In this document: in pieces, positions 1 through 64,000 of the stretch
Position numbering within the stretch: position 1 is the first letter of the stretch
Layout of the letters: every line of letters starts with the position of its first letter
DNA from: Lysinibacillus sp. B2A1
GTDB taxonomy: Bacteria; Bacillota; Bacilli; Bacillales_A; Planococcaceae
Assembly: GCA_002973635.1 (NCBI GenBank)
Contig: CP027224.1
Location: forward strand, 4,288,501 to 4,352,500
Direction: 5' to 3'
Length of the DNA stretch: 64,000 bases
The notes under the pieces: model-generated
What the model was told of the DNA's origin: nothing
What the model saw: only the letters and a program-made list of their open reading frames with translations
The model's database searches: none
Program-made: the position numbers and the translations under genes

Positions 1-1172
1 ATTTGTTCAATTGACCAATCTAAATCTTCTTGTGAAATCACTAGCGGTGGAGCAAAACGAATAACTGTGTCATGTGTTTCTTTACATAGTAAGCCTAATT
101 CTTTAAGTTTTTCACAGTATGGACGTGCTGCCTCTGTTAACTCCATTCCAATGAATAAGCCACGGCCACGAACATCTTTAATAACAGGGTTGTTAATTGC
201 TCGTAATTTACCTTTGAAATATTCACCAAGTTGGTGTGAGCGTTCAGCTAATTTTTCATCTAGTAACACTTTAATGGATGCAATAGAAACAGCACATGCT
301 AAAGGATTACCACCGAAAGTTGAACCATGTGAACCTGGGTTGAAGACACCTAAGATGTCACGGTTTGCAGCTACACAAGAAATTGGGAATACACCGCCAC
401 CCAAAGCTTTACCAAGGATGTACATATCAGGCTCTACTTCTTCCCAATCACAAGCAAACATTTTACCTGTACGTGCTAAACCAGCTTGGATTTCATCTGC
501 AATAAATAATACATTGTTTTCACGGCAAAGCTCACGAGCCGCTTTTAAGAAGCCTTCTGGTGGAATCACGATACCAGCTTCCCCTTGAATTGGTTCAATT
601 AAAAATGCAGCAGTGTTTGGTGTGATAGCTGCTTTTAAAGCTTCTAGGTTACCGTAGTCTACTAGCTTAATATTAGGTAGCATTGGACCAAAGCCACGTC
701 TATATTCTTCATCAGATGATAGTGATACAGCTAGCATTGTACGACCATGGAAGTTACCATTACATGCAATAACCTCAGCCTTGCCTTGTTCTACACCTTT
801 TACATCATATGCCCAACGACGAGCCGCTTTAAAAGCAGTTTCAACCGCTTCAGCACCTGTATTCATTGGTAAGACCATTTGTTTATTTGTTAATTGTCCA
901 ACAAGCTCATACCATTCACCTAGGTTTTCGCTATAGAATGCACGAGAAGTTAATGTGACTTTATCAGCTTGTTCTTTTAATGCAGCAATAATTTTCGGAT
1001 GGCGATGTCCTTGGTTTACAGCAGAGTATGCTGATAACATATCTAAGTATTTGTTGCCCTCTGGATCTTTAACCCAAGCACCCTCAGCCTCTGAAATTAC
1101 GATTGGCAGTGGATGATAGTTTGCAGCACCAAAATTTTGAGTTTGTTCAATCACTTGTTGTGTTTTTGTCAT
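1..1172 (-). CDS. rocD: Ornithine aminotransferase, C-terminus cut by window edge
   Basis: Ornithine--oxo-acid transaminase, a cytosolic PLP enzyme that converts ornithine and 2-oxoglutarate to glutamate semialdehyde and glutamate. About 390 residues are visible, close to the usual 395-400, so only the last few are missing. Seen: [20 protein letters not shown] start, the HFHGRT-like segment [13 protein letters not shown], the PLP aspartate motif LFIADEIQ, and the lysine motif [17 protein letters not shown]. The ATG at 1172 follows a good ribosome site (aaggaga). It lies 275 bases downstream of rocA on the same strand and uses the semialdehyde that RocA oxidises, so a shared catabolic role is clear. 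Confidence 0.95.
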
Positions 1173-1264
1173 ATCATATTCTCTCCTTACTTCATCTATG
1201 GAATAAAGGGACAAAGTTCAATAAAACAATTTAATAGAAATAATTTATTCATCAGCATTTTCTG

Positions 1265-1374
1265 AAAAAAGGATGAACAAGAATCTGCTAGCCTCCACAG
1301 GTGCGAAGTCGTCTCACATTTGTGTCTGCGGATAACCATGTACGCATACCCAAAGAAGTTTTACAGATTCTCTT
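1265..1374 (-). promoter_or_regulatory. Structured leader candidate upstream of rocD
   Basis: Between rocA and rocD, read on the minus strand, an 8-bp stem AGAATCTG (1371-1364) pairs perfectly with CAGATTCT (1287-1280). It encloses about 76 nt with two further hairpins: GGGTA with TATCC, and CCGCAG (1331-1326) with CTGTGG (1300-1295, one G-U). The closing strand runs straight into six T residues (1270-1265). A size near 105 nt, a closed junction and a terminal U-run look like a riboswitch or attenuator. It could also be an elaborate terminator for rocA. No T-box or known riboswitch signature was seen. A weak AGTGG/CCACT hairpin sits at 1418-1434. Confidence 0.4.
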
Positions 1375-1447
1375 CAATATATATCCTTCAATTACTTATG
1401 GAACAGCCCTAAATCAAAGTGGTTTTTTTCCACTAATTTGTTAAAAA

Positions 1448-2992
1448 TTAAAGCATTTCTGAAGTTGTTTTTGCTTGCATATGAAGCTGTAGGTAGTCTG
1501 GACCACCAGCTTTTGAGTCTGTACCTGACATGTTGAAGCCACCAAATGGTTGGTAGCCAACGATGGCACCTGTACAGCCACGGTTGAAGTAAAGGTTGCC
1601 AACATGGAATTCTTCACGTGCTTTTTCTAAGTTCATACGGTTTGTCGTAATTACGGCACCTGTTAAACCATATTCTGTATCGTTCGCAATTTCAATAGCG
1701 TGATCGAAATCTTTTGCTTTTGCGATCGCTACCACTGGTCCGAAGATTTCTTCTTTCATAATACGTGCAGAAGGCTCTACGTCAGCGAATACTGTTGGTT
1801 GTACGAAGTAACCTACTGAATCATCTGCTGTACCACCAGATACTAGACGACCTTCGCCTTTACCGATTTCGATGTATTCCGTAATTTTGTTGAATGCTGC
1901 TTGGTCAATAACCGTTGCCATGAAGTTACTGAAATCTGTAGGATCACCAACTGTTAAAGCGTTTGTTAGCTCTTCTACACGATTCACAACTTGGTCATAC
2001 ACATCTTCTACGATGACAGCACGAGAACATGCTGAACATTTTTGACCAGAGAAACCAAATGCTGATTTCACGATAGATTGTGCAGCTAGCTCTAAATCTG
2101 CTTCTTTATCGACAACGATTGTATCTTTACCACCCATTTCAGCGATCACACGTTTGATCCAAATTTGACCATCATTTAAGACAGAAGCACGTTGGTTGAT
2201 ACGTAAACCAACATCACGTGAACCTGTGAAGCTGATGAAGCGTGTTTTTGGATGATCTACTAAGTAGTCGCCTACTTCAGCACCAGAACCTGGTACAAAG
2301 TTAACAGCTCCTGCTGGAAGACCTGCTTCTTCTAATACTTCGATAAATTTATACGCCACTACTGGTGTTGTAGAAGCTGGTTTTAATAACACTGTGTTTC
2401 CTGTTACTAAAGCGGCCACTGTTGTACCTGCCATAATCGCGAATGGGAAGTTCCAAGGAGAAATAACAATACCGATCCCTAATGGAATGTAGTCATAACG
2501 GTTGTACTCACCTGAACGGCTTTCAACTGGCTGGCCGTTTTTAATACGCAACATTTGGCGACCATAATATTCTAGGAAGTCGATTGCTTCTGCTGTATCA
2601 GCATCTGCTTCAGCCCATGGTTTCCCAGCTTCTTTTGTTAAAAGTGCAGAGAATTCATGTTTACGACGACGAATAATCGCAGCTGCTTTGAAAAGCACAT
2701 CTGCACGAATTGCTGGATCTACTTTTTTCCATGTTTTAAATGTTTCATCTGCTGCTTGCATCGCTTTTTCAGCTAAGTCCTTGCTCGCTTTTGACACGCG
2801 ACCAATCACTTCTGTTTTCTTAGCAGGGTTATACGAAACGATTTTATCTTCTGTCGTAATACGTTCGCCACCAATAATAAGTGGATAGTCTTGACCTAAA
2901 TAACTTTCAACTTTATTTAAAGCCTCTACGTAAGCGTTGTAGTTTGCCTCTTGTGAAAAATCTGTGAACGGTTCGTGTTTGTATGGAATCAT
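1448..2992 (-). CDS. rocA: L-glutamate gamma-semialdehyde (1-pyrroline-5-carboxylate) dehydrogenase
   Basis: NAD-dependent aldehyde dehydrogenase of 514 residues, the usual RocA/PruA length, that oxidises glutamate semialdehyde to glutamate in arginine, ornithine and proline breakdown. Seen: cofactor segment [11 protein letters not shown] near residue 177, the general-base motif EMGGKD (E285), and the catalytic cysteine in [11 protein letters not shown] (C319). The ATG at 2992 follows gagggagg. It is divergent from a RocR/TyrR-like regulator, and the shared intergenic region carries two 19-bp palindromes. rocD follows on the same strand. Several close paralogs exist in this family, but the neighbourhood supports rocA. 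Confidence 0.95.
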
Positions 2993-3036
2993 ACTTTATC
3001 CTCCCTCATGAGATGTATATTGGTGTGCAAAAAACA

Positions 3037-3102
3037 TTGACGCAAAATATTTTTGCGTATAAAATATTCTTACACTTATTATAATGCAAAATTTCGTTGC
3101 AT
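3037..3102. promoter_or_regulatory. Paired 19-bp palindromic operators and divergent promoters, rocA/regulator
   Basis: Two palindromes of the same pattern, AYGCAA-N7-TTGCRT, lie at 3040-3058 and 3084-3102. Their centres are 44 bp apart, about four helical turns. A sigma-A-like promoter TTGACG (3037-3042), 17 bp, TAAAAT (3060-3065) reads right into the regulator gene and is covered by the first palindrome. A TATAAT on the minus strand (3083-3078) points toward rocA and abuts the second palindrome. No GG-N10-GC sigma-54 promoter was found on the rocA side. Confidence 0.65.
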
Positions 3103-3137
3103 ATTTCAAGTAAAAAATTTTTTGAGGTGCACATTTT

Positions 3138-4445
3138 ATGAAAAATTCTGAACCCTTATTACCTTTTTATGAGTTTATAGCAACAAATGTATCCGTTGGT
3201 ATTCACGCAGTTGACCTATCTGGAAAAACCATTATTTATAATACAAAGATGAAAGAAATTGAAGGATTTCATTTTGATGAATTAGCAGATCGTTCTATTA
3301 TTGAATTGTTTTCCTTTCGCCAGCATGAAAGTACGTTAATGCGTGTATTGCAAACAGGTAAAAAAGAAATTAATGTAAAACAAACCTATTGGAATAAAAA
3401 TGGACATGAAATAACAACTATTAATGATACTTTTCCACTTTATGTCGGAAATAAACTAATTGGTGCAATAGAATTTGCTCGTGATATTACATCACTCGAA
3501 AAGCTTGTTTATCAGCCCCTTCGACGATATGGTGAACCTTTAACATTTGATATGATTACATCTGATTCTGAATCAATGCAACAGGTGATTGCAAATGCAA
3601 AAAAAGCAGCAGCTGTGAAATTACCTGTTTTACTAATCGGTGAATCTGGTACAGGAAAAGATTTAGTAGCAGAAGGTATTCACCATGCAGCTTCGACTGA
3701 TCCTGAAGCCTTTGTTACACTAGTAAGCCGTCGTTCGGCTCAATCTGTTTTAGATAAATTGCAGGAGCTCTTACAGGATGATAAGGCATATACATTTTTC
3801 TTTGAACGCATCGATTTCTTAAGCCTAGACATTCAGGAGCAATTATTAGCAGTACTGCAATCACTTCCTCAATCCAAATACATGCTAATTGGAAGTGTGG
3901 GGAGTGATCCAATTGCATTAATTGCAGAGGGGAAGCTATCTAAATCACTATATTATTTCTTTGCAACAATGGCGATTACTATTCCAAACCTAACAGATCG
4001 AAAAGAAGATATTGTGCCATTTGTAAATGATTACTTTAGCCGTCATCGAGAACGATTTGCATCCAATGTGACTGATCTAGCACCTGATGTACAGGAATTA
4101 TTCTTGCAATATGATTGGCCAGGTAACTTAAAAGAACTCGAACTATTGTTAGATGAAATTGTGTCCTTTATGACAACTGAATCTACAGTTACTTCGGATT
4201 TTCTACCATTGCATTTTCGCTTTAAAGTACAGCAGCAAGATGCCTCCAATCGTGAACCAGAGTTCTTTATGTTTCATCAGCAAAATGATGTCATGCCTCT
4301 CGATGCTTATTTACGCGAAGCCGAATCATATTATGTGCAAAATGTCTTGAATTTATATGAAGGCAATATCACAAAAGCGGCAAATGCACTCGGTATGAGC
4401 CGTCAAAATCTGCAATATAGAATCCGCAAAATAAAAAAACAATAG
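3138..4445 (+). CDS. RocR/TyrR-like regulator with a degenerate sigma-54 activator domain
   Basis: A 435-residue regulator with a PAS-like N-terminal sensor (about 10-120), an NtrC-type AAA+ domain (about 140-365) and a Fis-type helix-turn-helix at the end (NITKAANALGMSRQNLQYRI). Walker A is intact (GESGTGKD, 168-175). The segment that normally holds the sigma-54-binding GAFTGA loop is missing, Walker B reads FFFERID, and the usual LYYRL arginine is replaced (LYYFF). It therefore probably does not activate sigma-54 and may act with sigma-A, as TyrR does. The ATG follows gaggtg. Its position divergent from rocA implies control of arginine or ornithine catabolism. Confidence 0.8.
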   Translation: MKNSEPLLPFYEFIATNVSVGIHAVDLSGKTIIYNTKMKEIEGFHFDELADRSIIELFSFRQHESTLMRVLQTGKKEINVKQTYWNKNGHEITTINDTFPLYVGNKLIGAIEFARDITSLEKLVYQPLRRYGEPLTFDMITSDSESMQQVIANAKKAAAVKLPVLLIGESGTGKDLVAEGIHHAASTDPEAFVTLVSRRSAQSVLDKLQELLQDDKAYTFFFERIDFLSLDIQEQLLAVLQSLPQSKYMLIGSVGSDPIALIAEGKLSKSLYYFFATMAITIPNLTDRKEDIVPFVNDYFSRHRERFASNVTDLAPDVQELFLQYDWPGNLKELELLLDEIVSFMTTESTVTSDFLPLHFRFKVQQQDASNREPEFFMFHQQNDVMPLDAYLREAESYYVQNVLNLYEGNITKAANALGMSRQNLQYRIRKIKKQ

Positions 4446-4468
4446 AATTTATATTGAATAATTAAAAA

Positions 4469-4506
4469 AAAACGAGGATACCTCCCACTAAAGGCATCCT
4501 CGTTTT
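4469..4506. terminator. Bidirectional terminator
   Basis: Stem aaaacgaggat / atcctcgtttt with A and T runs on both sides, between the convergent regulator gene and the GSP13 gene. It ends one base before the GSP13 stop codon. Confidence 0.85.
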
Positions 4507-4507
4507 C

Positions 4508-4885
4508 TTATTGTCCTGACTGTTCGATCCAGTCCTGTAATTTATCTTTTAGGGAATTAAAACCATTTGCATCTGACTCATCTACACGATCCTGCAATGA
4601 TTTACGTGGTGGTGCATCTTTTTTACGTAATGTTGCTGGGCGTTCTTGTAAAGCTCGAATCGATAAACTAATTTTTTCGGCCTCTTTATCGATTTCAAGT
4701 ATCTTCACTTCTACCTCTTGCCCAACGGCTAAAAATTCACTTACGTCCTTAACAAAGCCGTACGTAATTTCGGAAATATGCACAAGGCCTTGTGTATCTT
4801 CATCAAGCGCAACAAATGCACCATACGGCTGTATACCTGTAACTTTTCCGGTCAACACGTCTCCTAATTCATATTTTTTTACCAT
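4508..4885 (-). CDS. yugI: S1-domain RNA-binding protein, general stress protein 13 family
   Basis: A 125-residue cytosolic protein with one S1 RNA-binding domain at residues 1-75 (YELGDVLTGKVTGIQPYGAF, then GLVHISEI and VEVKILEIDKEAEKISLSIR). A charged tail follows. Length and layout match B. subtilis GSP13/YugI, a ribosome-associated stress protein. The ATG at 4885 follows aaaagg. It is a single gene ending in the shared terminator with the regulator gene. The precise RNA target is not deducible from sequence. Confidence 0.9.
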   Translation of the reverse strand: MVKKYELGDVLTGKVTGIQPYGAFVALDEDTQGLVHISEITYGFVKDVSEFLAVGQEVEVKILEIDKEAEKISLSIRALQERPATLRKKDAPPRKSLQDRVDESDANGFNSLKDKLQDWIEQSGQ

Positions 4886-4974
4886 AACCTTTTGCCCACT
4901 TTCTTTTTGTTTGCTACGTATATATCACCTTAAATTATAGCATACGTGCAAAAGCGGGGCAAAAAATCATCTCC

Positions 4975-6621
4975 TCAATCAATGATTCCAGATATACGAT
5001 AATAGCCTTGCTTATTTTTTGAAAACTTAACAAGGAACTGCCTACCATATATATTCTGTTGCTCGCTCTTAATTCGAATAGCTACCATTGGATAGCTCCC
5101 TTCATACTCACCTAACTGACTGACAACCTCCAAATTTTTTACATTGCCTAACAAGCTAGCATCAAGTGTTACATTTGGGAGAGCTAAAGACTTCTCTAAA
5201 GATTTATCACCGATCGTTTTTGCATATAAATAAAGAGACACTATATTTAAGGGGCGTAGTTCATTAATAAACGTTTCAGCATCACTTTTCTTATATTGCT
5301 TATATACTGCCTCTATTTGCATCATTTCTTGCTCGTTTATATCCACAATAATAAAATCACTATCATTAATCAATCCTGTAGTTTCTTCTCTTGTTTGCAA
5401 AATGATTGTCCAAATATCGTAAGAAGATAACTTCGTTAATGTAGTGGAATCATTGCTTTTCTTTAGCTCATTTAAAATTGTCACAGCAGTTTCTTTCATA
5501 AGCTCTCCATACTTACCATCTGCTACATCTTGTAAAAAATTCAAATGATCCATATGAAGTTTCCCATTGTAAGCAGGATATTTAGGACTTCCTTTTAATA
5601 ATACCAGCCATGTATTTTCAAAAGTTTCTCTTAACACCTTATAAGCAGTTGAATCAGGATTGTTATCTGCTAATAAGGATCGCTCTATTATTTTTAAGGA
5701 TCTAGCTGTTTCTTCTCGTGTATACCTTAAATCATCTGCCAATAATAAATACCCCTTTTCTAAATACTCAAAATAGCCAAAGATATCGGGATGCAAATTA
5801 TTAATAGCAGCTGACCGAAATTCACCATTAATTGGATCAGCTTTAAAATAGAATGAACCATTTTCATCCTTTCTCAATTCCATAAATTGAGCGTTTGCGG
5901 CATCAATAATTACCTTTAACTCGGGGTATTTATTAATATTCGCTGATTTCCTTAAGAGGGGTTCAAATGGTTCTAGAAGACCACTGTAAAACTCCTCAAG
6001 TTCAATGACACTCTTTTCATATGTTAGATATACATTAAACGATTCATCATAGATTAAATTATTCCTATTTTCTATAGTTTCTAGCGCTCTTCGTGGTGTC
6101 ATTAATTCATTAAGAACGGTTTCCTCAGCGTACTTTAAATATTGCTCATCACTTTCCTGTAATCGTAAATTGTTTTTTGTGAAAAACTCTAACATACTAT
6201 CTGCATTTTTAATAAATTGAAATGCATTCAGTTCATCAATTGAAACGGACAGCTCTCTTCGTATTTGATCTTTTTTACTATTGTATTTTTTAGTAAGTCG
6301 CTCAGCCCAATCCTTCTCTTCTGTCTTTTTTTCATCTTCTTTTAATGCCTTTTCCTCACTACCTAGATTTTCTGGTTGCTGAATTACATAAGATGAAACA
6401 AGAACACTGACTAAAAGCATACTTGCAATGCTAACAAACCAAACTGCCGGCTTCTGCCATTTTGAGGGAGGTTTTTGTACTGAAGGATTATCCTGCTCTG
6501 GTTGTTCTGCGTTCTCTATCTCAATTTGTGCGAAAACAGCTTCTGGATCTAATTGTGGCTCCAAACGATCATAGGATTTTTTTAGAAGCTCCATCCGTTT
6601 TTCAAACTGTTTATCATCCAT
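4975..6621 (-). CDS. Membrane anti-sigma factor, partner of the ECF sigma gene
   Basis: A 548-residue protein with a short cytosolic N-terminus (MDDKQFEKRMELLKKSYDRL), one membrane span at roughly residues 55-80 (KPAVWFVSIASMLLVSVL) and a long, mostly charged extracytoplasmic domain. I do not recognise that outer domain. The start chosen is the ATG at 6621 after gagggg. It overlaps the end of the sigma gene by 8 bases, the translational coupling expected for a sigma/anti-sigma pair. The anti-sigma role is inferred from this position and topology. No zinc ZAS motif is visible. Confidence 0.7.
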   Translation of the reverse strand: MDDKQFEKRMELLKKSYDRLEPQLDPEAVFAQIEIENAEQPEQDNPSVQKPPSKWQKPAVWFVSIASMLLVSVLVSSYVIQQPENLGSEEKALKEDEKKTEEKDWAERLTKKYNSKKDQIRRELSVSIDELNAFQFIKNADSMLEFFTKNNLRLQESDEQYLKYAEETVLNELMTPRRALETIENRNNLIYDESFNVYLTYEKSVIELEEFYSGLLEPFEPLLRKSANINKYPELKVIIDAANAQFMELRKDENGSFYFKADPINGEFRSAAINNLHPDIFGYFEYLEKGYLLLADDLRYTREETARSLKIIERSLLADNNPDSTAYKVLRETFENTWLVLLKGSPKYPAYNGKLHMDHLNFLQDVADGKYGELMKETAVTILNELKKSNDSTTLTKLSSYDIWTIILQTREETTGLINDSDFIIVDINEQEMMQIEAVYKQYKKSDAETFINELRPLNIVSLYLYAKTIGDKSLEKSLALPNVTLDASLLGNVKNLEVVSQLGEYEGSYPMVAIRIKSEQQNIYGRQFLVKFSKNKQGYYRISGIID

Positions 6622-7162
6622 TTTCAACACTCCCCTCTTGCAATAGCACGACTTTAATTTTTTCCTTTGCACGTAATAGCCGTATTTTAACTGTCGATAG
6701 CGAGATGTTGAGAATCTCTGCTATTTCTTCATACTTGAGTTCATGAAAATAAAATAATATAAGTGGATAACGATATTTTTCATCGAGTGCTTTAATGGCA
6801 TTATGTAATACTCTATCCTCCTCAAAATTTAGCACATGCATTTCTGCCGAAGAGGATGGGAGCTGCCTCTGAATACTTAATCTTTCTTCCTTTGCTTGTT
6901 CTCGCTGCTCCTTACGATAATAATCACGCGTGGCATTCAGGGTGATTTTATAGAGCCAAGTTGTAAAACGGTCCTGTTTAAACTGATGTAAAAAACGATA
7001 TAGCTTCACAAATACTTCCTGTGAAACATCTGCTAAATCATTACTATGTACGCCACATTGATAGGCAAATTTTTCAACTGTTTGTTGATGTATTCGAATA
7101 AGCTCTATATAGGCTTCTTTGTTCCCTTGTTGTGCCTTTGCTATTAATTCAGCTTCCGTCAA
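6614..7162 (-). CDS. ECF-type RNA polymerase sigma factor
   Basis: A 182-residue extracytoplasmic-function sigma factor. Region 2 is at about 10-75 (DLADVSQEVFVKLYRFLHQF, then FTTWLYKITLNATRDYYRK) and region 4 at about 120-170 (YRYPLILFYFHELKYEEIAEIL, STVKIRLLRAKEKI). It starts with TTG at 7162 after a strong aagggggg site and overlaps its membrane partner. A sigma-X-like promoter directly upstream suggests autoregulation. It resembles the B. subtilis SigX/SigV/SigM group, but the exact counterpart cannot be named. Confidence 0.9.
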   Translation of the reverse strand: MTEAELIAKAQQGNKEAYIELIRIHQQTVEKFAYQCGVHSNDLADVSQEVFVKLYRFLHQFKQDRFTTWLYKITLNATRDYYRKEQREQAKEERLSIQRQLPSSSAEMHVLNFEEDRVLHNAIKALDEKYRYPLILFYFHELKYEEIAEILNISLSTVKIRLLRAKEKIKVVLLQEGSVENG

Positions 7163-7185
7163 AGTAATCCCCCCTTTGTTTATGG

Positions 7186-7212
7186 AACGAATAAATCCTT
7201 CTAATTGTTACA
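7186..7212 (-). promoter_or_regulatory. Candidate autoregulatory ECF promoter
   Basis: On the minus strand TGTAAC (7212-7207), a 17-bp spacer, and CGTT (7189-7186) lie about 25 bases before the sigma gene. This resembles the B. subtilis sigma-X type pattern (TGTAAC-N17-CGxC, from memory), typical of ECF genes that switch on their own transcription. Confidence 0.5.
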
Positions 7213-7247
7213 AAATTTAGTTTCACTTTAAAAGGAAGTACTTTTAT

Positions 7248-7345
7248 CAATTACGCCCCTAAGAAAAGTTCCTCTTCAAAATCCGTGACATCCGCTGGAA
7301 CTTTATCTCGATTCAATGAGCGTTTGTACGACCCCTAAAAAGGAA
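7248..7345 (+). repeat. Decayed partial copy of structured repeat family A
   Basis: The stretch around AATCCGTGACATCCGC and the following CTTTATCT-CGATTCA matches the linker and first stem strand of the complete copies at 38422-38616 and 50841-51033 (same orientation as the former on the plus strand). The return strand of the long stem is missing and several bases have drifted, so it is a relic. It lies in the 365-bp gap between the sigma gene and the symporter gene. The rest of that gap shows nothing else recognisable. Confidence 0.6.
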
Positions 7346-7527
7346 AATAATTGCATTTATCTTGCCATCTATAGAGAACTGAATCAAGATAACAAAACCA
7401 TATTTGTCATCATTCTACAACCTAACTAAATCTCATGAAGAAATCTATTATCAATTTTCTGATATTTGCTTGTGTTATGAAAATATTGCGGTAAAATAAA
7501 GTTTTAGTATAAGGAGGATTTATTTTC

Positions 7528-8868
7528 GTGTCATCGAGAGATCAATTTACAACTAAAATTGGATTTATTTTAGCTGCTGCTGGAAGTGCTATAGGATTAG
7601 GAGCTATTTGGAAGTTTCCATACATGGCGGGCACAAATGGTGGCAGTGTTTTTATTTTATTATTCATCTTATGTACATTCTTTATCGGCCTTCCAGTGCT
7701 AATTGCTGAATTTATGATTGGCCGTCGTGGACAAAAAGATGCTGTAACATCGTTTAAGGAACAAGCACCTGGAAAACCTTGGTATTTAATTGGCTGGGGA
7801 GGCATGATTATTGCTGGACTTATCCTGTCATTCTACAGTGTTGTTGGTGGTTGGATTTTAAGCTATTTAGCTCGTGCATTTACTTTACGGTTAACTAGCT
7901 CTAGTACCAATATAAATTATGCAGATTTATTTGGAAACATTATATCCAGCCCATTTGAAGCAGTTCTTGTCCAAGGACTATTTATGCTATTAACGGTAGT
8001 CATTGTATCAGCCGGTATCAAGGGTGGTATTGAAAAAGCGAGCACTTGGATGATGCCATTACTATTCATCTTTTTCATTGTATTAGTGATTCGCTCCTTA
8101 ACATTGGACGGTGCAATGGAAGGTGTTAAGTTTATGTTTGTGCCTGACTGGTCATACTTCAATGCGGAAACATTTTTAATGGCGCTTGGACAAGCATTCT
8201 TTTCATTAAGTGTTGGTATTGCGGTAATGATTACGTATGCTTCCTACCTATCCAAAACCGAAAAAATAGGAAACTCTGCGATTAATGTTGCATCAATGAA
8301 TATCATCATTTCCTTACTTGCGGGTTTGGTTATATTCCCAGCAGTGTTTGCACTAGGATATACGCCCGATCAGGGTCCAGGTCTCGTATTTATTATTTTA
8401 CCTGCTGTTTTTGAGCAATTACCACTTGGTGGACTATTTCTAACGATTTTCTTTATTCTTTTACTTTTTGCAACGGTAACATCTTCAATTTCTATGTTAG
8501 AAATTGTTGTTGCTATTGCTATTGGTGATAAGCCTGAAAAGCGTAAAAAAATTGCTTGGATTGGTGGCATCATTATTTTCATTTTTGGTATACCAAGCGC
8601 ACTGTCATTTGGTATCCTATCAGATATAAAAATTTTAGATCGCTCTATTTTTGACTTTGTTGACTTTTTGACGAATAGTATTGGGATGCCGATTGGAGCC
8701 TTACTAATTTCAATTTTTGCTGGTTATTACTATACAAAGGACATTTCACGAAAAGAGCTTGCTTCATCTAATCTAATGTTTATGATTTGGTATATTTTAA
8801 TTCGTTATGTTTCGCCATTAGCCATTTTTATTATTTTTATTCAAGGAATTTTACCGCTGTTTAAGTGA
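7528..8868 (+). CDS. Sodium-dependent symporter, NSS family
   Basis: A 446-residue integral membrane transporter of the neurotransmitter:sodium symporter (SLC6/LeuT) family, with about 11-12 hydrophobic helices. The family signature is at the N-terminus: TKIGFILAAAGSAIGLGAIW, then KFPYMAGTNGGSVFI. Prokaryotic members usually carry amino acids with Na+. The B. subtilis relatives are YhdH and YocR. The GTG start at 7528 follows aaggagga. The gene stands alone between a decayed repeat and a strong terminator. Its substrate cannot be told from the sequence. Confidence 0.9.
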   Translation: MSSRDQFTTKIGFILAAAGSAIGLGAIWKFPYMAGTNGGSVFILLFILCTFFIGLPVLIAEFMIGRRGQKDAVTSFKEQAPGKPWYLIGWGGMIIAGLILSFYSVVGGWILSYLARAFTLRLTSSSTNINYADLFGNIISSPFEAVLVQGLFMLLTVVIVSAGIKGGIEKASTWMMPLLFIFFIVLVIRSLTLDGAMEGVKFMFVPDWSYFNAETFLMALGQAFFSLSVGIAVMITYASYLSKTEKIGNSAINVASMNIIISLLAGLVIFPAVFALGYTPDQGPGLVFIILPAVFEQLPLGGLFLTIFFILLLFATVTSSISMLEIVVAIAIGDKPEKRKKIAWIGGIIIFIFGIPSALSFGILSDIKILDRSIFDFVDFLTNSIGMPIGALLISIFAGYYYTKDISRKELASSNLMFMIWYILIRYVSPLAIFIIFIQGILPLFK

Positions 8869-8877
8869 ATTTCATCA

Positions 8878-8922
8878 AAAAAAACGAGGTTGTCACAACT
8901 TGATGGACAATCTCGTTTTCTA
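8878..8922. terminator. Bidirectional terminator
   Basis: Stem aaaacgaggttgtc (8881-8894) with gacaatctcgtttt (8906-8919), one G-U, flanked by A and T runs. It serves the symporter gene and the convergent DUF1871 gene. Confidence 0.85.
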
Positions 8923-8941
8923 TCATAAAGCAAAGCTTTTG

Positions 8942-9202
8942 TTAAATAATACACTTTGCTTCGAATTTAATGGCAATTAGTTTGTATGATATGGCTACAC
9001 AATCCTCAAATGGAATCCATTCTTCAAACGAATGCTCATATGTTTCTTGTATAACCTTTGCAAGAATAGATGGATCATCAATACCTTGCAATGCTGCTAC
9101 AACATCTGCTGTTTCAGTATCATAATGGTCTGAACCTAAGTGGAATGGATCCCACTCCTCTAGCAGATGTACAGCTGCTTGATTCATTTTAATATTTTCC
9201 AA
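8942..9202 (-). CDS. DUF1871 family small protein
   Basis: About 86 acidic residues containing NQAAVHLLEEWDPFHLGSDH and ADVVAALQGIDDPSILAKVI, typical of the DUF1871 family of small Bacillales proteins, whose function is unknown. No membrane segment or metal-binding motif is visible. I place the start at the TTG at 9202, spaced 6 bases from an AGGTG site. A GTG at 9211 lies inside that site and the ATG at 9187 is another option. It is convergent with the symporter gene and divergent from the PatB gene. Confidence 0.75.
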   Translation of the reverse strand: MENIKMNQAAVHLLEEWDPFHLGSDHYDTETADVVAALQGIDDPSILAKVIQETYEHSFEEWIPFEDCVAISYKLIAIKFEAKCII

Positions 9203-9274
9203 AATACTCACCTATTATCCTTTTATCATACTCGTATGATACCATAGTAAATAAAAAAGAAAAGAGTGATTTGC

Positions 9275-10447
9275 TTGTCTATTTTCGATCAAACTAATAA
9301 ACGTCGTTGTACAAACTCTGTAAAATGGGACGCAATGGAAAAAGTATATGGACTAAAAGATGCTTCAGATATTCTGCCAATGTGGGTAGCTGACATGGAC
9401 TTTACCGCACCAGAAGCTGTAACAAAAGCGCTGCAAGAGCATGCTAAAAAAACGGTTTTTGGCTATAGTTTTGTTGGAGAGGAAGCAGTGCAGTCGATTA
9501 TAGACTGGCAAAATACTCGTCATGATTGGCATATTGAAAAAGATTCGATTCTATTTTGTAATGGTGTAGTTGCTGCTTTAGCGAATTGCATTACAGCTTT
9601 GACAAATCCTGGCGATAAAGTACTTATTTCCTCACCAGTCTATCCGCCATTTTTTAATATTCCCAAAAGCAATGCTCGAGAGATTATAAGCTGTCCTTTG
9701 GTTGAGGAAGATGGTACATTTGTCTTTGACTTCGTAGCTTTTGAACAGGCATTAGCCCAAAACATTAAAGCTTACATATTATGTAACCCACATAATCCAG
9801 GTGGCTATGTATGGGATGAAGCAACGTTAAAAGAAATAGTGCGCCTTTGTGCAAAATACGATGTTTTAATTATTTCAGATGAAATTCACTCTGATTTAAT
9901 GATTGATGGTGCAACCCATACACCACTTGCAAAAATTGCTGGTGCGGAAATTGATCGGATTATTACTTGTATGGCTCCAACAAAGACATTTAATTTAGCT
10001 GGTATACAAGTAGCCTATATGATTGTGACGGATAAGCGAAAACGTTTAAAATTAGAAGCTATAAATATGGCAAGCGGTCAAGGCTCATTAAATACTTTTG
10101 CTCCTGTTGCACTGCAGGCAGCTTACACTGAGGGCTCTTCATGGTTAGATGCGTTACTTACTTACATCTCCAAAAATATGGACTATGTCATCCAAGAATT
10201 AGAGCAACTGCCAGGCATCCGCATCACAAAGCCACAGGGCACCTATTTGCTTTGGATAGATTATCGAGAGCTAGCACTAGATGAAAAAGAAATGATGAAA
10301 CGCCTATTTGAAAATGGCAAGCTGGCATTAGAGCCTGGAACTAAATATGGTGAAGAAGGACGCGGCTTCCTGCGTATGAATGTAGCTTGCTCCTTCGATA
10401 CAGTCAAAGATGGTGTTCAGCGGTTTAAACAAGCATTACAATCATAA
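9275..10447 (+). CDS. patB: PatB/MalY-type C-S lyase (aminotransferase class I/II fold)
   Basis: A PLP enzyme of 390 residues in the MalY/PatB group, usually cystathionine or cysteine-S-conjugate beta-lyases. Seen: the N-terminal signature VKWDAMEKVYG...LPMWVADMDF, the NPHNPGGYVW segment, SDEIHSDL (PLP aspartate), the lysine motif MAPTKTFNLAG, and a conserved C-terminal arginine in GRGFLRMNVAC. The start chosen is the TTG at 9275 after aaagagtg; a GTG at 9266 lies within that site. It is followed directly by a terminator duplicated by an inserted element. A methionine/cysteine salvage role is an inference. Confidence 0.85.
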   Translation: MSIFDQTNKRRCTNSVKWDAMEKVYGLKDASDILPMWVADMDFTAPEAVTKALQEHAKKTVFGYSFVGEEAVQSIIDWQNTRHDWHIEKDSILFCNGVVAALANCITALTNPGDKVLISSPVYPPFFNIPKSNAREIISCPLVEEDGTFVFDFVAFEQALAQNIKAYILCNPHNPGGYVWDEATLKEIVRLCAKYDVLIISDEIHSDLMIDGATHTPLAKIAGAEIDRIITCMAPTKTFNLAGIQVAYMIVTDKRKRLKLEAINMASGQGSLNTFAPVALQAAYTEGSSWLDALLTYISKNMDYVIQELEQLPGIRITKPQGTYLLWIDYRELALDEKEMMKRLFENGKLALEPGTKYGEEGRGFLRMNVACSFDTVKDGVQRFKQALQS

Positions 10448-10459
10448 TGAGCCAGTAGT

Positions 10460-10489
10460 GAAGGATATCTCCAATTTGAGATATCCTTT
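10460..10489 (+). terminator. patB terminator, left copy of a 30-bp direct repeat
   Basis: An 11-bp perfect stem AAGGATATCTC / GAGATATCCTT followed by T residues, 12 bases after the patB stop. The whole 30-bp block recurs identically at 11361-11390, on the far side of the repeat element. Confidence 0.85.
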
Positions 10490-11360
10490 CATAGTGTTGA
10501 AAAACTAAATAGTCAAGGGACTCTTTGTGAATATTTAGTCAAAATGAAGGTGATTTCCGTTCCAGGCTACTCGCTTTGTCGCTGACGCTTCGCTTTCGCG
10601 CAGAGCAAGGCTTCCTGTGGGCGAGCGACGAGCCGCTTCCTGCGCTGGAGGAACGAAGGCTAAGTGCGTCACGTCCTGTGACAATGCCTTCGTGACCAAC
10701 ATCGTGTTGGCCTCAGGGTCTCGTCTGTCTCGCTATCCCACGGGAGTCGAGTAGCCTTGCACTCCAATCAGCAATAGTGTAGAACTTTAAATATTTTCTT
10801 CCCTCAAAAAGTAAAGTAAAAGCATGTTACTCACCATCATTAAATGGATAGAATAGTGGTACAATTCTACATCTGTTAACCTACGTTTTATGCGTAAAAC
10901 AAACTACTTTGTAACTTTACATAAAGTACTCCTCTGTTTTCACATAGAAAAATGTTATCAAAGCTCCATTTTTGCACAATATAGTGATGGCTAAGACTTC
11001 AAATTTATCACTATACATTTGTGTGAAATGCTAGAAGAAAATACTATGTGCAGTGGTTGATTGGAGTGTAGACTGAGTGACTCCTCGGGGATTCAGCGTC
11101 ACAGATGAGACCCTGGAGCGAGCATATTAGGGAACGAAGGCTAAAAGCATCACGTCCTGTGATAACGCCTTCGTGACCAACCTCCTGTTGCCCCAAGCGG
11201 CTCATCGGACGCCCCCAGGAAGCTCTGCTCTGCGCGAAAGCGAAGCGTCAGCGGCAAAGCACTCAGTCGGAACGGAAATCAACCTCTCGTTTTGAAAAAG
11301 GGCTATACTTTTTAATTTGTCACCTTGATTTCATTGACATAATAGTATTTCAACAACATG
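10490..11360. mobile_element. Family B non-coding element, copy 1 (871 bp)
   Basis: Three parts are visible. A left arm (10549-10770) and a right arm (11058-11284) are inverted copies of one repeat running from TGATTTCCGTTCC to CACTCCAATCA. Each arm is closed by its own 9-bp stem (GGCTACTCG/CGAGTAGCC; GACTGAGTG/CACTCAGTC). An AT-rich core of 287 bp (10771-11057) lies between them and is about 95% identical to copy 2. An ACTAAATA/TATTTAGT hairpin sits near the left end. Outer ends CATAGTGTTG and CAACAACATG are imperfect inverted repeats. There is no convincing ORF. It is flanked by 30-bp direct repeats that are the patB terminator. Confidence 0.8.
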
Positions 11361-11390
11361 GAAGGATATCTCCAATTTGAGATATCCTTT
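11361..11390 (+). repeat. Right copy of the 30-bp direct repeat (duplicated terminator)
   Basis: Identical over 30 bases to 10460-10489, including both stem strands and the loop. It ends nothing recognisable itself, since the next gene starts at 11485 on the same strand, so it is best read as a target-site duplication. Confidence 0.8.
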
Positions 11391-11484
11391 TTATGTTTAG
11401 AAATTCAAATTGGTGGAAAGGTTTGTTAGCTCCTTCTATCCTTCTCTCACAGGAATGTTATTAAATTTGTTTGAGGTGATTTTC

Positions 11485-12909
11485 ATGAAGTTAGTGCCAT
11501 TAGCAATAGAACGAGCATATATGACCTTTTTATTTCCATTTGCTTATCAAATGAAAAATCGTTCTCAGCTTAGCAATGTCCTCAAAAATGAGGGATATTC
11601 CTTTTTTTCATTAAACAATACTTCCTTAGAAAATGCATTTTATGGTCATTCTATTTCAGTTAAACATGAAGCTCTTGCTCAATTTTTCTATCCCTTTCTT
11701 GAGGATAAACTATTTCCAGAAAAATTGAATAGTCAAGATTTTCTTCGATTTTCAAAGGCCTACCATACAAAGGGTTTTTTACAACACAAGGATAGCCGTT
11801 TCGGTTACGAAATCATTAGTTTAGATGTTACATTATGCCCTTTTGGTAACGGAATCGTTACAGTTCGAGTAAGTATGACAGAGCACACACAAGATATTAG
11901 TGATGTTATTAATTTCATTCATTATTTTAGAGTACTTGAAGCAAAGCTAAGAGAGGAAAAGGGAGCCAGCCATCATTTTTCTTTTGGTGATTTTTCATCC
12001 ACCAGTGAATTATTATTTAAGCATTTTATGCCCTTTTTACAGCCTTATTTATTGCATCATCAAGAAAATACGTATGAAGGATTACCTTTTTTTGAGGATG
12101 AACGCATGTTTTCATCAGGGTATTTACTTTGTAAGGAGGGACAAGACATTTTAGATGAGCATTTATTTAGACTGGGACAAGTAGATGGAAGAACGCCCGA
12201 AGGCACCCCTTTTATCTCTAGTACTAATCCTGAGTATATTGCTGAATATGTAAAGCAACATACACATCAGCGCTGGGCTCCGCACAGCTATATTGTAACC
12301 TCTGCACAAGCCCAGATGACTATTTGTAATATGTCTTTTGAAAAAAGCAAACACAACTTAGATGAATTTATGGGTACTCATTATTATAATCTGTTTACTC
12401 ATTATTTTTATAAAATGATGCTTCTAAAGGTTGCATACGAATATAGTGAAATCAGTTGGGGCAAGGATAAATTAGTTGTTAACGAGCTGATTGAATTAAT
12501 TACAAAGTTTTCTGCACGTTATTATTTTGAAGAGGTAATCGTTCGTACCGAAGGCAGAGAAATTTCACAAATGCTGCGGAAATATTTTCGTATAAATGAG
12601 CATTATACGGAGACAAAGGCAACACTAGATAGCTTATACCGTACGCAAGAGGATCAATCGGATAATAGAAGTAATAAATTGCTATTTATCTTAACAGTTT
12701 TTACTGTTATATCAGGTATTTATGGCATGAATTTAGTGATTGAGGAGTGGAGAGATTCTAATGGATTAGGCAGTGTTTGGAGCTATACCATATTTGAATG
12801 GGTAGCATTTATAACGGCACTTAGTGGTATTTGTCTATCCCTAATACTCGTTTGTGTAACTACTATCAAGTCAATTAGACATCAAATGCGACGCTACAAA
12901 AGAAAATAA
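11485..12909 (+). CDS. Divergent CorA-like membrane protein
   Basis: A 474-residue protein with a large soluble N-terminal region and two C-terminal membrane helices. The first (LLFILTVFTVISGIYGMN) ends in the GMN motif that defines the CorA Mg2+/Co2+ channel family. The next helix is WVAFITALSGICLSLILVCV, with a basic tail. The N-terminal 370 residues do not look like a standard CorA funnel domain to me. The ATG at 11485 follows gaggtg; the longer open frame from 11410 lacks a ribosome site. Ion transport is a guess from the GMN motif. Confidence 0.65.
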   Translation: MKLVPLAIERAYMTFLFPFAYQMKNRSQLSNVLKNEGYSFFSLNNTSLENAFYGHSISVKHEALAQFFYPFLEDKLFPEKLNSQDFLRFSKAYHTKGFLQHKDSRFGYEIISLDVTLCPFGNGIVTVRVSMTEHTQDISDVINFIHYFRVLEAKLREEKGASHHFSFGDFSSTSELLFKHFMPFLQPYLLHHQENTYEGLPFFEDERMFSSGYLLCKEGQDILDEHLFRLGQVDGRTPEGTPFISSTNPEYIAEYVKQHTHQRWAPHSYIVTSAQAQMTICNMSFEKSKHNLDEFMGTHYYNLFTHYFYKMMLLKVAYEYSEISWGKDKLVVNELIELITKFSARYYFEEVIVRTEGREISQMLRKYFRINEHYTETKATLDSLYRTQEDQSDNRSNKLLFILTVFTVISGIYGMNLVIEEWRDSNGLGSVWSYTIFEWVAFITALSGICLSLILVCVTTIKSIRHQMRRYKRK

Positions 12910-12944
12910 AAAATTGCCTCGCTGTCCTGAATGGCTGCGAGGCA
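12907..12944 (-). terminator. Terminator for the 70-residue membrane protein gene
   Basis: Stem GCCTCGC / GCGAGGC with the T-run on the minus-strand side (AATTTTTTATTTT), just past the stop of the gene at 12960. It also lies at the end of the CorA-like gene. Confidence 0.75.
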
Positions 12945-12959
12945 TCTAGCATTCTTACC

Positions 12960-13172
12960 TTAAATATTTTGCTGATTGTTTGTTTTGCTCTTCTCAGCAA
13001 GAATACGTGCTTCAATTTCCTTCGATTTTAATTCTTGTTTTTTTGAAATTTTACGAAAAATCATAAATACAGCAATACATAGGATTAGCATTACTAAAAA
13101 TTCAAAAGCAGCAGGAATATAGCCTGATTTATCTTCAGGGAAATATAAAAATTGATACATTAAGGGTTTCAT
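12960..13172 (-). CDS. Small single-span membrane protein, unknown
   Basis: Seventy residues with one clear hydrophobic segment (AAFEFLVMLILCIAVFMIF, about residues 21-39), followed by a strongly charged, Lys/Glu-rich tail likely in the cytosol (ISKKQELKSKEIEARILAEK). The ATG is preceded by a modest aggacg site. It lies 21 bases after the cyclophilin gene on the same strand and has its own terminator, so the two may be co-transcribed. I recognise no family. Confidence 0.6.
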   Translation of the reverse strand: MKPLMYQFLYFPEDKSGYIPAAFEFLVMLILCIAVFMIFRKISKKQELKSKEIEARILAEKSKTNNQQNI

Positions 13173-13193
13173 CTTTACACGTCCTTACAATTA

Positions 13194-13781
13194 TTATTCA
13201 AAAACTGTAATTGACTCAATTTTCACATCTTCTAGAGGTTTGTCACGGAAATCTTTTTCAACCTCTGCTATTTTGTCAATAATATCCATTCCTTCAACCA
13301 CATGACCAAATACTGTATGCTTATGATCTAGCCAAGGTGTACCACCATTTTTTGCGTAAGCTTCAATGATTTCCTCAGGGAAGCCTGCACCTTGTAATTG
13401 GCGTAGCATATCACTTGGAAGGTGCTTCATTTGAACGATAAAGAATTGTGAACCATTAGTATTTGGACCTGCATTTGCCATAGAAAGGGCACCACGAAGG
13501 TTAAATACTTGATCTGAGAACTCATCCTCGAAAGAGTTACCCCATATAGATTCGCCACCCATACCAGTACCTGTTGGGTCGCCACCTTGAATCATAAAAT
13601 CTTGAATAACACGGTGGAAAATAATGCCGTTATAGTAACCTGATTTTGCATGGCCTAAGAAGTTTTCAACTGTTTTTGGTGCATGCTCTGGGAATAACTT
13701 AATTTTAACTGCACCTAATGTTGTTTTCATTTCTACAAGTACTTCGCCTGCTTGTACTTCTGATGTTAATTGTGGAAACAT
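13194..13781 (-). CDS. ppiB: Cyclophilin-type peptidyl-prolyl isomerase
   Basis: A 195-residue cytosolic peptidyl-prolyl cis-trans isomerase that speeds folding around proline. Core motifs are present: [20 protein letters not shown], then [20 protein letters not shown] with the catalytic Arg, Phe and Gln, and [17 protein letters not shown]. There is no signal peptide, and the length fits the longer Bacillales PpiB form. The ATG at 13781 follows aaaggaga. A small membrane-protein gene follows closely. Confidence 0.93.
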
Positions 13782-14060
13782 TGGAGTCTCTCCTTTAAAT
13801 GTAATTTCAGTTTCGCTGAATATGATAGTAGCTTATCATATCTGACCTCATTTTAGTCTAACATACTTCCTACAGGTTTTCTTCACCAAAGTATTGACGA
13901 TTTTTGCACTTTTACCATCATTTATTATCTGAATCTAGTAAGAGAAATCAATACAGCCTTCAAATTTTTGGAAAGTGTAAATAGGTCCGAACGCGTATTT
14001 GGAAACCATCCAAATTATGTTATTCTGTTGAGTGACTCATAATTTAAAGTGGAGGCACAC

Positions 14061-15911
14061 ATGAACAAGGCTTTTGGTTTTTTTATCATAGTTCTATCCT
14101 TACCTGTCCTTTGGTGGGTTAGCACTAATATTAGAACAGAAATTAATACGGCAAAAGCACACGAAGAGCAAATTGCTAGCGCTATTCATTTACCGGAAGT
14201 ACAGGCACAACTTCCTGTAACACTTATTGATCAAAACGGAGAAATTTTTAGTGAGGAGTATGTAGAATGGCGGCAGCCACTAACCTTACAAGAAATTCCA
14301 CAAATTGCCCAGGAAATTTTTATAGCAAGTGAGGATGCTCATTTTTATGATCATATTGGCTTTGACTTCAGTGCAATCATTCGAGCTGTTGTAGCGAATT
14401 CAAATACAAACTCAGCCTCACAAGGTGGGAGCACTATCACACAACAACTTGTTCGAATGCGCTATTTATCGGATGAAAAAACTTATGAACGAAAATTAAC
14501 AGAGCTTTTTTATGCACATGAACTTGAGAAAGAATTCGATAAAGATACGATTTTAACCATGTATTTAAATGAATCCTATTTTAGTAATCAGGTTTATGGG
14601 ATTGGCGGTGCAGCTTCTTATTATTTTCAAAAGCCGCTCAAGGAACTTTCTATTGCTGAGATGGCATTTATTTCAGCCATTCCAAATAACCCATCATTGT
14701 ATAACCCATTAAAAAATTTTGACAACACCAAAGCAAGACAGGAGCGGCTATTAGATACGCTGTCAGAGAGCGGTGCTATAACGTTAGAAGATGCTGCTAC
14801 CTATAAGGCTGAACCCATTACATTGAATGTAAAAAATAAAATTCAACAGTATCCTACATATAGCACATATGTCCTACAAGAGCTTAGATGGTTAGTGGCA
14901 GAAAAAGAAGGATATGCGGAGCGACTTGTCAATGCTCAGAATGAAGAAGAAAAGAAAAATATCAAAGCACAGCTAGACAATCGACTCAATACTTTATTCC
15001 AAAATGGACTGACAATCTATACAGCCCTTAATCCAAGCAAGCAATCACATGATGAAGAAAAGATGACGGCCATATTAGGCTCTGGTAAGTTACAGGCAGC
15101 AGGAGCAGTCATAAATAATAGTACACGTGAAATTATTAGCCTTTATGCAGGGAAAAATTACGAAAAATTTGATTATCACCGTGCCTTTCAAGGTACACGG
15201 CAGCCAGGCTCAGCCTTTAAACCACTTGCTGTCTATGCGCCGTTCTTTGAAACAACCGCACATACGCCTGATTCCATCGTTAATGGTGGGAGCTACTGTG
15301 TTGGATCATTTTGTCCACAAAACTATGGGGGCTATAAGTACGGTGATGTGCCAATTCGGGTAGCATTTCGTCATAGCTACAATACATCTGCCCTACGGCT
15401 CTTTCAGACAGTAGGCATTGAAACAGCATTTAGTTACCTAGATCGTTTTCATTTTCGCTCTATCATAGCAAAGGATCAGAACTATGCTGCTGCATTAGGG
15501 GGATTAACATATGGCGTAACAGCACTTGAGCTAGCCGATGCCTATACTAGCTTTATAGACGGTTCCTATGTACTTGCCCACAGTATACGTAAGGTAACAG
15601 CAGCTGATGGAACTGAGCTTTATAGCTGGAATACAGAGCGCCATCAAATTTGGTCTCCAAAAACAGTAAAGTATATGCGTACGCTGCTAGCAGATGTTGT
15701 TACGAATGGTACAGGACAAGGTGTTTATAGTACAAGTAACTATACCGGAGCAAAGACTGGGACAACGAATGACTATCGTGACTACTGGCTTGCTGGCTTA
15801 ACAGAAGAACATACAGCAGCTGTGTGGCTTGGCTTCGATAAGCCACAATCTATGGAAAATTTAGAGGCCTATAAAATTCACCATCAGCTTTTTAATGTAT
15901 TACTGGAATAA
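14061..15911 (+). CDS. Class A penicillin-binding protein (transglycosylase/transpeptidase)
   Basis: A bifunctional cell-wall synthase of 616 residues with an N-terminal membrane anchor (FGFFIIVLSLPVLWWVS). The GT51 glycosyltransferase follows at about 65-230 (EDAHFYDHIGFD, GGSTITQQLVR, KLTELFYAHELEKEFDK). The transpeptidase has the active serine in RQPGSAFKPL, SYN in RHSYNTSAL, and KTG in GAKTGTTNDYRDYWLAG. It resembles the PbpG/PBP2d-type short class A enzymes. The ATG at 14061 follows gtggagg. The gene is monocistronic and ends at a strong bidirectional terminator. Confidence 0.92.
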   Translation: MNKAFGFFIIVLSLPVLWWVSTNIRTEINTAKAHEEQIASAIHLPEVQAQLPVTLIDQNGEIFSEEYVEWRQPLTLQEIPQIAQEIFIASEDAHFYDHIGFDFSAIIRAVVANSNTNSASQGGSTITQQLVRMRYLSDEKTYERKLTELFYAHELEKEFDKDTILTMYLNESYFSNQVYGIGGAASYYFQKPLKELSIAEMAFISAIPNNPSLYNPLKNFDNTKARQERLLDTLSESGAITLEDAATYKAEPITLNVKNKIQQYPTYSTYVLQELRWLVAEKEGYAERLVNAQNEEEKKNIKAQLDNRLNTLFQNGLTIYTALNPSKQSHDEEKMTAILGSGKLQAAGAVINNSTREIISLYAGKNYEKFDYHRAFQGTRQPGSAFKPLAVYAPFFETTAHTPDSIVNGGSYCVGSFCPQNYGGYKYGDVPIRVAFRHSYNTSALRLFQTVGIETAFSYLDRFHFRSIIAKDQNYAAALGGLTYGVTALELADAYTSFIDGSYVLAHSIRKVTAADGTELYSWNTERHQIWSPKTVKYMRTLLADVVTNGTGQGVYSTSNYTGAKTGTTNDYRDYWLAGLTEEHTAAVWLGFDKPQSMENLEAYKIHHQLFNVLLE

Positions 15912-15917
15912 TAAAAG

Positions 15918-15966
15918 AAAAAGAGCAGTCCATAGTGAAGTCTCTCACTATTTGGACTGCTCTTTG
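15918..15966. terminator. Bidirectional terminator
   Basis: A 12-bp perfect stem AAAGAGCAGTCC / GGACTGCTCTTT with an inner AGTGA/TCACT stem, between the convergent PBP and DUF5366 genes. Confidence 0.9.
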
Positions 15967-15978
15967 TCATTATGTAAT

Positions 15979-16542
15979 TTAACTAGCAAATGGTAAACTC
16001 GCCAAAATACCATTATATAATTTTAAAATCACATAAACTAAAAGCGATAATAGTATAGTCCACATAAAAAGCTCAAAAACTAGTAATCCAATTGTTCCAC
16101 CCATCGACATAAAATGGCTCATCTTATATATAAGGTAGATAAAATAGATAAAAATAGTTAGAACAAAAATTCCTACCAACACATAAATGAATTGAATAGC
16201 AAAGGCTGAACATATTGCACCAACAAATAAAATAATAAAGCCGCCCCGAGCCTGACTAACTGTCGCACCATCCTGATCTTTAGAGAAAAATAACATTCCT
16301 AACTCGTGAATAGTTTCCCCCACTAATTTTAAAGCTGAAAATACCATAAAGAAAATCATTGCAAAAACAATTAATAAAAACACACGGAGCTCAAAATCTG
16401 ATAAAAATTCCCGCATACCAGAATACACGCCAATGGATTGGAAAATTTGTAAAGATTCCCCTACGGCATACATTCCAAATGTTAAACTAAACAATAAAAT
16501 TGTAATTAATGGCAGATAACCATAAATATAAGGGTTCCTCAT
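15979..16542 (-). CDS. yufK: YufK-like DUF5366 membrane protein
   Basis: A 187-residue integral membrane protein with about five or six hydrophobic helices and a short polar loop (FFSKDQDGATVSQARGG). The sequence and its position directly upstream of, and divergent from, the mrp operon match B. subtilis YufK, which sits in the same place. The function is unknown; the conserved neighbourhood hints at ion homeostasis. The ATG at 16542 has an agagg site spaced a little far away. Confidence 0.75.
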   Translation of the reverse strand: MRNPYIYGYLPLITILLFSLTFGMYAVGESLQIFQSIGVYSGMREFLSDFELRVFLLIVFAMIFFMVFSALKLVGETIHELGMLFFSKDQDGATVSQARGGFIILFVGAICSAFAIQFIYVLVGIFVLTIFIYFIYLIYKMSHFMSMGGTIGLLVFELFMWTILLSLLVYVILKLYNGILASLPFAS

Positions 16543-16697
16543 AAAAAATTTTTTTCCTCTATTTTTATTGATAACTTCCTATTTATAATATAGCCAAAAT
16601 TATTCCATTATCGCAAGCCAAAACCTATACGTACATATGCATTCCTACAAAAAGTGCGCTATAATGGACACACTTACCTACATAAAGGAGGATTTTT

Positions 16698-19112
16698 TTG
16701 TTACAAGTACTTTATATTTTCATACCAATGCTTGCTGCGATATTAGTGCCCTTTTTATATAAAAGCATTAAAAATATCCACACAGGCTGGTTTGTTCTTG
16801 CAGTTCCTGCTACACTCGCGATCATATACACATCTTATATCGCAAAAGTAGCAGACGGTGAAGTATTTCATGCAGAGCTTCCTTGGATTCCATCACTTGA
16901 TATTTCCGTCGCTTCTTATTTAGATGGACTTAGCTTGCTATTTTCATTACTAATTACTGGAATCGGCTCATTGGTCGTGCTTTACTCCATTTTTTACTTA
17001 GATAAACATAAAGAAAAATTACATAATTTTTATGTTTACTTATTATTATTTATGACCGCTATGCTAGGTGTAGTACAATCTGATCATTTAATTACTTTGT
17101 ACTTTTTCTGGGAATTAACGTCTATTTCATCATTTTTATTGATTGGCTACTGGTATACTCGCGATGCATCTCGTCTTGGTGCACTTAAGTCAATGATGAT
17201 TACAGTCGGTGGCGGCTTAATGATGCTGGGAGGATTCATTCTTCTTTACCTAATGGGCGGAACATATTCAATTCGTGAACTGATTGTCCTTGCACCAGAT
17301 TTAATGCATCACCCATTATTCACTTGGTCACTCGTTTTATTACTTTTAGGAGCATTTACGAAATCCGCACAATTCCCATTCTACATTTGGCTACCAGATG
17401 CAATGGAAGCGCCAACACCGGTTAGTGCCTACCTCCACTCCGCTACAATGGTAAAAGCAGGTATTTATTTAGTCGCACGCTTTACACCGATTTTTGCTGT
17501 TTCTGAGCTTTGGGTGTGGCTTGTTACAGGTATAGGTATCTTAACTTTATTCTGGGGTTCTTTCTTTGCAGTCAAGCAAACTGATTTAAAAGGAATTCTT
17601 GCTTTCTCAACAGTGAGTCAGCTTGGGCTTATTATGTCATTGCTCGGTGCAAGTGCGGTAGCTTATCACACAAATGGTGCAATAGATAGCATCAAATATG
17701 CAGCCTTCGCAGCTATCTTCCATCTTATAAACCATGCAACCTTTAAAGGAAGCTTATTCATGATTGCAGGTATTATTGATCATGAAACGGGTACACGTGA
17801 TATTCGCAAACTAGGCGGATTAATGAGTATTATGCCAATTAGCTTTACAGTCGCGGCAATTGGTAGTTTATCAATGGCAGGTCTACCTCCATTTAATGGT
17901 TTCTTAAGTAAGGAAATGTTTTTAACTGCTATGCTGGCACTTCAAAATTTCGAATTTTTCGGCTTTGATACATGGGGGGTACTTTTCCCTATTATTGCTT
18001 GGATTGCTAGTATATTTACGTTTATCTATAGCTTTTATTTTGTCTTTCGAACATTTACTGGCAAATTCACACCAGAGAAATTGCCTCAGAAACCACATGA
18101 GGCTCCCATCGGTATGTTAATTTCACCAATGATTTTAGCAACATTAGTCATAGCAATATTCTTTATTCCGAATTTTGTCGGGGATAATTTTGTCAAGCCA
18201 GCTGTCCAAGCTATTCAGCCATTCCTATATGACTCACCACAGGATATTGACATTCATGTAGCTGCTTGGCATGGTCGTATAACACCCGAATTACTTATGA
18301 CAATTGGTATCGTCATTGTTGGTGTTTTATTGTTTGTAGCATTACCGAAATGGCAAGGTATGTACACACGATTCCCACACGCATTCACGTTAAACAATGC
18401 CTACGACAAGATGATGCTTGGTCTTGATGCGGGCTTAAATCGCGTGTCACGACTTTATATGACAGGTTCTATGCGGCACTATTTACTTTATATGTTTAGC
18501 AGCATTGCAGCGATTGTCATAGGCTCCTTATTTGTAAAGAATGCCTTTACATTCTCTTTCCAAAATACGGCACCTATTCGCTCGTATGAGATTATCTTAG
18601 TGGTGGTTTTAGTCATTGGGACAGCCATTACAATTTTAGCAAAATCACGTCTAACAGCCATTATTGGGCTTGGATCTGTTGGTTATACAGTGGCATTATT
18701 CTTTGTTATTTTTAATGCTCCTGATTTAGCATTAACACAGCTTGTTATTGAAACGATTTCTGTCGCATTATTTTTATTAGCATTTTACCATCTCCCTAAG
18801 CTTGGGAAACGCGAAGAACGCATGAGATTCCGATTAAACCGCGCGATAGTTTCCATCGCAGTTGGTGTAATGGTCACACTTGTAGCATTATCTGCACAAT
18901 CACAAAAATTGATTCCAACTATTTCTAAGTACTATGAGGAAACAGTTTATTCAAAAGCCGGCGGTGGTAACATAGTTAATGTGATTTTAGTAGACTATCG
19001 AGGCTTCGATACATTATTTGAAATTACTGTACTAGGTATTGCTGGCATGGCCATCTTAGCAATGATTAAGTTACGTATGAATAGAAAGGAGAAACCGCAT
19101 GAAAACAAATGA
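16698..19112 (+). CDS. mrpA: Mrp Na+/H+ antiporter subunit A
   Basis: The largest subunit of the Mrp multisubunit cation/proton antiporter, which uses the proton gradient to expel Na+ and import H+ in the cell membrane. It has 804 residues and many membrane helices. The proton-translocating NuoL-like domain carries LYFFWELTSISSFLLIGYW, FPFYIWLPDAMEAPTPVSAYLHSATMVKAGIY (split over 17.36-17.47 kb) and FHLINHATFKGSLFM. A C-terminal MrpB-like domain follows. The TTG start at 16698 is spaced 7 from a consensus ggagg. It leads a seven-gene operon. Confidence 0.97.
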   Translation: MLQVLYIFIPMLAAILVPFLYKSIKNIHTGWFVLAVPATLAIIYTSYIAKVADGEVFHAELPWIPSLDISVASYLDGLSLLFSLLITGIGSLVVLYSIFYLDKHKEKLHNFYVYLLLFMTAMLGVVQSDHLITLYFFWELTSISSFLLIGYWYTRDASRLGALKSMMITVGGGLMMLGGFILLYLMGGTYSIRELIVLAPDLMHHPLFTWSLVLLLLGAFTKSAQFPFYIWLPDAMEAPTPVSAYLHSATMVKAGIYLVARFTPIFAVSELWVWLVTGIGILTLFWGSFFAVKQTDLKGILAFSTVSQLGLIMSLLGASAVAYHTNGAIDSIKYAAFAAIFHLINHATFKGSLFMIAGIIDHETGTRDIRKLGGLMSIMPISFTVAAIGSLSMAGLPPFNGFLSKEMFLTAMLALQNFEFFGFDTWGVLFPIIAWIASIFTFIYSFYFVFRTFTGKFTPEKLPQKPHEAPIGMLISPMILATLVIAIFFIPNFVGDNFVKPAVQAIQPFLYDSPQDIDIHVAAWHGRITPELLMTIGIVIVGVLLFVALPKWQGMYTRFPHAFTLNNAYDKMMLGLDAGLNRVSRLYMTGSMRHYLLYMFSSIAAIVIGSLFVKNAFTFSFQNTAPIRSYEIILVVVLVIGTAITILAKSRLTAIIGLGSVGYTVALFFVIFNAPDLALTQLVIETISVALFLLAFYHLPKLGKREERMRFRLNRAIVSIAVGVMVTLVALSAQSQKLIPTISKYYEETVYSKAGGGNIVNVILVDYRGFDTLFEITVLGIAGMAILAMIKLRMNRKEKPHENK

Positions 19113-19521
19113 TGTCATTATACAATTTACAGCAAAAATTGTATTCTTCATTATTTTCTTCTTTTCCATTCATATTTTTCTGGCTGGTCATTATACACCA
19201 GGAGGAGGTTTCGTTGGTGGACTTCTAACATCTAGTGCCGTCGTACTCCTAGTCCTTGCCTTTGATTTAAATACAGTTCGCCATGTTTTACCCATTAATT
19301 ATACGTATTTAACAGCAATTGGCTTGTTATTAGCCCTTGCAACTGCTGCTTTCCCAATGTTTGTTGGCAAGCCATTTTTCACACATTTTTTTGATTATTT
19401 CAATTTACCGCTTCTTGGCAAACAGTCACTCCACACGGCTATGCTTTTTGATAGTGGTGTCTATTTGGTTGTTGTCGGCGTTACGATGACCATTATTCAA
19501 ACAATTGGGGAGGATGAATAA
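19099..19521 (+). CDS. mrpB: Mrp antiporter subunit B
   Basis: A 140-residue membrane subunit with four helices; HYTPGGGFVGGLLTSSAVVL is the family hallmark. Its ATG follows aaaggag and lies 14 bases inside the end of mrpA, so translation is coupled. MrpB is needed for assembly of the antiporter with MrpA, C and D. Confidence 0.96.
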   Translation: MKTNDVIIQFTAKIVFFIIFFFSIHIFLAGHYTPGGGFVGGLLTSSAVVLLVLAFDLNTVRHVLPINYTYLTAIGLLLALATAAFPMFVGKPFFTHFFDYFNLPLLGKQSLHTAMLFDSGVYLVVVGVTMTIIQTIGEDE

Positions 19522-19862
19522 TGGAGATAATTATGGCCTTTGTCATAGGCTTTCTGTTTATGGCAGCGATTTATTTAATCTTATCCAAAAGCTTATTGCG
19601 TATCATCATAGGCACTGGCCTTTTAAGCCACGGTGCGCATCTGCTTATTTTAACAATGGGCGGACTTGGAGGAGAAGCACCTCCTGTATTAAAGGAAGGA
19701 GCGAAAACATTTGCAGACCCATTACCTCAAGCACTCATTTTAACAGCGATTGTTATTAGCTTTGGGGTAACAGCATTTTTCCTGGTACTTGCCTATCGTT
19801 CCTATCAGGAGCTTGAAACAGATGATATTAGCTTAATGAAAGGAAGTGATGAGGATGAATAA
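19521..19862 (+). CDS. mrpC: Mrp antiporter subunit C
   Basis: A 113-residue NuoK-like subunit with three helices (AFVIGFLFMAAIYLILSKSL, then GTGLLSHGAHLLILTMGG and ALILTAIVISFGVTAFFLVL). The start ATG overlaps the mrpB stop as TAATG, with a ggggagg site. Part of the coupled mrp operon. Confidence 0.96.
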   Translation: MEIIMAFVIGFLFMAAIYLILSKSLLRIIIGTGLLSHGAHLLILTMGGLGGEAPPVLKEGAKTFADPLPQALILTAIVISFGVTAFFLVLAYRSYQELETDDISLMKGSDEDE

Positions 19863-21342
19863 CTTCCTTCTACTGCCCATTATCATTCCTTTCTTCTTCG
19901 GCATGATTTTAATGTTCGGGCAAAAAAACCTAAAATATCAGCGAACATTTTCATTACTTGGTATAGGGATTGCACTTATATCAGCCATTTCACTGCTTAT
20001 AAAAGTTAAAAATGATGGCATACAAAAGGTAACATTCGGCAACTGGCCAGTGCCATTTGGCATTACGATGGTGTCTGATATGGTATCAGTATTACTTGTT
20101 ACAACTACACTATTAATTGCATTTTTTGTAGTTTGGTATGGCTTTGGCTCCATCACAAAGGAGCGAGAACGGTTCTTCTATTACCCAGGAATCATGTTTA
20201 TATTAACCGGGGTGAATGGAGCATTTACTACAGGCGATATTTTCAACCTTTTCGTATTCTTTGAGGTATTGTTAATGGCTTCATACCTACTTATCGTTTT
20301 AGGAGGAGAAAAGGGACAACTTAAAGGGTCAATTAAATATATTTTAATCAATGTGATTTCTTCAGCATTATTTGTCATAACAGTTGCCTTCCTCTACTCT
20401 GTAGTTGGAACCTTAAATATGGCAGATATCGCGGTAAAAATAGCTGAAGTCAATCAACCTGGGATTGTTACGGTTATAGCTGTTCTGTTTTTAATGGTAT
20501 TTGGTTTAAAAGCGGCCATTTTCCCACTCTACTTCTGGCTTCCAACCTCTTATGCGTCAGCGCCAATACCAGTGCTAACACTATTTGGGGCATTATTAAC
20601 AAAGGTCGGTATTTATGCCATTACGCGGACATATACGCTGTTCTTTGTACATGATTTATCCTATACACATGACTTACTAATGGCTCTTGCTATTGCAACT
20701 ATAATAGCGGGCTGTATTGGAGCACTTGCCTACTTTGATATGAAGCTTATTATCATTTATAACATTGTTATCGCAGTAGGCGTTATTTTATTTGGTGTCT
20801 CTCAAATGAACGAAGTTTCCTTAAAAGGAGCCATGTTTTATTTAGTGCATGATATGCTGATTAAAGCAGCCCTCTTTATGCTAATCGGTATTATCATCTA
20901 TATTACGGGTACATCTGATTTACGAAAAATGGGTGGCCTTATGAAAAAATATCCTGCTCTCGGCTGGTTTTATTTAATTGCGGCATTTGGCTTAGCAGGA
21001 ATTCCACCACTTAGTGGATTTGTCGGAAAGCTTCTTATTGCTCAAGGTGGCTTTGAGGCTGGCAGTATGTGGAGTAGTATTTTTATATTAGCTTCATCAC
21101 TTCTCGTATTATTATCTGTGATTCGTATTTTCCTTTATGCCTTCTGGGGTGAAGAAAAAGCAACCACAGGTAAGGTCGATAAAAAAGTCTACCAAACACT
21201 ATTTGTGCCTACTGTTCTTTTAGTGCTAATTACTGTAGCCTATGGTGTGGGAACTGAGTGGATTACACCATTTATGGATGATGCGGCAAAACTATTACAT
21301 GATCCATCTATCTATATAGATGCTGTTATGAAGGAGGATTAA
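19855..21342 (+). CDS. mrpD: Mrp antiporter subunit D
   Basis: A NuoN/NuoM-like proton channel subunit of 495 residues with about 14 helices. Seen: DIFNLFVFFEVLLMASYLL with the conserved glutamate, FGLKAAIFPLYFWLPTSYA, FYLVHDMLIKAALFMLIGI and GIPPLSGFVGKLLIAQGG. The start chosen is the ATG at 19855 (MNNFLLLPI), 8 bases inside mrpC and correctly spaced from aaaggaag. Possible in-frame starts at 19846 and 19849 lie too close to that site. Confidence 0.96.
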   Translation: MNNFLLLPIIIPFFFGMILMFGQKNLKYQRTFSLLGIGIALISAISLLIKVKNDGIQKVTFGNWPVPFGITMVSDMVSVLLVTTTLLIAFFVVWYGFGSITKERERFFYYPGIMFILTGVNGAFTTGDIFNLFVFFEVLLMASYLLIVLGGEKGQLKGSIKYILINVISSALFVITVAFLYSVVGTLNMADIAVKIAEVNQPGIVTVIAVLFLMVFGLKAAIFPLYFWLPTSYASAPIPVLTLFGALLTKVGIYAITRTYTLFFVHDLSYTHDLLMALAIATIIAGCIGALAYFDMKLIIIYNIVIAVGVILFGVSQMNEVSLKGAMFYLVHDMLIKAALFMLIGIIIYITGTSDLRKMGGLMKKYPALGWFYLIAAFGLAGIPPLSGFVGKLLIAQGGFEAGSMWSSIFILASSLLVLLSVIRIFLYAFWGEEKATTGKVDKKVYQTLFVPTVLLVLITVAYGVGTEWITPFMDDAAKLLHDPSIYIDAVMKED

Positions 21343-21346
21343 AGCT

Positions 21347-21826
21347 ATGGCATTTCAAATTATTTTAAATTTTGTACTTGCCTTCGTCTGGATGTTCCTT
21401 TCTTCAAATTACACAGTAACGGGCTTTATTGTTGGTTTCCTTCTTGGTATTCTACTGCTTATTATGATGCGGAGATTTTTTACAACACGTCTCTATGTCT
21501 ACCGTATTTGGGCAATTATTAAACTGACTTTACTGTTTTTAAAGGAATTAGTATTGGCAAATATACAAGTTCTTCAAGTAGTATTAAAGCCTAAATTGGA
21601 TATGCAACCAGCATTCTTTGCTTATCCTACTGTTCTAAAGCAAGAATGGGAAATTACCCTATTATCAAGTCTTATTACCTTAACACCAGGTACAGTAGTT
21701 GTTCATGTATCTGATGATGCGAAAACATTATATGTACATGCAATCGATATTAGTGATGTCGATGAAGCAATTGCAGCAATTCGAGATTCTTTTGAGAAAG
21801 CGATATTGGAGGTGAGTAAATCATGA
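21347..21826 (+). CDS. mrpE: Mrp antiporter subunit E
   Basis: A 159-residue subunit with two N-terminal helices (FVLAFVWMFLSSNYTVTGFI, then LLLIMMRRFF) and a soluble C-terminal half containing LSSLITLTPGTVVVHVSDD, the family motif. The ATG follows aaggagg, 4 bases after mrpD, and its end overlaps mrpF by 4 bases (ATGA). Confidence 0.95.
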   Translation: MAFQIILNFVLAFVWMFLSSNYTVTGFIVGFLLGILLLIMMRRFFTTRLYVYRIWAIIKLTLLFLKELVLANIQVLQVVLKPKLDMQPAFFAYPTVLKQEWEITLLSSLITLTPGTVVVHVSDDAKTLYVHAIDISDVDEAIAAIRDSFEKAILEVSKS

Positions 21827-22104
21827 CAACGTTTATTATAGCTGCGATTGTAGTGATTTGCTTATCAATGGTAGCCGTTATTTATCGAATGGTTAAAGGT
21901 CCTTCTGCATCCGACCGCGTTGTCGCTTTGGATTCATTAGGTGTGTCCCTCATTTCGTTAATTGGGTTATTCTCCATATTAGTGGAGACAAGCTTCTTCC
22001 TTGAGATTATATTATTGTTAGCGATTTTATCATTTATCGGTACAGTAGCTTTCTCTAAATTTATTGAGAAAGGAGATATTATTAAACGTGACAATTCTCG
22101 CTAA
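21823..22104 (+). CDS. mrpF: Mrp antiporter subunit F
   Basis: A 93-residue subunit with three helices; YRMVKGPSASDRVVALDSLG is the MrpF signature. The start is in the ATGA overlap with mrpE, with a ggaggtg site just upstream. In B. subtilis the subunit has also been linked to bile-acid/cholate resistance (recalled). Confidence 0.95.
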   Translation: MTTFIIAAIVVICLSMVAVIYRMVKGPSASDRVVALDSLGVSLISLIGLFSILVETSFFLEIILLLAILSFIGTVAFSKFIEKGDIIKRDNSR

Positions 22105-22456
22105 TAGTTTAGTTATCTTTTTTATTTCTGTCGGGGTGCTATTTATTGTCGTGACAGCCATTGGTCTTATTCGCTTACCTGATTTGTACACTCGGGCTCA
22201 CGCTGCCTCAAAGAGTGCAACATTAGGTGTCATGTGTATACTGATTGGCGTATTCTTTCACTTTTGGCTGATCGAGGACCACTTTAATCCCCGTATTTTG
22301 CTCGGCATTTTGTTTCTATTTATCACTGGACCTGTAGGAGGTCATATTATGACTCGCTCCTCGTACATCGCTGGTGTAAAGCCCTGGAAAGGCACTGTCC
22401 GCGATGAGCTTGGACCAGAAATTGAACGCATGAAAAAGGAACAAGGCTTAAAATAA
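22088..22456 (+). CDS. mrpG: Mrp antiporter subunit G
   Basis: The last subunit, about 122 residues, with three helices and the MrpG motif GLIRLPDLYTRAHAASKSAT. I set the start at the GTG at 22088 (VTILANSLVIF), which overlaps mrpF by 17 bases. The aaaggag site is about 12 bases away, rather long. The frame is open further upstream but without a better start. A terminator follows at once. Confidence 0.92.
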   Translation: MTILANSLVIFFISVGVLFIVVTAIGLIRLPDLYTRAHAASKSATLGVMCILIGVFFHFWLIEDHFNPRILLGILFLFITGPVGGHIMTRSSYIAGVKPWKGTVRDELGPEIERMKKEQGLK

Positions 22457-22463
22457 AAAGATA

Positions 22464-22501
22464 GGCCAATGAAATCGTCTAGACTTCATTGGCCATTTTT
22501 T
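22464..22501 (+). terminator. mrp operon terminator
   Basis: A 10-bp stem GGCCAATGAA / TTCATTGGCC followed by ATTTTTT, 7 bases after the mrpG stop. Confidence 0.9.
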
Positions 22502-22970
22502 AATTATTTGATAGCATAAAAAACTCTCTCTCTAAGCCGACACCTTCCCAGAATTCGAGTGCTAGGTCATTTTCTAAATCTACATAAACATTAACGACAG
22601 AAGTATCATGCTTTTCATTAAACCAATTTACCAATTCATCTACAAGACGTTTAGCAATCTTCTGTCGTCTATATGCTGGTAAGACATAGATCTCATCAAT
22701 TTGTCCATAAATCGTATCATACATTAATTCCTTTTTTATGGAAGCCAATCCGAAGCCTATAATTTGATGGTTTTCATTAGTTGCAATATAAATAGCCCCA
22801 TATTGTGATTGCAAATATTGTTCTAATTGATTTAGAATAGCCTCTCTATCACTCTTCTCTAACTCACAATCTGCCGTTTCTTTCGCATTTTCATTCCATA
22901 GCTCCAATATTTCATTTCCTATTTTTTGATTCATACTATCCTTTGTTAGTAACTGAATATGTATGCTCAT
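22500..22970 (-). CDS. GNAT family N-acetyltransferase
   Basis: A cytosolic GCN5-related acetyltransferase of about 156 residues. The acetyl-CoA site is YVLPAYRRQKIAKRLVDELV, the R-x-x-K-I-A version of the family's Q/RxxGxG/A loop. EFWEGVGLEREFFML at the end is also typical. It resembles the aminoglycoside 6'-acetyltransferase-like subgroup, but the substrate is unknown. The start chosen is the ATG at 22970 after ggag; an in-frame ATG at 22979 lies inside that site. It is convergent with mrpG. Confidence 0.85.
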   Translation of the reverse strand: MSIHIQLLTKDSMNQKIGNEILELWNENAKETADCELEKSDREAILNQLEQYLQSQYGAIYIATNENHQIIGFGLASIKKELMYDTIYGQIDEIYVLPAYRRQKIAKRLVDELVNWFNEKHDTSVVNVYVDLENDLALEFWEGVGLEREFFMLSNN

Positions 22971-23043
22971 TCTAAACAACTCCTATACCATTTGATCAAT
23001 CTATCATCTCACAACAAATGGTATTACTCTAATAAAAACCCAT

Positions 23044-23082
23044 AAAAGAATCTGCCTCCTCTTTGTAAGCAGATTCTTTTAA
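23044..23082. terminator. Terminator after cysC
   Basis: A 12-bp perfect stem AAAAGAATCTGC / GCAGATTCTTTT, 4 bases beyond the cysC stop. It closes the cysH-cysP-sat-cysC transcription unit. Confidence 0.9.
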
Positions 23083-23085
23083 AAA

Positions 23086-23679
23086 TTAGATATATCCGTT
23101 TGAAGTTAAAATTTCTGTAAGTTGGTCAACACATTCCTCAATGCAATAATGCTCTGTATCTAAAATAATCTCGGGATTTTCCGGCTCTTCATAGGGCGCA
23201 CTAATCCCTGTAAAGTTTGGAATTTCAGCATTGCGTGCTTTCTTATAAAGTCCCTTTGGATCACGCTGTTCACATGTTTCTACAGAGCATCTCACATAGA
23301 CTTCTATAAATTCTCCCTCCTCTACGAGCGCTCGTACAACTTGACGATCCTCTCTATACGGAGATATAAAAGCTGTTAAAACAATTTGACCATTTTCCAC
23401 AAAGAGCTTCGAAACTTCGCCAATGCGTCGAATATTTTCCTTTCGTCCTGCTTCATCAAATCCTAAATCCTTATTCAAGCCATGACGAACATTATCACCA
23501 TCCAGGACAAAGGCTTGATTACAACGGTCAAAAAGTCGACGTGCGAAGGCATTTGCTACAGAAGATTTTCCAGAGGCAGATAAGCCCGTGAACCATAAAA
23601 TAAAGCTTTGATGCTTGTTTTGTGTGCGACGCTCCTCTTTCGTAATGGAAGCTTCATGCCAAACAATATTGGAACTCAT
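23086..23679 (-). CDS. cysC: Adenylylsulfate (APS) kinase
   Basis: Phosphorylates APS to PAPS with ATP in the cytosol. It has 197 residues, the normal length. The P-loop is [15 protein letters not shown] (about 32-39), then [16 protein letters not shown] and the FISPYREDR and [17 protein letters not shown] segments. The start codon sits in an ATGA overlap with the end of sat, so the two activation enzymes are coupled. A second APS/PAPS pathway gene, cysH, begins the same cluster. Confidence 0.96.
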
Positions 23680-24815
23680 TTTAAAACCTCCTTACGCATG
23701 CCTTTAATCAGAACATCCACTACCTCTTTACGACTAAACGTATTTGGTGGCACTTCACCATTACGTAGCATTTCACGAACCTTTGTACCCGATAAAATCA
23801 CATGTGCTGTACTATCATGCGGACACGTTTTAGTTGTTGCCATCCCCTCACAATTGTTGCAATAGAAGCTATGCTCAAATTTTAGTGGAACTATACCTAA
23901 TTCATCTTCCGTAAATTGTTCAAATATTTTTTGTGCATCATATGTGCCATAGTAATCACCAACACCTGCATGATCACGCCCAACGATAAAGTGCGTACAG
24001 CCATAATTTTTCCTTACAAGTGCATGGAAGATGGCTTCTTTTGGTCCTGCATAGCGCATGGCAGCTGGGAACACGCCCAATTGCACACGATTTTCTGGAT
24101 AATAATTTTGCAGTAAAACTTCGTAACTTTCCATGCGAATTGCCGCTGACACATCGTCTGATTTTGTTTCCCCGACAAGTGGGTTCAAAAATAGTCCATC
24201 AATCGTTTCTAATGCAGCCTTTTGAATATATTCATGTGCTCGATGCACAGGGTTACGTGTTTGGAAACCGACAATCGTTTTCCAGCCTTTGTCTGCAAAC
24301 AACTGACGCGTCTCAATCGGATCAAAGGAATACGCAGGAAACTTTTGTTCAATGCGTTTAGTTAATGTAATTTTACCACCCACATAAATACTTGGGCGTT
24401 CATGCAGTTTCTTCACACCGGGATGCTCTAAATCCTCTGTGCCATATACTAGTAACGCCTCTTTTCTTTTATTGGGCTCATAAATATCAGCCACCTCAAT
24501 CACACCATAAACTTCATTAGCATAAACCAGCTTTGCCTCATCTCCAGGCTGTAAAGTTATTGCAACTTCCTTTGTTACTGGTAGTGTAATCGGAATACTC
24601 CATACCGCACCAGATGCTAGACGTGTATGTTCCACAACAGATTCATAATCTTCCTTGATTAAAAATCCTTCAATTGGACTGTAACCACCTATTGCAATTA
24701 GCTCCAAATCACTTAGAGAAATGACATCAAGCTCTATTGCTTTATTTATATTCGTCACATCTTTCTCAGGATTAAAAGCTTGCACTAATTGGCCGCCATG
24801 TGGTTGTAAACTCAT
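23676..24815 (-). CDS. sat: Sulfate adenylyltransferase (ATP sulfurylase)
   Basis: Makes APS from sulfate and ATP. It has 379 residues, as in B. subtilis Sat. Active-site motifs are present: [14 protein letters not shown] (the QTRN and HRAH segments) and [19 protein letters not shown], with GRDHAGVG. A cysteine cluster near the end ([16 protein letters not shown]) is typical of bacterial homodimeric forms. The ATG at 24815 follows aggagg. The gene is separated from cysP by a 41-bp tandem-repeat array of about 590 bp that lies in the presumed operon path. Confidence 0.96.
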
Positions 24816-24882
24816 AAAAAACTCCTCCTAATTTTATAAAAATACTATGTTATATAGTTTTATTGGGTAGTGATTTAGGTAT

Positions 24883-25470
24883 TTGATAAAGCTTCTGTTA
24901 TTTTTATCAGGTTTTGTCCTGTTTTGATCGGCTTCTTGTATTTTTGATCAGGTACCACTCCGTTTTGATCGGCTTCTCGTATTTTTGATCAGGCACCACT
25001 CTGTTTTGATCAGCTTCTCGTATTTTTGATCAGGTCTCACCCTGTTTTGATCGGCTTCTTGTATTTTTGATCAGGTACCACTCTGTTTTGATCGGCTTCT
25101 TGTATTTTTGATCAGGTACCACTCCGTTTTGATCAGCTTCTCGTATTTTTGATCAGGCACCACTCTGTTTTGATCAGCTTCTTGTATTTTGATCAGGTCA
25201 CACCCTGTTTTGATCGGCTTCTTGTATTTTTGATCAGGTCTCACCCTGTTTTGATCAGCTTCTCAGATTTTTGATCAGGTACCACTCTGTTTTGATCGGC
25301 TTCTCAGATTTTTGATCAGGTCTCACCCTGTTTTGATCAGCTTCTCAGATTTTTGATCAGGTACCACCCTGTTTCGATCAGCTTCTCGTATTTTGATCAG
25401 GCACCACTCTGTTTTGATCAGCTTCCTCTCTTATTTAATCAAGTACCACTCATCTTTAATCAGCTACCCT
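24883..25470. repeat. 41-bp tandem repeat array between cysP and sat
   Basis: About 12 near-perfect head-to-tail units of 41 bp (a few of 40) plus degenerate ends. Each unit reads roughly GTTTTGATCRGCTTCTYG, TATTTTTGATCAGG, then a variable 7-base block (TACCACT, CACCACT or TCTCACC). Two GATC tetramers, mostly in TGATCA or TGATCGG contexts, recur per unit. The order of variable blocks shows larger-scale duplication (units 5-7 repeat 1-3). Since 41 is not a multiple of three, and no spacer is unique, it is neither coding nor CRISPR. The flanking stretch to 25508 shows only decayed copies. Confidence 0.9.
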
Positions 25471-25508
25471 CCATTCCAATCGATCCCCCATCTTTTTGCC
25501 ACACCTAT

Positions 25509-26573
25509 TTAGATACCCTCCCCAGAGTCGTATATGGAACGTTCCTCTTCTCGCATTGTTCGCATTAAGCTTATGACACCTAGCGTTCCAACTATAATGC
25601 TTCCAATTAAAACGATGGCGTAGAGATCTTTCTCCAAGAATAGCTGCACTAAAAAATAAGAAATGGCTAACGAAAATATTGGGGATACAATCCAAATTCG
25701 AATGATTTTTCTAACAATTTGCTTATGCAAAATTTGTTTTCCGTTTTTCGCCATCCCCATGCCGATAATCGAAGAGGAAGTTACTTGTGTTAATGGTACT
25801 GGAAGCCCAAAAATAGAGCTAATACCAACAAGTAATGCACCTGTGCTGGAAATTAAAATACCTTCTGTTTTCTCGAAACGAACAATCTTCTTCCCATTTG
25901 TTTCGAGTACTCGTTTTCCAAGTAGAATGGCACCAAGCGCTACAAATGCCCCACCAAGCCAGATTCCACTTGTCACACTCATCATCCCTGCACCCACTAG
26001 TGGTCCAACTGCATTCGCTACATTATTCATCCCCGCTGAAAATGCTTCAAAAAATCCAGCTAGTACAAGGAGAATCGTTAATATCGGTCGATCCTTTAGC
26101 AAGCCCTTAATACGTAATTTATACAGCCACTTCCCAAAGACTAATGCAATGACAAATGCAATAATCGGAACAATCACCCAAAATGACATGATAACAAGCA
26201 ATGATTTTACATAAAGCACCTTATAAGCTATCCCTACACCTACAACAGCTCCTACTGTTACTTCACTTGTTGATAACGGGATACCTAAAAGATTTGCCAG
26301 AAAGAGCGAGCTTGTTGCAGAAATCAAAATAATAATAACAACCTTTACAGTGATGTACTCTTGTGGCATAATGCCTGAGCTAATCGTTTTTACTACCTCT
26401 CCACCACCAAGTACCGCCCCACTAAAAACACCTAAGGCGCAAATCAGCAAGGCTTGCCAGGCTTTGGGAATCGCCCCTGCACCGTAAGCAACTCCCATTG
26501 AAGCCGCTGCTCCACTAGCACCTATATTTAATGCAAAAAATAGACTAATCGCTATCGCAACATATTCAAGCAT
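25509..26573 (-). CDS. cysP: CysP-type sulfate permease (PiT family)
   Basis: A 354-residue membrane protein with about ten helices, in the inorganic phosphate transporter (PiT) fold. The signatures are GASGAAASMGVAYGAGAIPKA near the N-terminus and AFSAGMNNVANAVGPLVGAG mid-protein. B. subtilis CysP, a sulfate permease of this family, sits in the same cysH-cysP-sat-cysC order, so sulfate is the best assignment over phosphate. The ATG at 26573 follows aaaggag, 12 bases after cysH. Confidence 0.9.
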   Translation of the reverse strand: MLEYVAIAISLFFALNIGASGAAASMGVAYGAGAIPKAWQALLICALGVFSGAVLGGGEVVKTISSGIMPQEYITVKVVIIILISATSSLFLANLLGIPLSTSEVTVGAVVGVGIAYKVLYVKSLLVIMSFWVIVPIIAFVIALVFGKWLYKLRIKGLLKDRPILTILLVLAGFFEAFSAGMNNVANAVGPLVGAGMMSVTSGIWLGGAFVALGAILLGKRVLETNGKKIVRFEKTEGILISSTGALLVGISSIFGLPVPLTQVTSSSIIGMGMAKNGKQILHKQIVRKIIRIWIVSPIFSLAISYFLVQLFLEKDLYAIVLIGSIIVGTLGVISLMRTMREEERSIYDSGEGI

Positions 26574-26585
26574 GGCAAAGCTCCT

Positions 26586-27287
26586 TTATTCATGTAAACC
26601 ACACTCAGTTTTACCAGATCCTTGCCATCTACCTGAACGTAAATCATCCATCGTAAAGGCTGGCTTTGTGCAATGCTCACAGCCAATGCTTGGATAACCT
26701 GTGTCGTGCAGAGGATTATAAGGCAAATTATGCTTTGAAACATATCGCCAAACGTCCTTCCATGTCCAATGAATGAGTGGACAAATTTTAATTGATTTAA
26801 ATTTATCATCGAGATTGATAAAATTTGTGTTTTGACGAGTTGGCGATTGTTCACGACGCAAGCCTGAAATCCAAGCTTTTGCACCTGCTAATGATTGATG
26901 TAACGGTGTTATCTTTCGAATTTCACAGCATTTATTTGGATTAGACTTCCATAACTCTTCACCGTATTGCGCTGCTTGCTGTGCTAACGTAAGCGCTGGC
27001 TTTTTCATAATAATGTTTAACTGCGGATATTTCTCTTTCACTCGATCGATAGTTTCATAAGTTTCTTTAAAATGAACATCTGTATCTAAAAAAATAATGG
27101 TAGCGTCAGGCTTCACCTTTGAAATTAAATCGATTAAGACAATTCCCTCAATTCCAAAGCTACAAGCATAAACGATATCCTCTCCATACTCCGCATAACT
27201 CCACTGTAAAACCTCCAGCGCAGCCTTATAGGTTTCATCAATCTTAAAATCCAATGTTGGCTCATGCCAAGTTGCAAATGTTAACAT
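26586..27287 (-). CDS. cysH: APS/PAPS reductase
   Basis: Reduces phosphoadenylyl- or adenylylsulfate to sulfite with thioredoxin. It has 233 residues. Seen: [13 protein letters not shown] (nucleotide loop), TDVHFKETY, the cysteine pairs KCCEIRK and GCEHCTKP that bind a 4Fe-4S cluster, and the C-terminal catalytic KTECGLHE. The cluster cysteines point to the APS-using (or dual) type, as in Bacillus. The ATG at 27287 follows gggggat. Its leader carries a terminator shared in design with sbp and sumT. Confidence 0.95.
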
Positions 27288-27305
27288 GTTATCCCCCTTA
27301 TAACG

Positions 27306-27478
27306 AAAAAAGACGCTCTAACAAAAGACATAGATATAACATGCCTCATTGCTAAAACGCCTCTAGTTTGACTAGCCAGCTCTTATATGATGATTGTTTA
27401 CTAGTATTTGCTACCTTGTTCACAATCATTTTTCTTATTACCAAATATATACTAAATTACACCTAGCAGTCAACTAGG
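27306..27478 (-). promoter_or_regulatory. cysH promoter, operator-like palindrome and sulfur attenuator leader
   Basis: Minus strand: a CCTAG-N7-CTAGG palindrome (27478-27462) centred on the -35 TTGACT (27473-27468), an 18-bp spacer and TATATT (27449-27444). The leader has a stem ATGATTGT (27429-27422) with ACAATCAT (27397-27390). It then reads GCTGG, CTAG-TCAAA-CTAG, AGGC (27380-27359). AGGC opens a 12-bp terminator stem (27362-27351 with 27322-27311, G-U pairs) followed by T6, 18 bases before the cysH start. Transcription should therefore be attenuated. Confidence 0.75.
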
Positions 27479-27633
27479 CTTTTCAAAAAAATAAATTATC
27501 TTTATTAACTTTTGTCCAACATATGGTAAACATAGCTGTTTTAATGATTTTTTTCACACTATTCCTGTGAAAGTTCAAACTACCTATTTTGATGAAGAGC
27601 CACTATTTTTTTAAAAATTAGCAATATTTTTAA

Positions 27634-27777
27634 TTCCTTGTTGACTAATAGGAAATATATGTTTAATGTATAACTAAGATTTGAACCAAACCAATAAAAA
27701 TGCTGATCAGAGGATCTGAAGGCCATCTACTTAGAACGAAATATTCCCGTTCTAAGAGATGGTCTTTTGCGTTTTTT
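27634..27777 (+). promoter_or_regulatory. sbp promoter and sulfur attenuator leader
   Basis: TTCCT-N11-AGGAA (27634-27654) surrounds the -35 TTGACT (27641-27646). A 17-bp spacer leads to TAATGT (27664-27669). The leader motif is GCTGA, TCAG-AGGAT-CTGA, AGGC (27702-27723). AGGC starts a terminator: AGGCCATCT (27720-27728) with AGATGGTCT (27757-27765), inner stem CTTAGAACG / CGTTCTAAG, then TTTTGCGTTTTTT. Same layout as the cysH and sumT leaders, but the small stem is TCAG/CTGA instead of CTAG/CTAG, a compensatory change. Confidence 0.8.
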
Positions 27778-27800
27778 GAGATCAAAAAGGAGCGATTTTA

Positions 27801-28853
27801 ATGAAAAAAAGAAAACATCTTTTCCAATCATTAGCACTTATATCCGTGCTGACATTGACCTTAACAGGCTGTGGAACTAAATCATCTAATAGTGATACTG
27901 GTGCTTCAGATACCAAAAAATCTGTGGAATTATTTAATGTATCCTATGACCCTACACGAGAGCTATACGATGAATTCAATCAGGATTTTATAAAGAAATG
28001 GAAGGATGAAACAGGTCAAGAGGTGACTATTAAGCAATCTCATGGTGGTTCTGGAAAGCAAGGGCGAGCTGTTATTGATGGACTAGAGGCTGATGTTGTT
28101 ACCTTAGCCTTAGCCTACGATATTGATGAGATTGCACAGGCTCGGGATTTACTAAACAATGATTGGCAAACGGAATTTGAAAACAATTCCACTCCTTATA
28201 CATCTACTATTGTCTTTTTAGTACGCAAGGGCAATCCAAAGGGCATTAAGGACTGGAATGACTTAATTAAGAAAGATGTATCCGTTATTACGCCAAACCC
28301 AAAAACGTCTGGTGGTGCTCGTTGGAATTATTTAGCTGCTTGGTCCTATGCAGGGAAATTATATAACAACGATGAAACAAAAATAAAAGAATTTATGAAT
28401 ACTTTATATAGCAATGTGGAGGTGTTAGATTCAGGTGCTCGTGGCGCTACAACAACCTTTGTTGAGCGTGAAATTGGAGATGTTCTAATTGCATGGGAGA
28501 ATGAAGCCTATTTATCCCTTAATGAACTAGGAGATGATGAATTTGAAATTGTCACACCTTCTTTAAGTATTTTAGCAGAGCCTCCTGTAGCAATTGTTGA
28601 CAAGATAGTTGATAAAAAAGGAACACGCGTAGTAGCAGAAGCTTATCTAAAGCATTTATATAGTGATGCTGGGCAAGAAATTGCTGCAAAAAACTACTAT
28701 CGACCACGTAATGAAGAAATTCTAGCAAAATATCAAGACCAATTCCCACAACTTGAGCTTGTTTCCATCGATGATTTTGGAGGCTGGGCTGAAGCACAAG
28801 CAAAACATTTTAAAGATGATGGTACATTTGACGAAATTTATGTACCTCAATAA
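27801..28853 (+). CDS. sbp: Sulfate-binding lipoprotein of ABC transporter
   Basis: The extracellular sulfate/thiosulfate receptor of the ABC importer, 350 residues. A lipoprotein signal ([17 protein letters not shown]) puts the acylated cysteine near residue 24. Family motifs include [61 protein letters not shown] and [13 protein letters not shown]. The ATG follows aaaggag. It heads an operon with cysT, cysW and cysA and is controlled by the attenuator leader upstream. Confidence 0.95.
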
Positions 28854-28864
28854 GGAGTCCAGTT

Positions 28865-29695
28865 ATGACAAGTTTAACGGTTAATAAAAAACGTCGCATC
28901 ATTCCAGGCTTTCATCTTTCACTTGGTTACACCATGCTCTATGTTAGCTTGCTAGTTTTATTGCCACTTTCTATGATTCTTATTCATACACTGTCCTTAA
29001 GCTGGGCAGAGTTTGTTGATATTGTGACCGCTCCTAGGGCTGTTGCTTCTTATAAAGTAAGCTTCAGCACAGCGCTCGCTGCTGGTTTATTGAATGTCGT
29101 TTTTGGCACAATCATTGCTTGGGTGCTTGTGCGTTACCAATTTCCCTTTAAACGCATCATTGATGGGCTTGTTGATTTACCGTTCGCATTACCAACTGCT
29201 GTAGCAGGAATAGCCTTAACGTCACTTTATGCACCCAATGGCTGGATAGGTCAATTCTTCAGCTTCAAAATTGCATTTACACCGCTTGGTATTATTATCG
29301 CCCTAACGTTTATCGGGCTGCCGTTTGTCGTACGTACAGTGCAACCTGTTTTACAGAATATTAGCGCAGAGGTCGAGGAGGCCTCTGCAAGTCTTGGTGC
29401 AACACGCTTACAAACCTTCGGAAAAGTCATTTTACCAGAGCTGGCTCCTGCCATTTTGACAGGCTTTTCACTAGCTTTTGCACGAGCACTAGGAGAGTAC
29501 GGTTCCGTTGTTTTTATCGCTGGAAATATGCCGATGAAAACCGAAATTACACCATTAATTATTATGACAAAGTTAGAACAATATGATTATGCTGGTGCTA
29601 CAGCCATTGCATTAGTCATGCTCATTACATCGTTCATACTATTATTCAGCATAAATATCATACAATGGCTAGCAAATCGTCGCTTTGTACAGTAG
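28865..29695 (+). CDS. cysT: Sulfate ABC transporter permease CysT
   Basis: A 276-residue permease with six helices. The EAA loop that contacts the ATPase reads EVEEASASLGATRLQTFGKVILPEL (about 176-200). DLPFALPTAVAGIALTSLY is typical of the CysT/CysU family. The ATG follows aaggag, 12 bases after sbp. Pairs with CysW. Confidence 0.95.
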   Translation: MTSLTVNKKRRIIPGFHLSLGYTMLYVSLLVLLPLSMILIHTLSLSWAEFVDIVTAPRAVASYKVSFSTALAAGLLNVVFGTIIAWVLVRYQFPFKRIIDGLVDLPFALPTAVAGIALTSLYAPNGWIGQFFSFKIAFTPLGIIIALTFIGLPFVVRTVQPVLQNISAEVEEASASLGATRLQTFGKVILPELAPAILTGFSLAFARALGEYGSVVFIAGNMPMKTEITPLIIMTKLEQYDYAGATAIALVMLITSFILLFSINIIQWLANRRFVQ

Positions 29696-29704
29696 GAGGT
29701 ATAT

Positions 29705-30580
29705 ATGGATCAATCTACAGTTATTCAACAAGCTGCTCCTGAAAAAAATAAAGCCCTAGCAAAGTCTTCAGCCTTACAAGAACCTCGCTTTGTCCGTTAT
29801 ACATTGACATTTATTGCGCTAGTATTTTTAGGATTTTTTATTGTTTTGCCACTAGTATCTATTTTCATCACTGCCTTTCAAAAAGGTGTAGACGTGTATA
29901 TGGCAGCTATTACACATCCAGATGCCTTAGCGGCTATCAAGTTAACTTTAACAGTTGTTGTAATTGCCGTTCCATTAAACGCAATTTTTGGTATTATGGC
30001 TGCCTGGGCGCTAACAAAATTTAATTTTAAAGGGAAAAATTTATTACTAACAATTGTCGACCTTCCTTTTGCTGTATCCCCTGTTATTGCGGGCTTAATA
30101 TTTATCTTGTTATTTGGTTCACAGGGTCTATTTGGCGATTGGCTCTTTGAAAATGATATTAAAATTGTTTTTGCGCTTCCTGGGATTGTTCTTGCTACCA
30201 TTTTTGTTACATTGCCCTTTGTTGCAAGGGAACTCATTCCTCTTATGCAAACACAAGGGACCTCTGAGGAGGAGGCTTCCATATCACTAGGAGCAAGCGG
30301 CTTTAAAACATTTTGGCATGTGACATTACCAAATATTAAATGGGGCTTATTATACGGGCTTATTCTTTGTAATGCTCGAGCAATAGGTGAATTTGGTGCT
30401 GTTTCTGTTGTTTCGGGTCATATACGAGGTATGACAAATACAATGCCCCTTCATATTGAAATTTTATATAATGAATATCAATTTGCAGCAGCCTTTGCCG
30501 TTGCTTCGCTTATGAGTGTTATTGCCATCATTACACTTATTGTGAAAGATATTATAGCTTGGAAATCAAAATCTGTTTAA
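29705..30580 (+). CDS. cysW: Sulfate ABC transporter permease CysW
   Basis: The second permease, 291 residues with six helices. The EAA loop is [25 protein letters not shown], and the family segment is [40 protein letters not shown] near the end is typical of CysW. The ATG follows aggaggt, 9 bases after cysT. Confidence 0.95.
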
Positions 30581-30596
30581 AGGAGACATTGCCACT

Positions 30597-31667
30597 ATGA
30601 GCATTCAAATAAAAAACGTTTCAAAAAATTTCGGTTCCTTTCAAGCTTTACAGAATATTTCCCTCCATATTCAATCTGGTGAACTCATTGCCCTTCTTGG
30701 CCCATCTGGTTCAGGGAAAACCTCTTTACTACGTGTAATTGCTGGTCTGGAAACCTCTGATGTCGGTGAAATCTTATTTGACGACCAAGCGATTACAGAC
30801 CGTCATCCAAAGGAACGAAATGTAGGCTTTGTATTCCAGCATTATGCCCTTTTTCGACATATGACTGTATTTGATAATGTTGCCTATGGTCTTAAAGTAC
30901 GTCCTCGTAAAACAAGGCCCTCCAAATCAGAAATTAAAGACAAAGTGATGGAGCTATTACGACTTGTTAAACTAGAAAATTTCGCTGAGCGTTTTCCAAC
31001 ACAGCTCTCAGGAGGGCAACGTCAGCGTGTGGCACTAGCTAGAGCACTTGCTGTGGAGCCAAAGGTGCTTTTATTAGATGAGCCTTTTGGTGCACTTGAT
31101 GCTAAAGTGAGAAAAGAGCTACGCAGATGGTTACGAAAACTTCATGATGATTTCCACATTACAAGTATATTTGTTACACATGATCAAGAGGAGGCACTGG
31201 ATGTAGCGGATCGCATCGTTGTGATGAACAATGGTCAAATCGAGCAAATTGGTAGTCCAGATGAGGTTTATACAAACCCTAAAAGCCCATTTGTTTACGA
31301 TTTTTTAGGCAATGTAAATATTTTCAAAGGACGCTTACATAATGGTAAATTAACACATGGTGAATTTGCTATTGATGTACCTGACTCACATGCGCACACT
31401 CAGGATGATGCTATAGGCTACGTTCGTCCACATGATATTCAAATTGAAAAAACCGCTGTTACAGGTACAGTACCTGTCAAAATAAGTCATATTCATTTGC
31501 TTGGTCCAATCGTACAAATTGAGTTACGCCGTGAGGATATCGGTGAATTTCTAGAAGCCGAATTATCAAAAGAACAATTTCTTTCCCTAGAACTTAAAAT
31601 CGGTGATCAAGTATATGTAAAACCAAAGCAACTAAAAGTCTTTATCCCTGAAGATTTCTCCATCTAA
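30597..31667 (+). CDS. cysA: Sulfate ABC transporter ATP-binding protein
   Basis: The energising ATPase, 356 residues. Walker A is [12 protein letters not shown], the signature [15 protein letters not shown], Walker [13 protein letters not shown], and the H-loop [11 protein letters not shown]. The C-terminal domain (about 240-356) has a TOBE-like regulatory fold ([21 protein letters not shown]). The ATG follows aaaggag. It is last in the sbp operon and a terminator follows. Confidence 0.95.
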
Positions 31668-31687
31668 AGTTTTCATGTAGCTTACTT

Positions 31688-31727
31688 TCAAGCCGCTCTT
31701 TTTTTATAAGAGTAGGCTTATTTTTTA
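31688..31727 (+). terminator. sbp-cysTWA operon terminator
   Basis: Stem AAGCC-CTCTT with AAGAG-GGCTT (single-base interruptions), then ATTTTTT. The rest of the gap to 31935 is AT-rich and holds no clear element besides the SLH gene's ribosome site. Confidence 0.8.
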
Positions 31728-31935
31728 TGAGTACCCATTACAATATACCCTTCAACTTATTTTTAATTTACTATTTATTTAACCTAATTTTAACCTTTCT
31801 CCTCTATAGTAGTAGACAATCGATTTTACAACTTCCTTAGCTGTTTGGAAAATGTCGAAAAAATTTTCTATTGACGCAATCTATTTTCGGGATTCCGTAT
31901 CACTTACAAAACCTTGACAAAAGAAGGAGGAAAAA

Positions 31936-34737
31936 ATGAAACCAATCAAGCAAATTATGACACCGTTGTTAGCATCGATAATATTTTTATTCATGCTAAT
32001 ATCTGGGCCTATTACAAATGTATCTGCATCTACACAACCATGTGTAACCATTGGTGATCAATCAAATTCAAATTATAGCAACCTTAATCTGGGTTATTTT
32101 GATAGCCTAACTCAGACCTTTACAGCTAAACATACGACTAATTTAACCGCCCTGGATATTTATTTGCAGCATGACCTTGCGGGAAGTGAAGTATGGGTCG
32201 ATTTATTATCTCTGTCCGCAGGTGATCTATCGCCTGGAACGGTCATCGCACAGTCAAAAAGTATGATACAAGGGACTGGGTGGAGAACAATGAATTTTCC
32301 AGCATCTGTTTCGCTTGTCGCTGGACAGAAATATGCAGTCAAAGTCTATCAGGTTAGTGGAAACAATCTCGTAACCATGCTGTCTGTATCAGCAAAAGAA
32401 TATATGGACGGTATCTTTTATGTAGAAAAGGATGCTGTACGCCAGATCAGCAATCAAGAAAACATGAGATTAAGACTATATATGAGTAAAGGAGATCCTA
32501 GCAGGGCTACAACCAATTTAAGCAGCTTAACTATGAATGACAATGTACTCCGTTCAGAAAGGGATCCAGACAACTTAAAGTATTTAGTCATCACTCTTCC
32601 AAGTGCATCTTCTTTTACGCTGACACCAACATTAGAGACCCCCGCAGATTCATATTTGGAGATTAACGGAAGTTCAGGAATCAGCGGAATCCCTTATACG
32701 ATATCCGTGAATGAGGGGCTAAACAATATTGATTTCACTGTTATAAAAGGAGATTGTACCGAAAAGAAAACATATACAGTCAATGTCGTAAAGGATACGA
32801 TAGCACCTACAATTACGGGCACAATTACACCTCAACCAAACGCAACCGGATGGAACAACAGTGATGTAACTGTACGCTGGACTGTAAATGATAGTGCTTC
32901 TGGAATTGATCCTATGACAATACCTAGTGATCAAATTCTAATCGCTGAAGGTGACAGTCTACAAGTGACGGGAACTGTGAAAGACAAGGCCGGAAATAGT
33001 GCGACTGAAACTGTAAGAATTAAAATTGATCGTTCACCTCCAACCATAATTGGAGAGGCAACAATACCCCCTAACTCTGCTGGTTGGTACAATGGGGATG
33101 TAATTATAGGCTGGACAGTCTCTGATGCACTTTCAGGAATTGATCCATCTACTTCACCGAACAATAACGTTATTACTGGAGAAGGTGACAATTTATTTGT
33201 GACGACAAGCGTGAGCGATAATGCTGGAAACAGCACAAATGAAACGGTGAGTGGGATTAAGATTGATCGCACTACACCAGTGACGACAATAGCACCGCCT
33301 GTCCTTTTGTCAAACGGAACTACGAGGCTAACACTAACTGCAACTGACACCCTGTCTGGAGTGAAGGAGACTTTCTACCAGATAGATAATGGTAATGTAG
33401 AAACTGGGAATATTGTTGACTTTCAAACAGATGGAACTTTTGTATTAATGGCTTGGAGCGAAGACAATGCGGGTAACGTGGAGCAGGCACAAAGTATTCA
33501 GGTGGAAGTGGATCAGACCGCACCTAACTTTATACAAAATTATCCTAGGTTAGGGATAATCGGAGAGACTACTGCTGATTTGCTTCTAAAAACAAATGAA
33601 CCAGGTCATGTATACTACACGGCTCTCTCTAACGGAACAGCTCCAACTGCTACACAGGTTAAGGCAGGAACAGATGCATCAGGATATTTACTCTCTGCCA
33701 ACCTGCAAGGAAGTATTGCTACGGCAGGCAATAAAGAAGAAAAAATTAGCCTGTCAGGACTGCAAAAATCAACGAAATACACTATTTATTTAGTAACGGA
33801 AGATCAAAAGAGTAACCTTATGCAAAACGTCAAAGCTCTATCGTTCACAACATCTACTCCACCATCAACTAATAGCTATACGGTATCCTTCGAATCAAAC
33901 GGTGGAAGTATTGTAACCGATCAAAGTGTTTTGTATAACACAACTTTAAAAGAACCAGTAACTATAAAAGAGGGTTATACATTCGGAGGATGGTACAAAG
34001 ATGCAGCTTTTACAAATGCTTGGGATTTTACAAAAGATGTCGTAACGGAACGGATAATTTTGTACGCAAAATGGATTATGAACAGTACTTCTGGTGGTGG
34101 TTATATTCCGATTCCTGAGCCAGATCTAAGACCAATACCAGTTGAACCACCAAAAACGGAACAACCTGTCCCAACACTTGAAGAACCTGAAGAACCTGAA
34201 AAACCTGAAAAAATGACACCAACTTACCGCTTCACTGATATTTCTAACAGTTGGGCAAGGGATATGATTGAGGACATTGCAGGCCGTAGTATTATCACTG
34301 GTTATCCAGATGGCACGTTCCGACCAAATGAATCAATAAAACGACAACATATTGCAGTTATGTTGGCACGTGCATTTGAGCTAACAACTAAACGTGAAGC
34401 TATGCCATTTAGTGATGTACCCCAAAACCATCCATACTATGATTCTATAACGAAACTCCAACAAGCTGGTATCGTAGATGGATCAAACGGTGCATTTAAT
34501 CCAAACGCACCGATGACACGTGCTCAAATGGCAAAGATTCTCGTACTTGCATTTGGTTTAACACCTGAAGGAACAAGTACATTCCACGATGTTCCTGCCA
34601 CGCATTGGAGCTATGACTATATATCCGCACTCGCCGATTCTGGTATAGCATTAGGCGATAATGGTAACTTCAAACCCAATGAACCAGTGACACGAGCACA
34701 ATTCGTGGCATTTATGTATCGGGCACTGAACCTATAA
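31936..34737 (+). CDS. SLH-anchored multidomain surface protein
   Basis: A 933-residue secreted protein with a signal peptide (MTPLLASIIFLFMLISGP, cleavage near VSA/ST). The order is an N-terminal beta-sandwich-like region (about 33-185), a cadherin-like domain (about 193-290), two tandem Ig-like repeats (each with an SGIDP motif and a ...VKDKAGNS or VSDNAGNS end, about 290-450), further beta domains, and an InlB/Flg_new-type repeat (ESNGGSIVTDQ...GYTFGGWYKD, about 650-715). A Pro/Glu-rich linker leads to three SLH repeats (about 770-933). SLH repeats bind pyruvylated wall polymer, so it belongs to the S-layer surface. The ligand is unknown. Confidence 0.9.
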   Translation: MKPIKQIMTPLLASIIFLFMLISGPITNVSASTQPCVTIGDQSNSNYSNLNLGYFDSLTQTFTAKHTTNLTALDIYLQHDLAGSEVWVDLLSLSAGDLSPGTVIAQSKSMIQGTGWRTMNFPASVSLVAGQKYAVKVYQVSGNNLVTMLSVSAKEYMDGIFYVEKDAVRQISNQENMRLRLYMSKGDPSRATTNLSSLTMNDNVLRSERDPDNLKYLVITLPSASSFTLTPTLETPADSYLEINGSSGISGIPYTISVNEGLNNIDFTVIKGDCTEKKTYTVNVVKDTIAPTITGTITPQPNATGWNNSDVTVRWTVNDSASGIDPMTIPSDQILIAEGDSLQVTGTVKDKAGNSATETVRIKIDRSPPTIIGEATIPPNSAGWYNGDVIIGWTVSDALSGIDPSTSPNNNVITGEGDNLFVTTSVSDNAGNSTNETVSGIKIDRTTPVTTIAPPVLLSNGTTRLTLTATDTLSGVKETFYQIDNGNVETGNIVDFQTDGTFVLMAWSEDNAGNVEQAQSIQVEVDQTAPNFIQNYPRLGIIGETTADLLLKTNEPGHVYYTALSNGTAPTATQVKAGTDASGYLLSANLQGSIATAGNKEEKISLSGLQKSTKYTIYLVTEDQKSNLMQNVKALSFTTSTPPSTNSYTVSFESNGGSIVTDQSVLYNTTLKEPVTIKEGYTFGGWYKDAAFTNAWDFTKDVVTERIILYAKWIMNSTSGGGYIPIPEPDLRPIPVEPPKTEQPVPTLEEPEEPEKPEKMTPTYRFTDISNSWARDMIEDIAGRSIITGYPDGTFRPNESIKRQHIAVMLARAFELTTKREAMPFSDVPQNHPYYDSITKLQQAGIVDGSNGAFNPNAPMTRAQMAKILVLAFGLTPEGTSTFHDVPATHWSYDYISALADSGIALGDNGNFKPNEPVTRAQFVAFMYRALNL

Positions 34738-34743
34738 TTTGAA

Positions 34744-34790
34744 ATACGCTACAAAGCCTTTGACTAGACTTTGTAGCGTATATTAATTCT
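34744..34790. terminator. Bidirectional terminator
   Basis: A 13-bp perfect stem ATACGCTACAAAG / CTTTGTAGCGTAT between the convergent SLH-protein and cysI genes. The T-run is weak on both sides. Confidence 0.75.
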
Positions 34791-34801
34791 TTCTCCTGTC
34801 T

Positions 34802-36523
34802 CTATTGATGATGAAACTCTCTTCCATCATAGACTGCTGTTACATAGCCAGCCCGAATAACAAAATCTCCAAAATGCTCTCCCTCTAAACGATCCTTGGC
34901 AAAATGCAGAAGAATTGGACGTAGCTCTGCTAAAATTTCCTCTTCACCAATATTTTCACGATATATTTTATTAAGACGATTTCCTATAAAGCTTGCACCT
35001 AGATACATATTGTACTTTCCTGGTCCTTTACCGATAAAGCCAATTTCAGCCATAGCAGCTCGCGAACAACCATTAGGACAGCCAGACATCCGAATAACGA
35101 TTTCCGTTTCGTTTAAGCCGGCCTCATCAATGATTGTTTCAATTTTTGTAATTAGGGAAGGCAAGTAACGCTCCGCTTCAGCCATCGCTAACCCGCATGT
35201 TGGTAACGACACACAAGCAATAGAATTACGTCGTAAAGCAGAATAATGCGCACCATCTGTTAGCTTGTATTCTTCAATAAGAGTTGCAATCTTTTTCTTC
35301 TTTTGTGGAGTAACATTGCCAATCATTAAATTTTGGTTTGGCGTTAAGCGGAAATCACCTGTGTGTACCTTCGCAATTTCTCTTAGCCCTGTTAGCAGTT
35401 GGTAATCTTCAAAATCCTTAATACGACCATTTTGAATAAATAGCGTATAATGCCATTTCCCCTCTGCTCCTTTAATCCAGCCAAACTCATCACCTGTACG
35501 ATCGAATGTATATGGACGTGCTTCTTGAATATCCCAGCCTAGACGACGTGTTAGCTCCTCATTAAACCATTCAAGCCCTCTAGCATCAATTGTATATTTA
35601 AAGCGAGCATTTTTACGTACGGAACGATTGCCATAATCGCGTTGAATCGTAATGATTTTTTCTGCTGTTTCCAGTAATTTATCAGGTGTGATAAAGCCTA
35701 TAACCCGAGCAAGCTGTGGGTAAGTTTCATGATCACCATGCGTCATGCCCATTCCACCACCTACTGCAACGTTAAAGCCAATTAACTGCCCCTCCTCAAC
35801 TATCGCAATTAATCCAATATCTTGTGAAAATACATCCACATCATTGCTTGGTGGAACAGCTATACCAATCTTAAATTTACGTGGTAAATACAATGAACCA
35901 TAAATAGGTTCAATTTCTTCCTCTTGACTGTCCACTACCTTTTCACCATCTAGCCATAGCTCATGATATGCTCGTGTTCTAGGAAGTAAATGCTCGCTTA
36001 ACTTTGCGGACCAATTGTAAATTTCCTCATGCAATGCTGATTGATTTGGATTGACATTACACATAACATTACGGTTTACATCCCCACAGGCAGCAAGTGA
36101 ATCCAATAAAACATCGTTAATTTCCTGCATATATTTTTTGACATTCCATTTTAAAATTCCATGTACCTGGAACGCCTGGCGAGTTGTTAATTTTAAGGAA
36201 CCATTTCCATACTTTCTTGCCATTTCATCCATTACTAACCATTGAGCCGGTGTAGCTGCTCCACCTGGTGTACGTACGCGCACCATAAATTGATAAGCGG
36301 GCTCTAGCTTTTGACGCTGCCGTTCATTACGTAGATCACGGTCATCTTGTAAATAACTACCATGAAATTTCATCAGTCGATTATCATCCTCTGGAATTCC
36401 TGAACTTAATGGATTATTCATCGTACGTTCAAGTGTTCCACGCAGATAATTACTTTCACTTTTTATACGCTCTACATCACTAGGATTTCCTTGTTGTGGA
36501 GGTAAAATAATTTTTCCTGTCAT
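34802..36523 (-). CDS. cysI: Sulfite reductase hemoprotein beta subunit
   Basis: Reduces sulfite to sulfide with six electrons from CysJ. It has 573 residues, the family length. Siroheme/4Fe-4S ligands are [19 protein letters not shown] and [16 protein letters not shown] (C-x5-C and C-x3-C). Substrate-binding residues appear in [15 protein letters not shown] and [11 protein letters not shown]. The ATG at 36523 follows aaaggagag, 17 bases after cysJ. The active site needs the siroheme whose synthesis is encoded upstream by sumT and sirB. Confidence 0.96.
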
Positions 36524-36540
36524 GTTTCTTCTCTCCTTTA

Positions 36541-38328
36541 TTAATAAACGTCACGTTGATAGCGATTCTGTTGTTTTAGTTCATTGACAAAGGCTTTCGC
36601 TTCCTCTGGCGTTTTTTGTCCTTGTTGCTCTATCAGACGATGTATTGTGGCATCGACATCTGCCGCCATCGCTTTTTCATCGCCACATACATAAATAACA
36701 GCCCCTTGCTCCAACCATTCATAAAAGGTCGCTGCATTTTCCTCAATTTTATGTTGCACATAGATTTTTTTATCAGTATCTCGTGAGAAGGCTACATCCA
36801 TTTGAGTTAGTGTGTTAGAGGCAAGCCAACGCTGCCAATCGGTTTGATAAAGGAAATCTGTCACAAAATGCTGATCACCAAAGATTAACCATGCCTTTCC
36901 TTCAATCCCCAGTTCCTCACGCTCTTCTAAAAATGCACGATATGGGGCCACACCTGTACCCGCACCTATCATAATAATTGGTGTGTCCTGTTGCTCTGGT
37001 AATCTAAAATTAGGATTTTTATGCACATATATTGGTAATGTATCACCAATTTGAATACGCTCTGCAACGCTACCAGAGCAAACGCCAAGTCGTTGACGTC
37101 CATTTGTCTCATAGCTTACTTTCCCAATAGTTAAGTGCACCTCATCATTATTTGCCTTTTGACTACTAGCAATGGAATAAAGTCGTGCTGGAATTTTTCG
37201 TAACAACTCTACAAATTGCTGTGCATTCCATGAAAATGGTGCAAAGTCTTGAGCGACATCAAGCAAATCTCTACCCTTTGCATAGTCCTTCCAGTCGTTA
37301 GCATCTTCTACTAACTTTGTAAATTCCTTATGCACTGTATAGGCACCAATCTTTTGTAATAATGGCTTGGATAGCACTGTTATTTCTAGCTTCTTTTGCA
37401 ATGCTTCCCTTATCAATAATTTCTCATCAAATACGTTTACCTCAGCTTGTGGATCAAACTGTAGTGCTGTTAATAAAGCATCGACTAATTTTTCGTCGTT
37501 TTCTGGCAAAATACCGATGCTATCTCCAGGCTCAAAATTAAAATTTGTACCCTCAATTGATAATTCAACATGACGTGTCTCTTTATTGGAGCCCCTGCCA
37601 TTTAAATTAATGCTTTCTAGTACTTCAGCAAAAAAAGGATTTTTTCGAGAATATGTAGACTCTCCCTGTACTATCTGATTTGGTTCCTCTAATGTAGCAG
37701 TTACATCAGCCTGCTGCAGGAGCTCCTTCTGAACAGCTGTGAACCATTGTGCTGCAGCATCATCATAATCCACATCACAATCTGTACGAGGAATGATGCG
37801 AGAGGCCCCCAAATTAGCAAATTGCTCATCGAAATCTTTCCCTGTTTTACAGAAAAATTCATAGGAGCTATCCCCTAAAGCTAGTACCGAATAGTGTAAA
37901 TTCTCTAGTTTTGGAGCGCGCTTACTATGCAAAAATTCATAGAACTGTATGGCTTGATCAGGTGGATCCCCTTCACCATGTGTACTGACAATGAGTAAAA
38001 GATTTGTAAGCTTTTTTAAATTATTAGGCTTAAATTTTGCTAATGATGAAACCGTCACATCTACATCATTGCTTTTCAATGCGGACGCATATTTTTCAGC
38101 TAGACCCTGACTGTTGCCTGTTTGTGAACCATATAAAATCGTCACTGTTTTAGTAATTGGTGTTACCGTTGACGCTACTTCCTCAGCTATAGTATTGATT
38201 GTTGCTAGCGGTGCACTTAAATACCCGTTTAGCCAAATTCTCTGCTCTCCAGTTAGTTTAGGGAGCAGCTCATTCAATAACTTTACCTGCTCCTCATTAA
38301 ATGGACTATTTATTACTTGCAGTTTCAA
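36541..38328 (-). CDS. cysJ: Sulfite reductase flavoprotein alpha subunit
   Basis: Passes electrons from NADPH through FAD and FMN to CysI, 595 residues. Flavodoxin domain at about 60-205 ([28 protein letters not shown]), FAD domain at about 235-450 ([19 protein letters not shown]), and NADPH domain at the end ([28 protein letters not shown]). I place the start at the TTG at 38328, 6 bases from gaggtgg, which aligns with the B. subtilis CysJ start. A GTG at 38343 precedes that site. Confidence 0.95.
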
Positions 38329-38379
38329 TTCTTGCCACCTCACGTATTAGTATCATTTCTGTTCTTTTTTCATTGAGTC

Positions 38380-38406
38380 AGCGCCAAGCTTTTTTTGGCT
38401 GGCGCT
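38380..38406 (+). terminator. Hairpin upstream of cysJ
   Basis: AGCGCCAAGC pairs with GGCTGGCGCT across a T-rich loop, followed on the plus strand by ATTTTTCTG. No plus-strand gene needs it. On the minus strand, where cysJ lies 50 bases downstream, there is no T-run, so its role there may be RNA structure rather than termination. Confidence 0.45.
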
Positions 38407-38421
38407 ATTTTTCTGTAAAAA

Positions 38422-38616
38422 TCAATTATGCCTCAGCATAATTGCGTCCGGAATCGGCTTTGTGCTTGCACAAAGAAATCCTTTCTGATTCCGTGACATC
38501 TGCCAGAGGCTTTAACTTCTTTCAGTAGGTGTTTGGACATTCACTGAAAAGCAACCTAAACCCGCATTCATCTCACCACCTATAGAGGTGGGAGACTTCT
38601 GCTGAAAGAAGTTAAA
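38422..38616 (-). repeat. Structured repeat family A, copy 1
   Basis: Minus-strand order: a long stem CTGAAAGAAGTTAA/TTAACTTCTTTCAG (arms 38602-38615 and 38512-38525) holding a CCACCT/AGGTGG hairpin (38576-38591). Then comes a linker complementary to CCGTGACATCTGCC. Next is a GGAATC/GATTCC stem (38450-38492) enclosing CTTTGTGC/GCACAAAG, and last a hairpin AATTATGC/GCATAATT (38424-38443). It begins right after the yezD stop and separates sumT-sirB-yezD from cysJI. Copy 2 keeps the same layout with different stem sequences. Confidence 0.75.
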
Positions 38617-38766
38617 TTATCGAAGTCTTATTTTTTCCTTTTTTTCAATTTGGACCACATAGGAATTTTGGATAATTAAAGTAATTGATCCATGACTCAC
38701 AGTATTTAAAATTTGACGGACATTATCTAATGCTAGATTTACATTTTCAGTCCTTTTATCTACCAT
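38617..38766 (-). CDS. yezD: YezD family (DUF2292) small protein
   Basis: Forty-nine residues, MVDKRTENVNLALDNVRQIL then NTVSHGSITLIIQNSYVVQI, ending EKKEKIRLR. This matches the short YezD/DUF2292 proteins found with sulfur genes in Bacillales, whose function is unknown. The ATG at 38766 overlaps the sirB stop (ATGGTAG), so it is translationally coupled. An aaggaaggtg site is present upstream. Its stop is within 3 bases of the first stem of structured repeat copy 1. Confidence 0.85.
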   Translation of the reverse strand: MVDKRTENVNLALDNVRQILNTVSHGSITLIIQNSYVVQIEKKEKIRLR

Positions 38767-39506
38767 GACAGAACACCTTCCTTATGACATGCTAATAATT
38801 CGACAATACGTTCCACTAAAACTTTCCTTACATTATGGTCGTAGCCTAAACTTTCACATAATGTGATGTTACGATTCTCATATTCTTGCAATCGCTTTGT
38901 TATACTTTGTCGAAGAATTCCTGTAAACAATAAATACGGCACGATAAATACTGGATCAACCTCATTTTTCTTTTGCTGTAGCCACTCTTCAAAAGTTGGA
39001 CCTATTCCATACAAAAAACATGTGTCTACGGAAATGTAAGCATATTTATCACGTAGCCTTGCTGCAATTTTAGCTAGATCTCTCTTGACTGCTGAATCAC
39101 TACTCCCACGACCAATTAGTAAAACACTTGCATTGTTAGTAGGTAATTTTGTTTCTAAAATCCTAGTGTGCAGTGTGTCAATTAATAATTCATGGACACC
39201 TAGTGGTTCACCGTATGTAAATGCTACATGGGGATGCTGTTTTTTTGCTCTTTCGATTTCACTTGGAATATCCTGCTTTGCATGTTGAGCAGCTAGCAAT
39301 AAAATAGGCATGATCGCGATAGCTGTAGCCCCTCGTTTAATACAGCTATCAATCCCTTCAGCAATGGTGGGTACTGCCAATTCCAGAAAACAAATTTCTT
39401 GAATCGGTATATCAATCTCCAGTTGTACACCCTTTAGAAAAGCAATAGCTTGCTCCACACCTTCCTTTACACGGCTTCCATGTGCAATATATAAAATGGC
39501 TTGCAT
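38760..39506 (-). CDS. sirB: Sirohydrochlorin ferrochelatase
   Basis: Inserts Fe2+ into sirohydrochlorin to give siroheme. It has 248 residues in two CbiX-like halves. Metal-binding histidines appear in AILYIAHGSRVKEGVEQAIA (His near residue 9) and in ILLLAAQHAKQDIP. The second half repeats the fold (LLIGRGSSDSAVKRDL) without the histidine. The ATG at 39506 follows aaggatg, 12 bases after sumT. It supplies the cofactor of CysI. Confidence 0.92.
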   Translation of the reverse strand: MQAILYIAHGSRVKEGVEQAIAFLKGVQLEIDIPIQEICFLELAVPTIAEGIDSCIKRGATAIAIMPILLLAAQHAKQDIPSEIERAKKQHPHVAFTYGEPLGVHELLIDTLHTRILETKLPTNNASVLLIGRGSSDSAVKRDLAKIAARLRDKYAYISVDTCFLYGIGPTFEEWLQQKKNEVDPVFIVPYLLFTGILRQSITKRLQEYENRNITLCESLGYDHNVRKVLVERIVELLACHKEGVLSW

Positions 39507-39518
39507 AAATCCACATCC

Positions 39519-40295
39519 TTACACAGAATTTTTTACTAACTGTGGCTGTGGAATGCTTTGCTCAAACCATTGAATTGATTCCCTCAATGTAACAACCTTT
39601 CCCACTACAATTATGCTTGGATTTTGGATATTTTCTCGTTGTACAATCTTTTCTATAGTTGCTAAAGTACCCGTAACTGTCTTTTGTTGGGAAAGCGTTC
39701 CCCAATGTATAAGTGCTACAGGAGTTTCTTCATCACGACCATACTTAAGCAGCTGCTGACGAATATAGGGAAGATTACCAACCCCCATATAAATTGCAAT
39801 TGTATCAATTCCTTTTGCAAGACTTTCCCATTGTATGGCATCGTCTTTGCCCTCTCTCATATGACCAGTAACCATCGCAAAGCTTGAGCTTAAATCGCGA
39901 TGTGTAACTGGAATTCCTGCATAGGCTGGTGCTGCTATCCCGGAAGAAATACCGGGGACAATTTCAAATGGAATATTATGGTGTACTAGCACCTCTGCTT
40001 CCTCGGCCCCTCTGCCAAATACGAAAGGGTCACCTCCCTTTAATCTCGTCACAATTTTTCCCTGCTGTGCATAGCTGACAATTGATTGATTAATATGCTC
40101 CTGAATCATGGCATGTTGCTGAGGCAGTTTACCGCAAAAGATTAGTTGAGCTTCCTTTTTAGCATAAGCGAGCAACTCTTTATTAATCAGTCTGTCATAC
40201 AAGATGACATCCGCACATTTGATACACCTTAATCCTTTGACAGTGATCAAATCCACATCTCCAGGACCAGCACCAACTATAAAAACTTTACCCAT
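39519..40295 (-). CDS. sumT: Uroporphyrinogen-III C-methyltransferase
   Basis: Methylates uroporphyrinogen III twice with SAM to precorrin-2, the first step to siroheme. It has 258 residues. Motifs: VFIVGAGPGDVDLITVKGLR at the N-terminus, VTRLKGGDPFVFGRGAEEAE, VPGISSGIAAPAYAGIPVTH and IAIYMGVGNLP. The ATG at 40295 follows gaaggag. It lies downstream of an attenuator leader of the cysH/sbp type. The middle enzyme, precorrin-2 dehydrogenase (sirC), is absent from the window. Confidence 0.94.
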   Translation of the reverse strand: MGKVFIVGAGPGDVDLITVKGLRCIKCADVILYDRLINKELLAYAKKEAQLIFCGKLPQQHAMIQEHINQSIVSYAQQGKIVTRLKGGDPFVFGRGAEEAEVLVHHNIPFEIVPGISSGIAAPAYAGIPVTHRDLSSSFAMVTGHMREGKDDAIQWESLAKGIDTIAIYMGVGNLPYIRQQLLKYGRDEETPVALIHWGTLSQQKTVTGTLATIEKIVQRENIQNPSIIVVGKVVTLRESIQWFEQSIPQPQLVKNSV

Positions 40296-40331
40296 TTCAT
40301 TTCACTCCTTCTCGTCTCTTGTTAGAGATAG

Positions 40332-40463
40332 AAAAAAGGCTCATATTATCCATGGGCATAGCGATGCCTATGAACAATATGAGCCTCTAGTTTGCTAGTC
40401 AGCTACGTTTTTAATTCTTAGTAATATAATAAGAATAATAAATAATTTAGTATATTCTGTCAA
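40332..40463 (-). promoter_or_regulatory. sumT promoter and sulfur attenuator leader
   Basis: Minus strand: TTGACA (40463-40458), 17 bp, TATTAT (40440-40435). About 25 nt into the transcript comes GCTGA, CTAG-CAAA-CTAG, AGGC (40403-40383). AGGC opens an 11-bp perfect terminator stem, AGGCTCATATT (40386-40376) with AATATGAGCCT (40347-40337), an inner CAT-GGCAT/ATGCC-ATG stem, and T6 ending at 40332. It lies 36 bases before the sumT start. This is the shortest of the three leaders, so the GCTGR hairpin alone may be the sensing part. Confidence 0.8.
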
Positions 40464-40539
40464 CAGTTTATTTCATACCTTTTGAATGATTTTTTCAAGG
40501 ACAACACCAATTGAAAGCTATATAAATATTTCTAAATCA

Positions 40540-40578
40540 AGAAAAAACCAGTCGGCGATTTAATATCGACAACTGGTT
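40540..40578 (-). terminator. Terminator after the Gly/Pro/Tyr-rich gene
   Basis: Stem AACCAGT ... ACTGGTT with inner CGAT/ATCG, followed by TTTTTTC on the minus strand. Confidence 0.85.
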
Positions 40579-40593
40579 AGCATATTTCACTAT

Positions 40594-40791
40594 TCAATAA
40601 GGTCTACGATATCGTGGTGGATATGGTCGACCTGGACGGAAATAAGGACCTGGTGGATATGGACGATAGTTTGGATAATACGGTGGATATGGGCCAAATT
40701 GTGATCCAAGTAAACTTCCTAAAAAACCTCCAAAAAACGGTGCACCGAATGGCCAAAAGCCTCCTCCTGGATAACCTCCGAAAAATGGCAT
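40594..40791 (-). CDS. Gly/Pro/Tyr-rich small protein, coat-like
   Basis: Sixty-five residues, with a Phe/Gly-rich N-terminal half (MPFFGGYPGGGFWPFGAPFF) and a Pro/Tyr/Arg-rich C-terminal half (PYPPGPYFRPGRPYPPRYRR). The ATG follows gggaggt, and a terminator lies just past the stop, so it is very likely expressed. Composition resembles small spore-coat or surface proteins of Bacillales. That is an inference from composition only, and no family is named. Confidence 0.65.
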   Translation of the reverse strand: MPFFGGYPGGGFWPFGAPFFGGFLGSLLGSQFGPYPPYYPNYRPYPPGPYFRPGRPYPPRYRRPY

Positions 40792-40936
40792 AAGCTACCT
40801 CCCTTTTTACTTTATCGTATGAAGGGAGGGCATAACTATCGCATGTACATCGCCTAAGCTATTTGACTTTATCGAGGGAAAACTTATCTTCTATCAATTT
40901 CTCTACCTAAACAAGTTGACAACCACCGTAACGTTT

Positions 40937-42445
40937 TTAATTCTCTTCCCCTAGTCGTTGCACAAAGTTTGCAATTGTTCTTACCATGACACCTGTACCA
41001 CCCTTTGGACCCAAATCATGTACAGCAACTGCATCAGATGTGCCAGCGATGTCTAAATGAATCCATGGCGTATCTCCAACAAACTCACCAACAAAGCCTC
41101 CACCGAAAATCATATGTCCATCTCGACCTGGAGAATTATTTAAATCAGCAACATCCGATTTACGAATTCGTTTTTTATCACTTTCTGTTAACGGCATGCG
41201 CCATACAAATTCATCCGTTTCCTGTGAAGCTTCCATAAATGCAGCAAAGAATTCATCATCATTCGATAATGCCCCAGTTTTATCCATACCAAGTGCTGTA
41301 ATCACCCCACCTGTTAATGTCGCTACATCAATAAGCGAAGTTGCACCTTGCTGTTTAGCATAGGTAGTAGCATCTGCTAAGACTAAGCGTCCCTCAGCAT
41401 CCGTATTTAATATTTCAACTGTTTTACCACTATACGTTGTAATGACATCATCTGGTTTAAATGCTGTATCCGAAACCATATTATCAGTAGAACCAATAAC
41501 AGCTACAACATTTTTATTTGGACGTAATTCACCAATGATTTTCATAGCGCCAAGCACTGCTGCTGCACCACCCATATCGCCTTTCATGCCTACCATTGAA
41601 TCCTTTGGCTTTAAGGAGTAGCCGCCTGTATCATATGTAACGCCTTTACCTACAAGACCAATTGGATTTTCAAAGTCTTCAGTAGCTTTATATTTTAATG
41701 TGATTAAACGAGGCTCTTCTTGGGAGCCTTGATTAACACTTAAAATACCGCCCATACCAAGCTCCTCTAATTGTGCTTTATTTAAAATCTCAACTTCAAA
41801 ATCATAGTCTGTCGCAAGAGATTCTGCATAATTAGCCAAGTCTGTTGCTGTTAGAAGATTCGGCGGTAAATTAATTAAGCTTCGTGCTTCGTTTACTGCA
41901 TCTGCATAAATAAGTCCCACCCCAAAACTTGCCACTACCTCATCAATATCATTAGCTTTAGTTACTAGATGTATAGCCTCAATTCGCTTATCGACTTCAT
42001 TTGATGTTGTTTTATAATGAGGAATTGTATAATAACCAAGACCTGCTCCCTCACCAGCTAAAAATGCAACATCTGTAACAGTAATATCTTCAGTCGTAAA
42101 AGATTCAAGCCAAATCGAATACTCCTTAACCTTTAAGGCTCTAAGCTCCTTACCTACTAAACCAAATGCTGCACGAATATTGCCTTCTGTTAGATTTTTA
42201 CGTTCATCTAAGCCCACAAATAAAATACGTTTAAGATTTGCGTGATCTTTCATAAATGGCAACTTTGTTATTTTTTTTAGCTCTGTCGATACGTCCCCTG
42301 CGCTAAGCCACGCATTAATGGATTCTCCATAAAATGATGAAAAGCTATCCCAATCCTGCATTTGTTCACGATGTTTTGTGACCCCTACCACTAACACTTC
42401 AGTAGAAATCGTTTCAAATGTTTTTGCTTCTTTTACAATATGCAT
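40937..42445 (-). CDS. pepA: Leucyl aminopeptidase (M17 family)
   Basis: A cytosolic di-zinc/manganese aminopeptidase of 502 residues. Metal ligands are in VGKGVTYDTGGYSLKPKDSM, MKGDMGGAAAVLGAM and the signature NTDAEGRLVLADA (family NTDAEGRL). The start chosen is the ATG at 42445 (MHIVKEAKTF), correctly spaced from gaatggagg; the in-frame ATG at 42463 precedes that site. It stands alone between a small-protein gene and the divergent yuiD. Confidence 0.94.
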   Translation of the reverse strand: MHIVKEAKTFETISTEVLVVGVTKHREQMQDWDSFSSFYGESINAWLSAGDVSTELKKITKLPFMKDHANLKRILFVGLDERKNLTEGNIRAAFGLVGKELRALKVKEYSIWLESFTTEDITVTDVAFLAGEGAGLGYYTIPHYKTTSNEVDKRIEAIHLVTKANDIDEVVASFGVGLIYADAVNEARSLINLPPNLLTATDLANYAESLATDYDFEVEILNKAQLEELGMGGILSVNQGSQEEPRLITLKYKATEDFENPIGLVGKGVTYDTGGYSLKPKDSMVGMKGDMGGAAAVLGAMKIIGELRPNKNVVAVIGSTDNMVSDTAFKPDDVITTYSGKTVEILNTDAEGRLVLADATTYAKQQGATSLIDVATLTGGVITALGMDKTGALSNDDEFFAAFMEASQETDEFVWRMPLTESDKKRIRKSDVADLNNSPGRDGHMIFGGGFVGEFVGDTPWIHLDIAGTSDAVAVHDLGPKGGTGVMVRTIANFVQRLGEEN

Positions 42446-42572
42446 GTTAATTCCTCCATTCATTCTCCATTATACCTAAGTTTCAGAAAACGCGTAATAT
42501 TTGGCTATAGCTTCTTTTAGAAAATAATGAATGTTATAATAAAGGCAATTATAAGTGAAGGTTGTGATGATT

Positions 42573-43049
42573 ATGAGTTTACTTCAAAATACCCCTTTAC
42601 TCGTTGCCCTCTTTGCAGTTCTCTTTGCACAATTTGTCAAAATTCCTATTCATTTTTTAATGACCAGACAGATTAAATGGGGACTGTTTACTTCCACTGG
42701 AGGAATGCCTAGCTCACATTCCGCTTCTGTTACAGGACTTACGACCTCTATCGCCTATGAAACTGGATTAGATTCTCCAATTTTCGCTGTAGCCGCCATG
42801 TTCTCATTTATCGTTATGTATGATGCAAGTGGCGTTCGCTATCAGGCAGGTCAACACGCAGCCATCTTAAATCAGCTACGAAAGGACTTTCAAACTTTGC
42901 TTCATGATTTAAAGAAATGGCCACAAATGGATGGACAAGAAAAAATGGAAGAGCTGAAAACATTGCTAGGTCACAAGCGAAGCGAGGTTTTTTTCGGGGC
43001 ATTAACAGGCATTTTTATCGCCATCATCACCTACCAGTTACTATTATAA
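42573..43049 (+). CDS. yuiD: YuiD-like divergent PAP2-type membrane protein
   Basis: A 158-residue membrane protein of the DUF212 family, related to acid phosphatase/vanadium haloperoxidase-like PAP2 proteins. The conserved motif STGGMPSSHSASVTGL is present, with DASGVRYQAGQHA and a C-terminal helix (FGALTGIFIAIITYQLLL). Start at the ATG at 42573 (MSLLQNTPLL), which aligns with B. subtilis YuiD. ATGs just upstream (42555, 42567) are possible. It is convergent with yuiB, as part of the yui neighbourhood. Confidence 0.88.
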   Translation: MSLLQNTPLLVALFAVLFAQFVKIPIHFLMTRQIKWGLFTSTGGMPSSHSASVTGLTTSIAYETGLDSPIFAVAAMFSFIVMYDASGVRYQAGQHAAILNQLRKDFQTLLHDLKKWPQMDGQEKMEELKTLLGHKRSEVFFGALTGIFIAIITYQLLL

Positions 43050-43054
43050 AAAAA

Positions 43055-43096
43055 TCAGTATTTATCTCTATATCAACTCATAGAGATAAATACTGA
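43055..43096. terminator. Bidirectional terminator
   Basis: A 16-bp perfect stem TCAGTATTTATCTCTA / TAGAGATAAATACTGA between the convergent yuiD and yuiB genes. Confidence 0.9.
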
Positions 43097-43102
43097 AGCT
43101 TG

Positions 43103-43432
43103 TTAAAACATTCGATAGCCACTTTTACGTAAATAAATCATGACAATCCCAGCTACTATAGAACCTGCAAAGCCACCAGATAGAATAGCAATATCTACAA
43201 ATTGCAATGCTTGTAATTTATCGATTAAAGCTGGAAACGCAGAGCCTGGCTTGAAAATATAATCTAAAAAGCCTACATCATCAACAATAAATATAACAAC
43301 AATCGGATACACAATTGCCATTAACCATGTCATTCGCAGAAGCATATTTAATAAAAATCCGATACCAAAGAACATGACGAAAAATAACAAAATTGAAATG
43401 ATTAGCTGAACTAATGAAACTGGACCATCCAT
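43103..43432 (-). CDS. yuiB: YuiB-like membrane protein
   Basis: A 109-residue membrane protein with three hydrophobic helices, including VQLIISILLFFVMFFGIGFL and LMAIVYPIVVIFIVDDVG. It matches B. subtilis YuiB, also beside yuiD. The function is unknown. The ATG at 43432 follows cggaggt. Confidence 0.85.
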   Translation of the reverse strand: MDGPVSLVQLIISILLFFVMFFGIGFLLNMLLRMTWLMAIVYPIVVIFIVDDVGFLDYIFKPGSAFPALIDKLQALQFVDIAILSGGFAGSIVAGIVMIYLRKSGYRMF

Positions 43433-43603
43433 GTATGTATAACCTCCGTTTTCCTCTCATTAGTTTACATGATTACGACAACGCTTTCAATGAACATAGC
43501 CTTGTTTTCGCTTGTTCGTCATATTTAGGAAAATCATTTTGATTTTGCTAAACGTTTAACATTTAATGAGAGAATAATGGTTCCCTAAAGCACCAAATAC
43601 TCG

Positions 43604-44113
43604 TTACCCTCCATTATCTTTTTTAAAGAATAATCGATAAGATGAATAGCCAAACACATCGCCTGGATTAATGCCCTCAATCCCTTGTAATTGGTGTTTT
43701 TCAAATTGATTGGAGGCCATCTCTTTTAACATAACGGATGTCATTTCATCTTGTGCTAGCTCCTGTGGGTACATCCATTTTGCCTCTAACAATTCATTTT
43801 CTTGAATACAAATCGGCTGTTGATCATCTATCATTCGACAATAAAAAATTGCCATATTATCACTAATTTCACCCCGAATAACACCTGTACGAAAACCAAT
43901 TAAGCCAGATACGCAGCAATCAATACCTGTTTCTTCCTTTAATTCTCTGACAACAGCCTCATCCACCGTTTCACCCGCATTTACAAATCCAGCTGGCAAT
44001 GACCATCTTCCCTTTAAGCCACTATATGCTTTTTTTACAACCAGCCATTGACCGAACTCATTGACAGCAACTCCAGCAACCCCCAACCAAACTTTCCCTC
44101 TATCTTTCTTCAT
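43604..44113 (-). CDS. Nudix hydrolase
   Basis: A 169-residue pyrophosphohydrolase. The complete Nudix box is visible as [14 protein letters not shown] then RELKEETGI, preceded by KGRWSLPAG. The substrate cannot be told. The start chosen is the ATG at 44113 after agaggtg; the GTG at 44122 sits in that site. Two minus-strand hairpin terminators lie upstream, one about 100 bases before the start. Confidence 0.88.
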
Positions 44114-44207
44114 CTCATTCACCTCTTATATCAATATTATAACTGCTCATTTTCTATACGGAGAAGCATTAATTCAGAATTATTAGTGTTTAGCTAAAAA
44201 ATGCAGC

Positions 44208-44230
44208 AAAAAACCTTCTCACCAGAAGGG
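44208..44230 (-). terminator. Minus-strand hairpin with T-run upstream of the Nudix gene
   Basis: CCTTCT-GGTG-AGAAGG followed by TTTTTTGC on the minus strand. It is not adjacent to any gene end, since the marR terminator lies 58 bases upstream, so it may be a backup terminator or lie in a leader. Confidence 0.55.
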
Positions 44231-44287
44231 GAGGGCACTGAAAAACTAATTATTAGAAATCTATCTTTTGTTAGATATGAAAACTTG

Positions 44288-44333
44288 AAAAAGCCGATTT
44301 GCATCACATTATTTGTGGCAAATCGACTTTTTT
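44288..44333. terminator. Terminator after the MarR-type gene
   Basis: Stem AAAAAG-CGATTTGC with GCAAATCG-CTTTTT, T-run on both strands, about 90 bases past the stop of the MarR-family gene. Confidence 0.8.
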
Positions 44334-44424
44334 AGTCCCCTTCAAGAAGGTGTGATAGAGGCTGATTTTTACTAGGAGAGATACTACTGGCTTAAGATCT
44401 TTACATCTGAACCTATTACATTAC

Positions 44425-44880
44425 TTAGATTAAATCCTGCATTTCTAAATGTTCCAATTGCCAATTAAGCCTTAAGATGTTTTTTAATTTGGTCACATGC
44501 TCTTCCCCTATTGTATTGACAAGTTGCTGCTCGATTTCTGCTTTGTAATGTTCATTTTTTTCATAGCATTCTTCACCAAATTTAGTCATACGAATAGCTT
44601 TATGTTTCTTACTATGTTCAACTTTACAAACTGTTACTAGTCCTTTAGCTTCCAAATTTTTTATGAATTTATGGGTTGCCTGTCTAGAAAAATCAACATC
44701 CTTAGCCACATCTGAAATCGTTAATTGTTTTTTATATATTTTACCCAAAATATTCCATTCCGAATTAGAAATATAAATATGATTATGTTTATTCCACTTC
44801 TCTTCAGCAAGTCGTCGAAGTATTTCATGACGTTCGCTCAATAAATCAATGACATCCCGATTTTGCAATTCGTCCTTCAA
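44425..44880 (-). CDS. MarR family transcriptional regulator
   Basis: A winged-helix repressor-type protein of about 152 residues. DNA-binding segment: ISNSEWNILGKIYKKQLTIS, then DVAKDVDFSRQATHKFIKNL and EAKGLVTVCKVEHSKKHKAI. The start is best placed at the TTG at 44880, spaced 6 from gaaggtg. The frame is open to 44946, but a TTGACG-N17-TATATT promoter (44942-44914) starts transcription near 44907, so those upstream codons cannot be used. It is divergent from a CarD-like gene across two palindromes and probably represses both. Confidence 0.85.
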   Translation of the reverse strand: MKDELQNRDVIDLLSERHEILRRLAEEKWNKHNHIYISNSEWNILGKIYKKQLTISDVAKDVDFSRQATHKFIKNLEAKGLVTVCKVEHSKKHKAIRMTKFGEECYEKNEHYKAEIEQQLVNTIGEEHVTKLKNILRLNWQLEHLEMQDLI

Positions 44881-44913
44881 CTTATTCACCTTCATTCCAT
44901 ATTTTTCGTTAAT

Positions 44914-44998
44914 AATATACAAAAAAAAATACCACTCGTCAACCAAGTTGACAAAATAAAATTATTTGATTATACTTAATTTAGTCAACTAAGTTGAC
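44914..44998. promoter_or_regulatory. Divergent promoters with two 15-bp MarR-type palindromes
   Basis: Operator 1 GTCAACCAAGTTGAC (44938-44952) and operator 2 GTCAACTAAGTTGAC (44984-44998), centres 46 bp apart. Leftward promoter: TTGACG (44942-44937), 17 bp, TATATT (44919-44914). Rightward promoter: TTGACA (44948-44953), 17 bp, TATACT (44971-44976). Operator 1 overlaps both -35 boxes and operator 2 covers the rightward start site, which fits repression of both genes. Confidence 0.8.
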
Positions 44999-45024
44999 AA
45001 TTTATTTTGTTGGAGGGAATATAC

Positions 45025-45516
45025 ATGTATAATGTTGGCGATGTAGTCATTTATTCATCACATGGGCTTTGTTCAATTGAAGATATCTGTGAACAAACTT
45101 TTAGCGACATTACAAAAACTTACTACGTTTTGCATCCATTAAATGATTCAAAGTTAACCATTCGCACCCCTATTGACAATGCAAAAAAACAGCTTAGAGA
45201 CATCATAAAAAAAGATGAAGCCCTCAAAATTCTTCATTCGTTTACTTCTCCTGGTGTTGAATGGATAGAACAAAACACACATCGTATGCGATCTCATATA
45301 GAAATCATTAAATCCGGTGATCGACAAAAGCAAGCAAATCTCTTAAATACTTTACTAAGAAAAAAGCTTGAATTTCTAGCACAAGAAAAAAAATTCCCAA
45401 ATCAAGAAGAAAAATTACTTCAAACCTTACAGGAATCCATTTTCTCAGAATTTTCGATTGCCCTTAATAAACCCTCAGAAGAAATTTATGAAGATGTATT
45501 AACAAAAATTCAATAA
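45025..45516 (+). CDS. CarD/TRCF-interaction-domain transcription regulator
   Basis: A 163-residue protein with an N-terminal CarD/TRCF RNA-polymerase-interaction domain (MYNVGDVVIYSSHGLCSIED, then YYVLHPL and IRTPIDN). A helical C-terminal region follows (RQKQANLLNTLLRKKLEFLA). CarD-type proteins bind the RNA polymerase beta subunit and tune promoter opening. The start chosen is the ATG at 45025 after ttggaggg. It is controlled by the divergent MarR-type gene through the palindromes between them. B. subtilis YdeB is a comparable protein. Confidence 0.82.
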   Translation: MYNVGDVVIYSSHGLCSIEDICEQTFSDITKTYYVLHPLNDSKLTIRTPIDNAKKQLRDIIKKDEALKILHSFTSPGVEWIEQNTHRMRSHIEIIKSGDRQKQANLLNTLLRKKLEFLAQEKKFPNQEEKLLQTLQESIFSEFSIALNKPSEEIYEDVLTKIQ

Positions 45517-45532
45517 CCATTTTTTGGTACAT

Positions 45533-45580
45533 AAAGAAGCCACAATTATCTCACTAATGGAGAATAATGCGGCTTCTTTC
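45533..45580 (+). terminator. CarD-like gene terminator
   Basis: A 9-bp stem AAAGAAGCC / GGCTTCTTT with a 29-base loop, 16 bases after the stop. Confidence 0.75.
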
Positions 45581-45722
45581 ATATTTTCATCAAATCATAA
45601 ACTACACTTCCCAAAATTCCAAAATTTGTTTTTATATTTTTCAATTTGTTACCACATAAATAACCATTGTGTTATCATTTCTCTAGGAAACTATATTGGT
45701 CAAATAAAGGAGGTTAGTATAT

Positions 45723-45920
45723 ATGGAAAATAAGCAGTTGAAAAAGGGTATACTGATTCTCTTCATCATCTTAGCCTATAGTCTGCTGTCAATTACTTAT
45801 ACACTTATTTTAAATGGTAAAATAAATTGGTCACCATTCATTTTGGCAGTATGTGTGATAGCTTCATTAATTAACATATATCGTAATTACAATAAAACAT
45901 TGAAAAAGGTTAATACCTAA
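45723..45920 (+). CDS. Small two-helix membrane protein, unknown
   Basis: Sixty-five residues: a basic N-terminus (MENKQLKKG), helix 1 (ILILFIILAYSLLSITYTLI), a short loop, helix 2 (WSPFILAVCVIASLINIY) and a basic tail (RNYNKTLKKVNT). The ATG follows a perfect aaaggagg site. No family recognised. It is separated from the CarD-like gene by a terminator and is probably its own unit. Confidence 0.65.
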   Translation: MENKQLKKGILILFIILAYSLLSITYTLILNGKINWSPFILAVCVIASLINIYRNYNKTLKKVNT

Positions 45921-45968
45921 CAAGAGAGTTTTCTTTTCTAAATACATATTTGTTATTTTAGCTTAAAA

Positions 45969-46016
45969 AACTTCTTTGATTTGCTATGTAATGTAACATC
46001 TCAAATCAAAGAAGTT
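45969..46016 (-). terminator. Terminator of a decayed minus-strand gene
   Basis: A 14-bp perfect stem AACTTCTTTGATTT / AAATCAAAGAAGTT. The T-run (TTTTTTAAG) is on the minus-strand side, 29 bases beyond the stop of the gene remnant at 46045-46191. Confidence 0.75.
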
Positions 46017-46044
46017 CGTTATTCACAACCATATTAGGCGTATC

Positions 46045-46191
46045 TTATTTAACCTCGTAATACCCATTTATGAAACTCGTATCTAGTACCTCATACTTAA
46101 ATACTGAGATTTCTTGTGCCTCGCGACTACTCAATCTTGTAATTTCGTTTACTTTAATGTCGAAAACGCTTCGTATGATAAATACGTCAAC
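46045..46191 (-). pseudogene. C-terminal remnant of a minus-strand gene
   Basis: An open stretch of 48 codons ends in TAA and reads VDVFIIRSVFDIKVNEITRL, then SSREAQEISVFKYEVLDTSF and INGYYEVK. It is preceded in frame by a stop, has no usable start or ribosome site, and is followed by a proper terminator. It looks like the end of a lost gene. The family is not recognised. The surrounding gap (45921-46391) shows no other gene. Confidence 0.5.
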
Positions 46192-46391
46192 TTAAAACCG
46201 TTTTGCTATGTTTATAAAGGGTAAAATGAAGGCTTTATTCTTTCTTATCTATACCCCACTAATACGTTATTTCAGTCTGATCTCCACAAAACTTTTATTG
46301 TTACTAATGAAGTAATTTAGTTAAAAAATAATTTGAGTACTTGTTATTCTAAATGGTAAAATTTGATTAAATATTTTAACGAGGTGAGTTT

Positions 46392-46766
46392 GTGAAATAC
46401 TTTGAAGAAGCCAAAAATATCTGGAAAAATTACGTTCCGAAGAGTGGTCAATCAGAAATTGTTGAAGGCGAACTAATTAGAGCGATTGAAAAACTTCGAT
46501 ATGAAGCACAAAATAATGGGAATGGTAACTGGGATGAAGGATTTGAATTATTTTGCCAGTACATATGGGATATCCTAAACGATGACAAAGTTTTCGAAAA
46601 GGATGTTTTACATGAAATACGAACAGATATAGATACTATAAATAATAGTGAAGTACCATACTTGGAAGATGATTTATATGATAGAATTACTGACCATATT
46701 ATTGAATGGAGTATAGCTCACAAAGGTCCTATTAAACGAACAAAAGACCCAAAGCAACATAGATAA
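46392..46766 (+). CDS. Hypothetical acidic protein
   Basis: A 124-residue, largely acidic and helical soluble protein (MKYFEEAKNIWKNYVPKSGQ, then EGELIRAIEKLRYEAQNNGN). The GTG start at 46392 follows gaggtg. Not recognised. Small acidic orphan proteins beside decayed DNA are often immunity or accessory genes, but nothing here proves that. The stop is followed by no clear terminator. Confidence 0.6.
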   Translation: MKYFEEAKNIWKNYVPKSGQSEIVEGELIRAIEKLRYEAQNNGNGNWDEGFELFCQYIWDILNDDKVFEKDVLHEIRTDIDTINNSEVPYLEDDLYDRITDHIIEWSIAHKGPIKRTKDPKQHR

Positions 46767-47111
46767 CTTTTAACATATATCGAGCTTTCAAAAGCCACCA
46801 AGTATTCGAATAGTCCACTTGCGTCCTATTTCGAATACCTTCGCCAATCTTAGCTGTCATAAAATAATTTCAAGCATCAGTTAGTCTGATTTTAAGTACG
46901 GTATAAATTGATTCATTTTCTCTCTTCTTCCACTCTTGCTATACGTCGTTTAATAGAACGATTGTCAGACAAAAAAAGCGCTCCCTTCCGTATCGATTTT
47001 CAATACGTAAGAAAGCGCATTAAGTATATATTCAATTATCTAATAAAAACTAACTAACAACTACTCGGTATAAATACGTAAGCACGACGATTTACTGTCC
47101 GTCCAAATTAA
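46767..47111. other. Gap with faint coding remnant
   Basis: No intact gene. On the minus strand just past the hesB-type gene's terminator, about 19 codons (SDNRSIKRRIARVEEERK then stop, near 46915-46968) read like the end of a basic helical protein without any start. The rest is AT-rich and unremarkable. Confidence 0.35.
46970..47019 (-). terminator. Terminator of the IscA-type gene
   Basis: On the minus strand TGCGCTTTCTTACGTAT pairs imperfectly with ATACGGAAGGGAGCGC, followed by TTTTTTTG. Confidence 0.7.
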
Positions 47112-47486
47112 TTATTCACAAACTTCAGGCGTACCTTCACGTTTTGCCGCTTTAAAACTTGTGCCACAACCGCAAGATGCAATTGCATTTGGATTGTCGA
47201 TGGTGAAGCCACCGCCCATTAGCGATTGTTTATAGTCTATTTTTGTTCCCATTAAAATCGGCGCATCTTCGCGGGAAACAAGAATTCTTAAACCATGTTG
47301 TTCATCTTCAATATCATCATCTTTTTTCTCTTTATCAAAATGCATCCCATAGGATAGACCGCTACAGCCTCCACCATTCACAGCTACACGTAAAAAAGAA
47401 CCTTGCTCTTCGTTATGCTCCATCATTTCTTGAATATGAAAACCAGCTGCCTGTGTAATTTCAATTACTTGCTTTAAACTTGTCAT
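47112..47486 (-). CDS. yutM: A-type Fe-S cluster assembly protein (HesB/IscA/ErpA)
   Basis: A 124-residue Fe-S carrier. The three family cysteines are present: one in VNGGGCSGLSYGM and the C-terminal pair in ASCGCGTSF. A further C-terminal Cys (EVCE) is extra. The start is the ATG at 47486 (MTSLKQVI), 6 bases from aaggtg; the GTG at 47495 is part of that site. The position beside yutI and yuzD matches B. subtilis YutM. Confidence 0.9.
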   Translation of the reverse strand: MTSLKQVIEITQAAGFHIQEMMEHNEEQGSFLRVAVNGGGCSGLSYGMHFDKEKKDDDIEDEQHGLRILVSREDAPILMGTKIDYKQSLMGGGFTIDNPNAIASCGCGTSFKAAKREGTPEVCE

Positions 47487-47672
47487 CCCAATCACCTTCT
47501 TTCTTATATAACATCATATCAATTTTGACCATTGTATGACAAACATTCAGCTTTAAGTGCATTTTTAGTAATAATTCTAATATTTTTCACATAAATAGTA
47601 TTTTTTATTCATGTTTATAGAAATCTCATTGGTATAATAGTTATAACGATGTCGATGAAAGAGGTAAAAAAT

Positions 47673-48365
47673 ATGGAGATTTCACCTTATTACGAAAAAA
47701 AAATTCAATGTCTTAATTGCAAAAAAGAATTTCCTACATTAAAAGTCCGCTCTAAATTCATTAAGGTCGACCATACAGAAACGGACTTTCAGCCTATTTA
47801 TGCTGATGGGGTCAATGCCCTTTACTATAATGTTTTTGTTTGTGAGCACTGTGGATTTTCCTTTACAGAAGACTTTACCAAATATTTTGCACCTGGCATT
47901 CAAGATGAAATTCGCAAGCAAATAACTGAAAAATGGGTACATCATGATTTCAAAGGAGAGCGTACTGTCTTTCAAGCAATTCAAGCCTATAAATTAGCCT
48001 TCCTTTGCGGCACAATCAAAAAAGAAAAATTCGTTGCCATAGCGGGTCTCGCTTTACGTCTTGCATGGCTTTATCGCTCCCTAAACAACAGCGGTCAGGA
48101 GCAGCGCTTTATGAGATTGGCACGGGATCAGTATATGGAATCCTATTCAACAGAGGATTACAGCTCAACCCAGATGTCGGATGTACGCATTATGTATATG
48201 ATTGCTGAACTATCACGACGTATAGGTGATATTGAAAATGCCACACGCTTCTTTTCAAGGGTTATCGAAAAGCAAAGCATTGGCGGTGAAGCAAAAATTA
48301 TTGATATGGCAAAAGAGCAATGGGCTATTATCCGAGAAGAAAAAGAACAGTCACGCAAACATTAA
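47673..48365 (+). CDS. DUF2225 family protein
   Basis: A 230-residue soluble protein with two CxxC pairs at the N-terminus (CLNCKKEFPTLKVRS and CEHCGFSFTED), likely a zinc site. A helical, TPR-like C-terminal half follows (LALRLAWLYRSL...RFMRLARDQYMESY). This is the layout of the DUF2225 family, function unknown. The start chosen is the ATG at 47673 (MEISPYYEKK) after gaaagaggt; upstream in-frame ATGs at 47649 and 47655 have no site. Convergent with yutI. Confidence 0.85.
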   Translation: MEISPYYEKKIQCLNCKKEFPTLKVRSKFIKVDHTETDFQPIYADGVNALYYNVFVCEHCGFSFTEDFTKYFAPGIQDEIRKQITEKWVHHDFKGERTVFQAIQAYKLAFLCGTIKKEKFVAIAGLALRLAWLYRSLNNSGQEQRFMRLARDQYMESYSTEDYSSTQMSDVRIMYMIAELSRRIGDIENATRFFSRVIEKQSIGGEAKIIDMAKEQWAIIREEKEQSRKH

Positions 48366-48405
48366 AAAAAAAGTTCTAGCTTGAATGGTCAGCTAGAACT
48401 TTTTA
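48364..48405. terminator. Bidirectional terminator
   Basis: A 13-bp perfect stem AAAAGTTCTAGCT / AGCTAGAACTTTT between the convergent DUF2225 and yutI genes. Confidence 0.9.
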
Positions 48406-48412
48406 AATTTAC

Positions 48413-48649
48413 TTAGAATACTTGCTCTACTTCAACGATGCCAGGTACTTCTTCTAATAATGCGCGTTCGATACCCGCTTTAAGCGTAATCGTTGAACTT
48501 GGGCAACTTCCACATGCACCTAGTAAACGTAATTTTACAATGCCATCCTCTACATCTACTAATTCACAGTCTCCACCGTCACGTAGTAAGAATGGGCGTA
48601 ATTTATCTAATACCTCTTGTACTTGGTCGTTAATTGTTGCTTCAGCCAT
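48413..48649 (-). CDS. yutI: NifU-like Fe-S scaffold protein
   Basis: A 78-residue NifU C-terminal (Nfu) domain protein that carries a 4Fe-4S cluster between two subunits. The cluster motif is [18 protein letters not shown] (C-x2-C). The acidic end GIVEVEQVF is typical. The ATG at 48649 follows aaaggag. Divergent from yuzD. Confidence 0.93.
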
Positions 48650-48731
48650 TTATCTCGACTCCTTTCCTTATAATGATTATAATGTTAGCAACAGAAAAAA
48701 TCCAATATTGAATCACGGGAGTGGAAATACA

Positions 48732-49067
48732 ATGGGACAAATGAAACCAATGATCGAAATTTATGGAACGGCAGTCATCTGCGCTAGCTGTGTAAACGCG
48801 CCGTCTTCAAAGGATACATATGAGTGGCTACAGGCAGCGATTAATCGAAAATATCCAAACCAAGCTTATGATATTCGCTATGTAGATATCGAAGGTCCAA
48901 TTGAGAATGAACGGGATCAAGATTATGCTGCACGCATACAAGAAGATGAGTTTTTTTATCCATTAGTATTAATAAATGATGAAGTAGTAGGCGAAGGTTA
49001 TGTGCAATTGAAGCCTGTCTTTTCAGCGCTTGAAAAAATGGGCTTTATTCCAGATGAAACTGTATAA
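48732..49067 (+). CDS. yuzD: YuzD family protein (DUF1462)
   Basis: A 111-residue thioredoxin-fold-like protein with a Cys pair in GTAVICASCVNAPSSKDTYE (C-x2-C) and YPLVLINDEVVGEGYVQLKP, the YuzD layout. It probably acts in Fe-S or redox chemistry, given the NifU-like and IscA-like neighbours. The start is the ATG at 48732 after gggagtgg; the frame is open back to 48438 only because it shadows yutI. Confidence 0.85.
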   Translation: MGQMKPMIEIYGTAVICASCVNAPSSKDTYEWLQAAINRKYPNQAYDIRYVDIEGPIENERDQDYAARIQEDEFFYPLVLINDEVVGEGYVQLKPVFSALEKMGFIPDETV

Positions 49068-49074
49068 AAGAAAT

Positions 49075-49114
49075 GGATTGCTTCAAATAATCATAATTGA
49101 AGCAATCCTCTTTT
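49075..49114. terminator. Bidirectional terminator
   Basis: A 12-bp perfect stem GGATTGCTTCAA / TTGAAGCAATCC then TCTTTT, between the convergent yuzD and yutJ genes. Confidence 0.9.
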
Positions 49115-49126
49115 ATAACAGCCTGC

Positions 49127-50191
49127 TTAATCGTTTTGATATTTATACAGCCATAATAGTCCTGATTTCATCAATCGAGCTATACGTCCTGTTACAGTTG
49201 TGTCTGCTAAATAAGCAAAGCCCTGTTTCTTACCAAGTGATCCCATAAAGCCTTTTAATTTAATATCTGGCATCTTCTCTGGTAAATTTTCACCTTTCCA
49301 ACGCATACGAAGCACTTTCACGATATGCTCTGCTTGTTCCTCTGCTAACTGAGCACTAGGTGAAAAATCGGAAGAGGCACAATCCCCAACAACATATACA
49401 TGCTCATCATCAAGGACATTAAAATATTGTGTTACTAAAGGACGCCCTTGCTTATCTTTTTCAACATCCATCTCTCGCACAATTTTCACTGGCTGTACGC
49501 CAGCAGTCCAGACAACTGCATCGAGTGGAATTTCGTCTTCATGATTAAAAATTTTACCAGGCTCAACCTTTGTAATATTAGAGTTGGCAATGACATCTAC
49601 ATCATGCTTCACGAACCAAGCCTTTACATAGTTACTCAATTTTTCTGGGAAGTCCTTCATAATACGTGGACCACGGTCAAATAATTTTATCTTTAAATCT
49701 GCGCGACTTTCACGAAGCTCACTTGCAAGCTCAATCCCACTTAAACCAGCTCCTACAATTCCGACAGTAGAGCCTGCTGGTAAACCACAAAGTGCTTGGA
49801 AGGTTGCACGTGATTTCGCCATAGTCTGAATGCTATATGTGTATTCCTCTGCCCCTGGTACACCGTGATATTTATCTTCACAGCCAAGACCTACGACTAA
49901 ATCATCATATTCTATATGTTGCCCATCTTCTAGAATGACTACTTTTTCCGCACGATCAATTTTAACGACCTCTCCATATACAGCCGTTAAACGTTCATGC
50001 TCCGGGAAGCTTACACGAATTTCTTTATCTGTTGAAGTCCCTGCTGCTAATGCATAAAATTCTGTTTTTAAACTATGGAAAGGGGCTCTGTCTACTAGCA
50101 CGATTTCCGTGTCTAATGGAAGGTTTGGTAATAAACGAAGCATGACACGCATATTGCCGTAGCCGCCACCTAAAAGTACTAATTTTCCCAT
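49127..50191 (-). CDS. yutJ: YutJ-like type II NADH dehydrogenase family protein
   Basis: A 354-residue FAD/NAD(P)-binding oxidoreductase of the Ndh family. Rossmann motifs are KLVLLGGGYGNMRVMLRLL (FAD) and VGIVGAGLSGIELASELRES (NADH). The ATP-independent quinone-reductase fold ends in VYVVGDCASSDFSPSAQLAE. The ATG at 50191 follows aaaggaga. Two Rex boxes cover its promoter, so it should be repressed when NADH/NAD+ is low, in line with NADH oxidation. It may feed electrons to menaquinone. Confidence 0.88.
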   Translation of the reverse strand: MGKLVLLGGGYGNMRVMLRLLPNLPLDTEIVLVDRAPFHSLKTEFYALAAGTSTDKEIRVSFPEHERLTAVYGEVVKIDRAEKVVILEDGQHIEYDDLVVGLGCEDKYHGVPGAEEYTYSIQTMAKSRATFQALCGLPAGSTVGIVGAGLSGIELASELRESRADLKIKLFDRGPRIMKDFPEKLSNYVKAWFVKHDVDVIANSNITKVEPGKIFNHEDEIPLDAVVWTAGVQPVKIVREMDVEKDKQGRPLVTQYFNVLDDEHVYVVGDCASSDFSPSAQLAEEQAEHIVKVLRMRWKGENLPEKMPDIKLKGFMGSLGKKQGFAYLADTTVTGRIARLMKSGLLWLYKYQND

Positions 50192-50245
50192 AATAGTCTC
50201 CTTTTATACCTCTTATAATAATTGTTCACAAAGTATCCACAAATG

Positions 50246-50307
50246 AGTATAACCGATTGTGAGATGTTTCACAATATAAGAATGCAATTTTGTGAAAGAT
50301 TTCACAA
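50246..50307 (-). promoter_or_regulatory. yutJ promoter with two Rex boxes
   Basis: Site 1 TTGTGAGATGTTTCACAA (50257-50274) and site 2 TTGTGAAAGATTTCACAA (50290-50307) match the Rex pattern TTGTGAA-N4-TTCACAA; site 2 is exact. Centres are 33 bp apart, about three turns. The promoter on the minus strand is TTGTGA (50274-50269), 17 bp, TATACT (50251-50246), so site 1 overlaps the -35 box. A further half-site TTGTGAACAA lies at 50231-50222. The remaining gap to 50523 shows nothing else clear. Confidence 0.8.
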
Positions 50308-50523
50308 AATAAATGATTACCTGCCTTTTTTGCACGGTTTTTGATGTAGTTGTACTTTTCAACTTAACGTTATAACCCAAATTTTCAGTGCTATTATTAT
50401 TTTTTGAAAATTTAAAAATAAACATTAATTTTATTATCATATTCCACTTTCACCCTAAGATAAACTTAAATCATTGACGAATGTTTTAAAAGCGAGTAGC
50501 ATTACTTTGGTGAGGTGACATGT

Positions 50524-50760
50524 ATGAATCCAATGGTTGAATTTTGTGTGAGTAATTTGGCAAATGGCTCTCAAAAAACGTATGAAATATTAGAGCGCGA
50601 TCCAAACATCGACGTTTTGGAATATGGCTGCCTCAGCTACTGTACGAAATGCTCAGAATCCTATTATGCAATCGTCAATGGTGAATTAGTGGAAGCTGAC
50701 TCTCCTGAAGCGTTAACAAAAGCCATCTATCAATTTATAGAAGAAAATCCTTTATGGTAG
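50524..50760 (+). CDS. yuzB: YuzB family protein (DUF1450)
   Basis: A 78-residue cysteine-rich protein: MNPMVEFCVSN at the start, then EYGCLSYCTKCSESYYAIVN (C-x3-C-x2-C). That is the YuzB/DUF1450 layout, of unknown function and possibly metal-binding. The start is the ATG at 50524 after gaggtga; the in-frame M at 50515 is inside that site. A terminator follows, then structured repeat copy 2. Confidence 0.85.
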   Translation: MNPMVEFCVSNLANGSQKTYEILERDPNIDVLEYGCLSYCTKCSESYYAIVNGELVEADSPEALTKAIYQFIEENPLW

Positions 50761-50796
50761 ACGATAAATAGCTGCTATAATAAATTTGAACATATG

Positions 50797-50837
50797 AAAA
50801 GGATGTTATGCCAAAAATTCGACATAAACATCCTTTT
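50797..50837 (+). terminator. yuzB terminator
   Basis: AAAAGGATGTTATG pairs with CATAAACATCCTTTT (one mismatch) followed by a T-run. Structured repeat copy 2 starts 4 bases later. Confidence 0.85.
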
Positions 50838-50840
50838 TAT

Positions 50841-51033
50841 TTTATCTTCATTCAGTAGAAGACTCCACCTCTACAGGTGGTGAGATGAATGCGGTTTTGG
50901 TTCCTTTTCAGTGGGTGTCGAAAACACCTACTGAATGAAGATAAAGCCCCCGGCGGATGTCACGGATTTTCAAAGGAATGAATTGTGCGGGCACAATTCA
51001 AAATCCTGACGCAATTACGCCAAGGCGAAATTG
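50841..51033 (+). repeat. Structured repeat family A, copy 2
   Basis: Plus-strand order: an 18-bp perfect stem, arms 50841-50858 and 50928-50945, holding CCACCT/AGGTGG (50865-50880). An alternative hairpin TTCAGTGGGTGT/ACACCTACTGAA (50907-50935) reuses the same strand. Then a linker GGCGGATGTCACGG. Next GGATTT/AAATCC around GAATTGTGC/GCACAATTC (50964-51006), and a hairpin CAATT-CGCC/GGCG-AATTG (51012-51033). It ends at the nagD stop. Stem sequences differ from copy 1 while pairing is kept. Confidence 0.8.
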
Positions 51034-51034
51034 A

Positions 51035-51787
51035 TTAAATTAAAGCCTCTATAATATATGTTGGCTGTTGCTCTTTCTCTAATACACTACTTGTTGGTGT
51101 CACACCAGTATTAACATGAATAGTATCACAACCAAAACGAATACCACACATAATATCTGTATCATAATTATCGCCAATCATGACCATCTCATCTTTTGTA
51201 AAACCGTGCTCAACAGCAATCATTTCAAGCATAGCAGGTGATGGCTTACCAATATAAATTGGTTCAACATCAGCAACCTCCCCTACTAAACGAGCAAACG
51301 ACCCATTACCAGGAAGAAATCCATATTCTGTCGGAAATTTAATATCTTGATTTGTTGCGATAAACGCTGCACCATTTTGAACAGCAATCGTTGCCTTGGC
51401 AAGTGCCATATAATCCAAGGTGCGATCAATGCCCATAACGAACACCTCTGGCTCTTCCTCAATAGTCTCAATACCTTCATTTAACAATGCTTTACGAATA
51501 CCATCAGAGCCCATCATAGCAACTTTTTGACCTGGGAAGTTTCGCGCAATATATTTGGCTGTTACCAACGCACTCGAGTAAATATGTTTAAGGGGTGCAT
51601 TTACACCAATAGCGATTAAAGCCTCCTGCAGTTGCTCTCTAGTCTTAGAAGAATTGTTTGTAACATAGAATGGCTCGATACCAACTTGCTGCAAACGTTG
51701 AATAAAAGAAATCGCAGAAGAGATACCCTCTTTCCCACGATAAACTGTACCATCTAAATCGAAGCAGTATGCCTTATAGTTTTTCAT
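51035..51787 (-). CDS. yutF: NagD-type HAD phosphatase (TIGR01457 family)
   Basis: A 250-residue haloacid dehalogenase-like phosphatase. Catalytic motif I is CFDLDGTVYRGKEG (nucleophile D11), motif II VTNNSSKTREQ, and motif IV VMIGDNYDTDIMCGIRFG. It fits the NagD/YutF group, acting on small phosphorylated substrates in the cytosol. The start lies in an ATGA overlap with the end of yutE. Its stop abuts structured repeat copy 2. Confidence 0.9.
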   Translation of the reverse strand: MKNYKAYCFDLDGTVYRGKEGISSAISFIQRLQQVGIEPFYVTNNSSKTREQLQEALIAIGVNAPLKHIYSSALVTAKYIARNFPGQKVAMMGSDGIRKALLNEGIETIEEEPEVFVMGIDRTLDYMALAKATIAVQNGAAFIATNQDIKFPTEYGFLPGNGSFARLVGEVADVEPIYIGKPSPAMLEMIAVEHGFTKDEMVMIGDNYDTDIMCGIRFGCDTIHVNTGVTPTSSVLEKEQQPTYIIEALI

Positions 51788-52236
51788 TGATGATCCTCTG
51801 GCAAAAATGCAGAGACTGGACCAAGTTCATTTGTTAAATAACTATTAACGGCTGGCGAGAACTGCTTTAATGCAGATAGATTTGCTGTTAACACATTGAT
51901 TACTTCCTGATTATCTACCTCTATAAACTCACGAACGAGCATTTTACGTAAGCCTACAACTGCTTTTAATGGTGCTTCCATTTCTGTTGATACAACTTTT
52001 TCATCGATTAATATATCAATAATATCCTCATAGCTTCCCGGATCACGCATAATAAAGCCATCTATCATCAAGTTCCCAACATCCATCATCGACTCCATAA
52101 TATTGTGACCAATTCGCTCGATTGCTAATTTTTTAATATCATTTTGTAGCCAATTATCTTCTGCCTCTAAAATAGCTAATAATCCATCTAAGTACTGTAA
52201 ATTTTTTGTGATTTTATTTCGATCTACAAAATACAC
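51784..52236 (-). CDS. yutE: YutE, DUF86/HepT-like protein
   Basis: A helical protein of 150 residues, DUF86 family. Seen: IERIGHNIMESMMDVGNLMI, then DGFIMRDPGSYEDIIDILID, and VVGLRKMLVREF (an RKMLVREF variant of the HEPN R-x4-6-H/Y motif). It relates to HepT toxin folds, but no MNT antitoxin gene is near, and B. subtilis has it (YutE) in the same place, so a housekeeping role is likelier. Start at the GTG at 52236, aligning with YutE; the ORF is open to 52251. Confidence 0.8.
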   Translation of the reverse strand: MYFVDRNKITKNLQYLDGLLAILEAEDNWLQNDIKKLAIERIGHNIMESMMDVGNLMIDGFIMRDPGSYEDIIDILIDEKVVSTEMEAPLKAVVGLRKMLVREFIEVDNQEVINVLTANLSALKQFSPAVNSYLTNELGPVSAFLPEDHQ

Positions 52237-52324
52237 AAGGAAAGCCCCCATTCAAATCTTTAAAAGTTGATAGTCTTTTCTCTTCTATAGTACCATATCT
52301 ATAGGACTGGAAGGAGATTAAAAG

Positions 52325-52588
52325 ATGGAACGTTTTTTTTTATATGATGATGTAGAAGATACTAAAACACGCTTTGTCAGTTTTGCAGGAAAACTTCGTT
52401 ATGATTTAGCTATTTTGCAATCAGGTCGTTTTTTTGGTAAGGTGCTTGTCATGGATATTCAATTTGGACGCTTCGCTATTATTGGTCCAGACGATATTGA
52501 AGAGCCTGGCTACCTTGAGCATGTTTACAATCGTTCAGAGGAAGAAACTGTCGAATTACGAGAATATTTACGTGAATTATTGAATTAA
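52325..52588 (+). CDS. DUF3055 family protein
   Basis: An 87-residue acidic soluble protein (MERFFLYDDVEDTKTRFVSF, then GFGRFAIIGPDD-like FGRFAIIGPDDIEEPGYLEH). It matches the DUF3055 family of Bacillota, function unknown. The ATG follows ggaaggaga, and an immediate terminator supports a stand-alone gene. Confidence 0.8.
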   Translation: MERFFLYDDVEDTKTRFVSFAGKLRYDLAILQSGRFFGKVLVMDIQFGRFAIIGPDDIEEPGYLEHVYNRSEEETVELREYLRELLN

Positions 52589-52615
52589 CACCCTTTAAAA
52601 ATAGGGTGTTTTTTT
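52587..52615 (+). terminator. DUF3055 gene terminator
   Basis: Stem AACACCCT / AGGGTGTT followed by TTTTTT, overlapping the stop codon. Confidence 0.9.
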
Positions 52616-52737
52616 GTGAGAGATTCTAGCATTAAGAATTGACTACAAAAAAATTCCGCTTTCTACAAGCATTGAGCATGTATAGCAGAAGAATAGCGAA
52701 ATTTTTTTAGTAGCAATCTTACAAAAATGTATATAGG

Positions 52738-52920
52738 CTAATCATTATTCAAGATAGAAGGATTATCTTTATTTTGCGGCTTATCTTTATTTTCATTATC
52801 GTTTTGCTTTTTGGCTTGTTTATTTTGCCCGATAACTCCTAAGTCGTCGACACTAATATCAAATCCATACCCATATTCTTCTCGGTCAACTGTTTTTTTA
52901 TTGTTCTTTTCTTTAGTCAA
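52738..52920 (-). CDS. Small hydrophilic, Asn/Lys/Asp-rich protein
   Basis: Sixty residues, highly polar (MTKEKNNKKTVDREEYGYGF, then DISVDDLGVIGQNKQAKKQN and a DNENKDKPQNKDNPS tail), probably disordered. The TTG start at 52920 lies 8 bases from ggagg; an upstream ATG (52926) overlaps that site. Not recognised. The composition is like some small spore or stress proteins, but that is only a guess. Confidence 0.55.
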   Translation of the reverse strand: MTKEKNNKKTVDREEYGYGFDISVDDLGVIGQNKQAKKQNDNENKDKPQNKDNPSILNND

Positions 52921-52962
52921 GTTCATCACCTCCATTTAGTAAATTATCCTTTTTTATATAAT

Positions 52963-53493
52963 TTATACGTCTTTTGCATCTTCAATCATCCAATTAGCAG
53001 CACTTATTAAATCTGGAAAAATTGCATCTGCTAATGGATCCTTTTCTCCTAAAAACACACCCTTAGTCCCTGCACGTTTTCCCGCTATGATGTCCGTGTC
53101 CGTATCTCCCACCATATAGGATTTGGATAAATCAATATTATACTTTTCCCCAAGATCAACGATTAGTTTACTATTTGGCTTGCGACAGTCACAGCCCGAT
53201 TTTGGCTTATGTGGACAATAGGCTACCTCGTGTATAATGGCACCGTCCTTTTTCAATTCCTTCATCATATGCTCATGTATTTTTTGAAGCTTTGACTCTT
53301 TCATATACCCTAGACCGACCCCTCCTTGATTGGTGACCACAAATATATAGTCAAAGTACTTATTTAATTTTTTTATAGCTTCTGGCACACGTGGTAGAAA
53401 ATAAAAATCCTTAGGCTTATTCACAAATTTCACACGACTCGTTAACACCTCATTGATTACACCATCACGATCTAAAAATATAGCTTTTTTCAT
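52963..53493 (-). CDS. HAD-IIIA phosphatase, GmhB-like
   Basis: A 176-residue phosphatase. Motif I is AIFLDRDGVINEVL (D8, D10), then VVTNQGGVGLG. A zinc-binding loop CPHKPKSGCDCRKP is followed by motif IV YMVGDTDTDIIAGKRAG. This is the D-glycero-D-manno-heptose-1,7-bisphosphate phosphatase family (GmhB), although Bacillales may use it on other sugar phosphates, perhaps in cell-wall or S-layer glycan synthesis. The ATG follows aaaggtg. Confidence 0.82.
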   Translation of the reverse strand: MKKAIFLDRDGVINEVLTSRVKFVNKPKDFYFLPRVPEAIKKLNKYFDYIFVVTNQGGVGLGYMKESKLQKIHEHMMKELKKDGAIIHEVAYCPHKPKSGCDCRKPNSKLIVDLGEKYNIDLSKSYMVGDTDTDIIAGKRAGTKGVFLGEKDPLADAIFPDLISAANWMIEDAKDV

Positions 53494-53572
53494 CTTAGCA
53501 ACACACCTTTAAATTTAAATATACATTTATTAGTGTGCCCTAAAATCCAAAAAATCATCTTTTACAAATTTA

Positions 53573-53600
53573 AAAAACCTGATGCTAATGGCATCAGGTT
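53573..53600 (-). repeat. Left copy of a 28-bp direct repeat (duplicated terminator)
   Basis: AAAAACCTGATGC-TAATG-GCATCAGGTT, identical to 54354-54381. The stem AACCTGATGC / GCATCAGGTT (loop TAAT-like) belongs to the yutD terminator on the far side of the element. Confidence 0.8.
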
Positions 53601-54353
53601 ACTGTTGTTTAAAAACTAAATAGTCAAGGGTCTCTTTGTGGATATTTAGTCAAAATGAAGGTGATTTCCGTTCCAAGCTACTCGCTTTCCTGTGGGCGAG
53701 CGACGAGCCGCTTCCTGCGCTGACGCTCCGTGCAGGGTCTCGTCTGTCTCGCTATCCCACGGGAGTCGAGTAGCCTTGCACTCCAATCAGCAATAGTGTA
53801 GAACTTTAAATATTTTCTTCCCTCAAAAGAAAAGTAAAGGCATGTTACTCACCATCATTAAATGGATAAAATAGTGGTACAATTCTACAGATGTTAACCT
53901 ACATTTTATGCGTAAAACAAACTACTTTGTAACTTTACATAAAGTACTCCTCTGTTTTCACATAGAAAAATGTTATCAAAGCTCCATTTTTGCACAATAT
54001 AGTGATGGCTAAGACTTCAAATTTATCACAATATATTTGTGTGAATTGCCAGAAGAAAATACGATGAGCAAAGGTTGATTGGAGTGTAGACTGAGTGACT
54101 CCTTGGGGATTCAGCGTCACAGATGAGACCCTGGAGCGAGCATATTAGGGAACGAAGGCTAAAAGCATCACGTCCTGTGATAACGCCTTCGTGACCAACC
54201 TCCTGTTGCCCCAAGCGGCTCATCGGACGCCCCCAGGAAGCTCTGCTCTGCGCGAAAGCGAAGCGTCAGCGGCAAAGCACTCAGTCGGAACGGAAATCAA
54301 CCTCTCGTTTTGAAAAAGGGCTATACTTTTTAATTTGTCACCTTAACAACATG
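53601..54353. mobile_element. Family B non-coding element, copy 2 (753 bp)
   Basis: Same plan as 10490-11360. The left arm (53660-53789) is shorter than in copy 1 by two internal losses and keeps the GCTACTCG/CGAGTAGC ends. The core (53790-54075, 286 bp) is almost the same as copy 1, with only scattered substitutions. The right arm (54076-54303) is nearly identical over 228 bp. The right end goes straight from CACCTT to AACAACATG, without the 24-27 bases seen in copy 1. Flanks are the 28-bp duplicated yutD terminator. Short ORFs (about 61-65 codons) inside are not preserved as genes. Confidence 0.8.
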
Positions 54354-54381
54354 AAAAACCTGATGCTAATGGCATCAGGTT
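54354..54381 (-). terminator. yutD terminator, right copy of the 28-bp direct repeat
   Basis: On the minus strand the stem AACCTGATGC / GCATCAGGTT is followed by TTTTTCATG, 12 bases past the yutD stop. It is the likely original copy, duplicated at 53573-53600. Confidence 0.85.
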
Positions 54382-54392
54382 TTTGTTGTTGT

Positions 54393-54746
54393 TTATTCCG
54401 CTATTGATTCATTTTCAATAGGCTTTGTCACTTCGTTATCTTCACTTACTACATCTTCTAATTGGTAAATAGCTTTACCAGATTTACGTAATACAAAATA
54501 GGCACAGCCAAAATTACAAAACTCATATAAATAATCTTGGAGCGTACTAATTTTTGTATCGAAAGTAGATTTTTGATTTTTATCATCAAAAAAGCCTTTT
54601 AGACGTAATTGATTATAGCCCCAATCGCCCACAATATAATCGTATCTGGCTAAAATATCTGAGTATCGCTCCTTCAATACTTCCTCTTGAAAAGCATCTC
54701 GGTAATCTTCAATAATCTCATATTCATATCCATCAATAATAATCAA
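54393..54746 (-). CDS. yutD: YutD family protein (DUF1027)
   Basis: A 117-residue soluble protein (GYEYEIIEDYRDAFQEEVLK, then RYDYIVGDWGYNQLRLKGFF and YLYEFCNFGCAYFVLRK), as in B. subtilis YutD. Its function is unclear. The TTG start at 54746 follows aggtggtg. It lies 33 bases after lipA on the same strand and probably shares its transcript. Confidence 0.88.
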   Translation of the reverse strand: MIIIDGYEYEIIEDYRDAFQEEVLKERYSDILARYDYIVGDWGYNQLRLKGFFDDKNQKSTFDTKISTLQDYLYEFCNFGCAYFVLRKSGKAIYQLEDVVSEDNEVTKPIENESIAE

Positions 54747-54779
54747 AGGGACACCACCTATTCTACGACAGCTTTTGCT

Positions 54780-55703
54780 TTATATTTCTGCTTGTAATTG
54801 ACGTTCTTTTGTTGCTGCGTTCACTTGTTCATCGGCGTGATAGCTACTACGCACAAGTGGACCAGCTTCACAATGCTTAAAGCCTTTTTCCATCGCAATT
54901 TTACGCAGCTTCCCAAACTCTATTGGAGAATAGTACTTTTTAACAGGTAAATGCTTTTTCGTCGGCTGTAAGTATTGACCGATTGTCATAATATCTACGT
55001 TATTAGCTCGTAGATCATCCATTACTTCTAAAATTTCTTCATGTGTTTCACCTAAACCAATCATTAAAGATGACTTTGTAGGGATATCTGGCTGCATTTC
55101 TTTTGCCAAACGAAGAAATTCTAAAGAACGCTCATATTTTGCACGTGCACGAACTCTAGGCGTTAAGCGGCGCACCGTTTCAATATTATGGTTTAAAATA
55201 TCAGGCTTTGCATCCATTAAAATTTGTAGATTTTCTTGCAAGCCACCTAGGTCTGATGGTAGAACTTCTACAGATGTAAACGGACTCTTACGTCGAATTG
55301 CACGCACCGTTTCAGCTAATACTTGAGCGCCGCCATCCTTTAAGTCATCACGTGCAACCATTGTAATAACAACGTGCTTCAAGTTCATAATAGCTACAGA
55401 ATCTGCTACACGCTCTGGTTCAGCTAAATCCAGCTCATTTGGTAAGCCCGTTTTAACGGCACAAAAGCGACAAGCACGCGTACAAACAGAACCTAAAATC
55501 ATCATTGTTGCTGTACGGCGTTCGCCCCAGCACTCATGAATATTAGGACAGCGCGCTTCCTCACATACTGTATGCAGATTTTTTTCACGCATCAGTTTTT
55601 TTAGCCCTTTATATTCATCATTAGTGTTTAGTTTAATTTTTAGCCAGTCCGGTTTTCTTAGATGTTCTTCCTTACCTGTGCTTGTAGGTTTACAAGATGT
55701 CAT
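54780..55703 (-). CDS. lipA: Lipoyl synthase
   Basis: A radical-SAM enzyme that inserts two sulfurs into octanoyl groups to make lipoate, used by pyruvate and 2-oxoglutarate dehydrogenases. It has 307 residues. The auxiliary cluster cysteines are in [20 protein letters not shown] and the radical-SAM triad in [13 protein letters not shown]. The C-terminal [13 protein letters not shown] is conserved. The ATG is at 55703. Confidence 0.96.
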
Positions 55704-55808
55704 ACGAATATCGCCCCTATCAAAAATGTGCTTTTTTTATATTAACTATCTTTACTGTTGTCAATGTAACATATTAAAGGAACGGCAACAACTATCACAG
55801 CAACTTTT

Positions 55809-56597
55809 CTATTTATCAAATGGAATAGGTATTTCAAGTGATGGCTGAGTTCCCTCACTACCATTTGTATAAACATTAGGTACAGGCCCTCTTGTCAATC
55901 CCATTGCCACTGGGATGTCCTGCGTAATAGTTGAGGATTTACTAGCGAATGGCACAATGATTTGTACATTTACCTCTAAATGAATCCCAACTTCTACAAA
56001 CGCACTGTTAATTCCATATTCCGTTATGGAAGAAGTAACATCACTATGCACATTACCAATTACATGAAAGCGTACTGGAATTTTAGGACCTAAATTCCCC
56101 AGTAAAGGAATATTGGCTGCCTGGCTAATTGGGACATAAAATACAACTCCGTCCCCTTCTTTAATCTTGTTATAATCATACTCAATATTTTCAAGATCTG
56201 GCAAATTCGATAAATCTCCTTGCTCTGCTTGCTCCAAATACATTTTTACTTGCTTTACTGTGTCTGCACGAACCCGATTAATAATTTCTGTATTAATTTT
56301 CAAATCTGAGTTGCTGCCAGGGGATACTTCTACAAGTACGTCATTAATATCCAAAACATTTAATGATGCTTTACTCACAACATAGGATGCAATTTTAGTA
56401 GTCTGTACTTCAGCATATTGTAGGTAGGTAGGCATTAGTCGCTCGTTCAAAAAATAAATGAATAAAGAAACACCTATAATGATGCTTACAATTAATAACG
56501 TTAAACGATTCAACCGTTTTCCTTTTTTTCTATAGCTACCATAATGACTATGATTGCTATATGATCGTAGTTTCATCCTTTTTCGAGGGAAAAACAA
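55809..56597 (-). CDS. yunB: Sporulation protein YunB
   Basis: A 262-residue membrane-anchored protein with one N-terminal helix (LTLLIVSIIIGVSLFIYFL) and the YunB domain (GNLGPKIPVRFHVIGNVHSD, then YGINSAFVEVGIHLEVNVQI). In B. subtilis yunB is a mother-cell sporulation gene. The best start is the TTG at 56597, 7 bases from ggaggag. Another ATG at 56618 lies in the loop of the preceding terminator, and an ATG at 56576 has a poor site. The ribosome site is part of the preceding gene's terminator stem. Confidence 0.88.
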   Translation of the reverse strand: MFFPRKRMKLRSYSNHSHYGSYRKKGKRLNRLTLLIVSIIIGVSLFIYFLNERLMPTYLQYAEVQTTKIASYVVSKASLNVLDINDVLVEVSPGSNSDLKINTEIINRVRADTVKQVKMYLEQAEQGDLSNLPDLENIEYDYNKIKEGDGVVFYVPISQAANIPLLGNLGPKIPVRFHVIGNVHSDVTSSITEYGINSAFVEVGIHLEVNVQIIVPFASKSSTITQDIPVAMGLTRGPVPNVYTNGSEGTQPSLEIPIPFDK

Positions 56598-56645
56598 AAA
56601 AATCTCCTCCTGTTCCATAAAATATGAACAGGAGAAGATTTTTAT
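56597..56645 (-). terminator. Terminator of the HD-GYP gene, overlapping the yunB ribosome site
   Basis: Stem AATCTTCTCCTGTTC with GAACAGGAGGAGATT (one bulge and one G-U) then TTTTTT. The 3' strand contains the ggaggag site of yunB, so read-through RNA would hide that site. Confidence 0.8.
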
Positions 56646-57751
56646 TCAACTTTGGATGGTACAACATAGTCTGTTTCCACACATTCAATTGTTAAGCCTG
56701 GGTAATCCACTAAATTAATTTCATATGTAGCTGATAATAACTGATTTTGCTCCTCAAAAATACGAATAAATGGGTATGCAGAATTCAAAGTATTTTGTCT
56801 TGATACGATGCCTCTACGATTATCCGATAATTTTAAAATAACCCCATTAGGATAATGGACAACCGCCTTTTTCAGAGCTCTCACGATACGTGCATCGTAA
56901 ATAGTGCCAGAGCCCGCTTCTACAATTGCTAAGCCCTGTGAAGGCAGCATTTTCTCACGGTAAACGCGATTTGTTGTCACAGCATCAAAGACATCAGCTA
57001 CACCAATTATTTTAGCAAACGGATGAATTTCGAAATCAACTAAGCCTCGAGGATAACCGCTGCCATCAATGCGTTCATGATGCTGAAACGCACAATGAGC
57101 TACTAGCAATGATATAGAATGTAAATTCCGTAACAAATCAAAGCCATAACGTGTATGCTTCTTCATTGTATCAAATTCCTCATTGGATAAGCGTCCAGGC
57201 TTTGTTAGAATTTCCTTTGGTACCATTAACTTGCCCACATCATGCAATAAAGCACCAATGCCAATTAAACGTAAATCCTCCGCTGAGTATCCAAGCTCTT
57301 TCGCAATGGCTATCGAATAGAGTGTAACCTGAAAGGAATGCTGATATAAATACTCATCAAATAAATATGCATCGGTTAGTATTGTTAAAATTTCATCATT
57401 TCCAGTAACTGCTGACAGTAACTCATCTACAATTGAGACAATCGCTTTTGACTGCTGGTCAAGTATATAAGAGGCATTTACTGGATTTAAACCATCCATT
57501 GATTGAAAGGAACTCTTAATGGTTGAAACTGCCTTATTTCGCATTGCAGGTGGAACAGTTTCCTTTACTTCAATCCCCTCAGAAATTTCATCATCTATAT
57601 ATAAATAATGCATATTTAATTCCTGAAGTCTTTGAATAATGCGGTCGTTTATCACAACATCCTTCTTTAATAGAGGATGTCCAGCCTCATTCCAAATAGT
57701 TCTTCCTAATACCATTCCTTCTTTTAATACATCGATTGAAATTAATCGCAT
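56642..57751 (-). CDS. HD-GYP domain protein, probable cyclic di-GMP phosphodiesterase
   Basis: A 369-residue cytosolic protein. Residues 1-95 form a variable N-terminal region. The HD-GYP domain is at about 115-295, with HSFQVTLYSIAIAKEL, LLHDVGKLMVPKEIL (HD pair), HTRYGFDLLRN, and the GYP motif HHERIDGSGYPRGL. Metal-binding histidines and aspartates are intact, so hydrolysis of c-di-GMP or a related cyclic dinucleotide is likely. The ATG follows gaagaggt. Confidence 0.88.
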   Translation of the reverse strand: MRLISIDVLKEGMVLGRTIWNEAGHPLLKKDVVINDRIIQRLQELNMHYLYIDDEISEGIEVKETVPPAMRNKAVSTIKSSFQSMDGLNPVNASYILDQQSKAIVSIVDELLSAVTGNDEILTILTDAYLFDEYLYQHSFQVTLYSIAIAKELGYSAEDLRLIGIGALLHDVGKLMVPKEILTKPGRLSNEEFDTMKKHTRYGFDLLRNLHSISLLVAHCAFQHHERIDGSGYPRGLVDFEIHPFAKIIGVADVFDAVTTNRVYREKMLPSQGLAIVEAGSGTIYDARIVRALKKAVVHYPNGVILKLSDNRRGIVSRQNTLNSAYPFIRIFEEQNQLLSATYEINLVDYPGLTIECVETDYVVPSKVE

Positions 57752-57787
57752 GACCTCTTCCCCAATCCATTCTTAAAGCATTGATTT

Positions 57788-59155
57788 CTACGGCTTAAAA
57801 ATTCTTTGCCCATAATCTATCATAATGTTTCGTAAAAATTCTGGTAGAATATATTTTTTCTTCGCATATTTAAAACTTGGATAAAAATAACCAAATGTAA
57901 ACAAATCAAGCGTTACTAATTTATAAATTTGATCGTTATCTGCAAGCTTTCCATTGATAAGTAACTGACGGTCCTCATTCATTGAAAAGCCATAAGTCAG
58001 CATCTTTCCAAAGATTACGCCTCTAAATCCGAGTCCTTTCAACTCAATATAGGGCCACTCTTCATTTTTTGATTGCTGGAATATTTCTTTCATTTCTGCA
58101 ACTGTTAATTCAATCGTACATAAATTAATTGGATGTGGGAAAATCCTATGCAAGTCCAAGGCAGTTACAGTTCCCTTGGGCAGACCATCTAAAAATATTC
58201 CCGCATTAAATAATGCACAGTCTGCACCGCTTTTATCTAAGATGGCCAGAGCAAACAAATCGGATAATTGCGAATAATGGAACCATTCCTTATTATACGA
58301 TTTTTTTGTTACAAATATTGGAGTATCTAGCAATTGCTTGCCTTCTTCTTCATATGACTGTACAATGTCTATTTCATTTTTAACCTTTGGCAAATCCTTA
58401 TTATGAATTAAACTATCCTTTTTTTCAACAATTTTCCTCAGTTTTTTATCATATTCTACCACAAGATGCCCTGTATATTGTCCGAATTTCCCTCCACCTG
58501 TCAATAATACGCCATTGACAAGTTTGCCATTAGGCAGAATATGATGGGTATGTGAGCCAAAGATTACATCTATTTCTGGGCATTCATCCGCTAAGAGCTC
58601 ATCCTCTGTAATACCTAAATGTGACAAACAGACAACAATATCTACTTCCTCACGAAGCTGAAGAGCTAGCCGAATTAAGGTCCCTCGAGCATCGTCCATT
58701 TCCCACTTTAATTCTTTATAATAAATTTCAAACATAGCTGTTGCTGCAATAACCGCTAATTTAGTACCATGTGCAGTAGTTAATACAACATAGGGCTTCA
58801 TCCAAAAAGGATTACTTCCTTGTGAGACATAGACATTGGCTACAACAACCTCAAATGCTGCCTCATCATACAAATGATATAGCTCTTCGTGTGACAATGT
58901 TATGCCTTCATTATTGCCAATGGTCACGACATCGTAACCCGCTTCATTTAGCAGTTTCACATTACCCTTACCGATTGTAGCCTCTGTATAAATATTGGAA
59001 CGATCTAAATGATCACCAACATCAAAAAGAAAACTTGATTCACCCATTGTTGCGAGCTCCATACGCTGCGCTTTCACATAATTTTGCATTCGTGGCCAAT
59101 ACTTAAAATGACTGTGCAAATCATTCGTGTGAAAAATATGAATTTTCTCCAGCAT
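57788..59155 (-). CDS. yunD: YunD, bifunctional metallophosphatase/5'-nucleotidase
   Basis: A 455-residue protein with an N-terminal metallophosphatase domain (IHIFHTNDLHSHFKY, FDVGDHLDRSN, TIGNNEG, GSHTHH) and a C-terminal 5'-nucleotidase domain (about 270-455). There is no signal peptide or LPXTG, so it is likely cytosolic, unlike secreted nucleotidases. The start is the ATG at 59155 after gaggtgg; a GTG at 59164 sits in that site. Confidence 0.88.
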   Translation of the reverse strand: MLEKIHIFHTNDLHSHFKYWPRMQNYVKAQRMELATMGESSFLFDVGDHLDRSNIYTEATIGKGNVKLLNEAGYDVVTIGNNEGITLSHEELYHLYDEAAFEVVVANVYVSQGSNPFWMKPYVVLTTAHGTKLAVIAATAMFEIYYKELKWEMDDARGTLIRLALQLREEVDIVVCLSHLGITEDELLADECPEIDVIFGSHTHHILPNGKLVNGVLLTGGGKFGQYTGHLVVEYDKKLRKIVEKKDSLIHNKDLPKVKNEIDIVQSYEEEGKQLLDTPIFVTKKSYNKEWFHYSQLSDLFALAILDKSGADCALFNAGIFLDGLPKGTVTALDLHRIFPHPINLCTIELTVAEMKEIFQQSKNEEWPYIELKGLGFRGVIFGKMLTYGFSMNEDRQLLINGKLADNDQIYKLVTLDLFTFGYFYPSFKYAKKKYILPEFLRNIMIDYGQRIFKP

Positions 59156-59204
59156 TTTAGCCACCTCTTCTTTTCATTCACATTAATATCTCAACAAAAA
59201 CACT

Positions 59205-60026
59205 TTACAATAAACCTTCAATTATGGATCTAATTCCCATTAATAATAATATAACGCGCAATGCTACTACAAGTGTCTCTGATTTTATTCTTTTATTTAA
59301 CGCTGCCCCAAGCTTTGCACCGATATAGGCACCAGGGATAACAGGTATTGTATAGAGCCAAGGAACATGCCCTAAGTAGATGTGACTCGCTGAACCAACG
59401 AGCGATGAAAGAAACACTAGGAACATTGATGTTGCCACAGCAACATGTGGTGGGAATAAAAATAAAATAATCATTGCAGGCACAATCATTGAGCCACCAC
59501 CGATACCAAATAATCCAGAGGCAAAGCCTATACCAAATGTTAAAATAATGGCAAACCAAATGGGGTACCCATAAACAAAGGTATTACCTTCAGTATCCGT
59601 AAATTCTCGCTGCGTCCCATTTTTTACAAACCATTTTACAGGTTTCAATTTATCACGTACAAGTAATATCGTCGCTAGAATAATAAGTAAAATACCAAAA
59701 TATAAATTAAATGAAGGTAAATCTAATCCCTTATTTACCCATGCACCTAGCATTGTTCCTGGAACACTACCTATAAAAAATATCAAACCACTTTTATAAT
59801 CAACGGTTTTGGATTTCATAAAGCTTAAAGTTGAGGCAAGTCCAGTAAAAATCATCATCACAACCGATAATCCAACCACCTTTTGAGGTGTTATATCTGG
59901 AATCATTCCTAGATTCAATCCTACGAACAATGTTGCTGGCACTAGTATTATGCCCCCGCCAAGTCCGACTAGTGCACCTACTAAGCCAGAGAATAGCGCA
60001 ATAATGACTAAAAGAAAAAATTCCAT
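59205..60026 (-). CDS. yunE: TauE/SafE family sulfite/sulfonate exporter-like protein
   Basis: A 273-residue membrane protein with eight or so helices. Two family repeats are GALVGLGGGIILVPATLF and ASGLFGIGGGSMIVPAMII. The substrate is unproven; TauE/SafE proteins move sulfite, sulfoacetate or organic acids. Its start overlaps the yunF stop (TAATG), matching the B. subtilis yunE-yunF pair. Confidence 0.88.
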   Translation of the reverse strand: MEFFLLVIIALFSGLVGALVGLGGGIILVPATLFVGLNLGMIPDITPQKVVGLSVVMMIFTGLASTLSFMKSKTVDYKSGLIFFIGSVPGTMLGAWVNKGLDLPSFNLYFGILLIILATILLVRDKLKPVKWFVKNGTQREFTDTEGNTFVYGYPIWFAIILTFGIGFASGLFGIGGGSMIVPAMIILFLFPPHVAVATSMFLVFLSSLVGSASHIYLGHVPWLYTIPVIPGAYIGAKLGAALNKRIKSETLVVALRVILLLMGIRSIIEGLL

Positions 60027-60883
60027 TATAGTTCCCCTTCAAACATATTTAATTGTTTAGGCGCTAGCCCGACATCTTTAATATCTAAAATAACTTGTAA
60101 ATCCTTCGCATTTTTAGCGGCATGCAGCCCTGAATTATTATTAAATAAGACGAAAAGCTCCTCCACCTTAGTCTCAAGTTCTGTGATATGATGCCCAAGC
60201 TGTTGCAACTCTTCTTTATTATAATCATATAAAAATCGAACTTTTCGCCAATTTTCAGCATTTCCAGTGTTACGCCAGCCATGAATATTGCGACCATGAA
60301 TTCGAATAAGTGCCTTCTTGGCAGTGACAGCAGGATAAAATGGAACAGAACCGACACCTGCCTGTGGTTCATCACAAATTGTATGAATAAATTGATGCTC
60401 CTGCAAGAAATTCATAGTTTGCTGCACGACAGGCTCTGCATACCATGTTTGATTTCGGAACTCTATAGCCACCTCAAAATCCTTAAGCTGCTGTCGTATA
60501 TACAACAAATATTGAACATTTTTTGCCTGACAATCAAACCATGGCGGAAACTGAGCAAGAAGCATTCCTAGCTTACCATGGCATTTAAATTCATTGGCAC
60601 ATTCGATAAAGGCATTAAACATATCATTTTTGGATTCAAAAGGAATATCCCCACGTAAATGCCCTGTCATGCCTTGATAGGCTTTGACAACAAAACGGAA
60701 ATCATCTGGCGTATCCTGACACCATTTTCGTACATTCTCTTTAGATGGTATAGCATAAAAAGAAGTGTCTACTTCAACCGTTAAAAAATGACCCGTATAA
60801 TCGAATAATTTATCTTTTGAGGCAGTCACTCCACTATAAAGTGAAGGATGATCGCCCCAACCAGTTAATCCAACTCTTATCAT
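60026..60883 (-). CDS. yunF: YunF, DUF72 family protein
   Basis: A 285-residue TIM-barrel-like protein of DUF72 (MIRVGLTGWGDHPSLYSG, LTVEVDTSFYAIPSKENVRK, FRFVVKAYQGMTGHLRGD, VAIEFRNQTWY). The start is the ATG at 60883 after gaggaggg; the frame stays open to 60997 without a site. The function is unknown. Coupled to yunE. Confidence 0.88.
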   Translation of the reverse strand: MIRVGLTGWGDHPSLYSGVTASKDKLFDYTGHFLTVEVDTSFYAIPSKENVRKWCQDTPDDFRFVVKAYQGMTGHLRGDIPFESKNDMFNAFIECANEFKCHGKLGMLLAQFPPWFDCQAKNVQYLLYIRQQLKDFEVAIEFRNQTWYAEPVVQQTMNFLQEHQFIHTICDEPQAGVGSVPFYPAVTAKKALIRIHGRNIHGWRNTGNAENWRKVRFLYDYNKEELQQLGHHITELETKVEELFVLFNNNSGLHAAKNAKDLQVILDIKDVGLAPKQLNMFEGEL

Positions 60884-60999
60884 GTGACTCCCTCCTCTAT
60901 GTACATTATCATAGCATACAGTTTCTACTTCCATATGAATACATAGTAAAAAAACCGTATTCACAGAATCTCTTTTCATAGGGGAATTAAATGACAAAT

Positions 61000-61046
61000 A
61001 AAAAACTGCACCCCGATTGTTGATTTGTATAACAATCGGGATACAG
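61000..61046 (-). terminator. Terminator after the siderophore-binding protein gene
   Basis: A 10-bp stem CCCGATTGTT / AACAATCGGG, extended by outer pairs, with TTTTTTATT on the minus strand, about 95 bases past the stop at 61142. Confidence 0.85.
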
Positions 61047-61141
61047 CATACTGATAAAGTAAAAGCTACAATTAGACACCCTATTCATTTCTTCTTATTT
61101 ACATAAAATCTAATGCCAGGTAAATAGTTTTATCTTTGCCT

Positions 61142-62140
61142 TTATTTTAAAAGATATTGTTGAACACTTTCTAAGAATTTAATTCGGCTATATGCAGGGC
61201 CACCTTCCATTAGTGGATTTACAACGTTGACAAATACTTGATCATTTTTAAAGGCATTAATATTTTGGACAATTGGATTCTTTTTAAAATCTTCTAATGC
61301 ATTAGGTGCATCAGCATTTTCATCAGCAGAGAATTGAATAAACACATAGTCTGGGTTCATATCAGCCAATTGCTCCACAGAAATAGCTTCCTGTGACTTA
61401 GCCTTGCTTACTTCATCAGGTACTTCTAAACCTAGCTCACCATATAATACAGGATTGAAGAACACTTCTTTCGGATACACATAAGCTTGTCCGCCACGAA
61501 TTCGAATAGCTGCCACTTTTTGACCTTTTAATTTCTCAATTAGAGTTGCTTTAGCAGCTTCGATATCAGCCTTATATGTAGACAAGATTTTTTCTGCGTC
61601 TGCTTGTTTACCTGTTAAGTCAGCTAATAAATTTAAATTGTCTTCCCAGTTTGTTGAGATATGTGATACTAAAATTGTAGGAGCAATTTTCTCCAACTTT
61701 CCTTGTACTTCCTCTGGAAACTTTGTGGAACCTAAAATAACATCTGGAGCTAATTCTACTATTTTTTCAAAGTTCGGTTTTATTTTCTCACCAATAGATT
61801 CAGCTTTATCTGTCACAGAAGCATAAAGTTCAGGGAACTTTCCACCAATAGCAATAGCCCCTACTGGATGCACATCCAGCACAACCATATCCTCCATTGC
61901 CTCCATTGCGCCTGTTACAACGATTCTTTCTACTTTTTGTGGAACTGTATAGCTTTCACCAAGATATTCTATTGTTCTTGTGCCATTTTCTTCTGAACTC
62001 TCTTCTTTTTCTTGAGCTGTATCCACGCTTTCATTTTTATTAGAGGATGGATCTTGTTCACTTTCCTTTTCTCCACCACAGGCAGCTAAAACGAGCATTA
62101 ATAATGCAATAAAGCTAAAAAGTATAAATTTCTTTCTCAT
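61142..62140 (-). CDS. Iron-siderophore ABC transporter substrate-binding lipoprotein
   Basis: A 332-residue periplasmic-binding-protein-like receptor (FepB/FhuD/FeuA group, PF01497). The lipoprotein signal is FIALLMLVLAACGG, then a charged linker (NKNESVDTAQEKEESSEENG) and the core YLGESYTVPQKVERIVVTG...DVHPVGAI...FEKIVELAPDVILGS. The start chosen is the ATG at 62140; a GTG at 62152 overlaps the aaggag site. A near-perfect Fur box lies upstream. No permease or ATPase gene is adjacent, so it serves a system encoded elsewhere. Confidence 0.9.
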   Translation of the reverse strand: MRKKFILFSFIALLMLVLAACGGEKESEQDPSSNKNESVDTAQEKEESSEENGTRTIEYLGESYTVPQKVERIVVTGAMEAMEDMVVLDVHPVGAIAIGGKFPELYASVTDKAESIGEKIKPNFEKIVELAPDVILGSTKFPEEVQGKLEKIAPTILVSHISTNWEDNLNLLADLTGKQADAEKILSTYKADIEAAKATLIEKLKGQKVAAIRIRGGQAYVYPKEVFFNPVLYGELGLEVPDEVSKAKSQEAISVEQLADMNPDYVFIQFSADENADAPNALEDFKKNPIVQNINAFKNDQVFVNVVNPLMEGGPAYSRIKFLESVQQYLLK

Positions 62141-62253
62141 TCTATCGAACACTCCTTCGTCAATTATGTGTGAATATCAATCTAACTGTTCTAGTAACCT
62201 CCCCTTCTTATGTAGTTATTTTGAAAAAGTATTATCAGCTCCTGTTTTTAAAT

Positions 62254-62272
62254 GATATTGATAATCATTATC
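62254..62272 (-). promoter_or_regulatory. Fur box upstream of the siderophore-binding protein gene
   Basis: GATATTGATAATCATTATC matches the 19-bp Fur consensus GATAATGATAATCATTATC at 18 of 19 positions. It lies 114 bases before the start, so iron repression is expected. Confidence 0.85.
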
Positions 62273-62367
62273 ATTTTAGTATTAAATTATTATAAAATCC
62301 AGTGTTATTTCTATAATTAGTGAAATTAATTATCAATTAGGTCAAAAATCTCCCTAAGTAGCTATAC

Positions 62368-62402
62368 AAAAAAGGCATCCTAATTAAAGGATGCCTTTTT
62401 AT
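62368..62402. terminator. Bidirectional terminator
   Basis: AAAAGGCATCCT / AGGATGCCTTTT (12-bp perfect stem) with T-runs on both strands, just past the cold-shock gene stop. Confidence 0.9.
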
Positions 62403-62418
62403 GGGTGTAGCATTAAAA

Positions 62419-62619
62419 TTAAAGTTTTACGATGTTTGTAGCTTGTGGTCCACGTTGACCTTCTTCTACTGAGAATTCAACTTTTTGACCTTCTTCTAAT
62501 GTTTTGAAACCGTCTCCTTGGATAGCTGAGAAGTGAGCGAATACATCATTTCCGCCTTCTACTTCGATGAAGCCAAAACCTTTTTCTGCGTTAAACCATT
62601 TTACTGTACCTTGTGTCAT
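62419..62619 (-). CDS. cspD: Cold-shock protein
   Basis: A 66-residue single-stranded nucleic-acid-binding protein (CSD fold). RNP motifs are KGFGFIEVE and VFAHFSAI; the start is [16 protein letters not shown]. It acts as an RNA chaperone at low temperature. The ATG at 62619 follows tggaggt. The paralog (CspB, C or D) cannot be told with certainty; the symbol is the best guess. Its transcript carries a long, structured 5' leader. Confidence 0.9.
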
Positions 62620-62801
62620 TTATATGACCTCCACTAATTGTATTAAATAAAATCATTACCATTGCTTCAAAAGAAAAAAATTCACAAATTACAAAAAGTA
62701 ACTAACAAAACACGATTACTCTTTGTAATTTGTGAATTCATTGTTCTACCGCAATTTGATTTTATTACATTAATTTTATGATAAAATATTGTATTTGTCC
62801 A
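62619..62801 (-). promoter_or_regulatory. Cold-shock gene promoter and long leader with terminator-like hairpin
   Basis: Minus strand: TGGACA (62801-62796), 17 bp, TAAAAT (62778-62773), giving a leader near 145 nt as is usual for csp genes. Within it, a 15-bp perfect stem TTCACAAATTACAAA (62736-62722) with TTTGTAATTTGTGAA (62695-62681) is followed by seven T residues, about 60 nt before the ATG. This resembles an intrinsic terminator inside the leader. The remaining gap to 63121 shows nothing else. Confidence 0.6.
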
Positions 62802-63121
62802 GTATAATGTCACTTTTGCCCCAAAAAATATCTAAAAGAGCAATAAACTTCTAGTAGTTCACTAAAAGTTAACAATAATTCCAATGATTTTAGGTGAAAT
62901 ATAAGCACCGATGAAGAAGTTAACGTAAACTAAAGAACAAATCAAATTGAATTAATTCTTAATAAATCAAGTTTCTGCAGCATTTTAATAAAACTGAAGG
63001 ATTTTAATATATATTGTATAATTCAGAAGTATAAAATCCAATTAAGTATCATTTTTCCAAATGACTACTATCGTAATAAAGAGAAAGTTTGAAATCTACA
63101 AAAATTTGGAGGAAAACTTAT

Positions 63122-63574
63122 ATGCAAATAAGATTTGAATTAGAAGAAGACACTTCTATTTTAGATAATCTTTATTTTGATGGCTATTTAAAAGTGTTTG
63201 CAAAGGATAACAATGAAGACGAGCTACTTTTCTTTACCACTACTGGACACAGTACTATTTTAGGTGATTTTACTAGCAAATTGATAACACTTCATCAAAC
63301 AGGAAAAAGTCAAAAATTAGACCCATTTGGCAATGCAGATATCCTTACTCTAGAAAAAAGTAGGTCTAAACTTATGATTTCACATTCTAAAAAAATTGAA
63401 AAAAATAGTCAGTGGCTACACACATTCAATTTCACAGAATTTTTAGTAGCTTATATAAAAGAATTACAACGATATTTAGCTACAGCGAAAAAAGCAGATA
63501 CAAATATCGAGACAATTACAGCTTATGTTTATCTGAAGGAAGGGTTAGATTCTTTACAAGCGATTATAAAATAA
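63122..63574 (+). CDS. Hypothetical protein
   Basis: A 150-residue soluble protein, no membrane span (MQIRFELEEDTSILDNLYFD, then GNADILTLEKSRSKLMISHS and EFLVAYIKELQRYLATAKKA). Not recognised. The ATG at 63122 follows a strong ggagg; the frame is open upstream to 63089 without a site. A weak hairpin AAGACC/GGTCTT (63599-63633) follows. Confidence 0.65.
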   Translation: MQIRFELEEDTSILDNLYFDGYLKVFAKDNNEDELLFFTTTGHSTILGDFTSKLITLHQTGKSQKLDPFGNADILTLEKSRSKLMISHSKKIEKNSQWLHTFNFTEFLVAYIKELQRYLATAKKADTNIETITAYVYLKEGLDSLQAIIK

Positions 63575-63642
63575 ATTTATAAGAATTTTGTTTCCCAAAA
63601 GACCAAGAAGGCAATTAAGCCTATCTCGGTCTTAGGACGATT

Positions 63643-64000
63643 TTATTTTATTAGGGAATAAATATATGTGTCATATGGAACATTATTTTGACGCATATAT
63701 TTTTTTAACAACCCTTCTTTTTCAAAGCCAGCTCTTATTAATAGCTTGTTTGAAGCATCATTTTCAGTGAAAACTATTGCTCCTATACGTACTAACTCCA
63801 TCTCTTGGAAGCCAAATGAAATTACTTTATTAACAGCCTCCAGTGCATAACCTTTTCCCCAACTCTCTGGGAATAGTGCATAACTTATTTCAGCCCTTTT
63901 ATGCTCAGTTGACCACTCCTGAAAACCAATGGTACCAATTATACCTTCTTGCCCTTTTAATTCTATTCCCCATTTAATTCCACGTTTTTCATTATAGTTC
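63643..64000 (-). CDS. GNAT acetyltransferase (RimJ-like), N-terminus cut by window edge
   Basis: About 118 C-terminal residues visible, starting mid-protein. Motifs of the RimJ/RimL-type acetyltransferases are clear: GIIGTIGFQEW, RAEISYALFPESWGKGYALE (acetyl-CoA loop) and ENDASNKLLIRAGFEKEGLL. It ends YIYSLIK. Such enzymes acetylate protein N-termini or small molecules; the target is unknown. Confidence 0.85.
   Translation of the reverse strand, partial: NYNEKRGIKWGIELKGQEGIIGTIGFQEWSTEHKRAEISYALFPESWGKGYALEAVNKVISFGFQEMELVRIGAIVFTENDASNKLLIRAGFEKEGLLKKYMRQNNVPYDTYIYSLIK

Follow-up and report, generated by a model that had tools for sequence, protein, structure and literature searches.

Sulfur Genes and Their Leaders

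The window, that is, the whole stretch of 64,000 nucleotides from Lysinibacillus sp. B2A1 analysed here, carries genes for sulfur supply on both strands. A phospho-adenylylsulfate reductase is encoded by cysH (26586..27287, minus strand; TIGR00434, 324 bits), which heads the likely operon cysH-cysP-sat-cysC; the rest of this operon, whose extent is deduced from gene order and strand (23086..26573, minus strand; NCBIfam), comprises a sulfate permease gene (cysP, 25509-26573), sat (23676-24815) and an APS kinase gene (cysC, 23086-23679). The genes of a sulfate ABC transporter, sbp-cysT-cysW-cysA, occupy 27801..31667 on the plus strand (NCBIfam). On the minus strand again, sumT (39519-40295; NCBIfam) is accompanied by a sirohydrochlorin-chelatase-like (sirB-like) gene (38760-39506; NCBIfam, under the curated cut-off) and, in third position after the sumT hairpin described below, by an open reading frame (ORF) for a 49-aa protein of the DUF2292/YezD family (38617..38766; PF10055, 54 bits against a cut-off of 22; genome match G000:C1:4327123-4327230), whose nearest named relatives are Lysinibacillus proteins; downstream of it, on the same strand, lie the sulfite reductase genes cysJ (36541-38343) and cysI (34802-36523), both assigned with NCBIfam. 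Between the DUF2292 gene and cysJ, inside the sulfur gene group, there is a dispersed repeat of about 180 bp (38440-38620, minus strand), for which 46 matches, fragments among them, were found in the 5.5-Mb genome at 73-100% identity; a 933-aa protein encoded between the sulfur operons (31936-34737, plus strand) bears a partial likeness to one NEAT/leucine-rich-repeat family, far under its cut-off.

The cysH, sbp and sumT leaders have in common a hairpin of 21-22 nt, GCU-GR-NNNN-loop-NNNN-A-GGC, with the GCT-GGC pairing present in all three. Its copies are GCTGG CTAG TCAAA CTAG A GGC in the cysH leader (27359..27380, minus strand), GCTGA TCAG AGGAT CTGA A GGC in the sbp leader (27702..27723, plus strand) and GCTGA CTAG CAAA CTAG A GGC in the sumT leader (40383..40403, minus strand), scored by the covariance model R1 at 27.2, 28.4 and 30.3 bits, respectively. 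Both the sequences and these scores agree with the claim of the earlier note that GCTGR, a 4-bp stem and AGGC are shared by the three leaders, and the stem does change, as was also stated there, from CTAG/CTAG (cysH and sumT) to TCAG/CTGA (sbp) with pairing kept; the loops are of 5 nt (cysH), 5 nt (sbp) and 4 nt (sumT), a small correction to that note.

In folds of the leaders each hairpin overlaps a strong intrinsic terminator, located at 27311..27362 for cysH (minus strand; its 5' arm starts with the AGGC of the hairpin), at 27718..27767 for sbp (plus strand) and at 40335..40388 for sumT (minus strand). When the whole leader is folded the terminator wins in all three cases, at -27 to -35 kcal/mol, with AGGC inside its 5' arm; AGGC therefore doubles as the first strand of the terminator, as had been proposed, and by this overlap the antiterminator hairpin and the terminator are mutually exclusive in three leaders out of three. 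The isolated hairpins fold at about -7 kcal/mol and are barely above shuffled sequences (z from -1.1 to -1.8); since the folds alone hardly beat the shuffles, the case for the hairpin rests on comparison rather than on energy. Moreover, the hairpin being weak alone and the leader as a whole favouring the terminator, something would have to hold the hairpin if the genes are to be read through.

An assignment by Rfam had been named beforehand as a possible refutation of the shared attenuator; none of the three leaders matches any Rfam class, and a known RNA class was rejected on these grounds. The contention that the leaders do not resemble the SAM riboswitch likewise held, RF00162 having no match in them or elsewhere in the window and seven in the rest of the genome. 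A leader peptide with cysteine codons was also rejected, given that the upstream sequence is not conserved.

Recurrence and Covariation of the Hairpin

In the window, the loose pattern GCTGRN{10,16}AGGC gives 12 matches against 3.3 expected, most of them without a stem; combined with a T-run, it returns 28 rows, some duplicated, in the 5.5-Mb genome, among which a stem was seen by eye only at the three leaders, and across 101 relatives it was too noisy for use. The covariance model R1, built partly from the three window leaders, retrieves exactly these leaders at 27-30 bits, the next match in the window scoring 11.7. Weak matches of 11.7 bits fall at 10754-10772 and 53773-53791, within a few hundred bases of Bacillaceae-1 RNAs, three of which occur in the window (10644-10710, 11125-11191 and 54143-54209). 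Among plasmids, the sumT leader gave no match when used as a query.

The stricter pattern GCTGRNYAGN{3,6}CTRNAGGC has matches in 83 of 250 genomes of the family, some of those outside the main genera being unpaired chance matches, as against 21 matches in 20 of 250 genomes for the reversed control. Both stem positions left free by the pattern are Watson-Crick paired in 221 of the 227 instances that are distinct by flanking sequence, and beyond the 22 nt the flanks of these instances display only an A-rich bias. In an alignment of 78 distinct copies (A3), which includes unpaired members from patterns leaving stem positions 6/18 and 7/17 free, 99.5% of the cells are paired, a figure somewhat flattered by the selection of later variants with pairing required, so that 221/227 is the cleaner one. 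Double-sided changes occur in four of seven pairs (C-G/U-A twice, A-U/G-C and G-C/A-U), a number also reached by 13 of 500 shuffles; the compensatory double-change cells amount to 73 against 26.2 in shuffles, a value attained in none of 500, and sliding the partner abolishes the signal. Further pair types were no more frequent than in shuffles of the 78 copies (7 versus 7.8). Variants beyond the first pattern, found in loci fetched by DUF2292 (GCCGA..AGGC, YYGG/CCRR stems and ACCGA..AGGT), account for the changes seen in the basal pairs and in the A-U pair, and the third basal pair varies from U-G to C-G. What is conserved is a compact internal loop, GR/A; the terminal loop is variable, mostly of 4-5 bases (3-6 were allowed by the patterns). 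A chance origin was rejected in view of the pattern counts in the family genomes, the covariation, the gap in R1 scores and the downstream-window control described below, and the reading of the earlier note, a shared attenuator, is supported by both sequence and comparative data.

Genes Downstream of the Hairpin

Targets were collected without regard to function, from one genome per species and requiring only the hairpin and a T-run, which yielded at least 118 stretches with at least 124 hairpins; 14 of 124 hairpins were set aside (1 that lay in an ORF and 13 that had none within 400 nt), one duplicate was removed, and the 109 first downstream ORFs were compared with Pfam, family counts being given for the best 25 of 50 families. 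Among the matches listed, 38 of the 109 first ORFs encode a PAPS reductase, which bears out the enrichment upstream of sulfur genes that the earlier note had asked for; still among the matches listed, 8 encode a solute-binding protein, 7 a PALP protein, 4 a Cys/Met PLP enzyme, 4 an ABC ATPase, and 2 each an ATP-sulfurylase, a TauE protein, a rhodanese or a minor capsid protein, nitrogenase, SAM synthetase and tetrapyrrole methylase being examples of families met once. Further targets in relatives of the window genome are presumably, judging by likeness, SsuD-like, MetQ-like, arylsulfotransferase-like, RibU-like and riboflavin-kinase-like. The RibU-like and riboflavin-kinase-like genes, so named by likeness, follow the hairpin in loci L090, L093 and L096, a hint that the regulon may extend to flavin supply.

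According to record titles, the hosts among the matches listed include Fictibacillus, Neobacillus, Brevibacillus, Sporomusa, Pelosinus, Clostridium and Moorella, and we take others among them to be Bacillus licheniformis-group species and Geobacter-type bacteria. In three loci from a Geobacter-type genome and Bacillota MAGs (L193, L194 and L230) the hairpin stands before nifB-like or other nitrogenase-type genes, the order in L193 being hairpin-nifB-DUF2292-nifH (gene names by likeness).

DUF2292 Proteins as Companions of the Hairpin

In many cysH loci a short DUF2292 ORF stops a few nucleotides before the hairpin. In a single set of 398 Bacilli genomes, searched with both R1 and the Pfam DUF2292 model, the hairpin was found in 133, DUF2292 in 157, both in 130 and neither in 238; DUF2292 is thus present in 130 of 133 hairpin genomes versus 27 of 265 genomes without the hairpin (Fisher p 7e-73, kinship ignored), and by genus the counts are 64 with both, 3 with R1 only, 7 with DUF2292 only and 71 with neither. 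As to the three R1-only genomes, two have weak matches (E 3e-4 and 9e-4) and one is a Streptococcus-like genome, in which a DUF2292-like ORF adjoins a prophage hairpin. Against the association stand the 27 of 157 DUF2292 genomes without an R1 match, 9 of them in one genus (g40), a count obtained with stricter filters by which weak matches were lost. Among 33 genomes titled outside the Bacilli and picked by the hairpin pattern (34 picked by title from 80 of the at least 118 stretches, with L176, an unclassified Bacillota MAG, omitted), 31 have DUF2292; of the two without it, one has a match that is unpaired and lies inside a gene, and the other, a MAG (L233), has a paired hairpin.

The converse approach, in which 24 loci were fetched by DUF2292 alone, gave a fully Watson-Crick-paired hairpin in 12, at -25 to +260 nt relative to the stop; such a hairpin occurred in 6 of 1142 other windows taken from these loci and in 4 of 4800 shuffles. 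In the other 12 of the 24 loci no hairpin was found just downstream, which speaks against the role proposed below for DUF2292. Neither was one recognised in the five plasmid DUF2292 loci except in Niallia, two Novosphingobium plasmid loci lacking a recognisable hairpin within 3 kb, nor was one found after the DUF2292 gene in the loci L309-L311 of g32 (Bacillus-like), whose genomes have R1 matches at other places, among them one some 850 nt ahead of an SsuA-like gene. The genome of the window itself contains a second DUF2292 copy, of a different sequence type (G000:C1:4169854-4169961), after which no hairpin was found. Conversely, among the matches listed, the fetched locus, of up to 8 kb, contains no DUF2292 for 71 of 124 hairpins; such loci fit an action in trans, without proving it. 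Tandem two-domain DUF2292 proteins, encoded in L182 and in genomes G612, G617 and G632, suggest that the protein may act as a dimer; by sequence, no relative of DUF2292 with a solved structure was found.

ANTAR proteins were considered as the partner and rejected, as they do not track the hairpin: in 30 hairpin genomes an ANTAR protein is over the cut-off in 10, with one more under it, and DUF2292 is present in all 30.

Proposed Mechanism and Alternative Explanations

Computation established the structure of the RNA and the way it overlaps the terminator, the sulfur-gene targets, and the co-occurrence and adjacency of DUF2292. On this basis it is proposed that DUF2292 (YezD) binds the 22-nt hairpin and is the antiterminator of a sulfur-supply regulon, a reading which we regard as probable. 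DUF2292, probably as a dimer, would bind directly to the hairpin and hold it; the held hairpin would sequester AGGC, no terminator would form, and RNA polymerase would read into the sulfur-supply genes, while with scarce DUF2292 the terminator would prevail. The signal would presumably be sulfur starvation, DUF2292 accumulating when sulfur is scarce. The DUF2292 gene is often just before the attenuator or, as in the window, inside the controlled operon, and the system would therefore be a positive-feedback gate through which the protein amplifies its own expression.

Between the two forms of attenuator that might be envisaged, a protein-bound antiterminator is favoured over a tiny ligand-binding RNA, because the flanks are only A-rich and the presence of the hairpin tracks one small family, DUF2292; the binding itself is putative. 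That the hairpin is instead a very small riboswitch for a metabolite of sulfur hunger, for example O-acetylserine, with DUF2292 merely one of its targets, would accord with the compact conserved internal loop GR/A and with the sulfur genes downstream; a length of just 22 nt, a variable loop and flanks lacking conservation past the A-rich bias are, however, hard to reconcile with it, as is the company of DUF2292-type proteins even in phage satellites and in a nif locus, and we hold this explanation to be quite improbable. Somewhat less improbable, yet still unlikely, is that another RNA-binding protein holds the hairpin, DUF2292 being either a sulfur-starvation protein under common regulation with the targets or an accessory factor: the DUF2292 gene of the window itself lies in a controlled operon, and the 27 of 157 genomes with DUF2292 and no R1 match would be expected on such terms, but the rarity of hairpin genomes without DUF2292 would be left unexplained, and so would the DUF2292-like ORF found directly before the hairpin in Streptococcus satellites, in a context unrelated to sulfur.

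The proximity of the two elements could also mean that the DUF2292 ORF is a cis-acting leader, with the choice between hairpin and terminator made by a ribosome standing on its stop codon; indeed, the distance from stop to hairpin is between -18 and +12 nt in 71 of 94 cases (twice-fetched loci counted twice). This explanation appears the least credible, and very improbable in absolute terms, since 81 of 124 hairpins, among the matches listed, have no DUF2292 ORF just upstream, the three window leaders have none either, and the protein sequence of DUF2292 is conserved over phyla.

Were the binding of the hairpin by DUF2292 true, a function would be provided for DUF2292/YezD, the switching of sulfur genes would be explained in many Bacillota whose cysH has this hairpin instead of a SAM riboswitch, and the few known antitermination systems would gain a very compact pair of protein and RNA. 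It would also offer a molecular idea for the sulfur-starvation phenotype of OscA, which we take to be a DUF2292 protein, and, in its wider form, for the timing of genes in phage satellites.

Relation to Known Systems

In the BglG/SacY/LicT systems, a CAT-domain protein holds a RAT RNA hairpin, which overlaps a terminator in its 5' arm; the RAT is an RNA antiterminator of about 30 nt with two asymmetric internal loops, and the gene for a BglG-type regulator often opens the operon that it controls. The arrangement proposed here is similar in that a protein-held hairpin would share bases with the terminator's 5' arm, but the hairpin is of 21-22 nt with a single internal loop, GR/A, and the proposed partner is DUF2292, of about 50 aa; the Rfam family bglG-cis-reg reaches 14.9 bits versus the 80 required, on the sumT terminator. 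ANTAR proteins recognise paired stem-loops with six-base loops; ANTAR antitermination also sets a small hairpin against a terminator at several scattered targets, whereas here the hairpin is single, mostly with a 4-5 base loop, and without a conserved flank. The pyr genes of B. subtilis offer a likeness in layout, the gene for PyrR, a small RNA-binding regulator, lying directly before an attenuator that it controls, just as the gene for the candidate regulator DUF2292 may be followed at once by the attenuator; PyrR, however, promotes termination and DUF2292 is proposed to be an antiterminator. Finally, cysH of B. subtilis carries an S-box (SAM riboswitch) acting by transcription attenuation, so that the same gene is attenuated in both cases, in the window without a SAM riboswitch in the cysH leader.

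In the accessible portions of two reports on Pseudomonas corrugata, OscA is described as a small protein encoded with sbp, and oscA-sbp as strongly overexpressed after chromate, an effect tied to sulfate starvation; no RNA target for OscA is proposed in those portions (PMC2996968, PMC3596284). An attenuator predicted in bacilli and common to a sulfonate ABC transporter operon and another gene (Naville and Gautheret 2010; PMC2965389) is presented in the available excerpt without a motif, a regulon or a protein partner, unlike the element described here, and may be the same element. The open-licence literature, as far as its accessible text extends, contains no recognisable description of this hairpin or of an RNA target for DUF2292, and no function for DUF2292/YezD; of the two papers that use the word DUF2292, one has it just as a name in an expression list. 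As a mechanism this belongs to a known kind; what appears to be new is the RNA element, together with the role of the protein.

Phages, Satellites and XtrA

A wider reading can be entertained tentatively, with somewhat less than even confidence: DUF2292/YezD and the phage XtrA-like proteins may form one family of RNA-binding antiterminators of about 50-60 residues, each with its own hairpin, which in bacteria would gate sulfur genes and some nitrogenase genes, and in phages and satellites would place a time-delay gate in front of later genes, xtrA of PBSX-type prophages among them. The data that widen the pairing from sulfur genes to phage and XtrA pairs are suggestive only. In viral contigs, 12 of 17 hairpin matches follow a DUF2292/XtrA-like ORF, with the stop -45 to +5 nt away (judged by eye); as for the remaining five, a single unpaired match is common to two, one falls at the end of its contig, and L350 and L357 are paired hairpins not preceded by such an ORF. 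A DUF2292/XtrA-like ORF was found by tblastn in 63 Streptococcus satellite-phage records. Six of these loci were fetched (L366-L371): the canonical hairpin is present in two, ACUGA CUGG AAAAA CCAG A GGU in two, and no hairpin was recognised in two. Where present (4/6 loci), the hairpin-terminator unit comes after the ORF, and both lie downstream of replication or helicase-loader genes.

As regards the proteins, one of four satellite-phage sequences passes the Pfam DUF2292 cut-off of 22 (26.1 bits), the others scoring 14.4-19.8, and all four match PBSX_XtrA under its cut-off; DUF2292 and the phage alignment give a profile match of 92.8% probability over 27 columns. At XtrA loci of other Bacilli a different hairpin, GTCCNAGACGGAAAGCCTGNGGAC (GTCC..GGAC), follows xtrA in 7 of 19 (L372-L375, L377, L389 and L390), 4-27 nt past the stop and likewise overlapping a terminator, and is absent from 12 of 19. 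In viral contigs (loci from L430) there are at least 121 GTCC..GGAC hairpins; a T-run occurs within 80 nt in 119 of the 121 listed, and an ORF matching the XtrA profile within 90 nt in 52 of these 121.
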